The notes under the pieces were generated by a model. The model saw only the letters and a list, made by a program, of their open reading frames with translations. It searched no databases and was not told the origin of the DNA. From NCBI GenBank assembly GCA_018821305.1, contig JAHJMN010000212.1, positions 1 through 57,918 of the forward strand: a stretch of 57,918 nucleotides of DNA, read 5' to 3'. The position numbers and the translations under genes are program-made. This DNA comes from Myxococcota bacterium (lineage in GTDB: Bacteria > Myxococcota_A > Polyangia > HGW-17). Below, piece after piece: positions 1-57,918 of this stretch; position 1 is the first letter of the stretch; every line of letters begins with the position of its first letter.

Positions 1-34
1 CACTCGGAAGTTCACTAACCGATCAGCATTGGAA
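1..34 (-). repeat. Repeat family C, truncated by the window edge
   Basis: Read on the minus strand this begins CCAATGCTGATCGG and runs into TTAGTGAACTTCCGAGTG. Nearly the same sequence occurs on the plus strand at 38442-38480 and 57717-57755. It abuts the family A repeat at 35-317, in the same relative order as the C and A repeats at 38195-38600. The copy is cut by the window start. Confidence 0.7.
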
Positions 35-317
35 TTAGCCCGCTTGCGGAATAAAAGGATCGAAACGATAAAAGTACTTGTTTTCATCCTGACATTTGTA
101 ATTATGCTTTGATGTTGAATGTTTATGACCTGATCCTGATCCTGGTTGCCTGACTACCTGAGTCACTGTTTAAAAATTTCCGGGAAACAGGAAATCAGTA
201 GCAGGAACAGGGAGGCAATTTTTGCTTTGCAAAAATGCAAGGGGAAAACAGGGGTGCTCAATCCTGAAGCATTTCTTTAAAACGAGTCACAATCGTATTA
301 CTCCGCAAGCGGTTTAG
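35..317 (+). repeat. Family A palindromic MITE-like repeat, copy A1
   Basis: About 283 bp with inverted ends. The left end carries CCGCTTGCGGAATAAAAGG and the right end is the complement of CCGCTTGCGGAGTAATACG. The left arm is rich in CCTG words and the right arm in CAGG words, so the whole unit is a long imperfect palindrome. A small hairpin module (GGCAATTTTTGC-TTTGCAAAAATGC, 212-242) lies in the right arm. Related copies are at 34758-34997, 38195-38442, 39515-39784 and (partial) 40853-41070. No ORF is credible here. Mobility is inferred from dispersion and inverted ends only. Confidence 0.75.
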
Positions 318-478
318 AATTTGAGTCTGTTGGTAACTGCTGCGAGTTCGTTGAGATGCCACAAAAACACTTAAAAAGGTATAGAAGGTAAAAATAAATA
401 AAGAAGCATAAATTGTTTTCAGAGATACAGGGAGTCAGGAATGCAGGGACCGCAATTCAAAATTACCGAAGAGCTATT

Positions 479-694
479 AAATAGTTCGTGTCCTGTAATT
501 CGCTTCGCGAAGGATTTTATTAAAAATCCTAACAGGCCACTAGTAATAAAATCAACACCTTGCGGTTACTGTCTAAAACGTATTTCCGAAGGAAATCGTC
601 AAAGATGACAACTGTTTTCGCAGAAAACAGTGAGAGTCCTGAGCAAAAATCAGGCGAAAAATTTGATTTTAGGTATTACAGGACATTAACTAAA
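479..694. repeat. Family B inverted-end repeat, copy B1
   Basis: The ends are inverted copies: AGTTCGTGTCCTGTAATTCG on the left, and on the right the complement of TTAGTTAATGTCCTGTAATACC. Inside are several short hairpins, e.g. CGCTTCGCGAAG and CTGTTTTCGCAGAAAACAG. The right end lies about 8 bp beyond the stop codon of the lipoprotein gene ending at 702. Shorter relatives lie at 29967-30030 and 34687-34763. No coding capacity was seen between 318 and 701. Confidence 0.65.
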
Positions 695-701
695 TAACTT
701 T

Positions 702-1340
702 TCAGTTTTCCGCTGGTGTTATTTTTAAATTATCGAACCAACTGTCTGAGGCCCAGTTCGAAAAACCAAAAAAACTGTTGCTGCGAGAATAAAGAGGACG
801 AGAATCTTTGAGAGTAAGCACATGTTTTCCATCAATGGTCCAGATAAGTTTTAGAATACCACCTGCATATCTGGATGAAATTTTCCAGTGTTGAAACTTT
901 CCAATGGTTGCAACCTGTTTTCTGGTATTTAGCAGATTCTTAGCATGCTCATTACGTTTAGCAATAAAGGATTTTGTATTTTTCCAGCCTCCAAGACAAA
1001 ACACATAACCAGTCGCTATGTAGGAGCCTTTGTTGAAAGCGAAACTACGACCATCCCCGAAGAGCTCTATTTTCAAGTCTCCATCGGGGGAATTACTCAT
1101 AGCATCAAATTCAATATCAACATTAACCGGCAAGGAACGTTTAAGCCAGAGTGGGTGATTGTAACCGCCCATTATATTCAATCTATTTTTTATTATTATG
1201 TATCGGCCAATAGTATCAAGCCACGTAGATCCGATTTCGTCTCTATTGAAATCATCGAAAAATGGAGACTTAATGGAAATAGGATCCGTAGAACAAGAAA
1301 AAAAGAATGAAATAGTAAGAATCAGGTACTTAAAAGACAT
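702..1340 (-). CDS. Lipoprotein with a lectin-like (concanavalin-type) domain
   Basis: A 212-residue predicted lipoprotein. The signal peptide is hydrophobic (residues 2-15) and ends in a lipobox FFSC with lipidated Cys16. The rest looks like an all-beta sandwich: FFDDFNRDEIGSTW near the start and a closing FGFSNWASDSWFDNLKI resemble bacterial LamG/concanavalin-like modules that bind sugars or proteins. I chose the ATG at 1340 over an upstream in-frame start because it places the lipobox correctly and sits one base after the stop of the receiver-PATAN gene (TGA-T-ATG), implying translational coupling. It is the last gene of the 702-3716 group. Function is unknown. Confidence 0.7.
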   Translation of the reverse strand: MSFKYLILTISFFFSCSTDPISIKSPFFDDFNRDEIGSTWLDTIGRYIIIKNRLNIMGGYNHPLWLKRSLPVNVDIEFDAMSNSPDGDLKIELFGDGRSFAFNKGSYIATGYVFCLGGWKNTKSFIAKRNEHAKNLLNTRKQVATIGKFQHWKISSRYAGGILKLIWTIDGKHVLTLKDSRPLYSRSNSFFGFSNWASDSWFDNLKITPAEN

Positions 1341-1341
1341 A

Positions 1342-2421
1342 TCAGGAAGAAACTTTTTTACGGACGATTTCAAGATTAATATTAAGTATTTTATTTTCTG
1401 AATCAAGTTCTTTTGCCCTTGTCCAAACTTCCAGTGCTTTTTTGTATTCGCCTTTTATGTAATGATCCAGGCCCGTTTCAAAAAGATCACCGAAGGAAGG
1501 AGTCAATTCGGGCTGCTTTGCTACTATAACCTTTTCAAGTCTGATGGTAATGTCGTTTTCTACAAAGACATGCTGCTGTCGGATCTTTTCCTCAAGGACA
1601 TCTCGGCTAATATCCAAAGCCTTTTCGGCTTTTTTAAAAACAGTTTTTCCGTTATGGACTACAATAGTAATAATTTGAGGTTCTGGATAAGATGAGTATT
1701 CCGTTTGAATCTGGATTATGCCCTTTCCAGAATTAATACCAGAAAGCATTCCCATCGGTTTTTCAATTTGAGTTACCGGGAATTCACCACTGACAGCGGA
1801 TTCTATCTCAGAGAAGTCAGGTGTTCGTGCTTTAATAAAGAAAAAACCACTGGCAGTGTCAGTAAGTTTTTCAAAAATAACATCACTATTGACGATATTA
1901 TCAAAATCTACTTCACCCCTGATTAAAGGAATTTCAAAGTTGGAATTTCCCGTGCGAATTTCAAGAGAACCAGTAACGCCCTGACTTTCACAGAATTGAA
2001 GAAGCCTTGTAAAAGGAAGATTAGATAGATTGCCGTGAAAAACGGGTTCGGTATATTTTTTATGCCTTCGAAGTAGAGCCTTGACTTTAGCAAGTATGAC
2101 CTTATCGTTGAAAGGCTTGAGCAGGTAATCGTCAGCGCCGGAATCTAATCCTTTAATAATTGATTCTTCAGAATCCATGCCTGATAAAAAAATAAAAGGT
2201 ATTGTCCAATGGGGATGATCTCTGAAAATATGTTCTCGAAAGACAAAGCCGCTCATCCCGGGCATTACAATATCTGAAATAATAAGTGACGGTTGATTTT
2301 GTTTGAGAAACTCCAGGGCTGAAGGAGCGTCATTGAAAGTAGTACACTGGTAACCGCCGGATAATAATAATTCGGACAAATGAAGAGTGATATCTTTATC
2401 GTCATCCACAATAAGAATCAT
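1342..2421 (-). CDS. Response regulator: receiver + PATAN (DUF4388) + TPR-like tail
   Basis: A 359-residue cytoplasmic signalling protein. Residues 1-115 form a receiver domain: acidic pocket DDD at 6-8, phospho-acceptor Asp50 in LIISDIVMPGMSG, the Ser of FLSG, and the Lys of LLKPF. Residues about 128-225 match the PATAN/DUF4388 module (NLPFTRLLQFCESQGVTG...), common in deltaproteobacterial regulators of polarity and motility. The C-terminus (YIKGEYKKALEVWTRAKELD) is TPR-like. There is no DNA-binding domain, so output is probably through protein contacts. The ATG at 2421 is preferred to an in-frame GTG 18 bases upstream. It lies 4 bases after the roadblock gene stop, in an operon with ParA. 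Confidence 0.88.
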   Translation of the reverse strand: MILIVDDDKDITLHLSELLLSGGYQCTTFNDAPSALEFLKQNQPSLIISDIVMPGMSGFVFREHIFRDHPHWTIPFIFLSGMDSEESIIKGLDSGADDYLLKPFNDKVILAKVKALLRRHKKYTEPVFHGNLSNLPFTRLLQFCESQGVTGSLEIRTGNSNFEIPLIRGEVDFDNIVNSDVIFEKLTDTASGFFFIKARTPDFSEIESAVSGEFPVTQIEKPMGMLSGINSGKGIIQIQTEYSSYPEPQIITIVVHNGKTVFKKAEKALDISRDVLEEKIRQQHVFVENDITIRLEKVIVAKQPELTPSFGDLFETGLDHYIKGEYKKALEVWTRAKELDSENKILNINLEIVRKKVSS

Positions 2422-2425
2422 GGTA

Positions 2426-2932
2426 CTATTCCCGAACACCGGTTAATACGCGGCGAATATTATTGATAAAAATTTCCAGAACAGACCGAACATCTTTATC
2501 CTGAGATGTAGTGATCATAATGCATGCAGTAGTTTCCTTTTCGAGAGAAAACCGGTAAAGACATGCTTTCTCAAGAATATTTGTATCAAAACTGATATAG
2601 CATACTTCAGAGTTTTCTATCAACCGACCACAAGAACTGAGGGTTTCGTTTAAAACGGACGTTAACGCGCCAAGCATTTCAGGATTATAAGCTCCTGAGG
2701 AAAAAGCAATTGGCAGACCTTGAGCATCAGTAATGATTACACTGGAAAACTCATGAAAACCGCACAACTCATCCAAAATAGCCGTAATTTCGTTTTCACG
2801 ATTCTCATATTCTATTTTGCCAGCACTCAAAGCTCCCGGATCAATCTGCGCAGATTGCGCATTGGGTTTATCTAGTTTTTCAAGGAGTGCTGCGGCAAGT
2901 CCAAGTTCAGAAAAGTCCTTGAAATTCTTCAT
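2426..2932 (-). CDS. Roadblock/LC7 (MglB-like) domain protein
   Basis: About 168 residues. The N-terminal 45 residues are low complexity and probably flexible. Residues about 48-160 form a roadblock/LC7 fold: EITAILDELCGFHEFSSVII followed by DAQGLPIAFSSG, the typical beta strand with a small-residue turn. Such proteins dimerise and act as GAPs or scaffolds for small GTPases. No Ras-like GTPase is encoded here; the nearest NTPase is the ParA immediately upstream. The ATG at 2932 is chosen because AAAGGAG lies six bases before it; it overlaps the 3' end of parA by 26 bases. A second, different roadblock gene lies at 7784-8152. Confidence 0.85.
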   Translation of the reverse strand: MKNFKDFSELGLAAALLEKLDKPNAQSAQIDPGALSAGKIEYENRENEITAILDELCGFHEFSSVIITDAQGLPIAFSSGAYNPEMLGALTSVLNETLSSCGRLIENSEVCYISFDTNILEKACLYRFSLEKETTACIMITTSQDKDVRSVLEIFINNIRRVLTGVRE

Positions 2933-3716
2933 CTTCATCTCCTTTGACTCGGTTGATTTTCCGTTCATGCAGTTCAAGTGCCAGTTCAAAATAACCACGA
3001 GCAGCCTTCGTTGCTTTTCGACTCATTGCTGCAGCGGCTCCATTCAGAGAAAGATCTTCAAAAATGTAATCATGATTTATAACAGTTTTAAAAATTGTTG
3101 TTGATGGAAGAGTATCTTTTGCTGTTTTAAAAATTTCGATTTCCGAACGGGAGGCAAAGTCAAGCATTGTGACTAAAATGCCTTCGACGGTTAAGGAAGG
3201 ATTATATTTGTGTCTAACATCTTCAATGAACTGAAGAAAAACTGGGAGAGATCTAACTGCAGTATTTCGCATATTAAGCGGAATAATGACGGAATTACTT
3301 ACGGATAAAAAGGCTCTTACAAAAGAGCCCATACCTGCAGGGCAGTCAATAAGGACATAATTAAAACCCTGTGATACACTGATGACAGCATCCATGAGAA
3401 TGTGTTTCCCAGCCTGTGTTTCGCTTTTAATTAGAGAATCAGTGGAGAAATGTCCACTTCCAAGAGCACTTAATGTGAGATTTCTGGAGTTGACTATACA
3501 TTCTTCCGGCTTTGCTTTACCCGTGAGAATATCTGCAAGTCCAGGTTTTTCTTTTTCTCCAATATTAGTTCCGAGACTGAGTCCGCCCTGGGGGTCCCCA
3601 TCAATAAGCAGTACGTGATTTCCAAGGGAAGCGAGGCTGTAGCCAAGATTAAGAGTTGAAGTAGACTTCCCAGTACCGCCCTTCTGACTTGCTAAAGAAA
3701 TAATTTGTGTGAGCAT
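2907..3716 (-). CDS. ParA/Soj-family ATPase
   Basis: A 269-residue deviant Walker P-loop ATPase. The N-terminus has KGGTGKST (residues 12-19) with the signature first lysine, then the Walker A' motif DGDPQGG (about 39-45) and the switch II region VLIDCPAGMGS. Relatives position chromosomes, plasmids, chemotaxis arrays or other cargo by ATP-driven dimerisation. No parB-like gene or parS-like site is visible nearby and the partners are signalling proteins, so a cargo-positioning role is more likely than chromosome partition (inference). Start: ATG at 3716 with GAGGT nine bases upstream; a TTG 21 bases earlier is less likely. Confidence 0.9.
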   Translation of the reverse strand: MLTQIISLASQKGGTGKSTSTLNLGYSLASLGNHVLLIDGDPQGGLSLGTNIGEKEKPGLADILTGKAKPEECIVNSRNLTLSALGSGHFSTDSLIKSETQAGKHILMDAVISVSQGFNYVLIDCPAGMGSFVRAFLSVSNSVIIPLNMRNTAVRSLPVFLQFIEDVRHKYNPSLTVEGILVTMLDFASRSEIEIFKTAKDTLPSTTIFKTVINHDYIFEDLSLNGAAAAMSRKATKAARGYFELALELHERKINRVKGDEDEEFQGLF

Positions 3717-3782
3717 GTTTTGATACCTCGCAAACAAAATATCAGGAACAATGATTTTCTGGAACAGAAGAAATGATTTAAA

Positions 3783-6700
3783 TTAAGAATTAAGCTTTTG
3801 GGTTGAATTCTTATATTTTTTCCAGTTTGAGAGCGTCATTCCGAGTTCAGTTCCAGTTACAGGAAGTGTTAAAATTTCATGAAAAAAGATATCAGAATCG
3901 TTAATATCACCATTTCGTATAATTTTCACACAATAAGTGTGTTTAGAATTGTAATATTTTGCCATATTTAAAGATTCGGATTGTAAAAAAAGAAGTGAAG
4001 GGTAGATGCCTTGAGGAAGGCGGTCAAAAGCAAAAAAAGGTGTTTCTCGTTGTTTTAAGAGCATTGAAATGGCAGTCTTTCCAGGATCTGATCCGCAAAC
4101 AAATACAGCGTTTTGGCAATTAATTATTCTTGATTCAGGAAGGATAATCGTGAAAACAGCCCCTCCCTCAGGATAATTTTCACAAAAAATACTTCCTCCA
4201 TGAGCTTTAGTAAATTCCTTAGAAATATAAAGGCCGAGGCCGGAACTCCCAGTTTTTCCAGATTGGCTATCCTGGAAATATTTTTCAAAAACTAATTCAA
4301 GTTTATCAGAAGATATCCCCGGCCCCTGATCTTTAATGGAGATAAAGAGACAGTTGTCAGATATTCCTGTTTTTATAAAAACGCTACAGTCAGGAGGAGT
4401 ATAGCGTAGGGAATTTGTTATAATATTAACAAGAGCTTGTCCAATCTTCTCATTATCTATTTCCAGAAGTAAATCAGTATCCATTTCGAGCTCAATAGTT
4501 ATTCCCCGGGACGTAGCTTGATCACTGACAGAAAATAATGCGCTTTCCAGGACACTACTCAATAAAACCGGAGAAGTGTTCAATTCGAAAGTGCCTGACT
4601 CCAATCGTTCGAGATTGAGCATCATCGAAATAAATGATATACTTCTGTGTCCAAGATTCTTAATGCGTGAGACTAATGTTTCGATCTCGCTGAGACGTCC
4701 TTCTTTGAGGCGACTTTCTAACAGAGATGCGACTGAAATAATAGAATTAACAGGGCTTTTTAAATCGTGGCTGGTAATGGCAACCATATCACTTTTAAGT
4801 CTGTTTAGTTCCTGCAAGTGAATATTGTTCGCAGCTAGTTGAGCCGTTTTACGTTCAAGTTCACGTCGAAAATATGTTTTTTCTGTTATATCAAGAAATT
4901 GTCCCATATAGCCAAGAAGTTTTCCCGTTGCATCGTTTACAGAACTGATGGTAAGTTGAATAATTATTTCAGTACCATCTTTTCGCTTATCAGTTACTTC
5001 TCCGCTCCAGAAACCATAATCAGCATTTTTAAGTGTGGACCAAATTGCTCGATGTAATTTCCCGGATTCGTGATCCCCTGAGAATATGGAAGGCTTTTTC
5101 CCAGTAATTTCAATAAGTCTATATCCAAAAAGATTTAAAAAAGCCCGATTAGCATCCTTAATCACCCCAAATGTATCTGTGAAAATGACGGCCTCACTTG
5201 AATTAAGGAAATTACGATAAAAAAATGAGAGATGATCGAGGTTCTGAAGTGGATTGGATGCACTTCTGTAAAGAAAAAGAATTTTTTCAGGAAACTGAAT
5301 CAGGGTAAATTCGACAGGTTTATTGGTTGCAGTAAGAATATATCCGTTATTCAGGCCACGCACTCCGGTATTGATCATATTGTAAAAATCCGGAGCAATG
5401 TTATCAAGAAGGCTTGTATTCAATGGGAATTCGCTTGCTTCACTATGAGTAATATTAAGACTTTTATCAGTTTCAACGCGAACCCATGGTTCAGAATCTA
5501 TTAAAAGTGCGCCATCTTTTACAGGAACAAAACTGGCTTTGACAGGTGCGCCTTGCAAAAGTAAACTGATGTCAGCATCATCTGAATCAAACCAGGAACA
5601 GAACTCATCAAAAGATGAAACGTCGATATCACTTTTGCCCATTTCTCGAAAAACATTGATTGCAATATCAGTAAGATAAGGATCAAACTGCTTTCCACGC
5701 CCCGCTTCAAGTCTTCTTAAAGCCTCTGTTTTACCAAGGCTTGAACGATATGAGCGATTTGTAGTCATGGCATCATATGAATCAGCAAGAGCTAGAATGC
5801 GACCAATCAGGGGAATGTCTTCACCCTTCCTTCCAAGGGGGTAACCTTTACCGTTATAAAACTCATGATGAGCAGCACTGGCATAGGCAAGATGTCTCAG
5901 ATCCGTAATTGATGATATGATGGCCATTGTGTCAGAAGCATGTTTGCGGATAATTTCCGCCTCTTCGCCATTTAAGGGGCCATTTTTATTGAGAATATGT
6001 CTGGGAACTCCGACTTTTCCAACATCATGAAGGAGCCCCGCCCAGAGAATATCCCATTTGTTTACGGCACTGCCAAGTTCCACCGAAAGTTTCCAAGCAT
6101 ACCAGGTTGTTCGGATGCTGTGACCCATTGTGTAACTGTGTTTGGCGTCGATTATTCGAGACAGAACCCATAGAATCTGAGTGAGGATCTGGAGTTCGGT
6201 AAATTTATGAAGATTCCGGGGAATAACGCTTACTTGAGAAATTCTGGATGAAAGAAGTTCAAAATCCGTCCATACTTTAATAAAATCCGGATCAGAATTT
6301 ATCAATTCAAGAGCACTTTGTGCTACCTCGGGAAATATCTCTTTTCCCGATAATCCTTCTATAAACCCTTTGATATCAATGTTATTGTATCGACGTAGAT
6401 GCAGATCCATAAGATCTGCAAGCAATATGGCACTACTTTCTAGAGGGATATCACTTTTATCAAGCTTTTCGGGATGGCCTTTTCCATCGTATTGCTCGTG
6501 ATGTTTTTCAATAACTTCTGTAATTCCAGAGAAAATTTTTAAAGGCTTTAAAATGCGCCCACCGGCTTTACCATGTTCCCATATTTCTTTAACAAGAGTA
6601 CGTCCAGACATGTAGTGAAGTATATGATTTGAAAAATCTATTCCCCCTATGTCGTGTAAAAGTCCTCCGTGAAATAAGGTAGATTCATCAGTCCCCTCAA

Positions 6701-6851
6701 GCCATGGATGCATTCTGTAAGCCATATAGCCAACCCGGAAGGCATGATGAAGCTTTTCTCCTTCATCAAAATCCAGTGTGAGTGAAAGAGTTTTAACAAG
6801 GTCGTTAAAAATCCTTTCTCTTCTGAGGTTGTTGCCGGGTGCCGTTACCAT
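3783..6851 (-). CDS. Tandem HD-GYP / PAS / hybrid histidine kinase (1022 aa)
   Basis: A large cytoplasmic sensor without membrane segments. Domain 1 (about 30-200) is an HD-GYP-like domain with LLHDIGG (HD at 66-67) and HHEQYDGKGHP (117-127). Domain 2 (about 225-405) is a fuller HD-GYP with LLHDVGKVGVP (HD at 275-276), HHEFYNGKGYP (328-338) and LALADSYDAMTTNRSYR. Such domains hydrolyse cyclic di-GMP. A poorly recognised linker (about 410-535) precedes a PAS domain (about 545-660), a HisKA helix with SHDLKSP (His695), and an ATPase domain (N-box Asn813, DQGPG 841-845, GLGL 871-874). The last 110 residues look like a degenerate receiver (GSDPGKT... LPVTGTEL) lacking a clear phospho-Asp. The ATG at 6851 has GGGAG upstream. 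Confidence 0.9.
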   Translation of the reverse strand: MVTAPGNNLRRERIFNDLVKTLSLTLDFDEGEKLHHAFRVGYMAYRMHPWLEGTDESTLFHGGLLHDIGGIDFSNHILHYMSGRTLVKEIWEHGKAGGRILKPLKIFSGITEVIEKHHEQYDGKGHPEKLDKSDIPLESSAILLADLMDLHLRRYNNIDIKGFIEGLSGKEIFPEVAQSALELINSDPDFIKVWTDFELLSSRISQVSVIPRNLHKFTELQILTQILWVLSRIIDAKHSYTMGHSIRTTWYAWKLSVELGSAVNKWDILWAGLLHDVGKVGVPRHILNKNGPLNGEEAEIIRKHASDTMAIISSITDLRHLAYASAAHHEFYNGKGYPLGRKGEDIPLIGRILALADSYDAMTTNRSYRSSLGKTEALRRLEAGRGKQFDPYLTDIAINVFREMGKSDIDVSSFDEFCSWFDSDDADISLLLQGAPVKASFVPVKDGALLIDSEPWVRVETDKSLNITHSEASEFPLNTSLLDNIAPDFYNMINTGVRGLNNGYILTATNKPVEFTLIQFPEKILFLYRSASNPLQNLDHLSFFYRNFLNSSEAVIFTDTFGVIKDANRAFLNLFGYRLIEITGKKPSIFSGDHESGKLHRAIWSTLKNADYGFWSGEVTDKRKDGTEIIIQLTISSVNDATGKLLGYMGQFLDITEKTYFRRELERKTAQLAANNIHLQELNRLKSDMVAITSHDLKSPVNSIISVASLLESRLKEGRLSEIETLVSRIKNLGHRSISFISMMLNLERLESGTFELNTSPVLLSSVLESALFSVSDQATSRGITIELEMDTDLLLEIDNEKIGQALVNIITNSLRYTPPDCSVFIKTGISDNCLFISIKDQGPGISSDKLELVFEKYFQDSQSGKTGSSGLGLYISKEFTKAHGGSIFCENYPEGGAVFTIILPESRIINCQNAVFVCGSDPGKTAISMLLKQRETPFFAFDRLPQGIYPSLLFLQSESLNMAKYYNSKHTYCVKIIRNGDINDSDIFFHEILTLPVTGTELGMTLSNWKKYKNSTQKLNS

Positions 6852-6869
6852 TATTCTCCCATACTCATT

Positions 6870-6905
6870 AATTAAGTAGGTAATGTCCTGTAATACCGAA
6901 ATTTT
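6870..6905. repeat. Family B end-like fragment
   Basis: TAGGTAATGTCCTGTAATACCG matches the end sequence of family B repeats (compare 40848-40871 and the complement of 672-694). No matching inverted partner is obvious, so this is probably a solo end. It lies between the ODP-MBL gene and the HD-GYP kinase gene. Confidence 0.5.
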
Positions 6906-6939
6906 AAGTATCCAGGAATCCGAGCCAATAACAGTATAA

Positions 6940-7683
6940 TCAGGGAATACTGAATTCCGTCATAAGATCAAGTCCACACTGTAAATTTTCAATCCAGGAT
7001 ATAAACTGTTGGACTGCCTTTGATGATTTTATAACAGAGCCATGCTGAGGGGCTATTATTTCAATATCAAGTTTCCTTGCCATTTGAGCCCACAGTTTCA
7101 TAGCTTTATTTGTGGGTATGTAGCGGCGATGAAAGGGATCCATGTACTGTACATGCGCGTCAAAGTCTTCGGTTTCAATCCAGGGAGCTCCAAGGCTTGC
7201 ACCAAGATCTCCGGTATAAAGAATTTTAAATTCCGGGTCATAAACCTGAAAATTTCCACTGCTGTGCAGAAAATGAGCGGGGATTAATTTAACTTCCATA
7301 CCTCCAACAGTAATATTCATTCCTGAGTCGGGAATTGGTGTTATGCGGTTTATAACCAGTTGATCAATGCCGAAATGCGGAATAAAACGCATCCAGAGTT
7401 CGGAAAGATAGGCCTGAGCATCCGTCATCATAAGCCATCCATTTGCAGCGGCAATAATATCAGGATCCTGATGACTGAAAAAAAGATATTTGATAGAAGC
7501 AGGCTTTATTACACTGGATAACTGTGAGAATAGACCAGTGTATACTTTGTGTCCCCCTGGATCTAAAATAAGAGTTTCACCATTCTTGGAGATTATATGC
7601 TGATTAGCCTGAACCATATGTCCGCTACCAAGATCATGGAACATATAGGCTGCATTTTCGCCATGTTTTATCAAAGTGTGCAT
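6940..7683 (-). CDS. ODP-type metallo-beta-lactamase-fold di-iron protein
   Basis: A 247-residue protein resembling the oxygen-binding di-iron (ODP) / flavodiiron MBL branch. Likely metal ligands: His71, Asp73 and Asp75 in SHQDPDI, His137 (or His140) in PAHFLH, Asp159 in YTGDLG and His214 in APQHGS. The first cluster is HxDxD rather than the HxExDH of classical flavodiiron proteins, and there is no fused flavodoxin. Family members act as O2/NO sensors or reductases and are often tied to signalling. Placed between a roadblock gene and the HD-GYP kinase, an oxygen-sensing input is plausible (inference). The ATG at 7683 is preceded by CAGGTG. Confidence 0.82.
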   Translation of the reverse strand: MHTLIKHGENAAYMFHDLGSGHMVQANQHIISKNGETLILDPGGHKVYTGLFSQLSSVIKPASIKYLFFSHQDPDIIAAANGWLMMTDAQAYLSELWMRFIPHFGIDQLVINRITPIPDSGMNITVGGMEVKLIPAHFLHSSGNFQVYDPEFKILYTGDLGASLGAPWIETEDFDAHVQYMDPFHRRYIPTNKAMKLWAQMARKLDIEIIAPQHGSVIKSSKAVQQFISWIENLQCGLDLMTEFSIP

Positions 7684-7783
7684 AGTTCACCTGTCACTGA
7701 AAACCTGATTAAATCTTCGGAAAGACGTTGTTTAAAAAGTTGATCCCGATTGGGAGTGATTATAAAAAAAATCATTTGTCGTT

Positions 7784-8152
7784 TTAGCCAAGAATGGTTT
7801 TAACGTCTTCACTTGCCCTGCTGAGATCTAAAAAAATCAGCCCGAGTTTTGCAGTTTTTCTTGCCATTGCAATCAGCACGGCATGTTCACCTGCATGCAT
7901 AATAATTACATAACCGTTATCCCCTTTGACGAAGAGCTGTTCCAGATTTCCACGTTTAAGTTCCAATGCTGTTCTTGTTCCCATGCTGAGCATGGCAGCA
8001 CTCATAGCGGCTATCTGTGCTTCTTCAATGTTTTGAGGTAGAGAGCTTGCAATAATGAGTCCGTCTTCGGAAACAACGGCGCAAGCTTCAATATCACCAC
8101 TTCCACTCTGCAAATTGGCGAGAGTCTGATTCAATTGCTGGGTTCTGGACAT
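7784..8152 (-). CDS. Roadblock/LC7 domain protein (second copy)
   Basis: A 122-residue, single-domain roadblock/LC7 protein: an N-terminal helix (QQLNQTLANLQ), strand ACAVVSEDGLIIASSL, a central helix MSAAMLSMG, and strands QLFVKGDNGYVIIMHAGEHAVLIAM. This is the canonical layout of small MglB-like regulators, which dimerise to bind GTPases or kinases. It is only distantly similar to the roadblock protein at 2426-2932. The ATG at 8152 is preferred over a GTG six bases earlier because CAGGAG is then five bases upstream. It heads the signalling block on this strand. Confidence 0.88.
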   Translation of the reverse strand: MSRTQQLNQTLANLQSGSGDIEACAVVSEDGLIIASSLPQNIEEAQIAAMSAAMLSMGTRTALELKRGNLEQLFVKGDNGYVIIMHAGEHAVLIAMARKTAKLGLIFLDLSRASEDVKTILG

Positions 8153-8344
8153 GTTCACTCCTGTTTAAAATACTGGCTAAGGCCAATAATTTCAATTTCA
8201 CTGAAATTATTCTTGCCTGACTGGAAAGTCAGTCAATAGTAAAAAAAGAAAAAAAGTAATTTGTTAAAATTATTATCTAATATTTTAAATAAATCAGGAT
8301 ATGAACTTGATCCGAAATAACTAATATGGAATCAGGAGTAGGAA

Positions 8345-9295
8345 TTAGAGATTGGTAATAACAGCTTTTACTGCAGAAACACGTAAACCCAGGCTTACAT
8401 AATCAACACCATTGATTGTAATATCAGGATTTAAAACAATATTCACGGTACTGTTGCATCTTAATTCTGTTAGAGTGATAACACCATCAGAGACGCAGTC
8501 TGAGAGATCTTCACAGCCGTCATATTCGTTGGAGCACTGATTGTCGAAGGTATCAAGTATGAACTGGCTTCCTTCGGGATCTGATTGAATGTCGTTGTTA
8601 ACATTGTCAACAAAAGCTGGAAGGATTTCATCTCGAATCTCCGTTGGGGATACCGCTCCCGCAATTATAACGTCGAACCAGCCTTCACTGCTGGCCGTCC
8701 CCTTAATTAGGGCATGATGAAGTGTAACGTCAAGAGTCACAGTGTCAGAAATAGGAATAGAAAAATTCACATCGCCCGGGCCTAGATCCAGAGAACCATT
8801 ACCGTATACACGCCCACATAAAGTTGCAGAAGTTGGGGATGTGGTATCTTTGGAAAATACGCCAGTGCCGTTATACATGGTTTCAGTGGAATCACCAGTG
8901 AAAGATCCTTCCATAAGGGTTGCACTGATACTGTTATCACCAGTGAAGTTTTCAACCATGAGGTTAGCAAGCACTGCCATATCGCCGTTTTCAAGCGATT
9001 GAGCAATTACTGGATTTACGGCAAATTCATCGGAGGTACTTATCAGGCTTTGCATAAGGTTTGACAGTTTATTATCAACATTGCCGTCACCATCGAGATC
9101 TAATCCAATCTGTTCTGCTGGATTTGTTGGTATGTAGATCTCGTTTATGGCATAGGTGTAGGATGTTCCGCCAACATTACCACAGATATTATTATTATTG
9201 ACATTATTGTTATTGCTGTTGTTATTGCTGGTTGAACCATCATCACAACTGCTAAATAAAAGGGCTGCTGTTATAGCAAAAAGTACTTTTTTCAT
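8345..9295 (-). CDS. Lipoprotein with Asn-rich linker and Ca-loop-like motif
   Basis: A 316-residue predicted lipoprotein. The signal peptide MKKVLFAITAALLFSSC gives lipidated Cys17, followed by a linker made almost entirely of asparagine and serine (residues 20-36), a style shared by the proteins at 26267 and 36972. The mature region contains GLDLDGDGNVDN, an EF-hand-like DxDxDG loop, then an all-beta-looking part with four late cysteines (CSNEYDGCEDLSDCV). I do not recognise a family with certainty. The ATG at 9295 is strongly supported by GGAGG ten bases upstream. It is divergent from the MBL pair. The 8159-8344 gap holds nothing recognisable. Confidence 0.78.
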   Translation of the reverse strand: MKKVLFAITAALLFSSCDDGSTSNNNSNNNNVNNNNICGNVGGTSYTYAINEIYIPTNPAEQIGLDLDGDGNVDNKLSNLMQSLISTSDEFAVNPVIAQSLENGDMAVLANLMVENFTGDNSISATLMEGSFTGDSTETMYNGTGVFSKDTTSPTSATLCGRVYGNGSLDLGPGDVNFSIPISDTVTLDVTLHHALIKGTASSEGWFDVIIAGAVSPTEIRDEILPAFVDNVNNDIQSDPEGSQFILDTFDNQCSNEYDGCEDLSDCVSDGVITLTELRCNSTVNIVLNPDITINGVDYVSLGLRVSAVKAVITNL

Positions 9296-9394
9296 TTTAT
9301 CCTCCGCAAAAGTAAAATTGGAAATATCACCACGGAAACTTCCTGTCAACTCTGTAAATTTTGGGGTCTATTTTCCAACGCTAGCTGTAAACCA

Positions 9395-9422
9395 TTGACT
9401 TGATGATTTTTAAGTGTAAAAA
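9395..9422 (+). promoter_or_regulatory. Possible sigma70-type promoter for the MBL pair
   Basis: TTGACT (9395-9400), 16-base spacer, TAAAAA (9417-9422), about 45 bases before the first MBL gene in a divergent intergenic region. The -10 box is weak, so this is tentative. Confidence 0.3.
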
Positions 9423-9464
9423 TGCATTCTGGTTTCGAAGTCTCGATAAAAATACCTGCGGAGG

Positions 9465-10403
9465 ATGCATTTGCTTTTCAGAATATACGGTTCGAGAGGA
9501 TCATACCCGATTTCAGGGCAGGATTATTCTCTATTCGGTGGACATACTACATGTTTTTACATGCGTTCCCGCGGTGGTGCTCATCTCACGGTGGATGCAG
9601 GGACAGGAATTCGTCAATTAGGTCACCACCTTATGAGAGAGGGATTTGAGCGTGGAAATGGCGAAATGGCTCTTTTCTTTACGCACACTCATTGGGATCA
9701 CATCATGGGACTCCCATTTTTCAACCCACTTTTTATTGAAGGCAACGTTTTCAATCTTTTCACTGCATCGCTTCCTTATAGCGGGATTCAGGCAATTTTT
9801 TCAGGACTTTTCAAGCCTGATATTTTCCCTGTTCCGTTTGATGATCTTAAAAGTGTGATAAAACTTCAAGAAATTATTCCACCTGTTACCGTTGATTATA
9901 AGGATTTCAGCGTTAGAGCAATGCAGATTAATCACAACAATATATCTCTCGGTTATCGCGTTGAAAACGAAGGAAAATCGGTTACAGTTCTTACAGATAA
10001 TGCAATTATCGAACTTGCAAGAATGGGCGACGGGTTTCCCGATGAATACATTCGGGATGAAAACGGTAAAAAGACAAAGGAACTATCTCAAAAAACACTT
10101 GATTTTATAAGTGAGTACCGAACTAGACAAGCAGAATTTGCTCGTGGTACCGACATTCTTGTTTGCGATACACATTTCACCGTTGATACGATAGTAGGGC
10201 GCGAAACCTGGGGACACTCTACACCGGATGAGGCAATTCGTCTGGCTCATGAATGTCAACCGGGTATGATTATTCTTCATCATCACGATCCCGAAAGACA
10301 TGATAGTCATGTTCTGGAAAAGGAAGAAAAAGTTCGTAAAGCCCTTGATGGTACAGGCATTAAAGTTTTTGCAGGCTACGAAGGCTTTGAGATGGAATTA
10401 TAA
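9465..10403 (+). CDS. MBL-fold hydrolase, class-II phosphodiesterase-like
   Basis: A 312-residue metallo-beta-lactamase-fold hydrolase. It opens with the RIYGSRGSYP / GGHTTC pattern of the PDE class II-like MBL group and has VDAGTGIRQLG, the metal motif HTHWDH (74-79), an Asp in CDTHFT, and GHSTPDEA with a terminal His-rich HHHDPE. Members hydrolyse phosphodiester or related bonds; the substrate here is unknown, cyclic nucleotides being one possibility since a class III cyclase is encoded at 54415. GGAGG directly abuts the ATG at 9465; a TTG two codons later (9471) would be better spaced and is a real alternative. The paralogue at 10519 follows in tandem. Confidence 0.82.
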   Translation: MHLLFRIYGSRGSYPISGQDYSLFGGHTTCFYMRSRGGAHLTVDAGTGIRQLGHHLMREGFERGNGEMALFFTHTHWDHIMGLPFFNPLFIEGNVFNLFTASLPYSGIQAIFSGLFKPDIFPVPFDDLKSVIKLQEIIPPVTVDYKDFSVRAMQINHNNISLGYRVENEGKSVTVLTDNAIIELARMGDGFPDEYIRDENGKKTKELSQKTLDFISEYRTRQAEFARGTDILVCDTHFTVDTIVGRETWGHSTPDEAIRLAHECQPGMIILHHHDPERHDSHVLEKEEKVRKALDGTGIKVFAGYEGFEMEL

Positions 10404-10518
10404 AAAACGATTTTCTTCGGAAATACGTTGTAGATAGAATTTTTACTAAAATTATTCGCTAACGGAAATTCCGGATAGCGATATTTTTAAATTGAGCCTG
10501 AAAAACAGGAGATTTCTG

Positions 10519-11352
10519 ATGCAGATTAGAGTCTGGGGAGCCAGAGGCAGCTACATAAGTCCACAGAAAAGTTATGCTTTATATGGAGGTAACACAACCT
10601 GTCTTGAGCTCACTCACCAAAACGGAAACCGTCTTATTCTTGATGCCGGGAGTGGTATTATTCCATTTGGTCGCAAGGTTGCCATGGAAGAAGATGAAAA
10701 CCGTGAGTACCACTTGCTTTTGACTCATACCCATATAGATCATCTTCAGGGTTTTCCATTTTTTCTCCCTATACATCTGAGAAAGACTAAAATCATCATC
10801 CACTGTGGACGATGGGATGTTACTGCAGTTTCAAAAACATTTGAGCGGCTTTTCGCAACTCAGTATAGTCCTATTAAAACAATTGATAATCTTTCCGCTG
10901 ATATTACTTTCAGCGAAATGGATGAGCTGTCGACTTACAATGTCAATGGTTTTGACGTTACTCCGGTAAGAACTCAGCACACGACTGATACATTTGCATA
11001 TCTTATTAAAGATAATAGTCAGACTTCCTTTGGTTTTATTACGGACCATGAAATTGATGATCCAATAATAAATAATAGACTTATTGAAAGTTTTTCCGGT
11101 TGTAATCTGGTTTTTCATGATGGGCAATTGGATACTCACGAATATTTCGATCAAAAAGGATGGGGGCATTCTACAGTAGAGAAAGCTGTCCGTAACGGAC
11201 TTGATATGTCTGTAGCTCATTTCGGGCTTTTCCACCATTCCCCGGATCATCAGGATACTGTTATTGATTCAATGAAAAGGGATATTCTTTCCGATTATAA
11301 TGAAACAATGAAAATTTCATTTGTGGCAGAAGGACAGCTCTTCGAAGTCTGA
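10519..11352 (+). CDS. MBL-fold hydrolase, paralogue of the upstream gene
   Basis: A 277-residue protein with the same plan as 9465-10403: RVWGARGSY at the N-terminus, YGGNTTC, LDAGSGI, metal motif HTHIDH (70-75), the Asp/His of FHDGQLDTHE, and GWGHSTVEKA with FHHSPDHQD at the end. It is clearly a diverged tandem duplicate, probably with a different substrate. The ATG at 10519 has ACAGGAG seven bases before it; an upstream in-frame TTG is unlikely. It converges on the caspase operon with only two bases between the stop codons, leaving no room for a separate terminator. Confidence 0.84.
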   Translation: MQIRVWGARGSYISPQKSYALYGGNTTCLELTHQNGNRLILDAGSGIIPFGRKVAMEEDENREYHLLLTHTHIDHLQGFPFFLPIHLRKTKIIIHCGRWDVTAVSKTFERLFATQYSPIKTIDNLSADITFSEMDELSTYNVNGFDVTPVRTQHTTDTFAYLIKDNSQTSFGFITDHEIDDPIINNRLIESFSGCNLVFHDGQLDTHEYFDQKGWGHSTVEKAVRNGLDMSVAHFGLFHHSPDHQDTVIDSMKRDILSDYNETMKISFVAEGQLFEV

Positions 11353-11354
11353 TT

Positions 11355-13646
11355 TCAGAAACGGTAGAAGATTCCGGCAGTAACTTCAGGAATTAAACGA
11401 ACTTCTGTTTTATCTGGATTTGTTTCTGCATCATTCAAAACCCATCCTTTAAAAACTGACTCAGGAGCCTGCATATCTCCTTTGTAAGCCAGGACGGACA
11501 GTCCGGCACCTACCATAAACTGTAGATTTGAATTTATATCATAGAAAAGTGAAAATCTCAGAGTGGAAAAAGTGTATAGTTCATCGGATACTGCTTTCTG
11601 CCTCACGAAAGCATCAATATCAAAACTATGAATATCACTTACAGGAATATGAAAGCCAAACCCAGCCCCTGCAAGGATCTTGTCACGATCCCGATCTCCG
11701 CTTTTATTTGAAGAAACAGAATACAGTGTATGCCAGTATTTTCCACCATGTTTGAATTCAACGGTTCCCGCTTTAAAAGTATTTCCCGTGACACCCAGAA
11801 GGTACCTGCCGTTTTTTACAATATTTACAAGTCCGAGTGACCAATCTGATTCTTCAGCAATATTAACAACTCCCAATTGGAATCCTCGTACTTTTTTTGC
11901 TTTATTGATGACACCTAACTGAAAACCGCTTACGTTCTCAGCTTGATTATAGACACCGGATAATTGGAATCCTTTAATATTTTTAGCAATGTTCGAAATG
12001 CCGCTTATTTGTAGACCATGGAGATCCCCTGCTATACTCGCTCCACCGGAAATCTGCAACCCATTGAAGTCAGATGATGTGAGATTGAGGAGGCCGGCAA
12101 TTTGTAATCCTTTTGTACTTCTGTTGCCAATATTTGCAAGGCCGGCAATCTGGATGCCACGGACTTCACCGCCACTGAAATTAAGTAGCCCACTGATAAA
12201 AACGCCACGGGTGCTTCCAAGAGCAAAGTTTGAAAGGCCACTTACAAGAAATCCATTCTGGGAGGTTCCCAGAGAAATATTTCCAAGTCCGGCAGTAGCA
12301 CTTCCTCCAAACGAGCCATATGAAAAATTTAATAATCCACTAACCTGAAAACCAAGAACATTTCCTTCTGCTACATTAAAAAGACCACCGATCTGAAGGC
12401 CACGTACATCTCCCGTGCGAATACTTCCTATGCCTGAAATCTCCATTCCATGAAGAGTGTGAGCAGTTTCATATAAAAGATTCAATGAAAAAATGTTGAT
12501 GGCTGGGATACTTGATAGTCTGTTTGTGCTCATAAAAGGGGTGAAAGAAATGCTGAATGGACTCAAATAGGTTTCGCCGTGATATCCCTTCGAGCGTGAT
12601 GGTTGAAGGGGTTTATTATAAAGGTTGTCTACGTCAAACATGGTTACTTTAACGGTATTTATGACAACACGGCCCTGTCGGACTGTCTTGCCCGTAAAAA
12701 AAGTGACAGTATAAACTCCAGGTTTAAGGGCAAGGACAATGGGGATTTTACCATTTTTTTCAACTTCAGAAACTATATCACCCCGGGCATTGCGTACCAG
12801 AATGCGTCCGGTTACACTGGCAGGAATAAATAGCTTAGATTTTGTTCGTTTTAGTTCTGTTACAACAAGATCTCCAGCGCCAGCGAGTTGAAAAGCATAA
12901 TTCGGATGCTGTGGTCCAGCTTTACTTGATTCAGTTCCAGCGAGTGTTCTGGCAAAAGCATACTGATATGCTTCTCCTACGGTTATCTTCTCATCTTTTG
13001 ACACATCAGCGGCTCCACGGAGTCCGGTAATAAGATAATGAGTGAAATATGAACCTTTAATTTTATCAGACTCCTGAGCAGCCTCCGTCGCAGAGGATGA
13101 TGTGAGGAAAACTTCACCGGTGGCCTGATCCGATGGTCCGGAAAGAAATGAAGGTACCCATTTACCGCCCTTTGTTCTCGTAATGGCTCCGCTGGAGCAC
13201 GAATCAAGAATTCCGATGGTTACATCAGCTTTTACCTCTTTCAGTAGTAACCTCAATTTTTTATATTGAAGTCTTTTCCCTCCCGGTAAAAGCCCCGTAT
13301 CATCAGAGTGCCCGGAATAATAAAAAATCAATTGCACAATATTTCCGCGGGATTTAAGACTGCTGACTGTTTTCTTTAAAATCTCAAAATATTCAATAAT
13401 TTTATCAATGTCAGGCTCTAACAGCATGTATGTACTTGATGGACTTACACCTCCGATTTCCTGAAAGACTTTTGAAACAGCTCTTGTATCTGAATGCGAG
13501 TAAATAAGTTTTACCCGGTCAGAACCGCCATAATTGGAGCCCACCAGAAAAGCAAGTCTAACAACGGGTTTGGATGATTTTGCTCCGGCATTTGTGTGTA
13601 ATGCAGAAATAAAAACAAAGACGGAAATAAAATAAATAGCTTTCAT
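11355..13646 (-). CDS. Exported caspase-like (C14) protease fused to surface-repeat beta-barrel-like domain
   Basis: 763 residues with an N-terminal Sec signal (cleavage about AGA/KS, residue 22). Residues 28-265 form a caspase/C14 p20-like domain: catalytic His113 in FYYSGHSDDTG and Cys150 in ILDSCSSG, both in normal context. Residues about 270-335 look like a PEGA-type beta module. From about 395 to 620 there are roughly a dozen copies of a GLQIxGLxNxA-like repeat, resembling the leptospiral LA_2272-type surface repeat. The C-terminal 140 residues read as alternating beta strands ending in aromatic F (GIFYRF), as in outer-membrane barrels. Substrate and activation trigger are unknown. The ATG at 13646 overlaps the anti-sigma stop (ATGA) and has GGAG upstream. 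Confidence 0.85.
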   Translation of the reverse strand: MKAIYFISVFVFISALHTNAGAKSSKPVVRLAFLVGSNYGGSDRVKLIYSHSDTRAVSKVFQEIGGVSPSSTYMLLEPDIDKIIEYFEILKKTVSSLKSRGNIVQLIFYYSGHSDDTGLLPGGKRLQYKKLRLLLKEVKADVTIGILDSCSSGAITRTKGGKWVPSFLSGPSDQATGEVFLTSSSATEAAQESDKIKGSYFTHYLITGLRGAADVSKDEKITVGEAYQYAFARTLAGTESSKAGPQHPNYAFQLAGAGDLVVTELKRTKSKLFIPASVTGRILVRNARGDIVSEVEKNGKIPIVLALKPGVYTVTFFTGKTVRQGRVVINTVKVTMFDVDNLYNKPLQPSRSKGYHGETYLSPFSISFTPFMSTNRLSSIPAINIFSLNLLYETAHTLHGMEISGIGSIRTGDVRGLQIGGLFNVAEGNVLGFQVSGLLNFSYGSFGGSATAGLGNISLGTSQNGFLVSGLSNFALGSTRGVFISGLLNFSGGEVRGIQIAGLANIGNRSTKGLQIAGLLNLTSSDFNGLQISGGASIAGDLHGLQISGISNIAKNIKGFQLSGVYNQAENVSGFQLGVINKAKKVRGFQLGVVNIAEESDWSLGLVNIVKNGRYLLGVTGNTFKAGTVEFKHGGKYWHTLYSVSSNKSGDRDRDKILAGAGFGFHIPVSDIHSFDIDAFVRQKAVSDELYTFSTLRFSLFYDINSNLQFMVGAGLSVLAYKGDMQAPESVFKGWVLNDAETNPDKTEVRLIPEVTAGIFYRF

Positions 13647-14440
13647 GGGTTACTCCGCTTTTTAATAAGAATTATAGTGGTTTCCTGCGCAATATTGGGA
13701 TTGCTTTTAAAAATACGATTTATATTACTGATTTTCTTGGTATTTTTAACAAAGTTTATAATGTGACTAGTGTTGATGGGTTTATTAGATTGTACAAAAA
13801 TAAATCTTTCAAAGTCTGGAGCATCATCAAGTTCATAAGCTCGGTTGGGGTGTTGTCCCGCAAGGGAAGTAGAATCGCCTTCATGTTCAGGAAAATGAAG
13901 GGTTACATTGGATCTGCCATCCACAGACAATAGAACGCCATAGCCATGATGTGAGTCAATTTTGACCTCGAGAATGTCCCCTTCCTTCGCACTACTGTTA
14001 TTATTGAGCTTCTCTACTTTGCCATTTCTCTGCCGGAAAATCCTGAATCCATTAGATCCCTTAACTCGGTCTTCACCGACATTAAATAATTTAAAATTAT
14101 TGAAATCATTGAAATCACGGTTTGGGGTATGAGTATTATTAAAAACAATAAAGCCTGTTGTAATAATAGTAATAATAACTGTGAATGCACCAGCGAGTTT
14201 CAATGCCGGGAAAGGGCGATTTTTCTTAAGATCAACTTGATTCTTTATATTATTAAGTATTTTTTTGTGGTCTTGTAGTTTATTATAAAATTTATTCTGT
14301 TCAATAATATCATCAATATCTTGTTTAAGTTCAGGATTATTAGATGAAGCAGTTGAGATCTCATTCATAAGATTGATTGGTAACTCGCCGAGAATGTACT
14401 TTTCAATTGTTAGAACTGAGTATTTCTTCAAATTGTTCAT
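13643..14440 (-). CDS. Membrane anti-sigma-like protein with DUF4384-type domain
   Basis: 265 residues. The N-terminal 60 residues (TIEKYILGELP... NPELKQDIDDI) have the layout of anti-sigma domains but lack the HxxxCxxC zinc motif. One membrane segment lies at about 79-100 (ALKLAGAFTVIITIITTGFI). The exported part (about 125-265) has DILEVKIDS, YGVLLSVDGRSNVTLHFPE and FERFIFVQSNKPI, the DUF4384 signature often found next to or fused with bacterial caspases. It overlaps the sigma gene upstream and the caspase gene downstream by four bases each (ATGA). Inferred role: restrains the sigma factor and reads a periplasmic signal, perhaps caspase activity. Confidence 0.78.
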   Translation of the reverse strand: MNNLKKYSVLTIEKYILGELPINLMNEISTASSNNPELKQDIDDIIEQNKFYNKLQDHKKILNNIKNQVDLKKNRPFPALKLAGAFTVIITIITTGFIVFNNTHTPNRDFNDFNNFKLFNVGEDRVKGSNGFRIFRQRNGKVEKLNNNSSAKEGDILEVKIDSHHGYGVLLSVDGRSNVTLHFPEHEGDSTSLAGQHPNRAYELDDAPDFERFIFVQSNKPINTSHIINFVKNTKKISNINRIFKSNPNIAQETTIILIKKRSNP

Positions 14441-14928
14441 TTTACGGCCTCAATACTTTCGAGGAAGTTTTTGAACTGCTTAAGGAGCCTTCTGACCGAT
14501 GAAACTGAAATCGACAGTACTTCGCCAATCTCATCAAGTGTCATTTCATCAATATAATAAAAAAATGCCGCCATTACGGCAGCATCCGTCCCTTCGTTAG
14601 AGAATTTAGAAAAAATCTGTCTGAGAAAAGTTTTTGAATGAGTTTCCGAAAACGAAATCAGTGCTGCCATAAGTTCAGGGTCCTGATGTTCTGGATGACG
14701 CTTTTTATGTCGAATGATATTCAAACATGTATTTGTTGCGATCTTATAAAAAAGAGATGATGGCGCTTTGAAGTCCATTACAGTATATGTCCTCATAATT
14801 TGAATAAATGTTTCCTGCATTGCATCCATTGCAAGATCCTCATCTCCAAGTAGATGTCGGCAGCGCCTGTACACCATTGGCGAATATTTATTATACAAAA
14901 TGTCAAGATTACCATTAACATCGGTCAT
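14437..14928 (-). CDS. ECF-type RNA polymerase sigma factor
   Basis: A compact 163-residue sigma-70 family protein with only regions 2 and 4. Region 2 includes LGDEDLAMDAMQETFIQIM and FKAPSSLFYKIATNTCLNIIR (about 26-80); region 4 includes DEMTLDEIGEVLSISVSSVRRLLKQF (about 127-155), a helix-turn-helix. It heads the sigma / anti-sigma-like / caspase operon, so it probably controls its own operon. The Shine-Dalgarno is weak (GATCAG). No convincing autoregulated ECF promoter could be picked out by eye in the divergent gap to radC. Confidence 0.88.
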   Translation of the reverse strand: MTDVNGNLDILYNKYSPMVYRRCRHLLGDEDLAMDAMQETFIQIMRTYTVMDFKAPSSLFYKIATNTCLNIIRHKKRHPEHQDPELMAALISFSETHSKTFLRQIFSKFSNEGTDAAVMAAFFYYIDEMTLDEIGEVLSISVSSVRRLLKQFKNFLESIEAVK

Positions 14929-15142
14929 ATTCTGATCAGACTTCCACCGGAAAAAACCGGCATCTGTTCTTTAAACACCACAGATGAGAAAAAGTGTCAG
15001 AAAATCGAAAAATTTTTAAAAAAACTTAAATTTTTTAACTTTGGAATGACAAGTTATTGAAATTAAAGAATATATAAAACAAGTTTCCGAGGAACTGCAA
15101 AAATATATTATGAAGATTATGGAAATCGTAAGATAAATCTCG

Positions 15143-15200
15143 GATTTACCTGATCCTGATACTGAGATTTCGATCCTTTTACTCCGTAAGCGGAGTACAG
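15143..15200 (-). repeat. Solo end of a family A repeat
   Basis: CCTGATCCTGATACTGAG runs into TTTCGATCCTTTTACTCCGTAAGCGG, matching the AAAAGGATCG-side end of family A in inverted orientation. The tip TACTCCG-TAAG-CGGAGTA (15180-15197) is a perfect small hairpin. The rest of the element is missing. It lies in the divergent gap 14929-15325, where I see no gene. Confidence 0.55.
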
Positions 15201-15325
15201 ATCTCAGAGTCCTGAATCAATTAAAAGACATTTTAAAAGATAATGTGCAAAAAGGTCTTCGTTTGGCGAAACTTTGCTGAGTATTTCGCGATAATTCTTT
15301 TGCGGACTGATAAAGGAGGTCATTA

Positions 15326-15937
15326 ATGGAAAATTACTTACAGAATACAGCGGAAATACTGGTTTCACTCATTGACAGCAAAGAAATGAATACTGAAAAA
15401 GCAAGGGAGATAATTGAAAAAGGGGGAGGTCTTGCAAGAATGGGTCGCATGAGCGTCCTGGAAATAGCGCGAAGTGGTTTACTTTCAGAGTCTCAAGCAG
15501 CAAAACTTTCAACCGCGATTGCTCTCGGCAAAAAAGCCTTGTTTGATGAATATAATCCAGAAAGTAGACTTGTGACTTCAAGGGAAGTGTACAGCTATCT
15601 TTTACCAAGAGTCGGTTGGCCCCGGGTGGAGGAGTTCTGGATAATGGGAATTGACGTGAAGCAGCGGCCCGTGAATCTGGAACTGATAGCCAGGGGTGGG
15701 TTTTCCGAGGTAACAGTACCCATGGCAAGTATATTCAGGCAATTAATAATGTGGGATGTACCCCGGGGAATCTGTTGCCATACACATCCAAGTGGAGATC
15801 CGGAACCATCAGCTATGGATATTGGAATTACTGACAGAATTCTAGAAGCTGCCTCTTTTCTGGACATAAAAATAATTGATCACATAATACTCGGTAAAGG
15901 CTGTTATACGAGCCTTGCGGATATGGGTTATGTTTGA
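15326..15937 (+). CDS. radC: RadC family JAB/MPN-domain protein
   Basis: 203 residues. After an N-terminal helix-hairpin-helix-like region (about 1-75) comes a JAB/MPN domain with the metalloprotease-like JAMM motif HTHPSGDPEPSAMD (His152, His154, Asp165) and a partner Glu near 102-103, then IKIIDHIILG, the typical RadC ending. RadC proteins are widespread; despite the name, no DNA-repair activity is firmly established. It is slightly shorter than common RadC (about 220 residues). It has a very strong ribosome site (AAAGGAGG, seven bases before ATG). Its stop overlaps the next gene by eight bases, so the two are likely coupled. Confidence 0.85.
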   Translation: MENYLQNTAEILVSLIDSKEMNTEKAREIIEKGGGLARMGRMSVLEIARSGLLSESQAAKLSTAIALGKKALFDEYNPESRLVTSREVYSYLLPRVGWPRVEEFWIMGIDVKQRPVNLELIARGGFSEVTVPMASIFRQLIMWDVPRGICCHTHPSGDPEPSAMDIGITDRILEAASFLDIKIIDHIILGKGCYTSLADMGYV

Positions 15938-16832
15938 AAAATATAAAATAGTCTTGAATATATTAATAATAATTACACTGTGCTCTTGTACCGAAAAAAA
16001 GAAGAGCAAATCAACGCGTTCCCTCATTACCGAAATATCGGTGCGAAAAATTAAAATACCAGGAGAAGTCGGTTTTTTAAGTGATGATTTTATTAAGAAA
16101 AGTGTTAATGAAATACTTGAAAAATCCTCAGCATTTCCGTACAAACCAGGGGCTCAGACAACCAGACCGTGGATTCTGGAAATAAAGTGGTTTGTTCGTG
16201 AGGTAGCCGCTGTAAGATCAAGGCTTGTGGATGGACAGATACATGACAGAGCTACGGAAACAGGCGTCGAAATCATCCTGCGTCCGCTTTTTAAAGATGA
16301 AAAGTCGGAACCATTCAGAGGCATAAATGAAAAATATGTTACATTTTCAAAAATAGCCCCTGGTGACATCGGTGAAAAACTTAAAGAATCTCTGGTTGGT
16401 AATATCAGAGCAGCAATGGAAACGATCTTATCAGAATCAACACTCGTGCAAGCCTCAGATGAGGAAATTCTTAGAAACCTCAAAAGTAGTGAGGATTCTA
16501 TTCGTCTATCCGCTCTCGTAATTGTCGGTAGAAGGGAACTGAACACGGCTGCTCCTGTTTTGATAGAAATGTTGCGTAAAGAAAACGATATGAGTGTAAA
16601 ACTGCGAATTGCGGGTGTCCTTGGGATATTAAAAGATACTAAATCCGTTGAGGCCTTGAGTGAGTTGGCGTTAGTCTCAAGTGAAGAGCATGCCGTAGTT
16701 ATTATGAATATTATTGGAAATATTGGCGGAAAGAGGGCAATTACTTTTCTCCGCTGGATGGAATCAAGTCATCACTCCAGAATCGTTCGAAAAGGAGCCG
16801 AAAATATCCTTGTCAGGCTCAACTTAAAATAG
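15930..16832 (+). CDS. HEAT-repeat lipoprotein
   Basis: 300 residues. Signal peptide and lipobox LCSC place the lipidated Cys at 20. The middle (about 30-165) is a mixed domain with strands (WILEIKWFVREV, TGVEIILRPLF). Residues 175-300 contain three or four HEAT-like helical pairs (DSIRLSALVIVGRRELNTAAPVLIEML; VKLRIAGVLGILKDTKSVEAL; AVVIMNIIGNIGGKRAITFL). It is probably a periplasmic or surface scaffold. The ATG at 15930 lies inside the end of radC. It converges on the 16843 gene with ten bases between stops. Confidence 0.78.
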   Translation: MFEKYKIVLNILIIITLCSCTEKKKSKSTRSLITEISVRKIKIPGEVGFLSDDFIKKSVNEILEKSSAFPYKPGAQTTRPWILEIKWFVREVAAVRSRLVDGQIHDRATETGVEIILRPLFKDEKSEPFRGINEKYVTFSKIAPGDIGEKLKESLVGNIRAAMETILSESTLVQASDEEILRNLKSSEDSIRLSALVIVGRRELNTAAPVLIEMLRKENDMSVKLRIAGVLGILKDTKSVEALSELALVSSEEHAVVIMNIIGNIGGKRAITFLRWMESSHHSRIVRKGAENILVRLNLK

Positions 16833-16842
16833 CGGAAAAAAA

Positions 16843-18195
16843 TTAATAATATGGAGCTTTTAATATTTGTCCACCGGGCCCTGATGGTTGCCAGTTTTTT
16901 AGTCTCAATGCATTAAACAAAGGGTGATTTGATGGAAAAATGACATAATCCACTCTGTATGAATTCAAAACATCGTACCAGTCTTTCTGCAGGTAGTATA
17001 TTCTGTAATAATCTTTGAAAACTTTTTCTGAGTAGCAATCATTTCTAGCATCCACAAATGGTTTGAATCTTCCTTTAAAATGAAAAATGAATGCTCCTCC
17101 CCACTTATGCGGAACGAAAACATTAATAATTTCTTTCTGATTCAGAGTTTCAGATGCCTTCAGTATTTTGATGGGATAGAACGTGTTGTCAGGTGTCGGT
17201 TTTATAATAAATGAAAACATTACTGTGCTTATAATAAAAACTGTTGATTTCAGGCGGGCACTATAATTGAGAGGCAATTTGTTATCCTGATACAGGTAAT
17301 AAAGAGATGTGATTGCAAACAGGGGTACATTTCTGCGGGCAGTCATTGAATATATGAACAAACCGGCTAGAAGGATGTGTTTCTTAGTCAATTTGCGGGA
17401 AGGAGAACTCTTCAGGAACAATACAGATAGAATAAAGATCATTAGACTTATGTGAATCAGGTTTGGAGGACCCCATTCAATCAAAGAAGAGAGAAATGCG
17501 AAACCTCCTTGCATGTACTGAAAGGAAAGTAGAAGCAATCTGCCTCCGGAAGGATTAATAAGAAGCGCTGAAAAACCAATGAACGCATGGGCAAAGAACC
17601 AGTTAATACGATGTTTTTCTGCTGAAAAAATCAAAAATATAAATACAACAAGTCCCCCAGTTGCACTTCCATGAATATTTGCCCAGAATAGAAAAATTAA
17701 AAATGTGCCAAGGATACCTTTTAATGAGTACAGATTTTTTGAAGTAGAATAAAAAAGGATACCAAGAAGGAATAAATCTCCAGCAAGAAATGGTCTGACG
17801 GCCCAATGAATTGTTAAAAGAAACAGCGCCCCAATTGTAGCTCCTGATGTAATAATATCTTCAGGAGGCCTTGCAATTTTATAGATAATAATGCTGAGTA
17901 ACAAAAAGTGGAATATAAAAAGCCCCCGGAGACCAGAAATATTATAGAATTTGGCAATGATAACATCATATAGCCAGGAATGGTTAACCCAGGGGATTGT
18001 TTCACTTGAAAATGACCAGGAATTTATTTTTAAAACAGATAATTTCTGGAGAGTGTGCTGACCACTGGCAAGTCTCCACCAGACGTCATCAAGTCCGGGA
18101 CTGATTAATAGAGAAAAAATGAAAAGGAATGCAAGGAAAGCGGGGATACTGATATTACTGAGATATCTAGATGTTCTTGTATAGATATCATTCAT
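16843..18195 (-). CDS. Polytopic membrane protein, GT-C glycosyltransferase-like
   Basis: 450 residues with about nine to ten hydrophobic segments. The first loop after TM1 has SPGLDDVWWRLASGQ and then SWSFSSETIPWVNHSWLYDVI, the acidic D/DD plus W-rich pattern seen in lipid-linked sugar transferases of the GT-C type (PMT/ArnT-like superfamily). The C-terminal 130 residues form a soluble domain (KWGGAFIFHFKGRFKPFVDARNDC). Substrate is unknown. Its start codon overlaps the stop of the upstream Lnb/DUF4105 gene (ATGA), making it the third gene of a tight operon. Confidence 0.7.
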   Translation of the reverse strand: MNDIYTRTSRYLSNISIPAFLAFLFIFSLLISPGLDDVWWRLASGQHTLQKLSVLKINSWSFSSETIPWVNHSWLYDVIIAKFYNISGLRGLFIFHFLLLSIIIYKIARPPEDIITSGATIGALFLLTIHWAVRPFLAGDLFLLGILFYSTSKNLYSLKGILGTFLIFLFWANIHGSATGGLVVFIFLIFSAEKHRINWFFAHAFIGFSALLINPSGGRLLLLSFQYMQGGFAFLSSLIEWGPPNLIHISLMIFILSVLFLKSSPSRKLTKKHILLAGLFIYSMTARRNVPLFAITSLYYLYQDNKLPLNYSARLKSTVFIISTVMFSFIIKPTPDNTFYPIKILKASETLNQKEIINVFVPHKWGGAFIFHFKGRFKPFVDARNDCYSEKVFKDYYRIYYLQKDWYDVLNSYRVDYVIFPSNHPLFNALRLKNWQPSGPGGQILKAPYY

Positions 18196-19451
18196 GATCC
18201 ATGGTTTTCCTCATCAGTCTCAGGCACTGATGATGTTTTTGTTTCTGAACCAGAAGAATCAGTTGTCACATCAGGAGGGTCTTGATTTTCAGTTTGAGAG
18301 CTTGTTCTCATATAGAGGCTCCACTGAATATAAAAAATTATGTAACTAAGGAGAATAATATCAGGAAAAGGGAATGTTTTCTGTATGGTAAAAGGACGAA
18401 TAATTATCGTTATAAGTGGGAAAAACATTGAAATGATAATAAATTTCCCAATGATACGCCCTTTCTTGCTACGGAAAAGAATCCAGGGAAGCACTGTGTA
18501 GAGTACGGGCGTAAATGCAAAAATATTAAGATTATATACGCAAATGGAATGATAAAAATGAAGAAAAAGCATTACTACAAAAAGGATAAAAAGTGTCCAG
18601 GAAAAGAAAAAAAGCTCAATTTTCAGGAAAATAATATCATCCCGGTAAATAAAGGGACTTATTAGAAAAAAAAGAGCCATTAGTAAGATAGGGTATATCC
18701 AGATGGGTAAACTTGTGTTAATATTATGATTGATGCCTTCAAAAAATACTGTGCTTTTAACAATCAATTTTTCATGTTTACCAAATGGATTGACAGCTAG
18801 TTTTACTTTTAAAAGTACTTCTTCCAGTAAGAGTGGCAGATAAGCGCCATCCCAACCACTGCGCTTTTCATCCATCACGGATGATAGAACCAACCTGAGG
18901 CCATATTTGATGTCCCATGAGTTTCCTAAAATCCGATCCAGATTTGTTCTCCATGACCCAATTTTCATTTTCTCCAGTTCATACTGAAGATTCCCCTGAG
19001 TCACTTTAGAAATCAAATCCCTCAAGCGTGTAGCACAATTATCACGGAAATGGTCATAAAGATAATGTTTTCCGTCACTTGAGTGTAGGCTTTCCAGCAC
19101 TTCGTAAAGTTGTTTCCCCATTTCCGGGGTCAGGTTGAGGAGATGACCGCGGATGGTACGTTTCTCAGAACTGTAACTATCTAAAAACGCATCAAAGGAA
19201 CGTGAATCAAGGCTGTAAAAAGCACGACCGAAGGCAAAATCTTTTATAAATTTGCTATTCATATTGAAGTAGCCGAAATCATATACTTTTTTGCCTGATG
19301 GAGTTTCAATCATGAAAGCGCTGTGGCCAAATCGTGAAAATACATCGGGCCCTGGCGCAACTATTAAGACCCAAGTTTGATAGTTACCCGACTTGGAATC
19401 GGTAGATGTCGTTGATGTAATTAAGAAAAGAAGTGAAAAAATGTAACTCAT
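18192..19451 (-). CDS. Lnb N-terminal periplasmic domain (DUF4105) membrane protein
   Basis: 419 residues. An N-terminal signal/anchor is followed by a DUF4105/Lnb periplasmic domain (about 25-200) with FGHSAFMIETPSG (His43), KVYDFGYFN and YLYDHFRDNCATRLRD (Cys139). The His/Cys pair and DNC-TR motif resemble an NlpC/P60-like papain fold, so a thiol hydrolase or acyl-transfer role has been suggested for the family. About five membrane helices follow (about 245-385), then an acidic Ser/Thr/Glu-rich tail of about 30 residues. Four-base ATGA overlaps join it to the protease gene before and the GT-C-like gene after. Confidence 0.8.
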   Translation of the reverse strand: MSYIFSLLFLITSTTSTDSKSGNYQTWVLIVAPGPDVFSRFGHSAFMIETPSGKKVYDFGYFNMNSKFIKDFAFGRAFYSLDSRSFDAFLDSYSSEKRTIRGHLLNLTPEMGKQLYEVLESLHSSDGKHYLYDHFRDNCATRLRDLISKVTQGNLQYELEKMKIGSWRTNLDRILGNSWDIKYGLRLVLSSVMDEKRSGWDGAYLPLLLEEVLLKVKLAVNPFGKHEKLIVKSTVFFEGINHNINTSLPIWIYPILLMALFFLISPFIYRDDIIFLKIELFFFSWTLFILFVVMLFLHFYHSICVYNLNIFAFTPVLYTVLPWILFRSKKGRIIGKFIIISMFFPLITIIIRPFTIQKTFPFPDIILLSYIIFYIQWSLYMRTSSQTENQDPPDVTTDSSGSETKTSSVPETDEENHGS

Positions 19452-22411
19452 GGTTTGTAAAAAATATATTGATAAACACTGGCATTAACTGATGGGTTTG
19501 CCCGTGCATGTATCCTGATCTTATTGAAACCTTCCCCAACTTGCAGGCTTTCATTAATTGAAATTCTATTTTTACCATTGCCTTGGACATACAGTATTTT
19601 CTGATAATTTTTACCGTTGAAGCGCTCAATGCTTGCATCAATTATTGCAACAGGATGAGTTATTTCAACGACTATGGGAACAGAAGTCTTATCTGTAAGA
19701 ATTGGCATTTTCTTTATTTTTATCCAGGGTGCTTGAATCTGGAACCAGGGAATCCAGCGGGGACTTGGAAGAGAAAGTTGCCATGAATCCATTAATTTTC
19801 CTTCGGAAACTGGGGCAAAAGCAGTTCTCTCGGGGTGTAAAATCAGTTTTATCCAACTTCCCTGAGTTCCTGAAATTCTGAAAATACTGGATTTTTTTGC
19901 GACTCCAATAATATTTGAAAATTTTCCCGGCCCATCTCTTAAAACGGTGTCCGAAGGGAATGTTATGAGGCCCTGAGAATTAATAGGAGCAGGACCTGGA
20001 TTCATAATGTTGAGTATCATTTCAGCTGGTACCACAATTCCGAATTTTTTATCTTTAAGAACCAGTTTCATTTTACCCCTGGTCCCGGCAGCTTCCTTAC
20101 TGATAGATATTACGAAATCATGATTTCTTGTTTCACCACTTAGAAGTCGTGGAAAATTCACTCTTCCCTTGAGAATTTCCATGTTCAAGGGTGTTTCATT
20201 GACAAGTTTAATACTGGTTTCACCGGAATCGCCAGGACCGTCATTTACCACCATCAGTCGAATGCGGATATTTTCTCCGGGTTGAATCAAACCATCCCCA
20301 TTTCCACCGGAATCATCCATAAAATGGTAATGCATGCGAAAAATGGGAGGTCTTGCGGGAATTATTTCCATTCTGCTTTCCCTGACTGTTTTCAAAACAG
20401 GGAAGCCAATACTGTCACCTCCGGAAAACAATTTATATTCAATGTTCCAGAGCATTGCAGGAAGTGATTTATCAACACGAAAATGTACGGTCTTAATGAT
20501 GGATTCACCAGGGTCAATTTTACCGAAAACGACTTCTCTCCTTTGAATTTCTGGTTCAGTCTTAACCATTGTAAACACTCTGTAGGCAGGACTTGTTCCA
20601 AGGTTTCTAACTTCAACTCTTGCGGAAAGAGATTCCCCAGCTCGCACAAAATGATTGTCATACTTTACAGATAATTCCAGAGCAGAAGAGTCGGTTGTAT
20701 TTTCAGGCTTCGTCCAGTTTATTCCGTTTTTGCCGAGAATTGTCATAAGTTTAGTAAGCTCAAGGAGCTTCTTCTTTTTAAGCCAGACATTTAAAGCTTC
20801 AGATTCAGTTGATAGAGGATTAGAGAAGTTTTTAATAATCTCAGAAGCAATATTTATAACAGGAGATGGAGCATTATTTGTTGAAACATCCCATGGATCA
20901 TCATCCGGAGAACTGTCCAGAAAATTTAAGGTAAAAAAGCCCGATTTATCTTTAATTCCTGCCCCCGGTAGAGTCTCTGTAATGGGAATGAGGGATTTAA
21001 CCATAAATGGACTCACCAGGAAGTTTTTCTGATTGGATTTGATCATGCCAATTTTAATATGCGGTTTGACACCCGTGTTGTGAATGGCATACTTTCCGGC
21101 ACTCAGGTAATGGGCAATAGTCATTTTCAGGGCGCTACCGTCATTATTTTCAGAAACTACCTGAATAGAACCTTTACCAAATGAAGTTTTCCCAACGAGG
21201 AGTGCTCTTTTATGATGTTTCAAAGCGCCAGCAAGGATCTCGGAAGCTGAAGCACTTCCCTCGTTGATTAATACAACCATGGGCCCTTTAAAGAGAGTAT
21301 CATCAGCATCGGCGGACTTGCTTTCCGAAATATTATTTTTTCTGGATACTGTTGAATATATCACGCCTTTATCCAGAAACAGGTTAGCGCAGGACGTTGC
21401 CTGCTTAAGTAACCCACCGGGATTGTTGTAGAGATCAAGGACAAGACCGTTTATTTTTTTTGAATTGAATGACTTAAGGGCTTTGGACAACTCTGTTTCA
21501 GTAGTCTGAGTAAATTGTTTTATTCTGATATAACCAATGTTACCCGGTAAAATATTTGTACTGACCGAGTTTAAATGAATAACCGACCGCTCCAACTCAA
21601 TTCGAAGGATTTTTTCCGCATTTTTCCTTTCAATAAAAAGTACGGTTTTTGAATCCTCACCTCCGCGGAGAAGTTTCATCGCCTCATTAAGGGTAACGTT
21701 TACTGTGCTCACGTTCCCAATTCTAACAATTTTGTCACCGGGTTTAATTCCGGCCCTTGCTGCGGGAGTATCGTCTATTGAGGAGATTACAGTAATATAT
21801 CCATCCCGTAGAGTGACAACAATCCCAATCCCAGTAAAAGAGCCTCGTGTCCCGGCCTTTATTTCACTGTACATTTCCGGTGTCAGCAAAGAAGAATGGT
21901 TGTCAAGGACGGACAGCATTCCATTGATTGCACGGTATTCAGCATCTCTGAGATTAATATTGTTAAGTTTGCTCTCAAGAATTGAAAAAACTTCATTCAT
22001 TTTTTCATAAAGGGACAGTAAAGAGCTTAAGTTGATGATTTTAATACTAAATCTTTTATCTTTAATCCTGATACGGTATTCAGATTCAGTTTTTTCAAAA
22101 ATAATTTCGGGAAATTCTTTTTCAAGTGCTTCAATTGCTCCAGTAAAAAGATCCATTGGTTTTATTAGATCTGGATCAATGTAGTCATCCTTAAGTTTTA
22201 TCAAAACAGTACTGAAAATGCGAAGAGGAATCTCTTTGCGAGTTGGATTTGAAACAAGAAGTTTTCTGGCCTGCTGCTGTGGTGAAGGGCGACCAAAGAT
22301 TGTTAAAATCAGAGCCAGTAAAATTCCGACAAAAGGATAGGAGTAGACTGCATTCTGGCGCCAAGTGGCCAACTTGAAGTAACTGTTTTCCCTTTCCAGA
22401 TGTTCGGTCAT
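19448..22411 (-). CDS. S41 C-terminal processing protease with PDZ, Ig-like and SH3-like domains
   Basis: 987 residues. One membrane anchor (about 25-39) is followed by an N-terminal region, a PDZ domain (about 185-275; GIGIVVT, ARAGIKPGDKIVRIG), and the S41 catalytic core (about 290-455): NEGSASASEILAGALKHH with nucleophile Ser388 and GKTSFGKG with general base Lys413. The roughly 500-residue extension is unusual for CtpA: two Ig/CARDB-like beta domains (RAGESLSARVEVRN; LIQPGENIRIRLMVVND) and an SH3-like domain near 845-895 (LRDGPGKFSNIIG), which could bind peptidoglycan. GGAAGG lies 13 bases before the ATG. It heads the ATGA-coupled trio. Confidence 0.87.
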   Translation of the reverse strand: MTEHLERENSYFKLATWRQNAVYSYPFVGILLALILTIFGRPSPQQQARKLLVSNPTRKEIPLRIFSTVLIKLKDDYIDPDLIKPMDLFTGAIEALEKEFPEIIFEKTESEYRIRIKDKRFSIKIINLSSLLSLYEKMNEVFSILESKLNNINLRDAEYRAINGMLSVLDNHSSLLTPEMYSEIKAGTRGSFTGIGIVVTLRDGYITVISSIDDTPAARAGIKPGDKIVRIGNVSTVNVTLNEAMKLLRGGEDSKTVLFIERKNAEKILRIELERSVIHLNSVSTNILPGNIGYIRIKQFTQTTETELSKALKSFNSKKINGLVLDLYNNPGGLLKQATSCANLFLDKGVIYSTVSRKNNISESKSADADDTLFKGPMVVLINEGSASASEILAGALKHHKRALLVGKTSFGKGSIQVVSENNDGSALKMTIAHYLSAGKYAIHNTGVKPHIKIGMIKSNQKNFLVSPFMVKSLIPITETLPGAGIKDKSGFFTLNFLDSSPDDDPWDVSTNNAPSPVINIASEIIKNFSNPLSTESEALNVWLKKKKLLELTKLMTILGKNGINWTKPENTTDSSALELSVKYDNHFVRAGESLSARVEVRNLGTSPAYRVFTMVKTEPEIQRREVVFGKIDPGESIIKTVHFRVDKSLPAMLWNIEYKLFSGGDSIGFPVLKTVRESRMEIIPARPPIFRMHYHFMDDSGGNGDGLIQPGENIRIRLMVVNDGPGDSGETSIKLVNETPLNMEILKGRVNFPRLLSGETRNHDFVISISKEAAGTRGKMKLVLKDKKFGIVVPAEMILNIMNPGPAPINSQGLITFPSDTVLRDGPGKFSNIIGVAKKSSIFRISGTQGSWIKLILHPERTAFAPVSEGKLMDSWQLSLPSPRWIPWFQIQAPWIKIKKMPILTDKTSVPIVVEITHPVAIIDASIERFNGKNYQKILYVQGNGKNRISINESLQVGEGFNKIRIHARANPSVNASVYQYIFYKP

Positions 22412-22504
22412 TTAAATAATAAAACCTTCCTGATTGATTTTGCAGTTTTATTCTTGAAACGTATAAAAAGCATTATTCCTGATCATGGGCTTCTTGGATG
22501 GTGA

Positions 22505-24448
22505 TTATTCGGTCCCATTCAGAGATACAAGTTTAGAGTTAAGAGAATGAACCAAGTCTACACTTTGACCTTCCATATAATACCGTAAAACGGCATCGGT
22601 TCCACTGGCTCTTAGTTCAAACCACAGATTTTCAAATTCAATATATGTTCCATCACCAGCATAGTAAATTGATTTTACATTCTGGAATTCGTCCATTCCC
22701 GTGATTTTATACAGGGTTTTCCCGGCTTCAGATGGAGTCATCCTGCACAGGTTTTTAAAATAGTTAACTATACGATCTTTTTTCGCATTAGCTTCCTTCT
22801 GTGCTTTATAACGGGCTTCACCGCTCAGGGATTCATCGTACAGTGTTATGTCCTGCCTTTCGTAAGCTCTGAATTTAATACTATATTTATCAAGTAGTTC
22901 TAAATAGTGAGCAGCGGCACTGGTGTTCTCTTTACGTAAAAGTGCCGCTAGATGCAACATCATAAGTGCGATTTGCATTCCGTCTTTTTCTTTTAAAGCA
23001 AGAGATTTCCGGTTTTCATTGCACGAAAGGAAGGGTTCAACAGTACCGCAGGCAGCTCCGCCACTTTCCTCGGCCATCATGATTATTCTGGGTTTTTTAC
23101 CTAGAGGAATATCTGCACCAACGGCATTTTTAAAAATAATTCCATCGGTTTCGTCACCACATTTTTCAAGGTAGGATGTCATATTTCCGAAGTATTTAAA
23201 TCCAACGGGGACACACAAGCTGGCAACGGTTTTACCATTTTGAATTGAAATCTTTTGAGCAACTTCCGAAATAGAACGGGAAGTGGGCCAGGTAATTGCG
23301 GCAATCCAGTCATAGTCATTGAGATGCCCAGAAAATTTCAGTGATTCCATTTTTAATGCTGTGAGCATAAAATATATCTGATTTGGCTTAAAGTAAACCA
23401 GGATCCTGCTTTCATCAAGGGGATCCGTTTCAAGCCCGTTTTTTATTGCAGTTTCTTTAAGTGAAACTGGGGCTGCGGTAATTATATTGAAACGATCTCC
23501 ATCTGGATCCCAGATAAATACCATATCTACCTGATTTGTTTTCAGAAGATCTGAAGCCCCAATATTTTTATAAACTTGCCATTTTCCGGGATCTACTCCA
23601 TGATTTACACCATCAACGACACCGATTCCATGGTAATTATCACTTTCAGTTTCATGCAGGAAAGTTATTCCCTTTGAGTCAAGAGGGAAGCCCAGTTCAT
23701 TAAAAATCATGCGAGCGGTTTTTCCCATGGAACCGCCTTCACTGCTGATAGCAATTCGCAGACCTGACTCGAGAGATTGACGAATAAAATCAAGATCATT
23801 TTGAGAAACTATAAGTTTAAGCATACTGATGTATGGAACAAGTGGGTTGAAATCATAATGTATTTTCTCGTCATTTGCTGCTGCAAGATCGATAACAAGG
23901 TTCCCATAAACAGCTGCCATTGTAGCTTTGTGGACTTCTTCTTCAATTTCAGCAGCCAGAGAGAGCAATTGCATTCCATTTTCATCCATGGGTTTCCAGC
24001 CGCCCTTATAACTCTGAGAGTGAGAAGCAGTGAAATTTTCACCACCATCAAGTTCGTGCCAGAAAACACCGAAACTTGAAAGCCATATGGGTGTTGTGGC
24101 CGGTCCGTCACCCCTCAGGTGAACTTCAATCCCTCCAGCAGCATATATCCTCGCGAAAAGATCGATAAATCTTCCCGTATGTGGTCGGACTTCTCCTCCG
24201 ATATGAAGCTTCTTAAGTCCGTGTTTTTTCGCAATTTTCAATCTTGCATACGCAACAATTGCCATAGTTACTGCGTTAAAAGGCACCTGAGGAGAGAAAA
24301 ATTCAGCAGGGTCAAGGAGATCACGGTAGCCGGCGGTTCCAAGTCGGAAATTCTCACCCCAACGATGAAGTCCATATTTTTCTGCAAGGTCTTTTGTGAA
24401 AATTATCTGCTGTTTTTCAGGACTGTATGATTTAAATAACTCGATCAT
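22505..24448 (-). CDS. Phosphoglucomutase/phosphomannomutase family protein
   Basis: 647 residues, alpha-D-phosphohexomutase superfamily. The N-terminal FRLGTAGYRDLL, the phosphoserine loop TASHSQSYKGG, the magnesium loop DPDGDRFN and the sugar-binding EESGGAACGT are all present in order, with a C-terminal phosphate-binding domain (ELRASGTDAVLRYY). The active-site loop differs from the usual TASHNP (SHSQ), so substrate preference is unclear; interconversion of hexose 1- and 6-phosphates is the family reaction. It is longer than usual (450-580). The ATG at 24448 is chosen because GGAGACTAAA precedes it; an upstream ATG at 24493 lacks a ribosome site. Confidence 0.85.
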   Translation of the reverse strand: MIELFKSYSPEKQQIIFTKDLAEKYGLHRWGENFRLGTAGYRDLLDPAEFFSPQVPFNAVTMAIVAYARLKIAKKHGLKKLHIGGEVRPHTGRFIDLFARIYAAGGIEVHLRGDGPATTPIWLSSFGVFWHELDGGENFTASHSQSYKGGWKPMDENGMQLLSLAAEIEEEVHKATMAAVYGNLVIDLAAANDEKIHYDFNPLVPYISMLKLIVSQNDLDFIRQSLESGLRIAISSEGGSMGKTARMIFNELGFPLDSKGITFLHETESDNYHGIGVVDGVNHGVDPGKWQVYKNIGASDLLKTNQVDMVFIWDPDGDRFNIITAAPVSLKETAIKNGLETDPLDESRILVYFKPNQIYFMLTALKMESLKFSGHLNDYDWIAAITWPTSRSISEVAQKISIQNGKTVASLCVPVGFKYFGNMTSYLEKCGDETDGIIFKNAVGADIPLGKKPRIIMMAEESGGAACGTVEPFLSCNENRKSLALKEKDGMQIALMMLHLAALLRKENTSAAAHYLELLDKYSIKFRAYERQDITLYDESLSGEARYKAQKEANAKKDRIVNYFKNLCRMTPSEAGKTLYKITGMDEFQNVKSIYYAGDGTYIEFENLWFELRASGTDAVLRYYMEGQSVDLVHSLNSKLVSLNGTE

Positions 24449-24517
24449 TTTAGTCTCCGTTAAGTTTCTGGGCCTTTGGGTAATTTGATTCACACTATGT
24501 CCGTAGGTTTTATTTCA

Positions 24518-24622
24518 AGACCGTTTCCGGAATAAAAGTATCGAAAACAAATTATTGCGAGTGTCAAATTGATTGATATTTCCGAAAATTCAACCCAATC
24601 GTATTACCCCGAACATGGTCAA
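24518..24622 (+). repeat. Short (core-deleted) family A repeat
   Basis: About 105 bp with both family A ends: AAGACCGTTTCCGGAATAAAAG on the left, and AATCGTATTACCCCGAACATGGTC as a diverged right end. The CCTG/CAGG arms are missing. It looks like an internal-deletion derivative in the 326-bp gap between the mutase and amidase genes. A CCGTAATACG fragment at about 24670 resembles a family B end. No gene is seen in the gap. Confidence 0.5.
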
Positions 24623-24819
24623 GCCGTTGTGGAATTGCTACAATTCCGTTTAATTTGTAATAAGTGCATATCCCGTAATACGCTTTGCTGAAAACTTAAA
24701 AACCAATTGTAATGTATACAATCTTAAGAAATCCTAATCAGTTTCCAGAAAATTTATTACAGATCCAATTTATTTACAACTGTTTTCAGTCGACCAGGAT
24801 TTCAGGTACAGTGAGGTTT

Positions 24820-25524
24820 TCAAGGGGTTTTTCTGCAGAGAGTACTGAGAGCTTCGGCAGTTACTTGTGCAATATTTTCTCTCCAGGTTGGAGACAAAAC
24901 ATTTCTCCCTTCTCTAACATGGTCAAGGAAACCTGCTTCAAGGAGAATTGCCTTTGATGAATGGCCGGTTAGAACATCAAAAGTACCTTCCGCCACGCGA
25001 TCAACGGTGTAACCTTTGCCCAGTAGACGCCAGGCAAGCCGCCGAGCCAGATTCCTTGATTGCTCCCATGAATTTCGTTTCCTCAAATCGGAAATATATG
25101 AATTGGTTACGATTGAGGAAGATGAGAGTCGAGTTTGTGAGTTGCGGGCAAAGGATAAAATAGTACCAAGGGCAGGAGCATGAAGGCGATCAGTATGGTA
25201 AATTTCGATTCCTTTGCGATTATGAAGGACCGAAGCATTAAAATGAATGCTTACAAAGCAAGCAGGATTGAATTTTTCTGCAATACGGGATCTCTGATAC
25301 AGCGAAAGAAACACATCTTCAGTTCTTGTGAGCTCTACAGACATTTTAAGTTTTTTTAGATGTTTTTTGATTCGCAGTGAAAGATCTAAAGTGAGATCTT
25401 TTTCCTTTGTTTTTCCATCAACTGCAATGGCACCAAAATTTGTACCACCATGTCCAGGATCTATAATGATATCAACAGGTTGAGTTAAATCAAGCAGAAA
25501 AAATAAGATGTATGATAAAAGCAT
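24820..25524 (-). CDS. N-acetylmuramoyl-L-alanine amidase (Amidase_3)
   Basis: 234 residues: a short signal peptide or anchor (1-13) and then a complete Amidase_3 domain that cleaves the bond between muramic acid and the stem peptide of murein. Zinc ligands and catalytic residues are visible: His25 in IDPGHGG, Glu41 in KEKDL, His94 in VSIHFNAS, and Glu196 in LLEAGFLDH. There is no AMIN or LysM targeting domain, so it is a minimal AmiA/AmiC-like enzyme. TGTAGGAG lies before the ATG at 25524. The gap to the next gene (25525-25694) has no recognisable feature. Confidence 0.9.
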   Translation of the reverse strand: MLLSYILFFLLDLTQPVDIIIDPGHGGTNFGAIAVDGKTKEKDLTLDLSLRIKKHLKKLKMSVELTRTEDVFLSLYQRSRIAEKFNPACFVSIHFNASVLHNRKGIEIYHTDRLHAPALGTILSFARNSQTRLSSSSIVTNSYISDLRKRNSWEQSRNLARRLAWRLLGKGYTVDRVAEGTFDVLTGHSSKAILLEAGFLDHVREGRNVLSPTWRENIAQVTAEALSTLCRKTP

Positions 25525-25694
25525 TTTGCAACTCCTACAATGTAATTATAGCTCACACAATGTAGGATAGCAAATTTCATGTTCAGTACCAACCAGAGTA
25601 CAAATATATTTCCTGAATGGCTTTCGGTGTAATATCGTATTAATCGGAAGCTGTCCAGGGGGGTGTTGGAATTTTAAAATCTTGATATTGCTTG

Positions 25695-26000
25695 TTATTT
25701 TAGATTTTTAAATAGAGCTTCAAGTTTGCTTTTTGCGTCGTTCTGATCTTTCATTTCAGGTGGTGTATCACTATTTATATACTGGAAAGAACTGCAGAAA
25801 TTCGGTGCTTCTCGATCTCTAATAAAGTCAGTGTAGCTTTCACGGCACTGGTTATGGAGACCAGGATCATAAAAATGACAGTTTTTACAGCAGTGAAGAT
25901 AAGCGTTACAATGGTCACAAGTATCAAGTCGGCCAACCATAATACCGCCCTTGACTGCAAATTCCAGTTCTTTTCCACATTTATAACAATAAAATGCCAT
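25695..26000 (-). CDS. Small Cys-rich zinc-ribbon-like protein
   Basis: 101 residues, cytoplasmic. Nine cysteines are arranged as CYKC, CDHC, CC-KNC, a single Cys in NQCRES and one in FCSSF, with conserved-looking HFYDPGLHNQC and APNFC segments. This resembles a widespread small bacterial protein of unknown function thought to bind zinc or a metal cluster. The C-terminus is charged (SKLEALFKNLK). The start is supported by GGAGG ten bases upstream. Confidence 0.7.
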   Translation of the reverse strand: MAFYCYKCGKELEFAVKGGIMVGRLDTCDHCNAYLHCCKNCHFYDPGLHNQCRESYTDFIRDREAPNFCSSFQYINSDTPPEMKDQNDAKSKLEALFKNLK

Positions 26001-26266
26001 GGGCTCTCCTCCACTTTCCCATCGGGACGAAAAAAACTAACTCCTATTTTCTGAAAGATTATGGAAGTCAGTTGTTGTCCTGAAAAAGAAGTAATACCGA
26101 AAGTAACACGAATCAGAGCAAATTCAGGACTCAAAATGAATAGTGGATAAAGGCTTTTTTGTCCAGCTGATAACTTCACGTTTGCAATAAAGAAAGCATA
26201 TGATAAGTTTCACTGTTACCAGATTGTTCGGGAAGCTTTTTTCCTGATAAAAGAAGTGGAGTTTAC

Positions 26267-27208
26267 ATGAAAAAATTTATTCTTATATCAGTACTTGTTG
26301 CAATTATGGGTTGTGATGATAGCTCGAATTCTGACAATAACACAAATAATAACAATCAGGTATTGACTCAAGAAGATATTATCAAAGCATGCCTTATCAA
26401 GGATGCTTGTGGAGTACTTACTGGCGGTTATATAGCTCCTTGCGTTAAGAGTTATTATGAAGAAGCCCCAATGCGGGGAAACAAAGAAATATGGGATCAA
26501 TTATATCGCTGTACTCTTGAGGCGGGCAGCGATTGTAATGCTGTAAAAATGTGCTTTGGAAACAATGAGTTGCCTCAATCATGTGATTACAATCAGTCAA
26601 AGGGTTCCTGTTATGGGAATATCCGATATTACTGCGAATCCTTTTCTTCAACTCAATATGCAATGGATTGCAGCGCGTCCGGTCAGGTCTGTATTATCGG
26701 AAACGATGGTTCTCCTCAATGCAGCGCAGGACCCTGTGATGAAGAGACTTTTGAAGGCGGATGTCAGGATAACAGAATTCATGTTTGCCAGAATGGTTAT
26801 ATTAATACAACGGATTGCTCTGTGTTAGGTTTAACATGTCAGCGATTTGAACTGGAAGGTGGCGAGTTTATGATAGGTTGCTACGGGACCGGGGGGCAGT
26901 GTGATCCAGAAAATTTTGAACCATTCTGTGATAGTGAAACTAAGGTAACTTGTGAACTCGGAATTACAACGGAGATAGACTGTACATCTCTTCCGGGAGA
27001 GAAAAAATGTGAACTTGTAGGCGGAACACCATGGTGTAATCCGGCGGGAACCGAATGTACTGAAGGGCAGGAAACCTGTATTGACAGTTTCAAAGCAAAT
27101 ATCTGTATCGATGGACACATATATGAAGAAGATTGTAGCGCACTTGGCTTTACCAGATGTACAGGAATCGGCGCTAATCACGACATTGGGGCCCATTGTA
27201 CACACTGA
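26267..27208 (+). CDS. Cys-rich lipoprotein with Asn-rich linker
   Basis: 313 residues. Signal MKKFILISVLVAIMGC gives lipidated Cys16, then DDSSNSDNNTNNNN linker. The mature part has more than 25 cysteines in repeated units of the form CxxxxxxxxCxNGxIxxxDCSxLGLxC, suggesting several small disulfide-bonded domains exposed at the cell surface. Similar N-terminus and style to the 36972 lipoprotein, but the Cys-rich body differs. GGAG precedes the ATG. Function unknown; adhesion or matrix binding is a guess. Confidence 0.78.
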   Translation: MKKFILISVLVAIMGCDDSSNSDNNTNNNNQVLTQEDIIKACLIKDACGVLTGGYIAPCVKSYYEEAPMRGNKEIWDQLYRCTLEAGSDCNAVKMCFGNNELPQSCDYNQSKGSCYGNIRYYCESFSSTQYAMDCSASGQVCIIGNDGSPQCSAGPCDEETFEGGCQDNRIHVCQNGYINTTDCSVLGLTCQRFELEGGEFMIGCYGTGGQCDPENFEPFCDSETKVTCELGITTEIDCTSLPGEKKCELVGGTPWCNPAGTECTEGQETCIDSFKANICIDGHIYEEDCSALGFTRCTGIGANHDIGAHCTH

Positions 27209-27215
27209 TAATTGT

Positions 27216-27722
27216 ATGAAAATTCAATTTTATCCACTTTACATTTTGATTTTATTAAGTATTTCATGTCGGGAATCCGGACGTGTTGATTTTATTCAGG
27301 GAACTTTGCCAGGGAAGGTTAAAACGACAAAAAAGTGTAGTCTTCCTCGAGAAATATCATTTACTGATGAAAAAATTAAAGTAATTGGTGTATTTACTAC
27401 ATGGTCCAGTAAAAGTCAGATAATGATGGAGCGTTTTAAAAAGGCTCGTTCCTATTATGCTTCAAAGAAAAAACCTGTTTCTTTCAATTTTGTTTTTATA
27501 GATACGGATTCAAGACTTGTGGATCAGTGGCATACTATGTATAAGCCTGATTTTACAGTTCTTTACGATAGAGATTTCCGATTTTGCGGAAACCGAATTA
27601 CAAATGTTCCCGTTACATTGATTCTCGGTCGCAATAACAGGGTCTGTTATGTAATAAATGATGTTGAGACTACAAAACTTCTGTCCGATCAGATTGAAGA
27701 TGCTCTTACTGATTGTCACTGA
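27216..27722 (+). CDS. Thioredoxin-fold lipoprotein lacking the CxxC motif
   Basis: 168 residues. Start at 27216 is chosen because it gives a proper signal peptide and lipobox (LSISC, Cys18), seven bases after the previous stop; upstream in-frame starts would lie inside the other gene. The body has a TlpA-like layout: KVIGVFTTWSSKSQ where a redox enzyme would have WCxxC, then FIDTDSR, and NVPVTLILG with the cis-proline of the fold. With Ser in place of both cysteines it cannot act as a dithiol reductase; a binding or chaperone role is possible. Converges on the M3 peptidase gene. Confidence 0.68.
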   Translation: MKIQFYPLYILILLSISCRESGRVDFIQGTLPGKVKTTKKCSLPREISFTDEKIKVIGVFTTWSSKSQIMMERFKKARSYYASKKKPVSFNFVFIDTDSRLVDQWHTMYKPDFTVLYDRDFRFCGNRITNVPVTLILGRNNRVCYVINDVETTKLLSDQIEDALTDCH

Positions 27723-27744
27723 AATTTTCCGGTTGATAGGGTAT

Positions 27745-29847
27745 TTACTTTACAGTTATTGATTGTCCTTTAAGATATTCAAAAAAAGCTTCATAGTTAT
27801 AAGCTCTTCCGAGAAAAGATTTTATCATATCCACCGCATTTCGACTTCCACCAACAGAAAGTATGTAGTTGCGATAATCAGCAGCAATCTTTTTAGACAT
27901 AATGCCCTCTTTTTTGAATCTTGAGAAAAGATCTTTGGCAATGACTAATGACCACATATAAGTATAGTATTGGGAAGAGTATCCCACCAGATGGCCGAAA
28001 CTTGCATATTCCGCGGTTTTTTCAAGGCCAGGCCATGGAGAATATTGTTTTTGCACTTCAAACATGACTTTGCGTAAATCAAGTTTTGATGGGGGGGTCG
28101 CATGGTAGGTGAAGCTCAACGCGGCATAGAACATCTGACGCATGATGTGAACTCCTTTGCCGAATTCCGCCGCTGCTTTCATTTTTTCAACAAGATTTTT
28201 TTCAATTATTTTGCCTGTTTTATAGTGTTTTGCAAATGTAGTCAGAACGTCATAATCCCATGCCCATTCTTCCATGAGTTGGCTTGGTGCTTCCACAAAA
28301 TCCCATTCACAGTTTATTCCGGACATGGTTACCCATTTGTGATTTCCGGAAAAAAGTTGGTGCATAAGATGTCCGAATTCATGGAAAAATGTTGTTACCT
28401 GATCATGTTCCATCAAGGCTATACCATCGGTGGATTTTGATGGATCAGGGAAATTTGTAACAAGGGCAGCTGACGGTAATTGAATACCTGAAACTCCTGA
28501 ATAAATCGGAAACTCAGCGGCATGACCGTATTTTCCTTCTCTGGAATGCATGTCAAGATAAAAACGTGCAATAGTTTTTCCATTGTCAATAATATCATAT
28601 GCTTCTACCGAAGAATGCCAGACTTTTGCTCCTGGTATTTTTTTAAAAGTTACACCAAAGAGTCGCTGATTTACTGCCATTACACCTTCTTTAACATTTT
28701 TAAAATTGAAGTAGGCACGTACATCGGCAGGATTTACTCGATATTGTTCAGTTTGTATTTTTTGAACATAATAAAAACGATCAAAAACTTCTGCTCTGTG
28801 GGCTTTGGGATTGTCTTTCTTCTTTCGTTTAAGGATTGCGGCCAGATCTCGCTTTGCCCTTATTTGTCCTTCTTTTGCGACTTGTTTTATAAAGGATTCA
28901 ATGGTTTGTTCATTCTTAACCATTTTATCTTCGGCGTTATAGGCAGCGAAATTTTTATAACCAAGAATAGTGGCGTATTTATCACGTAAGATAAGAATTT
29001 CTTTTAAAAGTTTATCATTCTCAGGCATCCCCCTGGAAAGAAATTCTCTATAAAGATTGCGGCGAAGATTTGAATTAACAGCATATTTCTGGACTGGAAA
29101 AAAGTCCGGGTAGTCCGTAGTGATGATCACCATTTTCTTCTCAACTTTTTTCCTTTTTATAAAATCGACCGGCAAGCCTTTAAGATCAGATACTCTCACC
29201 TTAATGGATCTTTTATCTCCAGCGATGTTTTTCATGTACTTCTGACCGAGTTTAACGATTTTCTCCTCAATGGATGCCAGGAGCTTTCTTGTTTCTTCAT
29301 CACGGTTTACGCCACTTCTTTGGTATTCAAGAAGGAGTCGAGACACAAAACGTTTTGCTGTAATATCAAGAGTGTTAATGGGTACACTCTTAATTGCCTG
29401 ATATATTTTTGTGTCAAGCTTAAGAGATGTAAGCATTTTCTTACCACGCTGTTCACATTTTTCTACTGCCTCACGGACTTCTTTTTTTTCATGAGCGTTG
29501 TTAAAGAGCTCCGCAGAAGGAAGAATCCGATCCAGATAGATAAGGACTTTGTTTATATGATCAAGAACTTCTGGTTTACCATTATATTTTCCCGATTGAA
29601 TATCTTTAATCAGGCTCTGGGCAAGAATTATATTTTTATCACAAGCAGAATTGACTTCCAGAGCCGTATTCCATATTTCCGGTTCCGTTAAAACAGCAGG
29701 AACGAAAGGTTTCGCTGCCTTTTTTACATCTGAATTGACCTGTTTTTTGATGTCGGATTTTTTTTCCACAGGGGGATTAGTCTGAGTTTCCTGTTTTCCC
29801 GAACATGCCAGAAATAATACTGATATTGCAAAAATGAAAACCTTCAA
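27745..29847 (-). CDS. M3 family zinc oligopeptidase, lipoprotein
   Basis: 700 residues. The lipobox FLAC (Cys15) and a Lys/Pro-rich linker put it outside the cytoplasm. The catalytic part has FFHEFGHLMHQ (His489, Glu490, His493), the third zinc ligand Glu519 in EWDFVEAPSQ, and the helix-rich N-terminal lid typical of thimet-type M3 peptidases, which trim short peptides. Exported M3 enzymes are less common than cytoplasmic OpdA/PepF forms. Start is TTG at 29847, supported by AAAGGAG eight bases upstream. Confidence 0.87.
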   Translation of the reverse strand: MKVFIFAISVLFLACSGKQETQTNPPVEKKSDIKKQVNSDVKKAAKPFVPAVLTEPEIWNTALEVNSACDKNIILAQSLIKDIQSGKYNGKPEVLDHINKVLIYLDRILPSAELFNNAHEKKEVREAVEKCEQRGKKMLTSLKLDTKIYQAIKSVPINTLDITAKRFVSRLLLEYQRSGVNRDEETRKLLASIEEKIVKLGQKYMKNIAGDKRSIKVRVSDLKGLPVDFIKRKKVEKKMVIITTDYPDFFPVQKYAVNSNLRRNLYREFLSRGMPENDKLLKEILILRDKYATILGYKNFAAYNAEDKMVKNEQTIESFIKQVAKEGQIRAKRDLAAILKRKKKDNPKAHRAEVFDRFYYVQKIQTEQYRVNPADVRAYFNFKNVKEGVMAVNQRLFGVTFKKIPGAKVWHSSVEAYDIIDNGKTIARFYLDMHSREGKYGHAAEFPIYSGVSGIQLPSAALVTNFPDPSKSTDGIALMEHDQVTTFFHEFGHLMHQLFSGNHKWVTMSGINCEWDFVEAPSQLMEEWAWDYDVLTTFAKHYKTGKIIEKNLVEKMKAAAEFGKGVHIMRQMFYAALSFTYHATPPSKLDLRKVMFEVQKQYSPWPGLEKTAEYASFGHLVGYSSQYYTYMWSLVIAKDLFSRFKKEGIMSKKIAADYRNYILSVGGSRNAVDMIKSFLGRAYNYEAFFEYLKGQSITVK

Positions 29848-29966
29848 AATTTAAGCTCCTTTCCCAAAGTAAAAAAACCCTGAGTTTATGGGTTGGAATG
29901 ATACTGTGGTTCCTGGAAAACTCAAAATATTGCGGATAGATGAATAAGATTCTGAAATTCCTTTAC

Positions 29967-30030
29967 TTAGTTACTGTCCTGTAATACGCTATTTTGAAGT
30001 TCAGGAAGAATTTTAGCACAGGATAGTAAC
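29967..30030. repeat. Family B inverted-end repeat, copy B2
   Basis: TTAGTTACTGTCCTGTAATACG on the left and the complement of GTTACTATCCTGT on the right, about 64 bp apart: a short hairpin-forming unit. It is followed by a GC-richer hairpin (GCGCTTCGCTATACGAGAGCGC, about 30050-30073), possibly part of the leader of the SNase-like gene. Confidence 0.55.
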
Positions 30031-30101
30031 CGCAAGGTGCTCACTCTTCCGCGCTTCGCTATACGAGAGCGCTACAGTTGAATTTACCAGTAGTGGCCTA
30101 T

Positions 30102-30704
30102 ATGAATGCATTTTTTAGAAAAATCCTGATATTTCTAGATCGATATGCTATAAGTGGGCTTTCTCTTATTCTGCTTGCCGGCGCTGGGTGGTACACTTTG
30201 GGCGTCTTAAAAATTACGGAAAACAATAAGAAAAAACTTTGCAGTCTAAAATCAGGGGATAAAGTTACTATTACAGGTATCAGTGGACTTCACAATATTA
30301 CCGTTATTGACCGGATGAATAAAAATAAAAGTACCGGGCTTGCTGGGGTTTTTATCCCTGATCCAGGAGATGTTTTTATTGAATTTAAAAAAGGATCAAA
30401 AGAATACCTTGAAAAGAATTTTCTGAACAAAGACTGCATGATATTTTTCGAACAATTACCGAAAAGTGATTTCGTTCCTGTCAGGTTAGAATGTATTTTA
30501 AATGGGAAAAAAAGGGATATTACCCTGGAACTTATTGAACTCGGTTTTGCTCTTTATAATCCGTCCCTTCATTCCAAAAAGAGTATCAGGTATCTTGATA
30601 GCGAATACAAGGCCAGACTGGGAAGACGCGGAATCTGGGGAAATCAAAAAGCAACAGATGCTGCAGTAATTTTTAAAAACCGCTGGAAAAAGGAAGAACC
30701 TTAA
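30102..30704 (+). CDS. Membrane-anchored SNase-like protein
   Basis: About 200 residues: one N-terminal membrane segment (about 14-32), then a beta-rich region, and a C-terminal part ELIELGFALYNP...YLDSEYKARLGRRGIWG that resembles the end of thermonuclease (SNase/TNase) domains, which typically end in AxxxxRGLW. The catalytic Arg/Glu residues could not be assigned with confidence, so it may be a non-catalytic OB-fold. The start at 30102 is preferred to an in-frame TTG; the ribosome site is weak. Its TAA overlaps the ATG of the channel gene (TAATG). Confidence 0.55.
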   Translation: MNAFFRKILIFLDRYAISGLSLILLAGAGWYTLGVLKITENNKKKLCSLKSGDKVTITGISGLHNITVIDRMNKNKSTGLAGVFIPDPGDVFIEFKKGSKEYLEKNFLNKDCMIFFEQLPKSDFVPVRLECILNGKKRDITLELIELGFALYNPSLHSKKSIRYLDSEYKARLGRRGIWGNQKATDAAVIFKNRWKKEEP

Positions 30705-31741
30705 TGTTCAGGATTTTCGCTTCCCTCCTTTCCCATGCAAAATCCAAAATTACGAAATCCTGGTTTATTGCTGTTTTTTTCCTTCTTTCTCTCCTGGCAT
30801 ATTCCACTGCGGGCTTTTTATATTTTGAGTTGCCGTCAAAACCCGATCTTAAGTGGATTGATGCTTTCTGGTGGGCAATAGTTACTATGACCACTGTAGG
30901 ATATGGTGATTATGCCCCGGCATCGTTTTATGGCAGGGTTCTTGTAGGTTTTCCGACAATGCTTATGGGTGTAGGTGTTCTGGGTTATCTCCTTTCCACT
31001 GGTACTTCAAAAATTGTTGAATCTCGAATAAGGGAAATGCGTGGTATGAAAAAAATAATGTTTGAAGATCATATAATAATATGTAATTACAATAATATAG
31101 GGCAGATGAATAAACTTATCAATGAATTACGTAAGGATGACAACACCAGCGAATGTCCTATCGTTATTATTGATGACAATCTGGATCAGATTCCCGAGGA
31201 ACTGGTACCGCGTAATGTATTTTTTGTCAGGGGAAATCCCTCCAGAGATACCATTCTCGAGAGGGCAAATTTTCGCAGAGCAAAAGCAATAATTATTGAT
31301 TCAATACTAACAGATCCCGACAATAGTGATATGAAGAATCTTGCAACAGTGCTTACAATTGAACGGATTGCAGAGAACTGTTTTACGGTTGTTCATTGCC
31401 TGAATCCGGAGAATGAAGTGTTTTTCCGACGGGCTGGCTGTGATTCCGTAGTGTCAATAAGCACACTCTCTTCTCAACTTTTAGTTCAGGAAGTTCAGGA
31501 TCCGGGAGTTCACAGCGTAATTCAGGACCTTACAAGTAATGAATATGGAAGTCAAATATATATAGTAAAATCACCTGCTGCTGAAAATTATGGAATTATT
31601 TGTGAAAAAGTTCAGGCGAAGGGGTTTTCAGTGATGGGAATTCGGCGTGGTGAGCAGAATTATATTGCTCCTGATTCTCATATGCAGATGGAAGATGATG
31701 ACTTTATTATTGTTATAGGGCGAACAAGGCCGGATTTCTGA
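30704..31741 (+). CDS. Two-TM potassium channel with RCK domains
   Basis: 345 residues. TM1 (about 20-40), pore helix and selectivity filter TTVGYGDYAP (63-72), TM2 (about 80-99), then a cytoplasmic RCK_N Rossmann-like domain (about 122-245) and an RCK_C domain (about 260-345, VQAKGFSVMGIRRG). It should form a gated K+ channel (MthK/Kch type) that sets membrane potential or osmotic response. The nucleotide-binding glycine motif is degenerate (CNYNNIGQM), hinting at Ca2+ or no-nucleotide gating. Coupled by a one-base overlap to the SNase-like gene. Confidence 0.88.
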   Translation: MFRIFASLLSHAKSKITKSWFIAVFFLLSLLAYSTAGFLYFELPSKPDLKWIDAFWWAIVTMTTVGYGDYAPASFYGRVLVGFPTMLMGVGVLGYLLSTGTSKIVESRIREMRGMKKIMFEDHIIICNYNNIGQMNKLINELRKDDNTSECPIVIIDDNLDQIPEELVPRNVFFVRGNPSRDTILERANFRRAKAIIIDSILTDPDNSDMKNLATVLTIERIAENCFTVVHCLNPENEVFFRRAGCDSVVSISTLSSQLLVQEVQDPGVHSVIQDLTSNEYGSQIYIVKSPAAENYGIICEKVQAKGFSVMGIRRGEQNYIAPDSHMQMEDDDFIIVIGRTRPDF

Positions 31742-31795
31742 ATATTTTAAAACATAAAATTTTGGAAAATTTATTTTTTCCATTGGAGAGACTAT

Positions 31796-34684
31796 ATGAC
31801 ACTGGATTCAGTAGATGGCAATTATCTCAAGTTCGGTGACTTGTTTGATATTGAAGAAATGCAAAAACTACAGGATCTTTTCTGTGACGCAACGGGTGTG
31901 GCATCAGTAATTACTACGCCTGATGGAATTCCTCTAACGAAACCCAGTAATTTCACAAGGCTTTGCAGTGACATTATACGACGCTCTGAGAAGGGGCGAA
32001 ATAATTGTTACAAGTCTGATTCGGTTCTTGGCCAGAATCACCCGGAAGGCTTTGCAATTAAAAAATGCCTTTCAGGAGGATTGTGGGATGCGGGGGTCAG
32101 TATTACCGTTGCTGGTATTCATATTGCCAATTGGTTAATTGGTCAGGTCAGAAACGAAGAAACGGATGATGGAAAGGTTCTTTCCTATGCACTGGAAATT
32201 GATGCGGATCCAGACGATTTTGAGAAGGCTTTTCGTGAAGTTCCCATTATGTCGCTGGAAAAGTTCACTTCCATAACTCGGATGCTGAGTTCTTTAGTTC
32301 AGCAATTGTGCGAAAAAGCATGGACAACCATTCAATTAAAAAATGAAATGGATAAAAGAGCTCGAATTCATGAATCCATGCGGAAAAAAATGGATTACTA
32401 TGCTGTTTTGCTTCGCTCAATCGGTGATGGTGTTATTGCAACGGATATTGATGGGCTTATTGAAAATATGAATACTGCAGCCGAGCGGATGTGCGGGTGG
32501 TCGCTCAATGAAGCATATGGTAAATATCTGACAGATGTCTTCGATATTATTAACAAAATCACAAGAGATAAAGTTATAAACCCCGTAAAAAAAGTGCTGG
32601 AGACCAGGGTTGTCTGCGAGCTTGAAAATCATACTATTTTACGAGACAGAAGTGGTCGTGAGTATAATATTTCAGATAGTGCTGCGCCTATTCAAAATGA
32701 CAACGGAGAAATTATTGGTGTAGTACTTGTTTTTTCAGATAATACCGAAAAGCATCGTGCTTCCACAGCCCTTGAACTCAGCGAAGAAAGATTCAGAAGA
32801 TCTTTTGAAACAAGTCCCGATGCAATAAACATCAATCGAATGTCAGACGGTCTATATGTTTCAGTTAATCCGGTTTTCCTGGATTTGACAGGTTATAGTT
32901 ATGATGAAGTAATTGGAAAAACCTCCCTTGATATGGAACTCTGGGTTAATAATGAAGATCGCAAAAAACTTGTGGAAGGGTTACTGAAAGACGGAAAAAT
33001 ACACGGACTGGAAGCTGATTTTCGCATGAAAGACGGTAGTATCCGTCACTGCCAAATGTCCGCTTCAGTAGTCTATTTTAATGGGGAGCCACATATTTTA
33101 AGTATTACCAGGGACGTTTCTGACCAGAAAATAACTCTTGAAAAACTCAAAGCAGGGGAAGAAAAACTCAGGAACATTTTTGATAATATTCAGGATGTCT
33201 TTGTAGAGTTAGCTCCAGACGGTACAATTCTTGAAATAAGTCCATCAATAATTTCTTTATCCCGCAATACGTATACTCCTCGGGAAGTTATAGGGACGAA
33301 TTTTGCCAGTTACTGTGTGAATCCTATGGATGGAGTTAATCTGGCTCGCCGAATTTTCGAAAACGGGTATGCCACGGATTGCGAACTTGAAGTTTTTAAC
33401 AGGGAAGGTGTCATTGTTCCGTGTTCTATTTCTGGAAAAACTTGTGGAAATGGAGACGATTTAAGAATAGTGGGCTCAATGAGAGACATTTCTGCAAGAA
33501 AAGTTGCTGAAAAGGAGCGTGAAGAACTTCAAAGTCAGTTGCAGCAATCACAAAAAATGGAATCGGTTGGAAGGCTTGCCGGCGGAATTGCTCATGATTT
33601 TAATAATATGCTTGGGGTCATAATAGGCCATCTGGACCTTGCCCTGGATCAAATGGAAGAGGAAAATCCAATCAGAGAGGATCTTGAAGAAGCACGGCAG
33701 GCTGCAATGCGTTCCGCAGAACTGACAAGACAACTTCTGGCTTTTGCCAGAAAACAGACCGTTGCTCCTGAAGTTATTGATTTAAACAAATCTGTTACAG
33801 ACTTGCTTAAAATGCTTGGGAGGCTTATTGGCGAGAATATTAATCTGGAGTTTATTCCCTGTGCGGGGGCCGCTACTGTAAAAATGGATCCATCACAGGT
33901 AGATCAGATCCTGGCAAACCTTTGTGTAAATGCCAGAGAGGCCATTGACGGGAGAGGGAAAATAACTATCCGTACTGAAGTCATTAAAATTGGAGATAAT
34001 TTTGGAAGAGGAAAATATCGAACAGTTCCCGGAGATTATATTAATTTAACCGTTGAGGATACCGGATGTGGAATGGATGAAGAAACTAAAAAACATATTT
34101 TCGAACCATTTTTCACTACCAGAAAAGTTGGTGAAGGTACCGGACTTGGCTTATCAATGGTTTATGGAGCTGTAAAGCAAAATGAGGGATATATAGAAGT
34201 CACTTCTGAACCGGGCAAGGGCACTGTTTTTAAAATTTTAATTCCTTTTTATCACGGGGATGTTTCAGCGCCAGAGAAATACAATAGAATTATTAATTTT
34301 GAGTCAAAGGGAGAAACGGTCATGATAGTTGAGGATGATCCGGGAATACTTAAAATGGCTCAATTAATGCTTGAAAAAGCAGGATTTTCAATTGTTTCTC
34401 ATAAAAACCCTGAAGCTGCGGTTGATTTTGTCAAGTCGAATAAAGAAAAAATAGATTTATTACTTACGGATGTAGTTATGCCTGTTATGGATGGAAAAGA
34501 GCTTGCCGAAAGATTGAAAGAGTCAATACCAGGACTCAAAGTGCTTTTTATGTCCGGGTATACTGCAGATGTTATAGCTTCAAGTGGAATTATTAAAGAA
34601 GGCATTAACTTTATTCAAAAACCTTTTACAGCCCATTTGCTTACGGCTAAAATACGAGAAATTCTTGATAAAAAAGAAAGTTAA
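31796..34684 (+). CDS. PocR-PAS-PAS-PAS hybrid histidine kinase with receiver
   Basis: 962 residues, cytoplasmic. Domains: PocR-type ligand sensor (about 10-175, with Cys30, Cys57, Cys71 and Cys91, compatible with metal or redox sensing); three PAS domains (about 200-320, 330-445, 450-570); HisKA with [15 protein letters not shown] (His600); ATPase (DTGCGM 755-760, GTGLGLSMV 781-789); receiver (about 840-960) with DD 847-848 and phospho-acceptor Asp892 in [12 protein letters not shown]. The HDFNN box marks the NtrB-like/HWE-free 'IAHDFNN' kinase class common in deltaproteobacteria. No dedicated response regulator is adjacent. Confidence 0.9.
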
Positions 34685-34686
34685 GG

Positions 34687-34763
34687 AGTTACTGTCCTGT
34701 AATACAGTTTTTCAAATTTTTTGCCCAATTTTGACAAAAATTGAATTTCAGGACACGAACTAA
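34687..34763. repeat. Family B inverted-end repeat, copy B3
   Basis: About 77 bp: AGTTACTGTCCTGTAATACAG on the left, and GGACACGAACTAAAC on the right, inverted with respect to TTTAGTTCGTGTCCTG. The interior is short and AT-rich (AATTTTTTGCCCAATTTTGACAAAAATT), itself a palindrome. It begins two bases after the stop codon of the PocR kinase gene and abuts family A copy A2. Confidence 0.6.
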
Positions 34764-34997
34764 ACCGCTTGCGGAGTAAAAGGATCGAAATTGGGAAATT
34801 GAATTAAAAATTAAGTTCCTTTTAATTATTAATTGATATTGAATGTTTAACCGCTGTTCCTGAACCTGTTTTCCTGATTACCTGTTAAAAAATCAGATAA
34901 ACAGGAAATCAGTAGCAGTAACAGGAAAACAGGGGGCTCATTCCTGAAGCATTTCTTTTAAATAACTCACAATTGTATTACTCAGGAAGCGGTCTAG
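34758..34997 (+). repeat. Family A palindromic repeat, copy A2
   Basis: Same plan as A1: left end TAAACCGCTTGCGGAGTAAAAGG, CCTG-rich then CAGG-rich arms, and right end complement of CTAGACCGCTTCCTGAGTAATAC. The TAG inside that right end is, on the minus strand, the stop codon of the ferritin-like gene 34994-35503. The 34685-34993 gap is fully occupied by repeats B3 and A2. Confidence 0.75.
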
Positions 34998-35503
34998 TAC
35001 GGGGAGAAGCCGGAATCGGACCAGTAGATGTTTTTCAGAACTTCGAGTTCGCCGTTGAGATATTCATAATGGGATTTTTCCCATTCCACCATATTGCCGA
35101 AAAAAACTTTTACTACCGGATCTTCACTTGCTTCAGAGAGCTTGCGGTAATGCTCGATGGTCTGAAGTTCAAGTTGAACTCCGATTGACAGAGCACTCAT
35201 TTCATAATGAGCTTCGGACGCACGCTTAGCGAATTCTTCGCTGAAAAAGCTGCCAATGCTATTATCTGATGGCGCTGCCGTTAGAGAACTATCCATGTTT
35301 CCGGTGTTTTTCAGGCTGTCAAATTGAAGTTTAAGAATTCTCTCGTGTTCCTTTTCTTCGTTGGCCAGGGACTCAAATGCTCTGTGCCCTTCGGGATCGG
35401 AAGTGGATTTTGCGGCCATCATATAGAAATAATAGCCATCTCTTTCAATCTGAATAGCTTTCTGAAGACCGGAAAGTATCGTGCTGAGTGTTTTATCTTC
35501 CAT
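34994..35503 (-). CDS. Ferritin-like/rubrerythrin-type di-iron protein
   Basis: 169 residues, four-helix ferritin-like fold: IERDGYYFYMMAA, LANEEKEHERIL, ELQTIEHYRKLSE, MVEWEKSHYEYL supply the Glu and ExxH ligands expected for a di-iron site. There is no rubredoxin domain. Its role is probably peroxide reduction or iron handling with the neighbouring 35537 and 36089 proteins. The stop codon (TAG) is the last bases of repeat A2, so the C-terminal residues may have been reset by the insertion. Confidence 0.8.
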   Translation of the reverse strand: MEDKTLSTILSGLQKAIQIERDGYYFYMMAAKSTSDPEGHRAFESLANEEKEHERILKLQFDSLKNTGNMDSSLTAAPSDNSIGSFFSEEFAKRASEAHYEMSALSIGVQLELQTIEHYRKLSEASEDPVVKVFFGNMVEWEKSHYEYLNGELEVLKNIYWSDSGFSPY

Positions 35504-35536
35504 TTTTAAATCTCCGGACCGTAGTGGTCAGCAAAA

Positions 35537-36055
35537 TCAATCAAGATGCGGGTGTTCATGCTCCACAAACCACGCGGCGGGGTCTGTATAGAAACTCTGC
35601 ATATCAACCAAAACCGCATGATGTTCTTTTTCTTCTTCGATCATGCGCTGGATAAACTGTTTTTCATTTTCTTCCGTAGCGTTTTCAAGGTGCTTTTGAT
35701 AATAAGCAACGGCGCCAGCTTCAAATTCAATACCCACTTCAAGAGCCTTCATTTCATCGCTGTCAGAATTTATTCCTTCGCGGTGTTTTGTAGCCAGATT
35801 GCGGAGGAGACTTGCAAGTCCCTGATCTTTCTGAGACGGGAGATTTTCCAGGGTGATATTCCAGTCTGTTGAAGCTGTCAGTTTGCCGTAGATTTCCTTA
35901 ATTCTCTCAATGTGAATCAGTTCATCGTCTCTGAGCATGGTAAAGAGTGTTTTACCTACCTGATCATTTATCTTTGGAACGATTTCTGAATAGAATTTAT
36001 AGCCCTTTTCTTCCATTTTAAGGGCTGTTGCAAGCATTTCCTGAAGTTTTTCCAT
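35537..36055 (-). CDS. Ferritin-like di-iron protein (second copy)
   Basis: 172 residues with the same four-helix plan: ALKMEEKGYKFYSEI, MLRDDELIHIERI, ALEVGIEFEAGAVAYYQKH, MIEEEKEHHAVL. It has the ExxH motifs for a di-iron site and a His-rich tail (HEHPHLD). It is paralogous to, but diverged from, the 34994-35503 product. AGGAG lies shortly before the ATG. It is probably transcribed with the rubrerythrin gene upstream. Confidence 0.82.
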   Translation of the reverse strand: MEKLQEMLATALKMEEKGYKFYSEIVPKINDQVGKTLFTMLRDDELIHIERIKEIYGKLTASTDWNITLENLPSQKDQGLASLLRNLATKHREGINSDSDEMKALEVGIEFEAGAVAYYQKHLENATEENEKQFIQRMIEEEKEHHAVLVDMQSFYTDPAAWFVEHEHPHLD

Positions 36056-36088
36056 TTTATTTACTCCTCTTAAGGGTATTTTAGGATA

Positions 36089-36664
36089 TTAGTAGTTTTC
36101 CGGATCAAGCATAAAATATGCCTGTGGGTGCTGACAAACGGGGCACATCTTCGGTGCTTCAAAGCCTTCATATATGAATCCGCATTTCATGCAAATCCAC
36201 TTGTCTTTTTCCTGTTTTTTGAAAACTTCCTCTTTTTCGACGTTTTCAAGGAGTTTCAGGAAACGTTTTTCGTGTTCGTTTTCAACTTTAGCAAGATTGC
36301 GATAGAACAGGGCTATTTCTTTGAATCCCTCTTTGTCAGCTACTGCTGCAAATTCGGGATAGAGTTTTGTATATTCTTCGTTTTCACCCATGGCAGAAGC
36401 CTTGAGGTTTTCTTTTGTGGTGCCGATGCGGCCTGCGGGATAACATGCAGTAATTTCAAGGTCTCCACCTTCGAGCCATTCAAACATGCGTTTGGCGTGT
36501 TGTTCTTCATTTAAAGCTGTTTCAAGGAAGAGAGCTGAGATCTGCTCGTAGCCTTCTTTTTTGGCTACTTTTGCAAAGAATGTATAGCGATTTTTTGCCT
36601 GTGATTCCCCGGCAAAACTTTTGAGTAAATTCTTTTCTGTTTCAGTTCCTTTTACACTTGCCAT
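36089..36664 (-). CDS. Rubrerythrin
   Basis: 191 residues: ferritin-like domain (about 1-145; SFAGESQAKNRYTFF, ETALNEEQHAKRMFEW, VADKEGFKEIALFYRNLAKVENEHEKRFLKLL) followed by a rubredoxin-like Fe(Cys)4 domain (ICMKCGFIYEG and CPVCQHPQAYF). This is a canonical peroxide-reducing rubrerythrin of anaerobes and microaerophiles. The ATG at 36664 has GGAGG seven bases upstream; an upstream in-frame start is not needed. First gene of the oxidative-stress cluster. The gap 36698-36971 shows no gene. Confidence 0.93.
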   Translation of the reverse strand: MASVKGTETEKNLLKSFAGESQAKNRYTFFAKVAKKEGYEQISALFLETALNEEQHAKRMFEWLEGGDLEITACYPAGRIGTTKENLKASAMGENEEYTKLYPEFAAVADKEGFKEIALFYRNLAKVENEHEKRFLKLLENVEKEEVFKKQEKDKWICMKCGFIYEGFEAPKMCPVCQHPQAYFMLDPENY

Positions 36665-36909
36665 ATTGACCTCCGAAGTTTGTGAAATAACGTTCAATGT
36701 TTTGAATCTACCAAAATTGAGAACAGATGAAAACGTGATCCCGATTCCGGACAGAAACCTTGTAACGCGAAAACACTAGCTGAAAAAAGTTTTGAAATCA
36801 AGAATAAAAGTTCCGGATTAGAATCTGAAGTCCGAAATCGATAAATAAGACAATTAAAACAAATTGTTGAATATGCAGGACGCGTTTTGTTGAAAAGAAA
36901 TAACATCCC

Positions 36910-36937
36910 TTGAAAGCAGTCTTTTTTGTGGCATACT
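36910..36937 (+). promoter_or_regulatory. Candidate sigma70-type promoter
   Basis: TTGAAA (36910-36915), 16-base spacer, CATACT (36932-36937), 35 bases before the lipoprotein ATG at 36972. The -10 is one mismatch from TATACT. Plausible driver of that gene. Confidence 0.4.
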
Positions 36938-36971
36938 GAATACCGACGTTACACATAAAGGAGGTCTTGAA

Positions 36972-38198
36972 ATGAAAAAACTTATTATCTTATCTGCGCT
37001 TATTCTCACCTTCGGATGCGATGATGCATCCAACTCTTCCAATAACAGTAACAACAACAATCGGGATGATCACTGCGACGATGGAACAACGCCCACTTGT
37101 GACATGGCTGAGCCTCAGTGTCTTGGCCCTTACATTCTCGCCTGGCGCGATAACTGCTACGTTTGTGTTAATTCAGATACCTGCGAACCATGGCAGGGGC
37201 CCAATGTATGCGAATCCGATGCCGAATGTGGTGTTGATTCCTGGTGCAATCCCTGTGGCGGAGCATCCTGTCCCGGATGTACCGATTGCGTTGGGGCGTG
37301 CACTGCTCACAGTTGTGAAACCCAGCCAATTGAAGAACTGCAATGCAATGCCCTGAGGCCCGAATGTGGCGAAAACGGACTTGCAATTATCCGCGATGGT
37401 TGCTGGGTCTGCGTTGACAGCGTAACTTGCGCTGACTGGCGTGACGATCACTGCGACGACGGAACAGAGCCTACATGTCTCATGGAAGAACCAGAATGTG
37501 ACAACGGAACAATTTTAGCATACATCGACAGCTGCTATTACTGTGTAAATCCTGATACCTGTCTGCCTCCAGGATCCCACGAGTGTGACATGGATGCCGA
37601 TTGCGAAACGGATCAGTACTGCAATCCCTGTGGTACTTCTTCATGTCCGGATTGCGAGGATTGTCTGCGTGCCTGCACTGACAACCCATGTGCCACGGAA
37701 GAACCGCTTGCCTGCTACGCAATCCGTCCCGACTGCGGCCCCGGCTGGACAGCAGTTGTTGTGGACGGTTGCTGGCGATGCGCCGATATGGAAAACGAAT
37801 GCACAATGGAACTCGACGAAGACTGCAACGACGGAACCGAGGCCCTTTGTAATATGATTCAGCCCGAGTGCGGCGCCGACGAAATTCTGGCTGTTCAGAA
37901 TAATTGCTGGGTTTGTGCAAATCCTGCAACCTGTATGCCCTGGGGCGAAACGGACGGTTGCAGTTCCGATGCAGACTGTCGAGTGGAAGACTACTGTAAT
38001 CCCTGCGCATCTTCCTCATGTCCCACTTGCGAAGACTGCATTGCTGCCTGTACGCCTCACGACTGCATAACCGAATACATCCTTTACTGCGATGAGGAAC
38101 GTCCCGACTGCGAAGAAGGTTATGTTCCAATCATTTACGAAGGCTGCTGGACCTGCGCCGATCTCGAAGGCAACGACTTCTGCGTCCCAATGAACTAG
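36972..38198 (+). CDS. Cys-rich repeat lipoprotein with Asn-rich linker
   Basis: 408 residues. Signal MKKLIILSALILTFGC gives lipidated Cys16, then a Ser/Asn linker. The body has three tandem copies of a roughly 120-residue unit, each with (H/N)CDDGTxxxCxMxxPxC, NCWVCxNPxTC, SDADCxxxxYCNPCxxxSCPxCxDCxxACT and a closing ERPDCxxGxxxxxxxGCWxCAD. About 60 cysteines suggest a rigid disulfide-rich surface rod. AAAGGAGG lies before the ATG. The stop codon TAG is the start of the adjacent family A repeat. Base composition is richer in G+C than the genes upstream. Confidence 0.85.
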   Translation: MKKLIILSALILTFGCDDASNSSNNSNNNNRDDHCDDGTTPTCDMAEPQCLGPYILAWRDNCYVCVNSDTCEPWQGPNVCESDAECGVDSWCNPCGGASCPGCTDCVGACTAHSCETQPIEELQCNALRPECGENGLAIIRDGCWVCVDSVTCADWRDDHCDDGTEPTCLMEEPECDNGTILAYIDSCYYCVNPDTCLPPGSHECDMDADCETDQYCNPCGTSSCPDCEDCLRACTDNPCATEEPLACYAIRPDCGPGWTAVVVDGCWRCADMENECTMELDEDCNDGTEALCNMIQPECGADEILAVQNNCWVCANPATCMPWGETDGCSSDADCRVEDYCNPCASSSCPTCEDCIAACTPHDCITEYILYCDEERPDCEEGYVPIIYEGCWTCADLEGNDFCVPMN

Positions 38199-38442
38199 AC
38201 GGCTTCCTGAGTAATACGATTGTGACTCGTTTTAAAGAAATGCTTCAGGAATGAGCCCCCTGATTTCCTGTTCCTGCTACTGCTTACCTGTATCCCTGAA
38301 ATTTTAAACAGGGACTCAGGCAGTCAGGCAATCAGGATCAGGCTCAGGTCATAAACATTCAATATCAAAGCATAATTACAAAGACCGAAAGCAAGTATTC
38401 ACTCTTTAGATTTCGATCCTTTTACTCATGAAGCGGTCTAGA
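38195..38442 (-). repeat. Family A palindromic repeat, copy A3
   Basis: Inverted relative to A1. Begins CTAGACGGCTTCCTGAGTAATACG and ends CGATCCTTTTACTCATGAAGCGGTCTAG, with CCTG then CAGG arms. The first TAG is the stop codon of the lipoprotein gene. The right end touches repeat C2. Confidence 0.75.
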
Positions 38443-38600
38443 CCCAATGCTGATCGGATAGTGAAATTTCGAGTAAATTAGTCAATAAATACAACATTGT
38501 AAATAAATTACAGGTAAACAGGGAATCAGGTAAACAGGGGTCAGGAACAGCGGTTAACCATTCAATATAAATTAATTTATACCGCTTACTGAATTATATC
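38439..38600 (+). repeat. Family C repeat, copy C2
   Basis: TAGACCCAATGCTGATCGG at the left, a CAGG-rich stretch, and ACCGCTTACTGAATTATA at the right. It overlaps the end of the DnaQ-like gene: on the minus strand the stop TAA of that gene is inside the right end. Together with A3 it fills the gap 38199-38593. Confidence 0.6.
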
Positions 38601-39463
38601 AGGGGGTAGATTGCGCGGATTTTATCAAAGCGGAAAGTTCGTATTTCGTTACTTCGATGATCCCGGGCTTCGAGATAATCGAGATTATCAATACTGTAGG
38701 CTCCCATCAGTGTCACCGGCCAGCGATAAATATTGTCACCGGAAAGGTACTCAATCTCAACTTCTGCTTTTGTCACCAGTCCGAAACGTAGAAAATTCCA
38801 TCTCGGCGGAAAAGATTCCACAGGGCCCGCCGTCGTTCCCAGGGTGGAGATGGCACCGTAGCGTTTGAGGTCTCCGAAATTGTCCTCATTCATCAATATT
38901 AACCGGTTACACAAATATAGAAAAAGTTCCGCCGTCGCATTTACGTCGGACTCAGCTGTGTGGGCACGTTCATGCTTGATTCCCAGTTCCTTTGCCAGAG
39001 CTCCAAGAGCATAGCTTTCCTGATTTTCCAGAAGTGAACGACTCATTTTCAGTGTGTCTATAATGGGAAAACGGGGAATGAACATATTATGTCGCGCGGC
39101 TTCCGTTGAAATAATACCTTCATCAAAGGAGGAATTGTGGGCAACTAAAATGCGATTTTTAAAAATCGGTAGAATCTTTTTCAAAACCACATCTGCCGCA
39201 GGGGCAGTTTTAACATCCGCATTGGAAATTCCGTGGATTTTTGTCGCATCAGGAGGGATGGGAATTTGCGGATTCACCCTGTGGACGATGGTTTTTCCAT
39301 CTTCAATGCCCCCAACTATCCTGCAGGCAATTTCCACCATGCGGCTGCCTTTCCATGTTCCGCAAGTTTCCGTATCGACTACGGCAAATTCAAGTTCTCC
39401 GATGTGAGCATCGTCCGGTGGTAGAGCTATGTCTTTATTAAGTTTATGATCATAATTAAACAT
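38594..39463 (-). CDS. DEDDh 3'-5' exonuclease fused to a WYL-like domain
   Basis: 289 residues. Residues about 25-190 are a DnaQ/PolC-type exonuclease with all catalytic residues: Asp30 and Glu32 (VVDTET), Asp114 (HNSSFDE), His168 and Asp173 (HTAESD). Residues about 225-289 (VEIEYLSGDN... LEARDHRSNEIRTFRFDKIRAIYPL) look like a WYL-type ligand-binding module. This combination is uncommon; the WYL part might sense nucleic-acid ligands. No clear Shine-Dalgarno precedes the ATG at 39463. The stop is inside a repeat. Confidence 0.8.
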   Translation of the reverse strand: MFNYDHKLNKDIALPPDDAHIGELEFAVVDTETCGTWKGSRMVEIACRIVGGIEDGKTIVHRVNPQIPIPPDATKIHGISNADVKTAPAADVVLKKILPIFKNRILVAHNSSFDEGIISTEAARHNMFIPRFPIIDTLKMSRSLLENQESYALGALAKELGIKHERAHTAESDVNATAELFLYLCNRLILMNEDNFGDLKRYGAISTLGTTAGPVESFPPRWNFLRFGLVTKAEVEIEYLSGDNIYRWPVTLMGAYSIDNLDYLEARDHRSNEIRTFRFDKIRAIYPLI

Positions 39464-39514
39464 ACAGTTGTTTTAGCGGAAAAAAAGCACGAAGCAAATT
39501 TTGATACTTTCCCG

Positions 39515-39784
39515 CAGTCCTGAGCAATACGATTGTGACTCGTTTTAAAGAAATGCTTCAGGAATGAGCCACCTCTATGGTATTCCGCTGCGCGAAATTG
39601 CCTTCCTGTTTTCCTGTTCCTGCTGCTGATTTTCTGGTTACCTGAAATTTTAAACAGGAACTCAGGTAGTCAGGCAAACAGGATCAGGATCAGGTCATAA
39701 ACATTCAACATCAAAGCATAATTACAACATATTGAGGCAAATATTCACTTTTTAGATTTCGATCCTTTTACTCAGGATAGTAAC
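39515..39784 (-). repeat. Family A palindromic repeat, copy A4
   Basis: Begins CAGTCCTGAGCAATACG and ends TTTACTCAGGATAGTAAC; arms are CCTG-rich then CAGG-rich. It carries the small nested hairpin module D (TATTCCGCTGCGCGAAATTGCC) at 39570-39602. It occupies most of the gap 39464-39868. Confidence 0.7.
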
Positions 39785-39807
39785 TAAAAAAAAGTAACGA
39801 AAATAAA

Positions 39808-39837
39808 TTGACTGAATAGTTGAACCCAAAGTATTAT
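39808..39837 (+). promoter_or_regulatory. Candidate sigma70-type promoter
   Basis: TTGACT (39808-39813), 18-base spacer, TATTAT (39832-39837), about 30 bases before the lipoprotein ATG at 39869. A good match to the housekeeping consensus. Confidence 0.45.
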
Positions 39838-39868
39838 TACCGCAACACACATTTGAAAGGAGATTCCA

Positions 39869-40357
39869 ATGTATCGATTATTAACCCTTTTCGTTGGTTT
39901 AGGCCTCGTTTTTTCCGCCGTAAGTTGTACAAGCCATAAAAAAGCTAAAAACTATAATAAATACCTGGATACGGCAAAACCAATCTGGGAAAAATTCATG
40001 AAAGAAGACAAAGAATTTGTCACCTGGATGTCCGGATACACAAAAGAAAAACATGACGATTATAAAAAGAAAGTAAATGAGTTTATTACTCGAATTGAGG
40101 GACGGATAAAAGAAATTGAAAATATTGAAATTAAAGACGATGATGTAAAGATCTTTAAAAAACTCAATGTTCAGGCTATGGGCCATGTTGTTGAAGTATA
40201 TAAAGAAGTAAAAAGGGTTCTCGAAGCAGGGGGAAAACCGGACTACTCAGAGAAGATTAAGACTCTCTACGGTAGTTTCAAAACAACCCACGAAGAATTT
40301 TTCAAAGAGAGAGGAAAGTATTTCAAAAAGTACAACCTCAAGGATCGAAAAGAGTAG
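39869..40357 (+). CDS. Charged helical lipoprotein (paralogue 1)
   Basis: 162 residues. Signal with lipobox FSAVSC (Cys20). The mature part is nearly all charged helix (Lys/Glu-rich), with the marker ending KKYNLKDRKE. It is a clear relative of the next gene: both have KAKxxxxYxxxAxxxxxxxxxExxxxxxWMxxYxKExHxxYK and LKDRxx ends. Function unknown; the coiled, charged form suggests a periplasmic spacer or binding partner. AAAGGAG is before the ATG. Confidence 0.75.
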   Translation: MYRLLTLFVGLGLVFSAVSCTSHKKAKNYNKYLDTAKPIWEKFMKEDKEFVTWMSGYTKEKHDDYKKKVNEFITRIEGRIKEIENIEIKDDDVKIFKKLNVQAMGHVVEVYKEVKRVLEAGGKPDYSEKIKTLYGSFKTTHEEFFKERGKYFKKYNLKDRKE

Positions 40358-40360
40358 TTT

Positions 40361-40852
40361 ATGTCACACCGATACCTTCTGATATCACTGGTTTTAGTAG
40401 CAACAGTAATTGCCGGTTGCCAGAGAAGCAAAAAGGCAGCTAAAAAGTTTAATGATTATAACGATAAAGCCACCGTTTTAATGACGCAAATGCAAAATGA
40501 GCTTATTGCTTATGAGAAATGGATGCGGCAATACTCAAAGGAAGATCATTCTTCATACAAGGCAGAAATCAAAAACCGAATCGCCAAAATGAGAAAGATA
40601 CTTAAAGATCTGAACGCAATTGAGGTTGCAGACAAGGAAATTGAAGATTTCCGAGGGATTCAGAGAAAAGCTGTTGAGAAAATGATCCAGATATTCAATC
40701 TGCACCGAAGTATGCTTAACAGTGGTGCTCCGCCCTTTGCAACGGATGAAGTGAAAAAACTATTTGGAGAATACCGGGCGCTGATTACAGATTTTCAACA
40801 AAAACGCGACAAATTCAAAAAGAAATACCGCCTTAAAGATCGCCGGAATTAG
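40361..40852 (+). CDS. Charged helical lipoprotein (paralogue 2)
   Basis: 163 residues, lipobox VIAGC (Cys20), and the same helical layout as the gene three bases upstream, ending KKYRLKDRRN. The two are tandem duplicates co-transcribed. The stop codon (TAG, 40850-40852) is the beginning of a family B end (TTAGTTAATGTCCTG). Function unknown. Confidence 0.75.
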   Translation: MSHRYLLISLVLVATVIAGCQRSKKAAKKFNDYNDKATVLMTQMQNELIAYEKWMRQYSKEDHSSYKAEIKNRIAKMRKILKDLNAIEVADKEIEDFRGIQRKAVEKMIQIFNLHRSMLNSGAPPFATDEVKKLFGEYRALITDFQQKRDKFKKKYRLKDRRN

Positions 40853-41070
40853 TTAATGTCCTGTAATACGATCTTTTCAATTATTAATTGATATTGAATG
40901 GTTACGCCCTGATCCTGATCCTGTTTACCTGACTTCCTGATCCCCTGTTAAAAAAATCAGGTATTCTGGAAATCAGTAGCTGGAACAGGAAAACAGGTAG
41001 GCAATTTCGCGCAGCGGAATGCCATAGAGGGGGCTCTTTCCTGAAGTGTTTCTTTAAAACGAGTATTTTC
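40848..41070 (+). repeat. Hybrid repeat: family B end joined to a family A core (A5)
   Basis: TTAGTTAATGTCCTGTAATACGATC (B end) leads into the family A interior (AATTGATATTGAATGGTTACGCC, CCTG then CAGG arms, hairpin module D at 40999-41031, and CTGAAGTGTTTCTTTAAAACGAGT) but lacks the family A right terminus. The gap 41071-41347 (gcv leader) holds only AT-rich DNA and a possible promoter. Confidence 0.6.
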
Positions 41071-41294
41071 TCGTGGGAAATTTCACGGATTTTTTTTGCC
41101 TTCCGACAGTTATCGGGAATTTTCCCCAAACTCGACAAATATTTTCTGTCCTGAATAATTTTAAAATAGAAAAACAGGCATATAAATAATTCATTCATTA
41201 CAACGGTATATGTGCCTTAATCCGTAGTTTTCCATATTTATAAAACTGATGTTTTTTCACGAATAAAATCCCTGCCAGTTTTTCAGGATTTTCC

Positions 41295-41321
41295 TTGACG
41301 AAAAGGGTTGTTTGATAAATT
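41295..41321 (+). promoter_or_regulatory. Tentative gcv promoter
   Basis: TTGACG (41295-41300), 15-base spacer, TAAATT (41316-41321), about 26 bases before the gcvT ATG. The spacer is short, so this is a weak call. Confidence 0.25.
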
Positions 41322-41347
41322 CTACCTGCGAAAGGAACGGGAAAACC

Positions 41348-42457
41348 ATGTCAGAAGCAAAGAAAACACCGTATTATGATTTTCATGTGTCGCAGGGAGC
41401 TAAAATTGTAGATTTTGTCGGGTTTCTGATGCCCATGCAGTATGAGGGCATTAAAAAAGAACATATGGCTGTCAGGCAGCAGGCAGGGCTTTTTGATGTG
41501 GCCCACATGGGGGAAATACTTTTCAAAGGTGAAGGCGCTTTAGATACAGTTAATGCCCTCATTACTAATGATCTGAACCTTATTCCTGATAATCATGCCC
41601 TTTATACGCCCATCTGCTATGAAAATGGCGGAATCGTCGACGACTGCATTGTATATAAACGCAGTGCTTCGGACATTATGATCGTTGTTAACGCTTCCAA
41701 TAAAGATAAAGATTACAAATGGATGCTCGATAATTATAAAGGCGTTAAACCCATTGACCAGAGTGATGACTGGGCTCTTTTAGCACTTCAGGGACCCGAT
41801 GCCGAACATATTATGCATCACGCATTTGATGCGGATCTTTCCTCAATTCCCGGGTTCGGTCTTGGCTGGATCAATGCCTTTGGGCAGCAAATCATGGTCG
41901 CTCGTACGGGTTATACCGGTGAAGATGGGTTCGAAATCTTTGTACCCACGCAGTTTGCATCCGCCGCTTACGAAACAATTATGAATGCCGGCAAACCTCA
42001 CGGCATGGTTGCCGCGGGCCTCGGCGCACGGGATACCCTTCGTCTTGAAGCAAGACTCTGGCTTTACGGAAACGATATCGACGCAACAACAACGCCCCTT
42101 GAAGCGGGTATGAATTTTACCCTCAAGTTTGATAATCATGACTTTATCGGTCGCGCTGCCCTTTTAAAACAGAAGGAAGAAGGCCTCAAACGTAAACTCG
42201 TCGGTTTCAAGGCCACGGGAAAAGGCATTCCCCGGGAACACTTCAATGTCCTGGACAAAATGCCCTCAGATGGCGGTCGAATCATAGGTCAGGTTACAAG
42301 CGGAACAAAATGTCCCTTCTTGAATGAAAGTGTTGGTCTTGCTTATGTTGAGACAGCATTTTCAAAACCCGGTACGGCTCTCGTTGCAGAACACGACGGT
42401 AAATGTGTGGAAATAGAACTTGTAAAAGGTTCATTTTATAAAAGATCAGGTAAATAA
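41348..42457 (+). CDS. gcvT: Glycine cleavage system T protein (aminomethyltransferase)
   Basis: 369 residues. Transfers the methylene carbon of lipoate-bound aminomethyl from H protein to tetrahydrofolate, releasing ammonia. Typical motifs: VDFVGFLMPMQYEG, AGLFDVAHMGEI, ALQGPDAE, RTGYTGEDGFEIF and AAGLGARDTLRLEA. Length is normal. The ATG at 41348 is favoured over an upstream in-frame start by alignment to the usual N-terminus and a purine-rich stretch (GGAACGGGAAAA). First gene of the gcvT-gcvH-gcvPA-gcvPB operon. Confidence 0.95.
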   Translation: MSEAKKTPYYDFHVSQGAKIVDFVGFLMPMQYEGIKKEHMAVRQQAGLFDVAHMGEILFKGEGALDTVNALITNDLNLIPDNHALYTPICYENGGIVDDCIVYKRSASDIMIVVNASNKDKDYKWMLDNYKGVKPIDQSDDWALLALQGPDAEHIMHHAFDADLSSIPGFGLGWINAFGQQIMVARTGYTGEDGFEIFVPTQFASAAYETIMNAGKPHGMVAAGLGARDTLRLEARLWLYGNDIDATTTPLEAGMNFTLKFDNHDFIGRAALLKQKEEGLKRKLVGFKATGKGIPREHFNVLDKMPSDGGRIIGQVTSGTKCPFLNESVGLAYVETAFSKPGTALVAEHDGKCVEIELVKGSFYKRSGK

Positions 42458-42488
42458 CTACAGTAATAACTACATAAGGAGAAAAACA

Positions 42489-42872
42489 ATGACAAATATT
42501 TCTGAAGGTCTCAAGTATACGAAATCCCATGAATGGTTTGATCCAACCACAGGCAGAATTGGAATCAGTGCATTTGCCGTTGAGCATCTGGGCGATGTAG
42601 TGGAAGTCGATCTCCCGGAAGTCGGTACGGAAATAAGCCAGGGTGACGAACTTGGAACCGTTGAATCCGTTAAAACAGCCAGTGAAGTATACAGCCCCGT
42701 TTCCGGAAAAGTTATCGCTGTTAATGAAGCCCTCGCTGACAGTCCTGAACTTGTTAATGAAAGCCCCTACAACGAAGGCTGGCTTATTGCAGTTGAAATT
42801 GAAAATAATGAAGAACTTGATAGTTTAATGAACTCAGCATCTTATCAGGAACATTGTTCCGAGGAAGAATAA
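42489..42872 (+). CDS. gcvH: Glycine cleavage system H protein
   Basis: 127 residues. Lipoyl carrier that shuttles the aminomethyl group between P, T and L proteins. The lipoylated lysine is Lys62 in TVESVKTASEVYSPVSG; KYTKSHEWF at the start is diagnostic. AAGGAG lies before the ATG. The gene ends one base before gcvPA. Confidence 0.96.
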   Translation: MTNISEGLKYTKSHEWFDPTTGRIGISAFAVEHLGDVVEVDLPEVGTEISQGDELGTVESVKTASEVYSPVSGKVIAVNEALADSPELVNESPYNEGWLIAVEIENNEELDSLMNSASYQEHCSEEE

Positions 42873-42873
42873 T

Positions 42874-44235
42874 ATGCGATATATACCACATTCCGAAGCA
42901 GAAATCAGGGAAATGCTTGGTGTGATTGGTGCCTCTACAGTGGAAGATTTGTTCAGGAGCATTCCTGCCAGTAACCGCTGCATTACAGAAAACCCCTCCC
43001 GAGGACTTCCGGAGCATGATCTTCGTAAATCCCTTGAGGGTCTGGCATCATTAAACCGGCTTCATTCAATATTTATGGCAGGAAGTGGTGCCGTATTCCA
43101 TGCTGTACCCGCCGCCGTGGATAATATTATCTCACGAAGCGAGTTTCTCACGGCCTACACTCCGTATCAACCGGAGATCAGCCAGGGAACTTTACAGGTA
43201 ATCTTTGAATTTCAGTCGACGGTTTGTGAGCTTTTTGGCCTGGATGTGTCAAATGCTTCCATGTATGACGGAGCTTCAGCTCTCGGCGAAGCAGTTCTGA
43301 TGGCAATACGGGTTTTAAAAGAAAAGCGTCGCAGAGTTCTGATTTCCTCTGCAGTTAATCCTAATTACCTGCGGGTTGTGCGCACCATGGTGGAAAGTTT
43401 CGGCGGCATTGATATCGAAATGCTCGGCGTGGACGAAAAAACCGGCGCCACAATATATCCCGATGTTATTGATTCAGATGTTGCTGCCGTGGTCGCTCCG
43501 TATCCGGGATTCTTCGGTGTTGTTGAGAACCTTGCACCCGTAACGGAAAAATGCCGGGCCGCAGGGGCCATTTCCATCTGCTCAATGACGGATATCGCAC
43601 ATCTTTCGATCCTCAAATCCCCCGGGGCCCTTGGTTTTGACATTGCAACGGGTGAAGGTATGGGAATAGCCGGTACATCGGGAATGGGCGGGCCTTCCCT
43701 TGGTCTCATGGCCTGCAAGGACAGTTATATTAAACAGATGCCCGGCAGGATCGTGGGTCAGACTATTGATTCAAACGGACAGACGGGTTATGTCCTTACC
43801 TTAGCGACTCGGGAACAGCACATCAAGCGTGAGAAGGCCACTTCAAACATCTGTTCCAATCAGGCCCTTGTTGCTCTGGCATTTACAGTCCACATGGGAC
43901 TTTTAGGTCGTCAGGGCCTTAGACGAATGGCCGCTGCTTCTCACAGTGGTCTTAAGAAATTGACGGATAAGTTGTTATCAATACCCGGTGTTTCACGGCC
44001 ATTTTCCGGCTCCGTCTTCAACGAGACAACACTCAGTTTTGATTGTGATATTGACGGACTTCGCAAGCATCTTTCTGACAGAGACATTTTATTTGGTGTA
44101 CCAGTACGGTGGTTTTATCCGGATCTCGCCGGCAATGAAAAAATGATCGTCCTTTGCATCACTGAAATAGTCGGTGATGAAGATATCGATGCCGCTGTAT
44201 CTTGCGTATCCGAATATATGGAGGGTTTAAAATGA
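42874..44235 (+). CDS. gcvPA: Glycine dehydrogenase (decarboxylating) subunit 1
   Basis: 453 residues. The N-terminal half of a split P protein, the pyridoxal-phosphate enzyme that decarboxylates glycine. FLTAYTPYQPEISQGTLQ and NASMYDGASALGEA are family hallmarks. The split two-gene form is typical of Gram-positives, archaea and many anaerobes rather than E. coli. It overlaps gcvPB by four bases (ATGA). Confidence 0.95.
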   Translation: MRYIPHSEAEIREMLGVIGASTVEDLFRSIPASNRCITENPSRGLPEHDLRKSLEGLASLNRLHSIFMAGSGAVFHAVPAAVDNIISRSEFLTAYTPYQPEISQGTLQVIFEFQSTVCELFGLDVSNASMYDGASALGEAVLMAIRVLKEKRRRVLISSAVNPNYLRVVRTMVESFGGIDIEMLGVDEKTGATIYPDVIDSDVAAVVAPYPGFFGVVENLAPVTEKCRAAGAISICSMTDIAHLSILKSPGALGFDIATGEGMGIAGTSGMGGPSLGLMACKDSYIKQMPGRIVGQTIDSNGQTGYVLTLATREQHIKREKATSNICSNQALVALAFTVHMGLLGRQGLRRMAAASHSGLKKLTDKLLSIPGVSRPFSGSVFNETTLSFDCDIDGLRKHLSDRDILFGVPVRWFYPDLAGNEKMIVLCITEIVGDEDIDAAVSCVSEYMEGLK

Positions 44236-45713
44236 CACAACTCGTAAAAGGTTTTCTCAGAAAAGAACCCCCGATTTTCGCCAAATCCGTCCCGGGACAC
44301 ATCGGTTGCAGTCTTCGGGATGTCAAAGAAGATTTCGCTGATATCCCTGCAGAATTCAAAAATGAAGAAGGTCCCGCTTTAGTGGAACTTTCGGAAGTTG
44401 AAGTCATAAGACATTACACACGCCTTTCCCAGTGGAACCATGCAATTGAACTTGGATCCTATCCTCTGGGCAGTTGCACCATGAAATACAACCCGAAAAT
44501 CAACGAAGCTATGGCGCGACTTCCCGGCTTTACCAGAGTTCATCCCCTTCAGGATGAGTCCGAGATGCAGGGTTCTCTTAAACTCATGTATCTCCTTGAG
44601 CGCAGTCTCTGTGCCCTCAGTGGTTTTGCCCGGGTTACACTTCAGCCAAGTGCCGGAGCAAATGGTGAATTCACCGGCCTCAGCGTAATACGCAAAGCCA
44701 TTGCAGATCGCGGCGAAGGTGCTACCCGTAAAGTTATTCTCATTCCGGATACGGCCCATGGAACAAATCCCGCAAGCGTCGTGCTTAATGGGTTTGAACC
44801 CGTTGGCGTATCCACAGGAAATGCCGGCTGTCTCACGCTGGAAGTTATCAAACCGTATCTCAACGAAAACCTCGCGGGAATTATGGTCACAAATCCCAAT
44901 ACCCTGGGTATTTATGAGAAAAATCTCAAGGAAATAGCCGCGGCAGTGCATGAAGCTGGTGGTTACGTATACATGGATGGTGCGAATTTCAATGCCATCA
45001 TGGGAAAAGTTAAACCGGCACAAATCGGTGTAGATACAATGCATTTCAATCTGCACAAGACATTTTCCACGCCTCATGGCGGTGGCGGTCCCGGCTCCGG
45101 TCCCGTTGGTGTCACGAAAGAACTGGCAAAATACCTTCCCGTTCCGGTAGTTGAAAAAGTTGAGAACAGCTTCCATCTCCGCTATTCATCGGAAGATACC
45201 ATTGGAAAACTTCATCCATATTATGGGAACTTCGGTGTTTTAGTCCGGGCTTACACTTATATAATGGAACTCGGCGAAGAGGGCCTCTTCAAAGCCACAG
45301 AGATGGCCGTCCTAAACGCCCGGTATATGCGTAAAGGCCTGGAAAATACGCTGGATCTTATGTTTGATTCCGATACACTTCATGAAGTCGTTTTTTCAGA
45401 TAAGACTCTGAAAAAAGAAACCGAATGCACGACCATGAACGTGGCCAAGCGCATGCTTGATTTCGGACTGCATCCACCCACGGTATATTTCCCCCTCATC
45501 GTTGCCGGTGCCTTCATGATCGAACCTACGGAAACTGAAAGCCGTGCGGATCTCGATTACATGATTGAGACGGTCAAAAAGATTGTTGATGAGTGCCATA
45601 CAAATCCTGAACTGGTGCACAATGCTCCCGTTAATACAGGTATAGGTCGTCTGGACGAAACCTACGCCGCCCGCAAAAAGATCCTCCGCTACACCCCGGA
45701 AAACACAAAATAA
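44232..45713 (+). CDS. gcvPB: Glycine dehydrogenase (decarboxylating) subunit 2
   Basis: 493 residues. Carries the PLP-binding lysine, Lys276 in MHFNLHKTFSTPHGGGGPG, plus GSYPLGSCTMKYNP and PSAGANGEFTGL. It forms the active P protein with gcvPA. The ATG at 44232 overlaps the gcvPA stop and has GGAGG upstream. No lpd (L protein) gene is present here, so the system must use one encoded elsewhere. Confidence 0.96.
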   Translation: MTQLVKGFLRKEPPIFAKSVPGHIGCSLRDVKEDFADIPAEFKNEEGPALVELSEVEVIRHYTRLSQWNHAIELGSYPLGSCTMKYNPKINEAMARLPGFTRVHPLQDESEMQGSLKLMYLLERSLCALSGFARVTLQPSAGANGEFTGLSVIRKAIADRGEGATRKVILIPDTAHGTNPASVVLNGFEPVGVSTGNAGCLTLEVIKPYLNENLAGIMVTNPNTLGIYEKNLKEIAAAVHEAGGYVYMDGANFNAIMGKVKPAQIGVDTMHFNLHKTFSTPHGGGGPGSGPVGVTKELAKYLPVPVVEKVENSFHLRYSSEDTIGKLHPYYGNFGVLVRAYTYIMELGEEGLFKATEMAVLNARYMRKGLENTLDLMFDSDTLHEVVFSDKTLKKETECTTMNVAKRMLDFGLHPPTVYFPLIVAGAFMIEPTETESRADLDYMIETVKKIVDECHTNPELVHNAPVNTGIGRLDETYAARKKILRYTPENTK

Positions 45714-45765
45714 ACCAAAGCAGTAAAGAATCAGGAAAACAGGCAATCAGGGAGGCAGGCTGGGA

Positions 45766-46046
45766 TAATTCCATCAGACGTGAATGAACCCACCCGTGAA
45801 TATTATCGAGATGTTGAATGAACGGATCATAAAAGCGTTCGCAGACCGCCTATAGTTAGCCCAGGGTTTTAACCCTGGGATCGGCGCCGGGTACGGCAAT
45901 TTCGCAACGCGAAATGCGAAGAGGGTAATTCCATCAGCCTGAATGAACCCACCGGTGAATCCGAACTCGATGTTGAATGAACGGATCATAAAAGCGTTCG
46001 CAGACCGCCTGTAGATAGCCCAGTGCTTCAGCTCTGGGATCGGCGC
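45766..46046. repeat. Two direct copies of a ~120-bp repeat with internal hairpins
   Basis: Copy 1 (45766-45887) and copy 2 (45926-46046) both start TAATTCCATCAG, share TGTTGAATGAACGGATCAT and AAAAGCGTTCGCAGACCGCC, and end in a CCCAG...CTGGGATCGGCGC hairpin. In copy 1 the hairpin CCCAGGGTTTTAACCCTGGG is perfect; in copy 2 it is decayed. Between them lies hairpin module D (GGCAATTTCGCAACGCGAAATGC, 45894-45924), as found inside family A repeats. The gap 45714-46069 contains no gene; a CAGG run precedes the repeats (45730-45760). Confidence 0.75.
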
Positions 46047-46069
46047 ATCACGTGAATGAATCTTTGGGA

Positions 46070-46720
46070 TTATTCGGTTTCTGGGGAATCCGGGGTTTTT
46101 GGTGAGTACGTGGGACCCTTTCTGAAGTATCCCAGGGCAGCTACTTTACCTTCTTGTTTCACGAGTTCGCCGAAGATTTGATTGCGATGGGTATCAAGGT
46201 CCAGCTTGAGGTTTATAACGGTGTTTCTGATGTCTACCCATTTTGAATGAATTTCAGCCAATTGACCGGATACGTTTTTGAAATATTCATTCTGTTCGGC
46301 GAGGGTGGGTTCCCAGAATGTGCGTATGGGGTGGTTTTCATCAAGGGTTTTTAAGCGCGTAAGAATGTCATCAATAGCAACAGTTTCCTTATCCATGGCA
46401 AGTTTGGCAATTTTTGAAGGGACCATGTGCATGATGCGTTGACGAAGGTTGGGATCGATGGAATCCATTAAGCGCCCCATGCGGATCAGGGTAGAATCAC
46501 GATTTGCATCGGCGTCAGATTTGGCTGCGAGGGCGATGATTTCGACATCCTCCAGTTCTTCGTATTCACGACGGATTTCTTTAATTGCCGCACGTTTTTC
46601 AGCTATCTGCTGTGCCATTGTAACATACTCAGGTTTATTCCTTGCCTTGAGTTGACTTTCCGTAAAAAGAAGTTCAAGTTCAAAAACTCGAAGGGGCGTC
46701 CTAATTCCAAGAATCTTCAT
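46070..46720 (-). CDS. Unrecognised cytoplasmic helical protein
   Basis: 216 residues, not recognised. It is mostly helical with a strong coiled-coil-like segment (about 35-62, AEKRAAIKEIRREYEELEDVE), a central IDPNLRQRIMHMVPSKIAKLA, and a Pro-rich C-terminus (TYSPKTPDSPETE). No signal peptide or membrane segment. GGAGAGCGAA precedes the ATG, so it is very likely translated. Isolated between repeat regions. Confidence 0.65.
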   Translation of the reverse strand: MKILGIRTPLRVFELELLFTESQLKARNKPEYVTMAQQIAEKRAAIKEIRREYEELEDVEIIALAAKSDADANRDSTLIRMGRLMDSIDPNLRQRIMHMVPSKIAKLAMDKETVAIDDILTRLKTLDENHPIRTFWEPTLAEQNEYFKNVSGQLAEIHSKWVDIRNTVINLKLDLDTHRNQIFGELVKQEGKVAALGYFRKGPTYSPKTPDSPETE

Positions 46721-46898
46721 TTCGCTCTCCTTAGCTTGCGGTTACTCTCCCGGACCACCAAAACCAGCCTTGATGAAAAGGGAAAACAACAAAAAGCTGT
46801 AATGTCCTCAGACGGTTAATTTGTTTATAGTCGCGGAGTAAACAATAACCGGAGCTCGCCTTTTGTAAAGTAAAAAATGATTAAGACATAAAAAAAAG

Positions 46899-47172
46899 TG
46901 AAATGCACGCGGATCAAAAGCGCGAGCAATTATATGATCGTAAAATGCATGCGGATCAAAAGCGCGAGCAATACTGTGATCGAGAAATGCCACCGGGATC
47001 AAAAGCGCGAGCAATACTGCGATCGTGAAATGCCATCGGGATCAAAAGCGCAAGCAATACTGCGATCGTGAAATGCCACCGGGATCAAAAGCGCAAGCAA
47101 TACTGTGATCGAGAAATGCGTTGGGATCAAAAGCGCGAGCAATACTGTGATCGAGAAATGCCCCCGGATCCG
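46899..47172. repeat. Tandem array of six 42/43-bp units
   Basis: Units at 46899-46940, 46941-46982, 46983-47025, 47026-47068, 47069-47111 and 47112-47153, with a partial seventh to 47172. Consensus starts GAAATGCCACCGGGATCAAAAG and ends GCGCGAGCAATACTGYGATCG; each unit holds one GATC near the middle and one at the end. Variation is mostly at the ACCG/ATCG/TTGG part and at GCGCG/GCGCA. Units are contiguous without spacers. The reading frames across them are low-complexity artefacts. The remaining gap (46721-46898, 47173-47382) has no clear gene. Confidence 0.9.
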
Positions 47173-47360
47173 CGGATTCAACATCGACGTAATATTCACG
47201 GGTGGTGTCATTCACGTCTATGTGATTACCCCACTGCCCACTTGAGGTCAATATTATGGGCTCGGAGGACCACTGAAGATCATCTCTCAAGCTTCAGAGT
47301 TGAAACTGCTGTTGTATTCACGCTGCAGTTGGGATATGTTCTTTTGCGTATAAAATTCTA
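47160..47360 (-). pseudogene. Possible decayed gene fragment next to the tandem array
   Basis: Minus-strand reading in one frame gives CSVNTTAVSTLKLER then a stop (47280); shifting by one base continues DDLQWSSEPIILTSSG and VDVESAD before running into the tandem units. The two pieces read like one protein-like stretch joined by a frameshift, unlike the surrounding sequence. No start codon or ribosome site is visible. Weak; may be chance. Confidence 0.25.
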
Positions 47361-47382
47361 AATTCAATAATGGAGTGCCTGT

Positions 47383-49284
47383 ATGAAACTTCTGATTCCT
47401 TTTCTGATAGTATTTTTAACATCAATAACCTCTTGTGATAATAACGAAAAATTGTCCACATGCGGGGATTCGGTAGTGGACCCCGGTGAAGAATGCGACA
47501 GTGAGAATTTCAGTGGCAGGACCTGTGCAACGGAGGGCTTTTACTTTGGTGACCTTGCCTGTTCAGATGACTGCAAAATAATAGTCACCGGTTGTGAAGA
47601 TTCCGGATACTGCGGAAATAACAGAATTGAGAACGATTACGAGGATTGTGACACAGATGCGTTTAAAATTGCGCTGTGTACCGGGATTGTCGGTGAGGGT
47701 TTTACCGGGGGAACTCTGGGCTGTAACGATGACTGCACCTACGATACTTCTGCCTGCGAACGGGCAAACTGCGGAAATGGAGAAATTGACGAGTTTGAAG
47801 ATTGCGATGGACCCAATCTGAACGAAAGTACCTGTGAAACCGAAGGCTTTTACGGCGGCGAGCTGTTTTGTAATCCTGTCACCTGCCGTTTTGATACGAA
47901 TTCATGCACCGGTCGTTGTGGCGATGGCGTTATCCAGGGCGATAAAGGTGAAGATTGTGAAGAATCCCTCATGACTGGAGTGACCTGTGGAACCCATGGC
48001 TACCATCCCGGGACACTGGAGTGCAACAGTTGTCTACTTGATTTCTCGTTGTGTGGTGGCAAATGCGGAGATAACATTTTTCAACCGGAATATGAAGAGT
48101 GCGATGACGCTCCAAATGCTCCCACTTGTAATGATTTCGGTTATTCAAGTGGAACAGTCGTATGTGACAGCCAGTGCACAGCTACAATAGATGGCTGCGC
48201 CATGAGAATGTATACATCAATTTCCGCCGGGGCAAATCACACATGCGCAATCGATTTGTCAGGGCAGGCATGGTGCTGGGGTAGCAATTCCAACGGACAA
48301 CTGGGTAATCCGTCCGCCAATGAAACTGAAAACACACCAGTTCGCGTTTTACAGAATGCTTCAGGGAACTTTATTGAAGTATTCGCCGGAGACTCCTTTA
48401 CTTGTGCTTTGAGTGAAAATTTTCGCGTGTGGTGCTGGGGGGAAGCAGATTTTATTGGTACCAATGCCACTGAAGATGCACTTGAGCCCCAGCAGGTGAT
48501 TTTACCTATAAACGACGTAGAGTTGTTTACCTGCGGAAATAATCATTGCTGTATAACGGAAGTAAATTTCACCCATTGCTGGGGTCACAATATGAATTAT
48601 GAAGCAGGAACAGGCAGTAATGATCCCAGTGTTAATCTGTTACCGGTCCAGTCCTTTATAAATGATGGCTTTAAAGCGTTTGATGGCGGTGCCTCAAGGA
48701 CCTGCATGATTACATCAAACGATGAGGTTAAATGCTGGGGTCAGAATCTGTTTTACTCCGGAGGCCTCGCAAGTCCCGAATACTTGACGGCTCCAACGAC
48801 TATTGAACCAGCAGATCCACCTTCAGGAACAGTTGTCCAGATTTCTTCCGGGTACTATCACGGTTGCTATATTGATACGACAAATCAGGCGTACTGCTTT
48901 GGTAATAATGATTACGGTCAACTTGGCGATGGCAATATTGACGGCAACGGTCGAGCTGCATCACCTGTTTTCCAGAGTGGCATTTTATTCAATGAAATAT
49001 CTGCAGGTCATCATCATACCTGTGCCATAAGCGATACTTGGGTTTTATACTGCTGGGGTCGCAATGGCAATCATCAACTCGGTACGGGCCCGGACATTGA
49101 GAATCAATATGCTCCTGTGACGGTCAACTCTGCACTTAATTTTACTAAAGTAAGTGCCGGTACTTCTCATACCTGTGCCCTCGATACAATGGGAAGAGCA
49201 TGGTGCTGGGGCGATGGGAATTCAGGGCAGGTTGGTGTTGTAACTCCTGATTATTATCCCACTCCCGTCCTCGTAGCAGACTAG
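47383..49284 (+). CDS. Lipoprotein with Cys-rich GEECD repeats and RCC1 propeller
   Basis: 633 residues. Lipobox SITSC (Cys18). Residues about 27-270 hold five repeats of CGDxxxxxxEECD followed by CxTxGFxxGxLxCxxxC, the DUF4215-like disulfide module common on Myxococcota surface proteins. Residues about 275-633 have seven RCC1 blades (SAGxxHTCAIDxxGxxWCWGxNxxGQLG), each with an extra Cys pair, forming a beta-propeller. Likely outer-surface adhesion or binding protein. The stop codon TAG is followed directly by a family C start (ACCCAATGCT). Confidence 0.88.
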   Translation: MKLLIPFLIVFLTSITSCDNNEKLSTCGDSVVDPGEECDSENFSGRTCATEGFYFGDLACSDDCKIIVTGCEDSGYCGNNRIENDYEDCDTDAFKIALCTGIVGEGFTGGTLGCNDDCTYDTSACERANCGNGEIDEFEDCDGPNLNESTCETEGFYGGELFCNPVTCRFDTNSCTGRCGDGVIQGDKGEDCEESLMTGVTCGTHGYHPGTLECNSCLLDFSLCGGKCGDNIFQPEYEECDDAPNAPTCNDFGYSSGTVVCDSQCTATIDGCAMRMYTSISAGANHTCAIDLSGQAWCWGSNSNGQLGNPSANETENTPVRVLQNASGNFIEVFAGDSFTCALSENFRVWCWGEADFIGTNATEDALEPQQVILPINDVELFTCGNNHCCITEVNFTHCWGHNMNYEAGTGSNDPSVNLLPVQSFINDGFKAFDGGASRTCMITSNDEVKCWGQNLFYSGGLASPEYLTAPTTIEPADPPSGTVVQISSGYYHGCYIDTTNQAYCFGNNDYGQLGDGNIDGNGRAASPVFQSGILFNEISAGHHHTCAISDTWVLYCWGRNGNHQLGTGPDIENQYAPVTVNSALNFTKVSAGTSHTCALDTMGRAWCWGDGNSGQVGVVTPDYYPTPVLVAD

Positions 49285-49320
49285 ACCCAATGCTATCTTT
49301 ATGATTAATGTGGTTTTGTG

Positions 49321-49454
49321 CGACCCCTGCGGGGTCGTCGAGGGGGAGGGTTCGGGTACCAGGGATTTTCGATTCTTTCAGAATCTTTAATCCCTTCGCT
49401 TACACCGTTTTTCACAGAAAAACGGTGAATATGTGAGAGCCACGTTGTGGCTCT
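49321..49454. other. Cluster of three strong hairpins
   Basis: CGACCCC-TGC-GGGGTCG (49321-49337), CACCGTTTTT-CACAG-AAAAACGGTG (49403-49427) and AGAGCCAC-GTT-GTGGCTCT (49436-49454). They lie downstream of the RCC1 lipoprotein and could fold as RNA; the first two may help terminate transcription, though none is followed by a long T tract. Confidence 0.6.
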
Positions 49455-49455
49455 T

Positions 49456-49575
49456 TGAGCGCCCCAGCGTTCCAGATTTCCAGCGTTCCAGCGTCCCTGA
49501 CTCCCTGATTCCCTGATTCCCTGATTTCCTGCGTCCAGATTTCCTGCGTTCCTGACTCCCTGACTCCCTGATACT
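49456..49575. repeat. Degenerate short tandem repeat (CCCTGATT-like)
   Basis: Runs of 8-base words such as CCCTGATT and CCCTGACT, preceded by CCAGCGTT words. This resembles the CCTG arms of family A but without the ends. Together with the hairpins it occupies the gap 49285-49747, which contains no gene. Confidence 0.6.
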
Positions 49576-49747
49576 GGATAATAAGTTTAATAAAAACTCT
49601 CACTATAAAATGTTTCAACTGGTCAAAACTTATTGGATAGTGTACTAGTTTTCGAAGACAAAAAATAATTTTTCACACTTTTTCCCTTCGTGACGGCATA
49701 GCATGTGAACCCTGACTTCCCGGAGATGGGACAGGCGGAAAGGTCCA

Positions 49748-50386
49748 ATGGAACAGCAACTAGTGAACCTTATTAAAAGCGGACAGAAAGACCGGGCACT
49801 CCAGCTGATGGCGAAAACATGGGGTACTCAAATTGGTCGTTTCTGCGCTGTACAGACGGGATCAGCGTCTGATGGAGAAGACTTGCTGCAGGAAACATTT
49901 ATTGAAGCCTGGGGAAGTCTGGATAGTTGGCGGGGTGAAGCAAGCCTCAAATCATGGCTTTACGGTATTGCCCGTAATCTCTGTGCGAGCCATCTGCGTA
50001 AAAAGGACCGGCGCCGGGGCCTTTTCCAGTGGTTTTTCGGATGGGGTGAAGAAGACAATGCCCACATGCGCGCAAGCGATGATTTGCTGGAAGCGAGCGA
50101 AAGTCAACTCATGCTTTCCGAAGCGGTGGGCCGGTTAAAAACTGCCCAGCGGGAAGCTGTACTCCTCTTTTATATGAGTGGACTTTCCATGCTGGAGATT
50201 TCCGAAGTCCTTGATATCAGCCCGGCCAACGCCCGTAAAAGGGTGAGTCTGGGTGTTGCAGCTCTCCGGGAAGATCTCCGAGGAGAGTTAATGAAACCTG
50301 CCGGAAATGAATTAAATGGAGAAAGCGATCATGACACGGAAGATAACATGTCAGAATATAAAAGACCTCGTCTCATCAAATCCTGA
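49748..50386 (+). CDS. ECF-type RNA polymerase sigma factor
   Basis: 212 residues: region 2 with DGEDLLQETFIEAWGSLDSWRG and SLKSWLYGIARNLCASHLRKK (about 40-88), and region 4 with LKTAQREAVLLFYMSGLSMLEISEVLDIS (about 130-165). The C-terminal tail (about 185-212) is acidic then basic. AAAGGTCC lies before the ATG. The downstream anti-sigma-type gene starts 56 bases inside it, which indicates coupling. Confidence 0.9.
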   Translation: MEQQLVNLIKSGQKDRALQLMAKTWGTQIGRFCAVQTGSASDGEDLLQETFIEAWGSLDSWRGEASLKSWLYGIARNLCASHLRKKDRRRGLFQWFFGWGEEDNAHMRASDDLLEASESQLMLSEAVGRLKTAQREAVLLFYMSGLSMLEISEVLDISPANARKRVSLGVAALREDLRGELMKPAGNELNGESDHDTEDNMSEYKRPRLIKS

Positions 50387-53300
50387 ATCCGCCAAGGATC
50401 TTCCTTCGGAATTTGAAGAGCACGTAAAACAGTGTATTGCCTGTCAGGCAGAAGTGAGAGCTTCACGAAGGCTTGTAGCTATGCTCCAGACCGCAGGCAG
50501 CACATTCAAACCATCCTTTACAATGGATCAACTGGCTCAGCGGGCCATTAATGCTCCCCAAAGACGCCACAGTAAAGCTGTCTGGCTTCGTCCTGTAATT
50601 GGCTTTGCCGTTGCAGCGTCCATTGCCGCCGTAGTGATTGCTTTGTGGCCGGGGAAAAAACCCGCGGGGCCTGCAAAGTCGAATAAAAACATCGTGAAGC
50701 AGGATGTAATGGTTTTAAAAGTGGCTTCCCTTGCCAAGTTCAAAGGGAAAGTCCGCACTCAGATGGACAGTCTGGAAGTGAAAACCCTGAAGACTGCAAA
50801 GGGTGAGAAAATCCTCGCAACGTTGTCTGATTCTACAAAGCTGTGGGTCAATGAAGGCAGCGTTGTTGAATTTACAGATAAAAATCGAACAATTACGGTT
50901 CCTTCCGGGGAGATACTCCTTGATGTTGTCAAGCAAAAAGGACTGAAACCCTTTGTTGTGGATACTCCTTCGGGCCGGGTAAATGTTACGGGAACAAGGC
51001 TGTCTGTGGCCAGCCGGAAGAATTATGCCATCGTGGATGTGCTTCGAGGACATATAATTGTTGAATCAGGAAAAACAAAAGCCCCGGTAACTGCCGGTGG
51101 TGAAGCTGTTCTGAGGAAAGATCTTCCTCCAATGATTCACGCATCTTCCAATCCAGGGTATGCAGCAGAATGGGCCAATGAAACGGCGGATCGCTACACG
51201 GGCGTTTCCGGTTTCGGTACCCTGAAGGCGCGTAAACCCGGTGAGAAAAAGGATTCCGAACTGGCTTTGCGCATGGTGGATCATAAAGTAAAAGTTATGA
51301 TTCAGGGGCGCATAGTACGGACGGAAGTAGAAGAGGAATTTCAAAATGATCTTCCGGCAACTATGGAAGGTATATACAATTTTCCCCTTCCCCATGATGC
51401 AAAGATCGCTGCACTGGATCTCGTTGTGGATGGCAAATGGGAACATGGAGCAATTGTCGAGAAAAGTCGTGGAGACAAAATCTGGGCTGGTGTAATACGC
51501 AATGCTGCTCCGAAAAAGAAAAAGCAGGAAATTGTTGAATATGTATGGGTTCCCGGCCCCTGGCACGATCCCGCGCTTTTAAACTGGAAGAAAGGAAACC
51601 AGTTTGAACTCAAGATCTTCCCGATACCGGGAAAGGGCAGCCGAAGGGTAAGAATCGCTTACACACAGGTTCTTTCGGAAATCCCCGGCGGACATCGGTA
51701 TGTACTTCCCATGGTGGGGTCCGAGAGTAAAAAGCCCGTAACGGAACGATTCCGGTTTGAGGCCATGATCGGCAACGCTCCCGTCGATGAAATCCGAGTT
51801 TCTCCTCTGGAGATGGACCGTAAAACCACTGGAAAGACCGCTGTTCTTAGTTACGACGGCAAGGATTTCATGCCCACAGCGGATCTGGTTATTGATATTC
51901 CTGCGGCAAAACCGCACCAGGAAATCACTGCATGGTCTTTCAGAAATCCCATGAAAACCCAGGATGAAGCCTACGGTCTTATCGCTTTAAAACCCGTTTT
52001 AGCTGATTATTCGGTTCCGGAAAAACTTGAGATCACCTTCCTTGTGGACTCCAGCTACAGCGTGCAAAAAGCCCGCTTGAACCGAAGCGCTGAGATAATT
52101 AATAAGATAGTTTCAGAACTTTCCGGTGAAAACAAAGTTGCTCTGTATCATTGTAACTCCGCCTGTTTTGAACTTTCGAAGGCTGCGAATGCATCGACGG
52201 GATCGGCAAAAGAGTTCGAAAAACATATTAAAGCACTTCGTCCTCTCGGATCCACATCCATTGATGCAGTGCTTGAGAAGATGACAACTCTGGCTCAGGG
52301 TAAATCACAGCAGAATCAACGATTTGTTTATATTGGTGATGGTATTGCGTCCATTGGGGAAACGGATGTTTCGTTACTGGCGGAGAAAGCCAGACTCATC
52401 GGGAAAAATGCCCGGATTACCACTGTAAGTCTTGGTGGTGAAAATGATGAACTTGTTCTCAAAAGTATTGCCAGTGCCGGAAGTGGACTTCATATTCCAC
52501 TGACTGCAGGTTCTTCGATAAACGGCCTCGCATTCCGCATCATTTCCAGACAGTTTGGAAAGGGTCTTCATAACGTGAAGGTAAAACTTCCTGAGGGTTC
52601 AAAAGCAGTTTCAGGTGCAGATTTCAAAGTCCTATGGCCCGGGGAAGAACAACTGATTGCGTTCCGATTCAGTGGGGAGAAGCTGGAGGGCGATGTTGAA
52701 ATCTCCGGTGATTTCAGTGGAATGGAATGGAAACGGACGTACAAAATCAATATGAAAGGTTCCACGGAAAAAGGGAACGCTTTTATTCCCAGAGTCTGGG
52801 CTGAAAAACGCATAACCGAGCTTCAGAAAAACAATGATGATACTTCCCGTAAGGAAATCGTTGAAATTTCAACATCGCACCATGTTCTTTCACGGTACAC
52901 GAGTCTGCTGGTTTTAGAAAGTCCCGCCATGGCGAAAGCCTTTGGAGTGAAAGACACTCGACCGGCAGTGGAATGGTCCGGCCATGAAGGATCTTCATCT
53001 GACGAAACGACTACTCTTTTAGATAAATCAACCCCACACCCTGCAAGCAAGGGTGCGGGTATGGGCATGTCGAAAAGATCCTTAAAGATGGATGATGATG
53101 AGATGGAATCTCGAAAGTCTGTAATGTCACAGGATATGGTCATGGACGAGAAAGCTCCTTCGGCCCCGGCGAAATCTGAATCCATGAGACGACCTCCTCG
53201 AAACAGGCGTTTCTTCGGTCGTCGCCGGATGATCCGCATGAAGAAACAGTGGTATCGAACAGCGGCAATTTATCGGAAGATCGACAGCGCCGCCTCGGAC

Positions 53301-54137
53301 TGGTCGGATATTCAGGCGAAGCGAGCAGCCCTCAATCTGAAACCGGAAAGTAGAGATCGCATGATATCACTCATTAGATCTCTCATTCGCGGTGGTGATT
53401 TAAAAGAAGCGGAAAAACTTACGGAGAAGTGGCTTGAAAAAGATGCCATGGATGCTCAGGCTCTTGTAACTCTTTCGGATATCCAGGTTCTCGCCGGTGA
53501 TGTGAAGAAAGCAAAAGAATTTCTCGCAAGTGCCATTGATGTGGATCCTTCAAGTACTGCGGCCCATACCCGGATGTTCAATATTTATCGCACGGGTGGG
53601 GAATTCGCTCTCATGTGTGCCCACGCCCTTACAAGAGCACTTTTAGCCCCGGAAAATGTTGACTACCAGATTTCCGCCGTCCGGTGCAATCAGAATAAGG
53701 ATCGCCATTTTGCTAAACTTTCTGACAGAAATCGTAAAATCGCACAGTCAGAGATTATTAAAGCTGAGAAAAGTCAATCCATGTGGGGTCAACTCAGACT
53801 CGAAATGCAACTTGATGGAGATCACAACGCCGATATAGTTGTTGTAACCCCCGATGGCAATGTGGTGAGTTGGCTTGGCGGCGCAAGCAGGGTTTCGGCA
53901 GCTTCGGTGAATGGATCCAGAGAAGAAAAATTATCAATTTCCCTGGATAGAAACTCAAAATATCGGATCTGGGTAGTTCCTTCCAGAACCGGAATAGTCC
54001 GAAGCAGTGTTGATGGTCGTTTGAATATAAACAGTTACGGAACAACGAGATCCGTAAAGTTTACCATTGGCAGTGCCCCGGTGAAGATAGCTGATGTAGT
54101 TATAGGAAGTAAATTTCGCCTCGTTCCCGCCCCTTGA
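50331..54137 (+). CDS. Giant membrane anti-sigma protein: zinc-binding N-term, FecR, VIT, VWA, TPR
   Basis: About 1268 residues. Residues 25-40 carry the anti-sigma zinc motif HVKQCIAC (His31, Cys35, Cys38), TM at about 86-106, a FecR-like periplasmic domain (about 130-245, KTAKGEKILATLSDSTKLWVNEGS), a VIT domain (about 310-450), a VWA domain (about 565-740) with MIDAS DSSYS (Asp573, Ser575, Ser577), a Met/Arg-rich disordered stretch (about 900-975), TPR-like helices (about 1030-1130) and a C-terminal beta domain with ADIVVVTPDG. FecR plus VIT-VWA on one anti-sigma is an unusual size and order. The start ATG at 50331 has GGAG nine bases before it; an ATG at 50316 is possible. Confidence 0.85.
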   Translation: MTRKITCQNIKDLVSSNPESAKDLPSEFEEHVKQCIACQAEVRASRRLVAMLQTAGSTFKPSFTMDQLAQRAINAPQRRHSKAVWLRPVIGFAVAASIAAVVIALWPGKKPAGPAKSNKNIVKQDVMVLKVASLAKFKGKVRTQMDSLEVKTLKTAKGEKILATLSDSTKLWVNEGSVVEFTDKNRTITVPSGEILLDVVKQKGLKPFVVDTPSGRVNVTGTRLSVASRKNYAIVDVLRGHIIVESGKTKAPVTAGGEAVLRKDLPPMIHASSNPGYAAEWANETADRYTGVSGFGTLKARKPGEKKDSELALRMVDHKVKVMIQGRIVRTEVEEEFQNDLPATMEGIYNFPLPHDAKIAALDLVVDGKWEHGAIVEKSRGDKIWAGVIRNAAPKKKKQEIVEYVWVPGPWHDPALLNWKKGNQFELKIFPIPGKGSRRVRIAYTQVLSEIPGGHRYVLPMVGSESKKPVTERFRFEAMIGNAPVDEIRVSPLEMDRKTTGKTAVLSYDGKDFMPTADLVIDIPAAKPHQEITAWSFRNPMKTQDEAYGLIALKPVLADYSVPEKLEITFLVDSSYSVQKARLNRSAEIINKIVSELSGENKVALYHCNSACFELSKAANASTGSAKEFEKHIKALRPLGSTSIDAVLEKMTTLAQGKSQQNQRFVYIGDGIASIGETDVSLLAEKARLIGKNARITTVSLGGENDELVLKSIASAGSGLHIPLTAGSSINGLAFRIISRQFGKGLHNVKVKLPEGSKAVSGADFKVLWPGEEQLIAFRFSGEKLEGDVEISGDFSGMEWKRTYKINMKGSTEKGNAFIPRVWAEKRITELQKNNDDTSRKEIVEISTSHHVLSRYTSLLVLESPAMAKAFGVKDTRPAVEWSGHEGSSSDETTTLLDKSTPHPASKGAGMGMSKRSLKMDDDEMESRKSVMSQDMVMDEKAPSAPAKSESMRRPPRNRRFFGRRRMIRMKKQWYRTAAIYRKIDSAASDWSDIQAKRAALNLKPESRDRMISLIRSLIRGGDLKEAEKLTEKWLEKDAMDAQALVTLSDIQVLAGDVKKAKEFLASAIDVDPSSTAAHTRMFNIYRTGGEFALMCAHALTRALLAPENVDYQISAVRCNQNKDRHFAKLSDRNRKIAQSEIIKAEKSQSMWGQLRLEMQLDGDHNADIVVVTPDGNVVSWLGGASRVSAASVNGSREEKLSISLDRNSKYRIWVVPSRTGIVRSSVDGRLNINSYGTTRSVKFTIGSAPVKIADVVIGSKFRLVPAP

Positions 54138-54178
54138 AATCATTCGTAAAGATACGAACTGGTTTCCGCGGTTTTTTC

Positions 54179-54242
54179 AGGTGTCCGGCCTTTCCCTCCT
54201 CAAAGGTTCAGTCAGTCACTAAGGTCGGACACCTACTTTTTT
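54179..54242 (+). terminator. Rho-independent terminator
   Basis: AGGTGTCCGGCCTT (54179-54192) pairs with AAGGTCGGACACCT (54221-54234), 28-base loop, followed by ACTTTTTT. It lies 42 bases after the VWA gene stop. Good stem; the loop is long. Confidence 0.75.
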
Positions 54243-54414
54243 ATAAGGTTTGAGAAGCATGTGGGCGGTAGAAAAGAAATATAAAGTTTAAATTAACTTA
54301 CTTCTGCTGCATTTGGATCTTCCCTTGAAGTTAAACTTCCCTTATAATGTTTTTGTGTAAATAGACAGGTTTGAAAAATTGTACTTTTTCATATACTCCG
54401 ACGGGTCTTGATTT

Positions 54415-56031
54415 ATGGCAAAACTGATAATAGCAACATCCAATCCTCCTGTTGAACATGATCTTAAGGATTACACTACCATAGGTCGTATGCCGAGGAA
54501 CACGATTCAGATTCTGGATCGGATACTCTCCAAAGTTCATGCTCAGATCGTAAAACTTAAAGATGGCAGATACTTGATAAAAGATCTTGGCAGTCTTAAT
54601 GGTACCTACATCCGTGGGCAGCGAATTACCGAGTACATTCTTGAAGACGGTGAAGAGATTGCCATGGGAAGCACGCTTTTGCGTTTTGTTTCGTCAGCGG
54701 ATCAGAAGCCTGCAAAAGACGTTGAAATATCTCCCGATGGTGTTGCAAGCCAGATACATCAAACAATTCAGGCAGAAGGTGCGGAAAATTTCCCACCGGA
54801 ATCAGCTATAACTGATGTAAACGTTGTCCGTCGCGATTATGAACGCCTGCGTATAAGCCATGAAGTTGCTACATATCTTGGTGTACAGACCGATCTGAAC
54901 ACACTTCTGGCAAAAATTCTTACAAAGATATTTGAGATCTTTGCCTGTGACCGGGGCATCATTTTTCTCCCGGCCGGTGACGGAAAAATGAGGCCAATTG
55001 TTTCCCGCTTCCGTAATCAGGATGACGAGGAAGACGGCAATATCGTCGTATCGCAAACAATTCTCAGTAACGTTGTGAACAATAAAGAAGCAGTGCTTTC
55101 TTCTGACGCAAGTATGGACAGCCGCTTTAATACGGCGAAATCCATCATAATTCAGGGGATTCGCTCAACCATGAGTGTTCCCATGATTTATGGTGAAAAG
55201 CTTCTGGGGGTCATATATCTGGACAGTCAGATGGCTACCGGGGCATTTTCAAAGAAAGATCTTCAGTTACTGACAGGAATTGCAGCTCAGGCGGCAATGG
55301 CAATTAATAATACCAATCTTATTAAGCAGATTGAGAGTGATACCAAGACAAGAGCACAGTTTGAAAAGCTTCTCTCTCCGAACCTGGTTGATCAGATCGT
55401 TGAAGGTAAACTTACATTTGATCAGGAAGGTCAACTTTCTGAAGTAACTACGCTTTTCGCTGATATCCGCGGCTTTACATCCATGAGTGAAAACATGGAG
55501 GCCAAAGAAATAGTAAAAATGCTCAACACTTACTTTGAAGTAATGGTTGATGTAATCTTTACCTATCAGGGCACTTTGGATAAGTTCGTTGGTGACGAGA
55601 TCATGGCTCTGTTTGGGGCTCCCGTAACTATGCCGGGTTCCGCCCGCATGGCCGTTGAATGTTCTCTGGAAATGATTGCCTCTCTTGAGGTTTACAATAC
55701 TGCACGCATTGCAGAGGGCAAAAAACCCATCGCCATCGGCATTGGTATTAACACCGGCGAAGTGGTTTCCGGTGCTCTTGGCAGTTCGAAAACCCTTCAG
55801 TATACCGTTGTGGGGGATCCTGTGAATCTTGCCGCACGACTCTGCAGTCTGGCAAAACCCATGGAGATCATCATCGGGGAAAACACGTATAATCAGGTAA
55901 AAGATTACTTTGATTTTGAAAATCGTGAGCCTGTTTCTGTAAAAGGCAAAGCAAAGCCCGTTAATATTTTCGCTGTCTTAGGTATGAAAGCTCGTAAAGA
56001 AAACACCATAACCTATACAAAACCTCAATAA
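54415..56031 (+). CDS. FHA-GAF-class III adenylate cyclase
   Basis: 538 residues, cytoplasmic. FHA domain (about 18-92; IGRMPRNTIQI, SKVHAQI, DLGSLNGTYIRG) binds phosphothreonine; GAF domain (about 145-300) binds a ligand; class III cyclase domain (about 340-510): metal Asp350 and Asp394, adenine-specifying Lys390 in LDKFVGDEI, Asp468, and Asn471/Arg475 in VGDPVNLAARL. The full set of catalytic residues predicts active cAMP synthesis. FHA-GAF-cyclase arrangements are common in Myxococcota-like genomes. The Shine-Dalgarno is weak. Confidence 0.93.
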   Translation: MAKLIIATSNPPVEHDLKDYTTIGRMPRNTIQILDRILSKVHAQIVKLKDGRYLIKDLGSLNGTYIRGQRITEYILEDGEEIAMGSTLLRFVSSADQKPAKDVEISPDGVASQIHQTIQAEGAENFPPESAITDVNVVRRDYERLRISHEVATYLGVQTDLNTLLAKILTKIFEIFACDRGIIFLPAGDGKMRPIVSRFRNQDDEEDGNIVVSQTILSNVVNNKEAVLSSDASMDSRFNTAKSIIIQGIRSTMSVPMIYGEKLLGVIYLDSQMATGAFSKKDLQLLTGIAAQAAMAINNTNLIKQIESDTKTRAQFEKLLSPNLVDQIVEGKLTFDQEGQLSEVTTLFADIRGFTSMSENMEAKEIVKMLNTYFEVMVDVIFTYQGTLDKFVGDEIMALFGAPVTMPGSARMAVECSLEMIASLEVYNTARIAEGKKPIAIGIGINTGEVVSGALGSSKTLQYTVVGDPVNLAARLCSLAKPMEIIIGENTYNQVKDYFDFENREPVSVKGKAKPVNIFAVLGMKARKENTITYTKPQ

Positions 56032-56907
56032 ATGTTTGATTTCACTTTACTGGAAGGACCTGCAGGGGCATTTTTCGCATTCTTATGGGGAAGCATCTGG
56101 GGTAGTTTCACAAATGTTGTAATTTACAGGCTTCCCCGTGGGGAGAGCGTGATCTGGCCCGGAAGCCACTGCATGTCGTGTAACCACAATCTCGGGGCAC
56201 TGGATAACATCCCTGTTTTCAGTTACATTTTTCTCCGGGGCCGCTGCAGGTACTGTCACAAGCCATACAGTATCCGTTATGCTCTTATTGAATTATTATC
56301 GGGTCTTGTTTCTGTGGGTATTTTTCTCCGTTTTCAATCCCTCGGTGGGACTTCCTTACTATTACAGTTTGCTTGTAATTTTGTGTTTGCCCAAACCCTG
56401 ATTGCGCTGAGTTTTATCGACTGGGATACTTTTATTATTCCTGATATTATCGTTGTTCCCCTCGCGCTCCTTAGTTTGATATATGGTTCATATTATACAA
56501 GTTTTTACCAATCATTGGGCGGTATGGTTCTTGGCGGTGGACTATTTGCGATGATTACTTTCTACTATCGCTATGTACGAAAGAAAGAAGGACTCGGTTT
56601 AGGGGATGCAAAACTCCTTGCTGCTCTGGGGGCTTTTCTTGGAGTATACAATATAGTTTATATTATATTACTTGCCAGTATCCAAGGTCTGCTGTTTGCT
56701 GTTATCGCTTCAATTTTCAAGCTTAAGTGGCCGAAACCATTGCCTTATAAAGGTATCACTGATGACGAAGATTATGAAGAGGAATTGTTTGCAGACAGTG
56801 ATAAATGGTCGTTGCAACCACTGCCTTTTGGTCCTTTCCTTTCCCTTGCAGCTCTGGAAATAATCATATTTTTTCCGTTTTTCAACTTACAATTATTTTC
56901 TGTGTGA
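56032..56907 (+). CDS. pilD: Type IV prepilin peptidase / N-methyltransferase
   Basis: 291 residues. Starts directly after the cyclase stop. SIWGSFTNVVIYRLPRGESV and the two-Cys zinc-like motif (HCMSC ... CRYC) mark the methyltransferase region; the aspartyl peptidase part has SFIDWDTFIIPD and GLGLGDAKLLAALGAFLG, containing the two catalytic Asp. About eight membrane segments. Cleaves and methylates type IV pilins; indicates a pilus or type II secretion system elsewhere. Confidence 0.94.
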   Translation: MFDFTLLEGPAGAFFAFLWGSIWGSFTNVVIYRLPRGESVIWPGSHCMSCNHNLGALDNIPVFSYIFLRGRCRYCHKPYSIRYALIELLSGLVSVGIFLRFQSLGGTSLLLQFACNFVFAQTLIALSFIDWDTFIIPDIIVVPLALLSLIYGSYYTSFYQSLGGMVLGGGLFAMITFYYRYVRKKEGLGLGDAKLLAALGAFLGVYNIVYIILLASIQGLLFAVIASIFKLKWPKPLPYKGITDDEDYEEELFADSDKWSLQPLPFGPFLSLAALEIIIFFPFFNLQLFSV

Positions 56908-56997
56908 AATTTTCTGCTCTTATTGAAATTTTCTATTCTCATCTGAATTTTTTCCGCTATAATGTTCCATGAGGCGAGGAAAATTTCCTGAGGAGCA

Positions 56998-57687
56998 ATG
57001 ACACGAATACCAAAGCAAAGTAAAGAAATGCGAATTCACACAATCTATCTTCAAAGCGTTTCAGACTTTTTCAGGATTTACAAATCGGATTCCAATTCGA
57101 TAACATTTACCACAAGAGCCATATTTTCAAATCGTGAAGAGGTTATTCTGGAAATACTTCTTCTTGATACTGGCGAAAAAGAACATTTCAGAACAAATAC
57201 TTATATTCAGAAGCAAACATCGACGGGGCAATATAAGATAAATGCACTGATCCAGTCGGGACAAAATGCAAAAATCTCTTTTATGGAATATCTCGTCAAT
57301 GAATCTGATAAGTGGGTTACCAAACGCAATCATCAGCGTCATCCTGTATCCATAAAAGCTGCCTGGAGTCTAGAAGCTCCGGATTTGTGGCATCCATGCG
57401 AAATTATTGATATCGGGAAGGGAGGTCTTCAGGTATGGGGTACAGCTACTCCTCCGGCGGGAAGCAGGCTTTTAGTTAACTTCCGACTTCCCAATTCCAC
57501 CGCAAGTGTAAAAATTCGTGGAGAAGTAGTCTGGGTTCACCAGAATGAAGGTAAAGTATCCCGGATGGGAATGAAATTCTTCGATATTGAACATGATGCA
57601 GAAACCAGCCGGGCAAAAACTTCAATCCGCAGATTCCTCCGACTTTATGATATTCACGGAAATATCAACGGCGTTCCAAACGAATAA
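56998..57687 (+). CDS. PilZ-domain protein
   Basis: 229 residues. The N-terminal half (1-115) is a YcgR-like beta domain, and the C-terminal half (about 115-210) is a PilZ domain with RNHQR (RxxxR) and DIGKGG in place of D/NxSxxG. It likely binds cyclic di-GMP. The CTGAGGAG ribosome site is well placed for the ATG. It is close to pilD, suggesting motility or pilus control. Confidence 0.87.
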   Translation: MTRIPKQSKEMRIHTIYLQSVSDFFRIYKSDSNSITFTTRAIFSNREEVILEILLLDTGEKEHFRTNTYIQKQTSTGQYKINALIQSGQNAKISFMEYLVNESDKWVTKRNHQRHPVSIKAAWSLEAPDLWHPCEIIDIGKGGLQVWGTATPPAGSRLLVNFRLPNSTASVKIRGEVVWVHQNEGKVSRMGMKFFDIEHDAETSRAKTSIRRFLRLYDIHGNINGVPNE

Positions 57688-57713
57688 AAGCAGAAAATCA
57701 AATTACAACCTGC

Positions 57714-57918
57714 ACTAGACTCAATGCTGTTCGGTTAGTGAACTTCCGAGTGAATTAGTCAATAAATACAATCTTGTATAATAATTACAGGCAGACAGGA
57801 ATTCAGGAAAACAGGGGTCAGGAGCAGGGCGTTTACTTTGAAGGTGAGTGTTTTTGTGGCATAAAGACCGCTTTCGTAAGCGGTCAAGATCGATTTCAAT
57901 TCAGTATTTGCATATACA
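57714..57918 (+). repeat. Family C repeat at the right window edge
   Basis: TAGACTCAATGCTGTTCGG, TTAGTGAACTTCCGAGTG, AATTAGTCAATAAATACAA and a CAGG run, followed at 57866-57885 by the hairpin GACCGCTT-TCGT-AAGCGGTC, the family A end in palindromic form. It starts 26 bases after the PilZ gene stop and runs to the window end. Confidence 0.65.

Follow-up and report, generated by a model that had tools for sequence, protein, structure and literature searches.

What bacterial caspases do is a long-standing question, to which cell death is the answer most often guessed at. The locus described here puts the question in a particular form: what might a caspase be doing when it carries an export signal and is encoded in one operon with an ECF sigma factor and a membrane protein? 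The operon lies within the window, by which we mean the whole stretch of DNA that was analysed (57,918 nucleotides from a Myxococcota bacterium; contig JAHJMN010000212.1 of assembly GCA_018821305.1), at positions 11355–14928 of the minus strand; all features given below are on this strand.

The operon and its predicted promoter

Working downstream from the first start codon, we see three open reading frames encoding an ECF sigma factor (163 aa; 14437–14928), a membrane anti-sigma factor with a DUF4384-like ectodomain (265 aa; 13643–14440) and an exported caspase with LA_2272 repeats and a C-terminal barrel-like region (763 aa; 11355–13646). Adjoining genes share 4 bases at both junctions, and both these overlaps and the positions of the three frames are as stated in a preliminary description of the locus made from sequence alone.

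The caspase protein has a match in 61 of 96 genomes of the same class or nearer (own genome included), its closest relative—58% identical—being found in another Myxococcota bacterium, of the same family as the one that the window comes from. A scan of genome contigs with the single protein as query found no relatives; a query built from an alignment did find them, returning 386 from genomes of 84,980 species. The best 80 of these 386 are spread over Myxococcota, Spirochaetota, Fermentibacteria, Chitinispirillaceae, Reinekea and others, and at 62 of the 80 the genes for sigma, anti-sigma and caspase follow each other in that order on one strand. Among the remaining 18 loci, several are cut by contig ends and a few, of Myxococcus type, have the caspase alone with no adjoining sigma or anti-sigma gene. 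The question of whether the three-gene order recurs elsewhere, raised in the preliminary description, thus has a clear answer: because the arrangement is conserved across phyla, chance is ruled out as its origin. Also common in the same class are paralogous triads in which the C-terminus is shorter and of another kind; the core is therefore the sigma factor, the DUF4384 anti-sigma and the caspase, with the C-terminus of the latter exchangeable. In one clade (loci L058 and L059) the sigma-binding domain has been lost and the ectodomain, membrane helix and caspase kept.

By domain content the first gene product is an ECF sigma factor: a short protein comprising regions sigma2 and sigma4 only (Pfam Sigma70_r2, 9.7e-12, and Sigma70_r4), with the NCBIfam sigma70-ECF model TIGR02937 above its cut-off. 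An exact match to TGACA-N15-GGTGTT, located 45 nt upstream of its start codon (14974–14999), is a predicted autoregulatory ECF promoter. The relaxed form of this element (T[GA]ACA-N15-GGTGTT, one-step variants allowed) is found upstream of 57/81 sigma genes, with a spacer of 15 nt in all 57 matches, and the strict form at 43/81 loci, compared with 0.08 on average after shuffling. At several loci where the sigma gene is missing or has been split off, the motif precedes the caspase or anti-sigma genes (L039, L048, L051, L053, L058, L059; in L117 and L131 it lies upstream of the anti-sigma gene). The operon is thus predicted to have its own, autoregulatory promoter, and the suggestion of a ‘private’ sigma factor in the preliminary description gains a conserved element to go with it. 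The motif is enriched over a reversed-pattern control in the genomes of four relatives (G022, 7:0; G050, 7:0; G042, 7:1; G067, 9:1), where most of the downstream genes start with a signal or lipoprotein sequence, as judged by eye. In the genome of the window itself there are 6 sites versus 5 in the control, i.e. no enrichment, and therefore no regulon can be claimed for this organism.

Architecture of the anti-sigma and caspase proteins

Taken alone, the 265-aa middle protein has no match in Pfam and none to anti-sigma models, and a tblastn search of plasmids with it as query also gave no match. Its orthologues are more informative: 11 of 26 match the anti-sigmaE model (best 8.1e-6), 9 of 26 a second anti-sigma model and 9 of 26 DUF4384 (best E 1.5e-7). 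The AlphaFold model (pLDDT 83.5) comprises N-terminal helices, a membrane helix, a low-confidence linker and, from residue 128, a beta-sandwich ectodomain. We delimit the anti-sigma helical domain to residues 9–73 (14222–14416; model helices 9–16, 22–34 and 36–73) and the transmembrane helix, from the model and from hydrophobicity, to residues 83–101 (14138–14194). The putatively periplasmic, Ig/FN3-like ectodomain of DUF4384 type spans residues 128–261 (13658–14059), as judged by the DUF4384 matches, the model and Foldseek, which returns weak Ig/FN3-like matches only. The HxxxCxxC zinc motif that defines the ZAS subgroup is absent from the N-terminal domain, bearing out its reported lack. On the homology of its orthologues in the cytoplasmic helical domain, the middle protein is best classed as a membrane class I anti-sigma factor, and is predicted to bind and inhibit its cognate sigma. 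Of the earlier label ‘DUF4384-like’ and ‘anti-sigma-like’, then, the domain assignment and the suggested role both gain support; what had been missed was the homology to anti-sigma models, along with the promoter and the paralogous triads with other C-termini.

The third gene product, the sole Peptidase_C14 match in its genome assembly (27.8 bits against a Pfam cut-off of 21.4), begins with a Sec signal peptide at about residues 1–22 (13581–13646), recognised in the sequence and modelled by AlphaFold2 as a helix (2–16). The caspase domain follows at residues 28–265 or thereabouts (12852–13565; Pfam, alignment and Foldseek), and matches caspases and metacaspases with E-values from 5e-5. Both members of the catalytic dyad, His113 (13308–13310) and Cys150 (13197–13199), are present as first described and are invariant across 60 aligned members, so that the dyad is conserved in orthologues too. 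The invariance of Cys150 is the cleaner observation, since family members were found partly by a pattern that includes the His; the set recovered by a pattern-free genome search agrees on the dyad. Asp53, Ser111 and Asp148 are likewise invariant in the aligned family, which retains the Asp and Ser residues that align with plant metacaspase-4. The protein therefore belongs to family C14 (orthocaspase-like), with a His-Cys dyad in a caspase fold. Orthocaspases have been described to cut after positively charged residues (PMC6426788), and for the present protein cleavage after Lys or Arg is predicted.

Beyond the caspase domain lie the repeats of GLQIxGLxN type, at residues 416–597 (11856–12401), where we count, between residues 416 and 595, at least 10 units with a period of about 16 residues; the NCBIfam LA_2272_repeat model scores 34 bits against a cut-off of 25. 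The C-terminus (residues 520–763; 11358–12089) is predicted to form long beta strands, for which Foldseek returns the OmpA transmembrane barrel (probability 1.00, E 0.01, target TM-score about 0.5) as well as Ail and designed transmembrane barrels. The chain ends in FYRF, its C-terminal Phe resembling an outer-membrane beta-signal. Structure prediction of the 763-aa protein thus agrees with the barrel-like end proposed from sequence, the barrel match being a moderate one; with a pTM of 0.53, the arrangement of the domains relative to each other is uncertain. Taken together, the signal peptide, beta strands, Foldseek matches and FYRF terminus suggest an outer-membrane barrel with a caspase domain in the periplasm.

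A motif common to the caspase loop and the anti-sigma hinge

The loop after the catalytic Cys is the region in which caspases and metacaspases undergo their maturation cuts. In the window protein it contains the sequence R157-T-K159-G160-G161 (13164–13178), a predicted self-cleavage site in which K159 and G160 are conserved in 60/60 members, G161 in 59/60 and R157 in 57/60, and which falls in a segment (residues 157–172) with pLDDT below 50. The same R-x-K-G sequence is found in the anti-sigma factor as R125-V-K127-G128 (14057–14068), a conserved motif at the junction between the flexible, low-confidence linker and the ectodomain, with predicted cleavage between Lys127 and Gly128. Over 99 aligned rows, some of which are the same locus taken from two databases, K is present in 95, G in 94 and R in 76. 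At one locus (L008) a second, tandem anti-sigma carries RLRG.

The two sites also vary together. Over 114 partner pairs, Arg at P3 is present in both proteins in 81, in the caspase only in 9, in the anti-sigma only in 4 and in neither in 20 (Fisher 7.5e-12, uncorrected for relatedness); the match is seen inside subfamilies too, and Pro at P2 behaves likewise. Each P3 column is the best partner of the other (1/137 and 1/246), the pair ranking 44 of 33,702 when APC is applied. On a tree, 5 changes in the caspase and 11 in the anti-sigma include 2 co-changes on the same branch (P = 0.017); with so few, much of the covariation must lie between subfamilies, and following this test we rejected its use as fully independent evidence.

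An independent comparison with other caspases points the same way. Among control caspases drawn by Pfam score alone (21 loci with a readable loop, and flanks of about 1.5 kb only), all 5 with KG in the loop have both partners as neighbours, the ECF sigma as well as an anti-sigma whose hinge contains K-G, and the 16 without it have neither (Fisher 4.9e-5); DUF4384 proteins near non-KG caspases lack the motif. In L058 and L059, which have lost the sigma-binding domain, the hinge has decayed (SKDD, LFRS) despite retention of the ectodomain, and we therefore take the motif to be tied to sigma control. There are exceptions: L068, L232 and L234 keep the caspase motif and have MG in the hinge, with no K, and L209 and L222 have lost KG from the caspase loop.

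A candidate site-1 protease and its relation to known systems

The reading we favour, to which we assign a probability of roughly 0.6, is that the operon encodes a trans-envelope signalling pathway with the caspase as site-1 protease of the ECF sigma factor. The exported caspase protein would be anchored in the outer membrane by its barrel/repeat end, acting as sensor, with the caspase domain facing the periplasm; the anti-sigma would span the inner membrane, its cytoplasmic helices holding the sigma and its DUF4384 ectodomain displayed on a flexible hinge. Upon a signal, the caspase would cut itself in the post-Cys loop (R-x-K/G-G) and then the same sequence in the hinge, at Lys127/Gly128, thereby opening the anti-sigma stub to an RseP-type intramembrane protease (M50 proteases have three matches in the window's genome) and freeing the sigma. 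The latter would then transcribe its own operon, a positive feedback, and in some relatives also genes whose products are exported or are lipoproteins. What we read directly from sequence is the order of the genes, their domains, the intactness of the dyad, the promoter, and the shared motif with its association with this operon type; location, self-cleavage, cleavage of the anti-sigma, the RseP step and the signal are what we infer from them. The preliminary description had offered the caspase as either target or trigger of sigma release, and it is the trigger that the shared, covarying motif supports. Counted against the favoured reading are the small number of same-branch co-changes, the exceptional loci with MG in the hinge or no KG in the loop, a possible structural role for KG at the start of the ectodomain, the moderate barrel match and the Myxococcus-type loci with a caspase alone. 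A broader proposal, that a whole class of exported bacterial caspases is given over to site-1 cleavage in ECF sigma pathways, recognising in the hinge a copy of the self-cleavage site and carrying interchangeable C-terminal sensors of which the barrel is one, strikes us as evenly poised.

The caspase could alternatively be no more than an envelope effector made under control of the sigma, with the anti-sigma cut by a different enzyme (DegS-like, or signal peptidase). It is common for ECF sigmas to have targets in their own operon, the genes predicted to be controlled in relatives encode exported proteins, and a sigma-type promoter directly precedes caspase genes that have been split from the sigma gene; we nevertheless hold this to be unlikely, as it leaves unexplained both why the hinge repeats, and covaries with, the caspase loop motif and why KG in the loop is seen only in caspases that have an anti-sigma partner. 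Those same motif data would also fit with information flowing from anti-sigma to caspase, the hinge R-x-K-G serving as a pseudo-substrate by which the ectodomain plugs the active site until a signal arrives. The L058/L059 clade, which dispensed with the sigma-binding domain yet retained ectodomain, membrane helix and caspase, indicates that the ectodomain does something with the caspase that is independent of sigma. In that clade, however, the hinge motif has decayed while the ectodomain persists, which links the motif to sigma control, and we regard the pseudo-substrate arrangement as quite improbable.

Very improbable, in our estimation, is that KG simply forms a structural turn in both places, the two proteins being unlinked by proteolysis: the modest phylogeny-aware support and the MG group speak for it, yet both sites fall in low-confidence segments, and a DUF4384 protein lacks KG where the caspase next to it does. 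Cell death is a frequent theme in discussions of bacterial caspases, and four caspases from M. xanthus lie in sigma operons, a role in autolysis having been speculated (PMC3501461), but that sigma release here switches on a killing caspase, in death or in defence, we find barely credible for an exported caspase that is fused to a barrel and transcribed together with its regulator, and given that the genes linked to the promoter in relatives seem to encode envelope proteins. A search for defence systems with PADLOC gave no match, further disfavouring defence.

If the caspase does trip the sigma switch, these bacterial caspases acquire a concrete job, and caspases are added to the few kinds of protease by which ECF sigma pathways are opened. 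For a large group of exported caspases there would be a substrate that can be named and a predicted site at which it is cut, as well as a promoter and a reporter output, and the function of the group is therefore directly testable.

The preliminary description went too far in proposing an ‘undescribed’ system, since Asplund-Samuelsson and colleagues reported in 2012 sigma-70/metacaspase operons in Myxococcus, Anaeromyxobacter, Haliangium, Sorangium, Ralstonia and Fibrobacter (PMC3501461). These likewise place a sigma factor and a caspase gene in one operon, and probably include members of the present family; the anti-sigma, the export/barrel architecture, the promoter, the cleavage motif and a mechanism are not described there. 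In a search confined to open-access journal papers, none was found to bring together caspase, membrane anti-sigma and ECF sigma in the envelope. What is new here is the occurrence of the same R-x-K-G in caspase loop and anti-sigma hinge, covarying between them and absent from ordinary caspases.

In the parts of PMC8195603 considered here, caspase genes also adjoin ECF sigma genes, in systems with EACC2, DUF1822 and TPR partners; those parts report no DUF4384 anti-sigma. FecA/FecR/FecI cell-surface signalling combines an outer-membrane barrel, of the kind predicted here, with an inner-membrane regulator and an ECF sigma in one cluster, but its barrel is a TonB receptor without a protease domain; a domain search found neither TonB receptor nor FecR domain in our operon, and a FecIRA reading was rejected. 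The RseA/DegS/RseP sigma-E pathway has an autoregulated sigma and a membrane anti-sigma cut in the periplasm and then in the membrane, both of which we would expect here; its site-1 protease is, however, a PDZ serine protease rather than a barrel-joined caspase. The nearest functional precedent is the type III-E CRISPR Craspase (Csx29 caspase-like protease, Csx30, CASP-sigma), in which a protease of the caspase superfamily is shown to release an ECF sigma from inhibition by cutting its inhibitor (PMC10028731), the cut in our system being predicted. Craspase is cytoplasmic and RNA-triggered and acts on a soluble inhibitor, whereas here the protease is exported, the anti-sigma is a membrane protein and there are no CRISPR parts, Cas7-11, TPR-CHAT and Csx30 being absent from the domain annotation of the operon and its nearest neighbours. 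If our reading is true, the operon would represent an envelope counterpart of the Craspase logic.

Genes flanking the operon

Immediately beyond the end of the operon lie two adjacent metallo-beta-lactamase-fold genes (Lactamase_B_2; 9465–10403 and 10492–11352, both on the forward strand) that run convergently with it; the pair is not seen as an operon component at other loci compared. On the opposite side, and divergent from the operon, is a gene for a short RadC-like JAB-domain protein (15326–15937, forward strand), scoring below the NCBIfam cut-off for RadC. Farther along the window is the gene for an Lnb_N periplasmic domain protein (18192–19451, reverse strand), which a membrane protein gene adjoins.

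Related sequences in the same genome

Contig C213 of the same genome (G000) encodes another LA_2272-repeat protein (L063, 4277–5599), which lacks a caspase domain and shares 31% identity with the barrel part of the operon's caspase. On contig C114 (L305), a copy of the predicted operon promoter motif, T[GA]ACA-N15-GGTGTT, sits at ~11210–11235, directly upstream of an exported-protein gene whose product bears thrombospondin-like WSECS repeats. This gene may be a second promoter target, but the motif count across the G000 genome is at chance level.

Variant arrangements and a second caspase class

At L037/L086 (2629–3894), a single 421-aa frame spans sigma and anti-sigma. The two may be naturally fused, or the assembly may be at fault, as ambiguous bases occur in the caspase frame there. 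Some caspase-barrel genes of Myxococcus/Pyxidicoccus (L115, L116, L126, L136 and L138) stand without adjoining sigma or anti-sigma, and also without the promoter motif. Caspases of the ETHG..DAC type form a second class (L193, L202, L205, L206, L210, L213, L214 and L223): with no adjoining ECF sigma detected at these eight loci, they pair with DUF4384 membrane proteins, both partners carrying PKG-type motifs at most of them.
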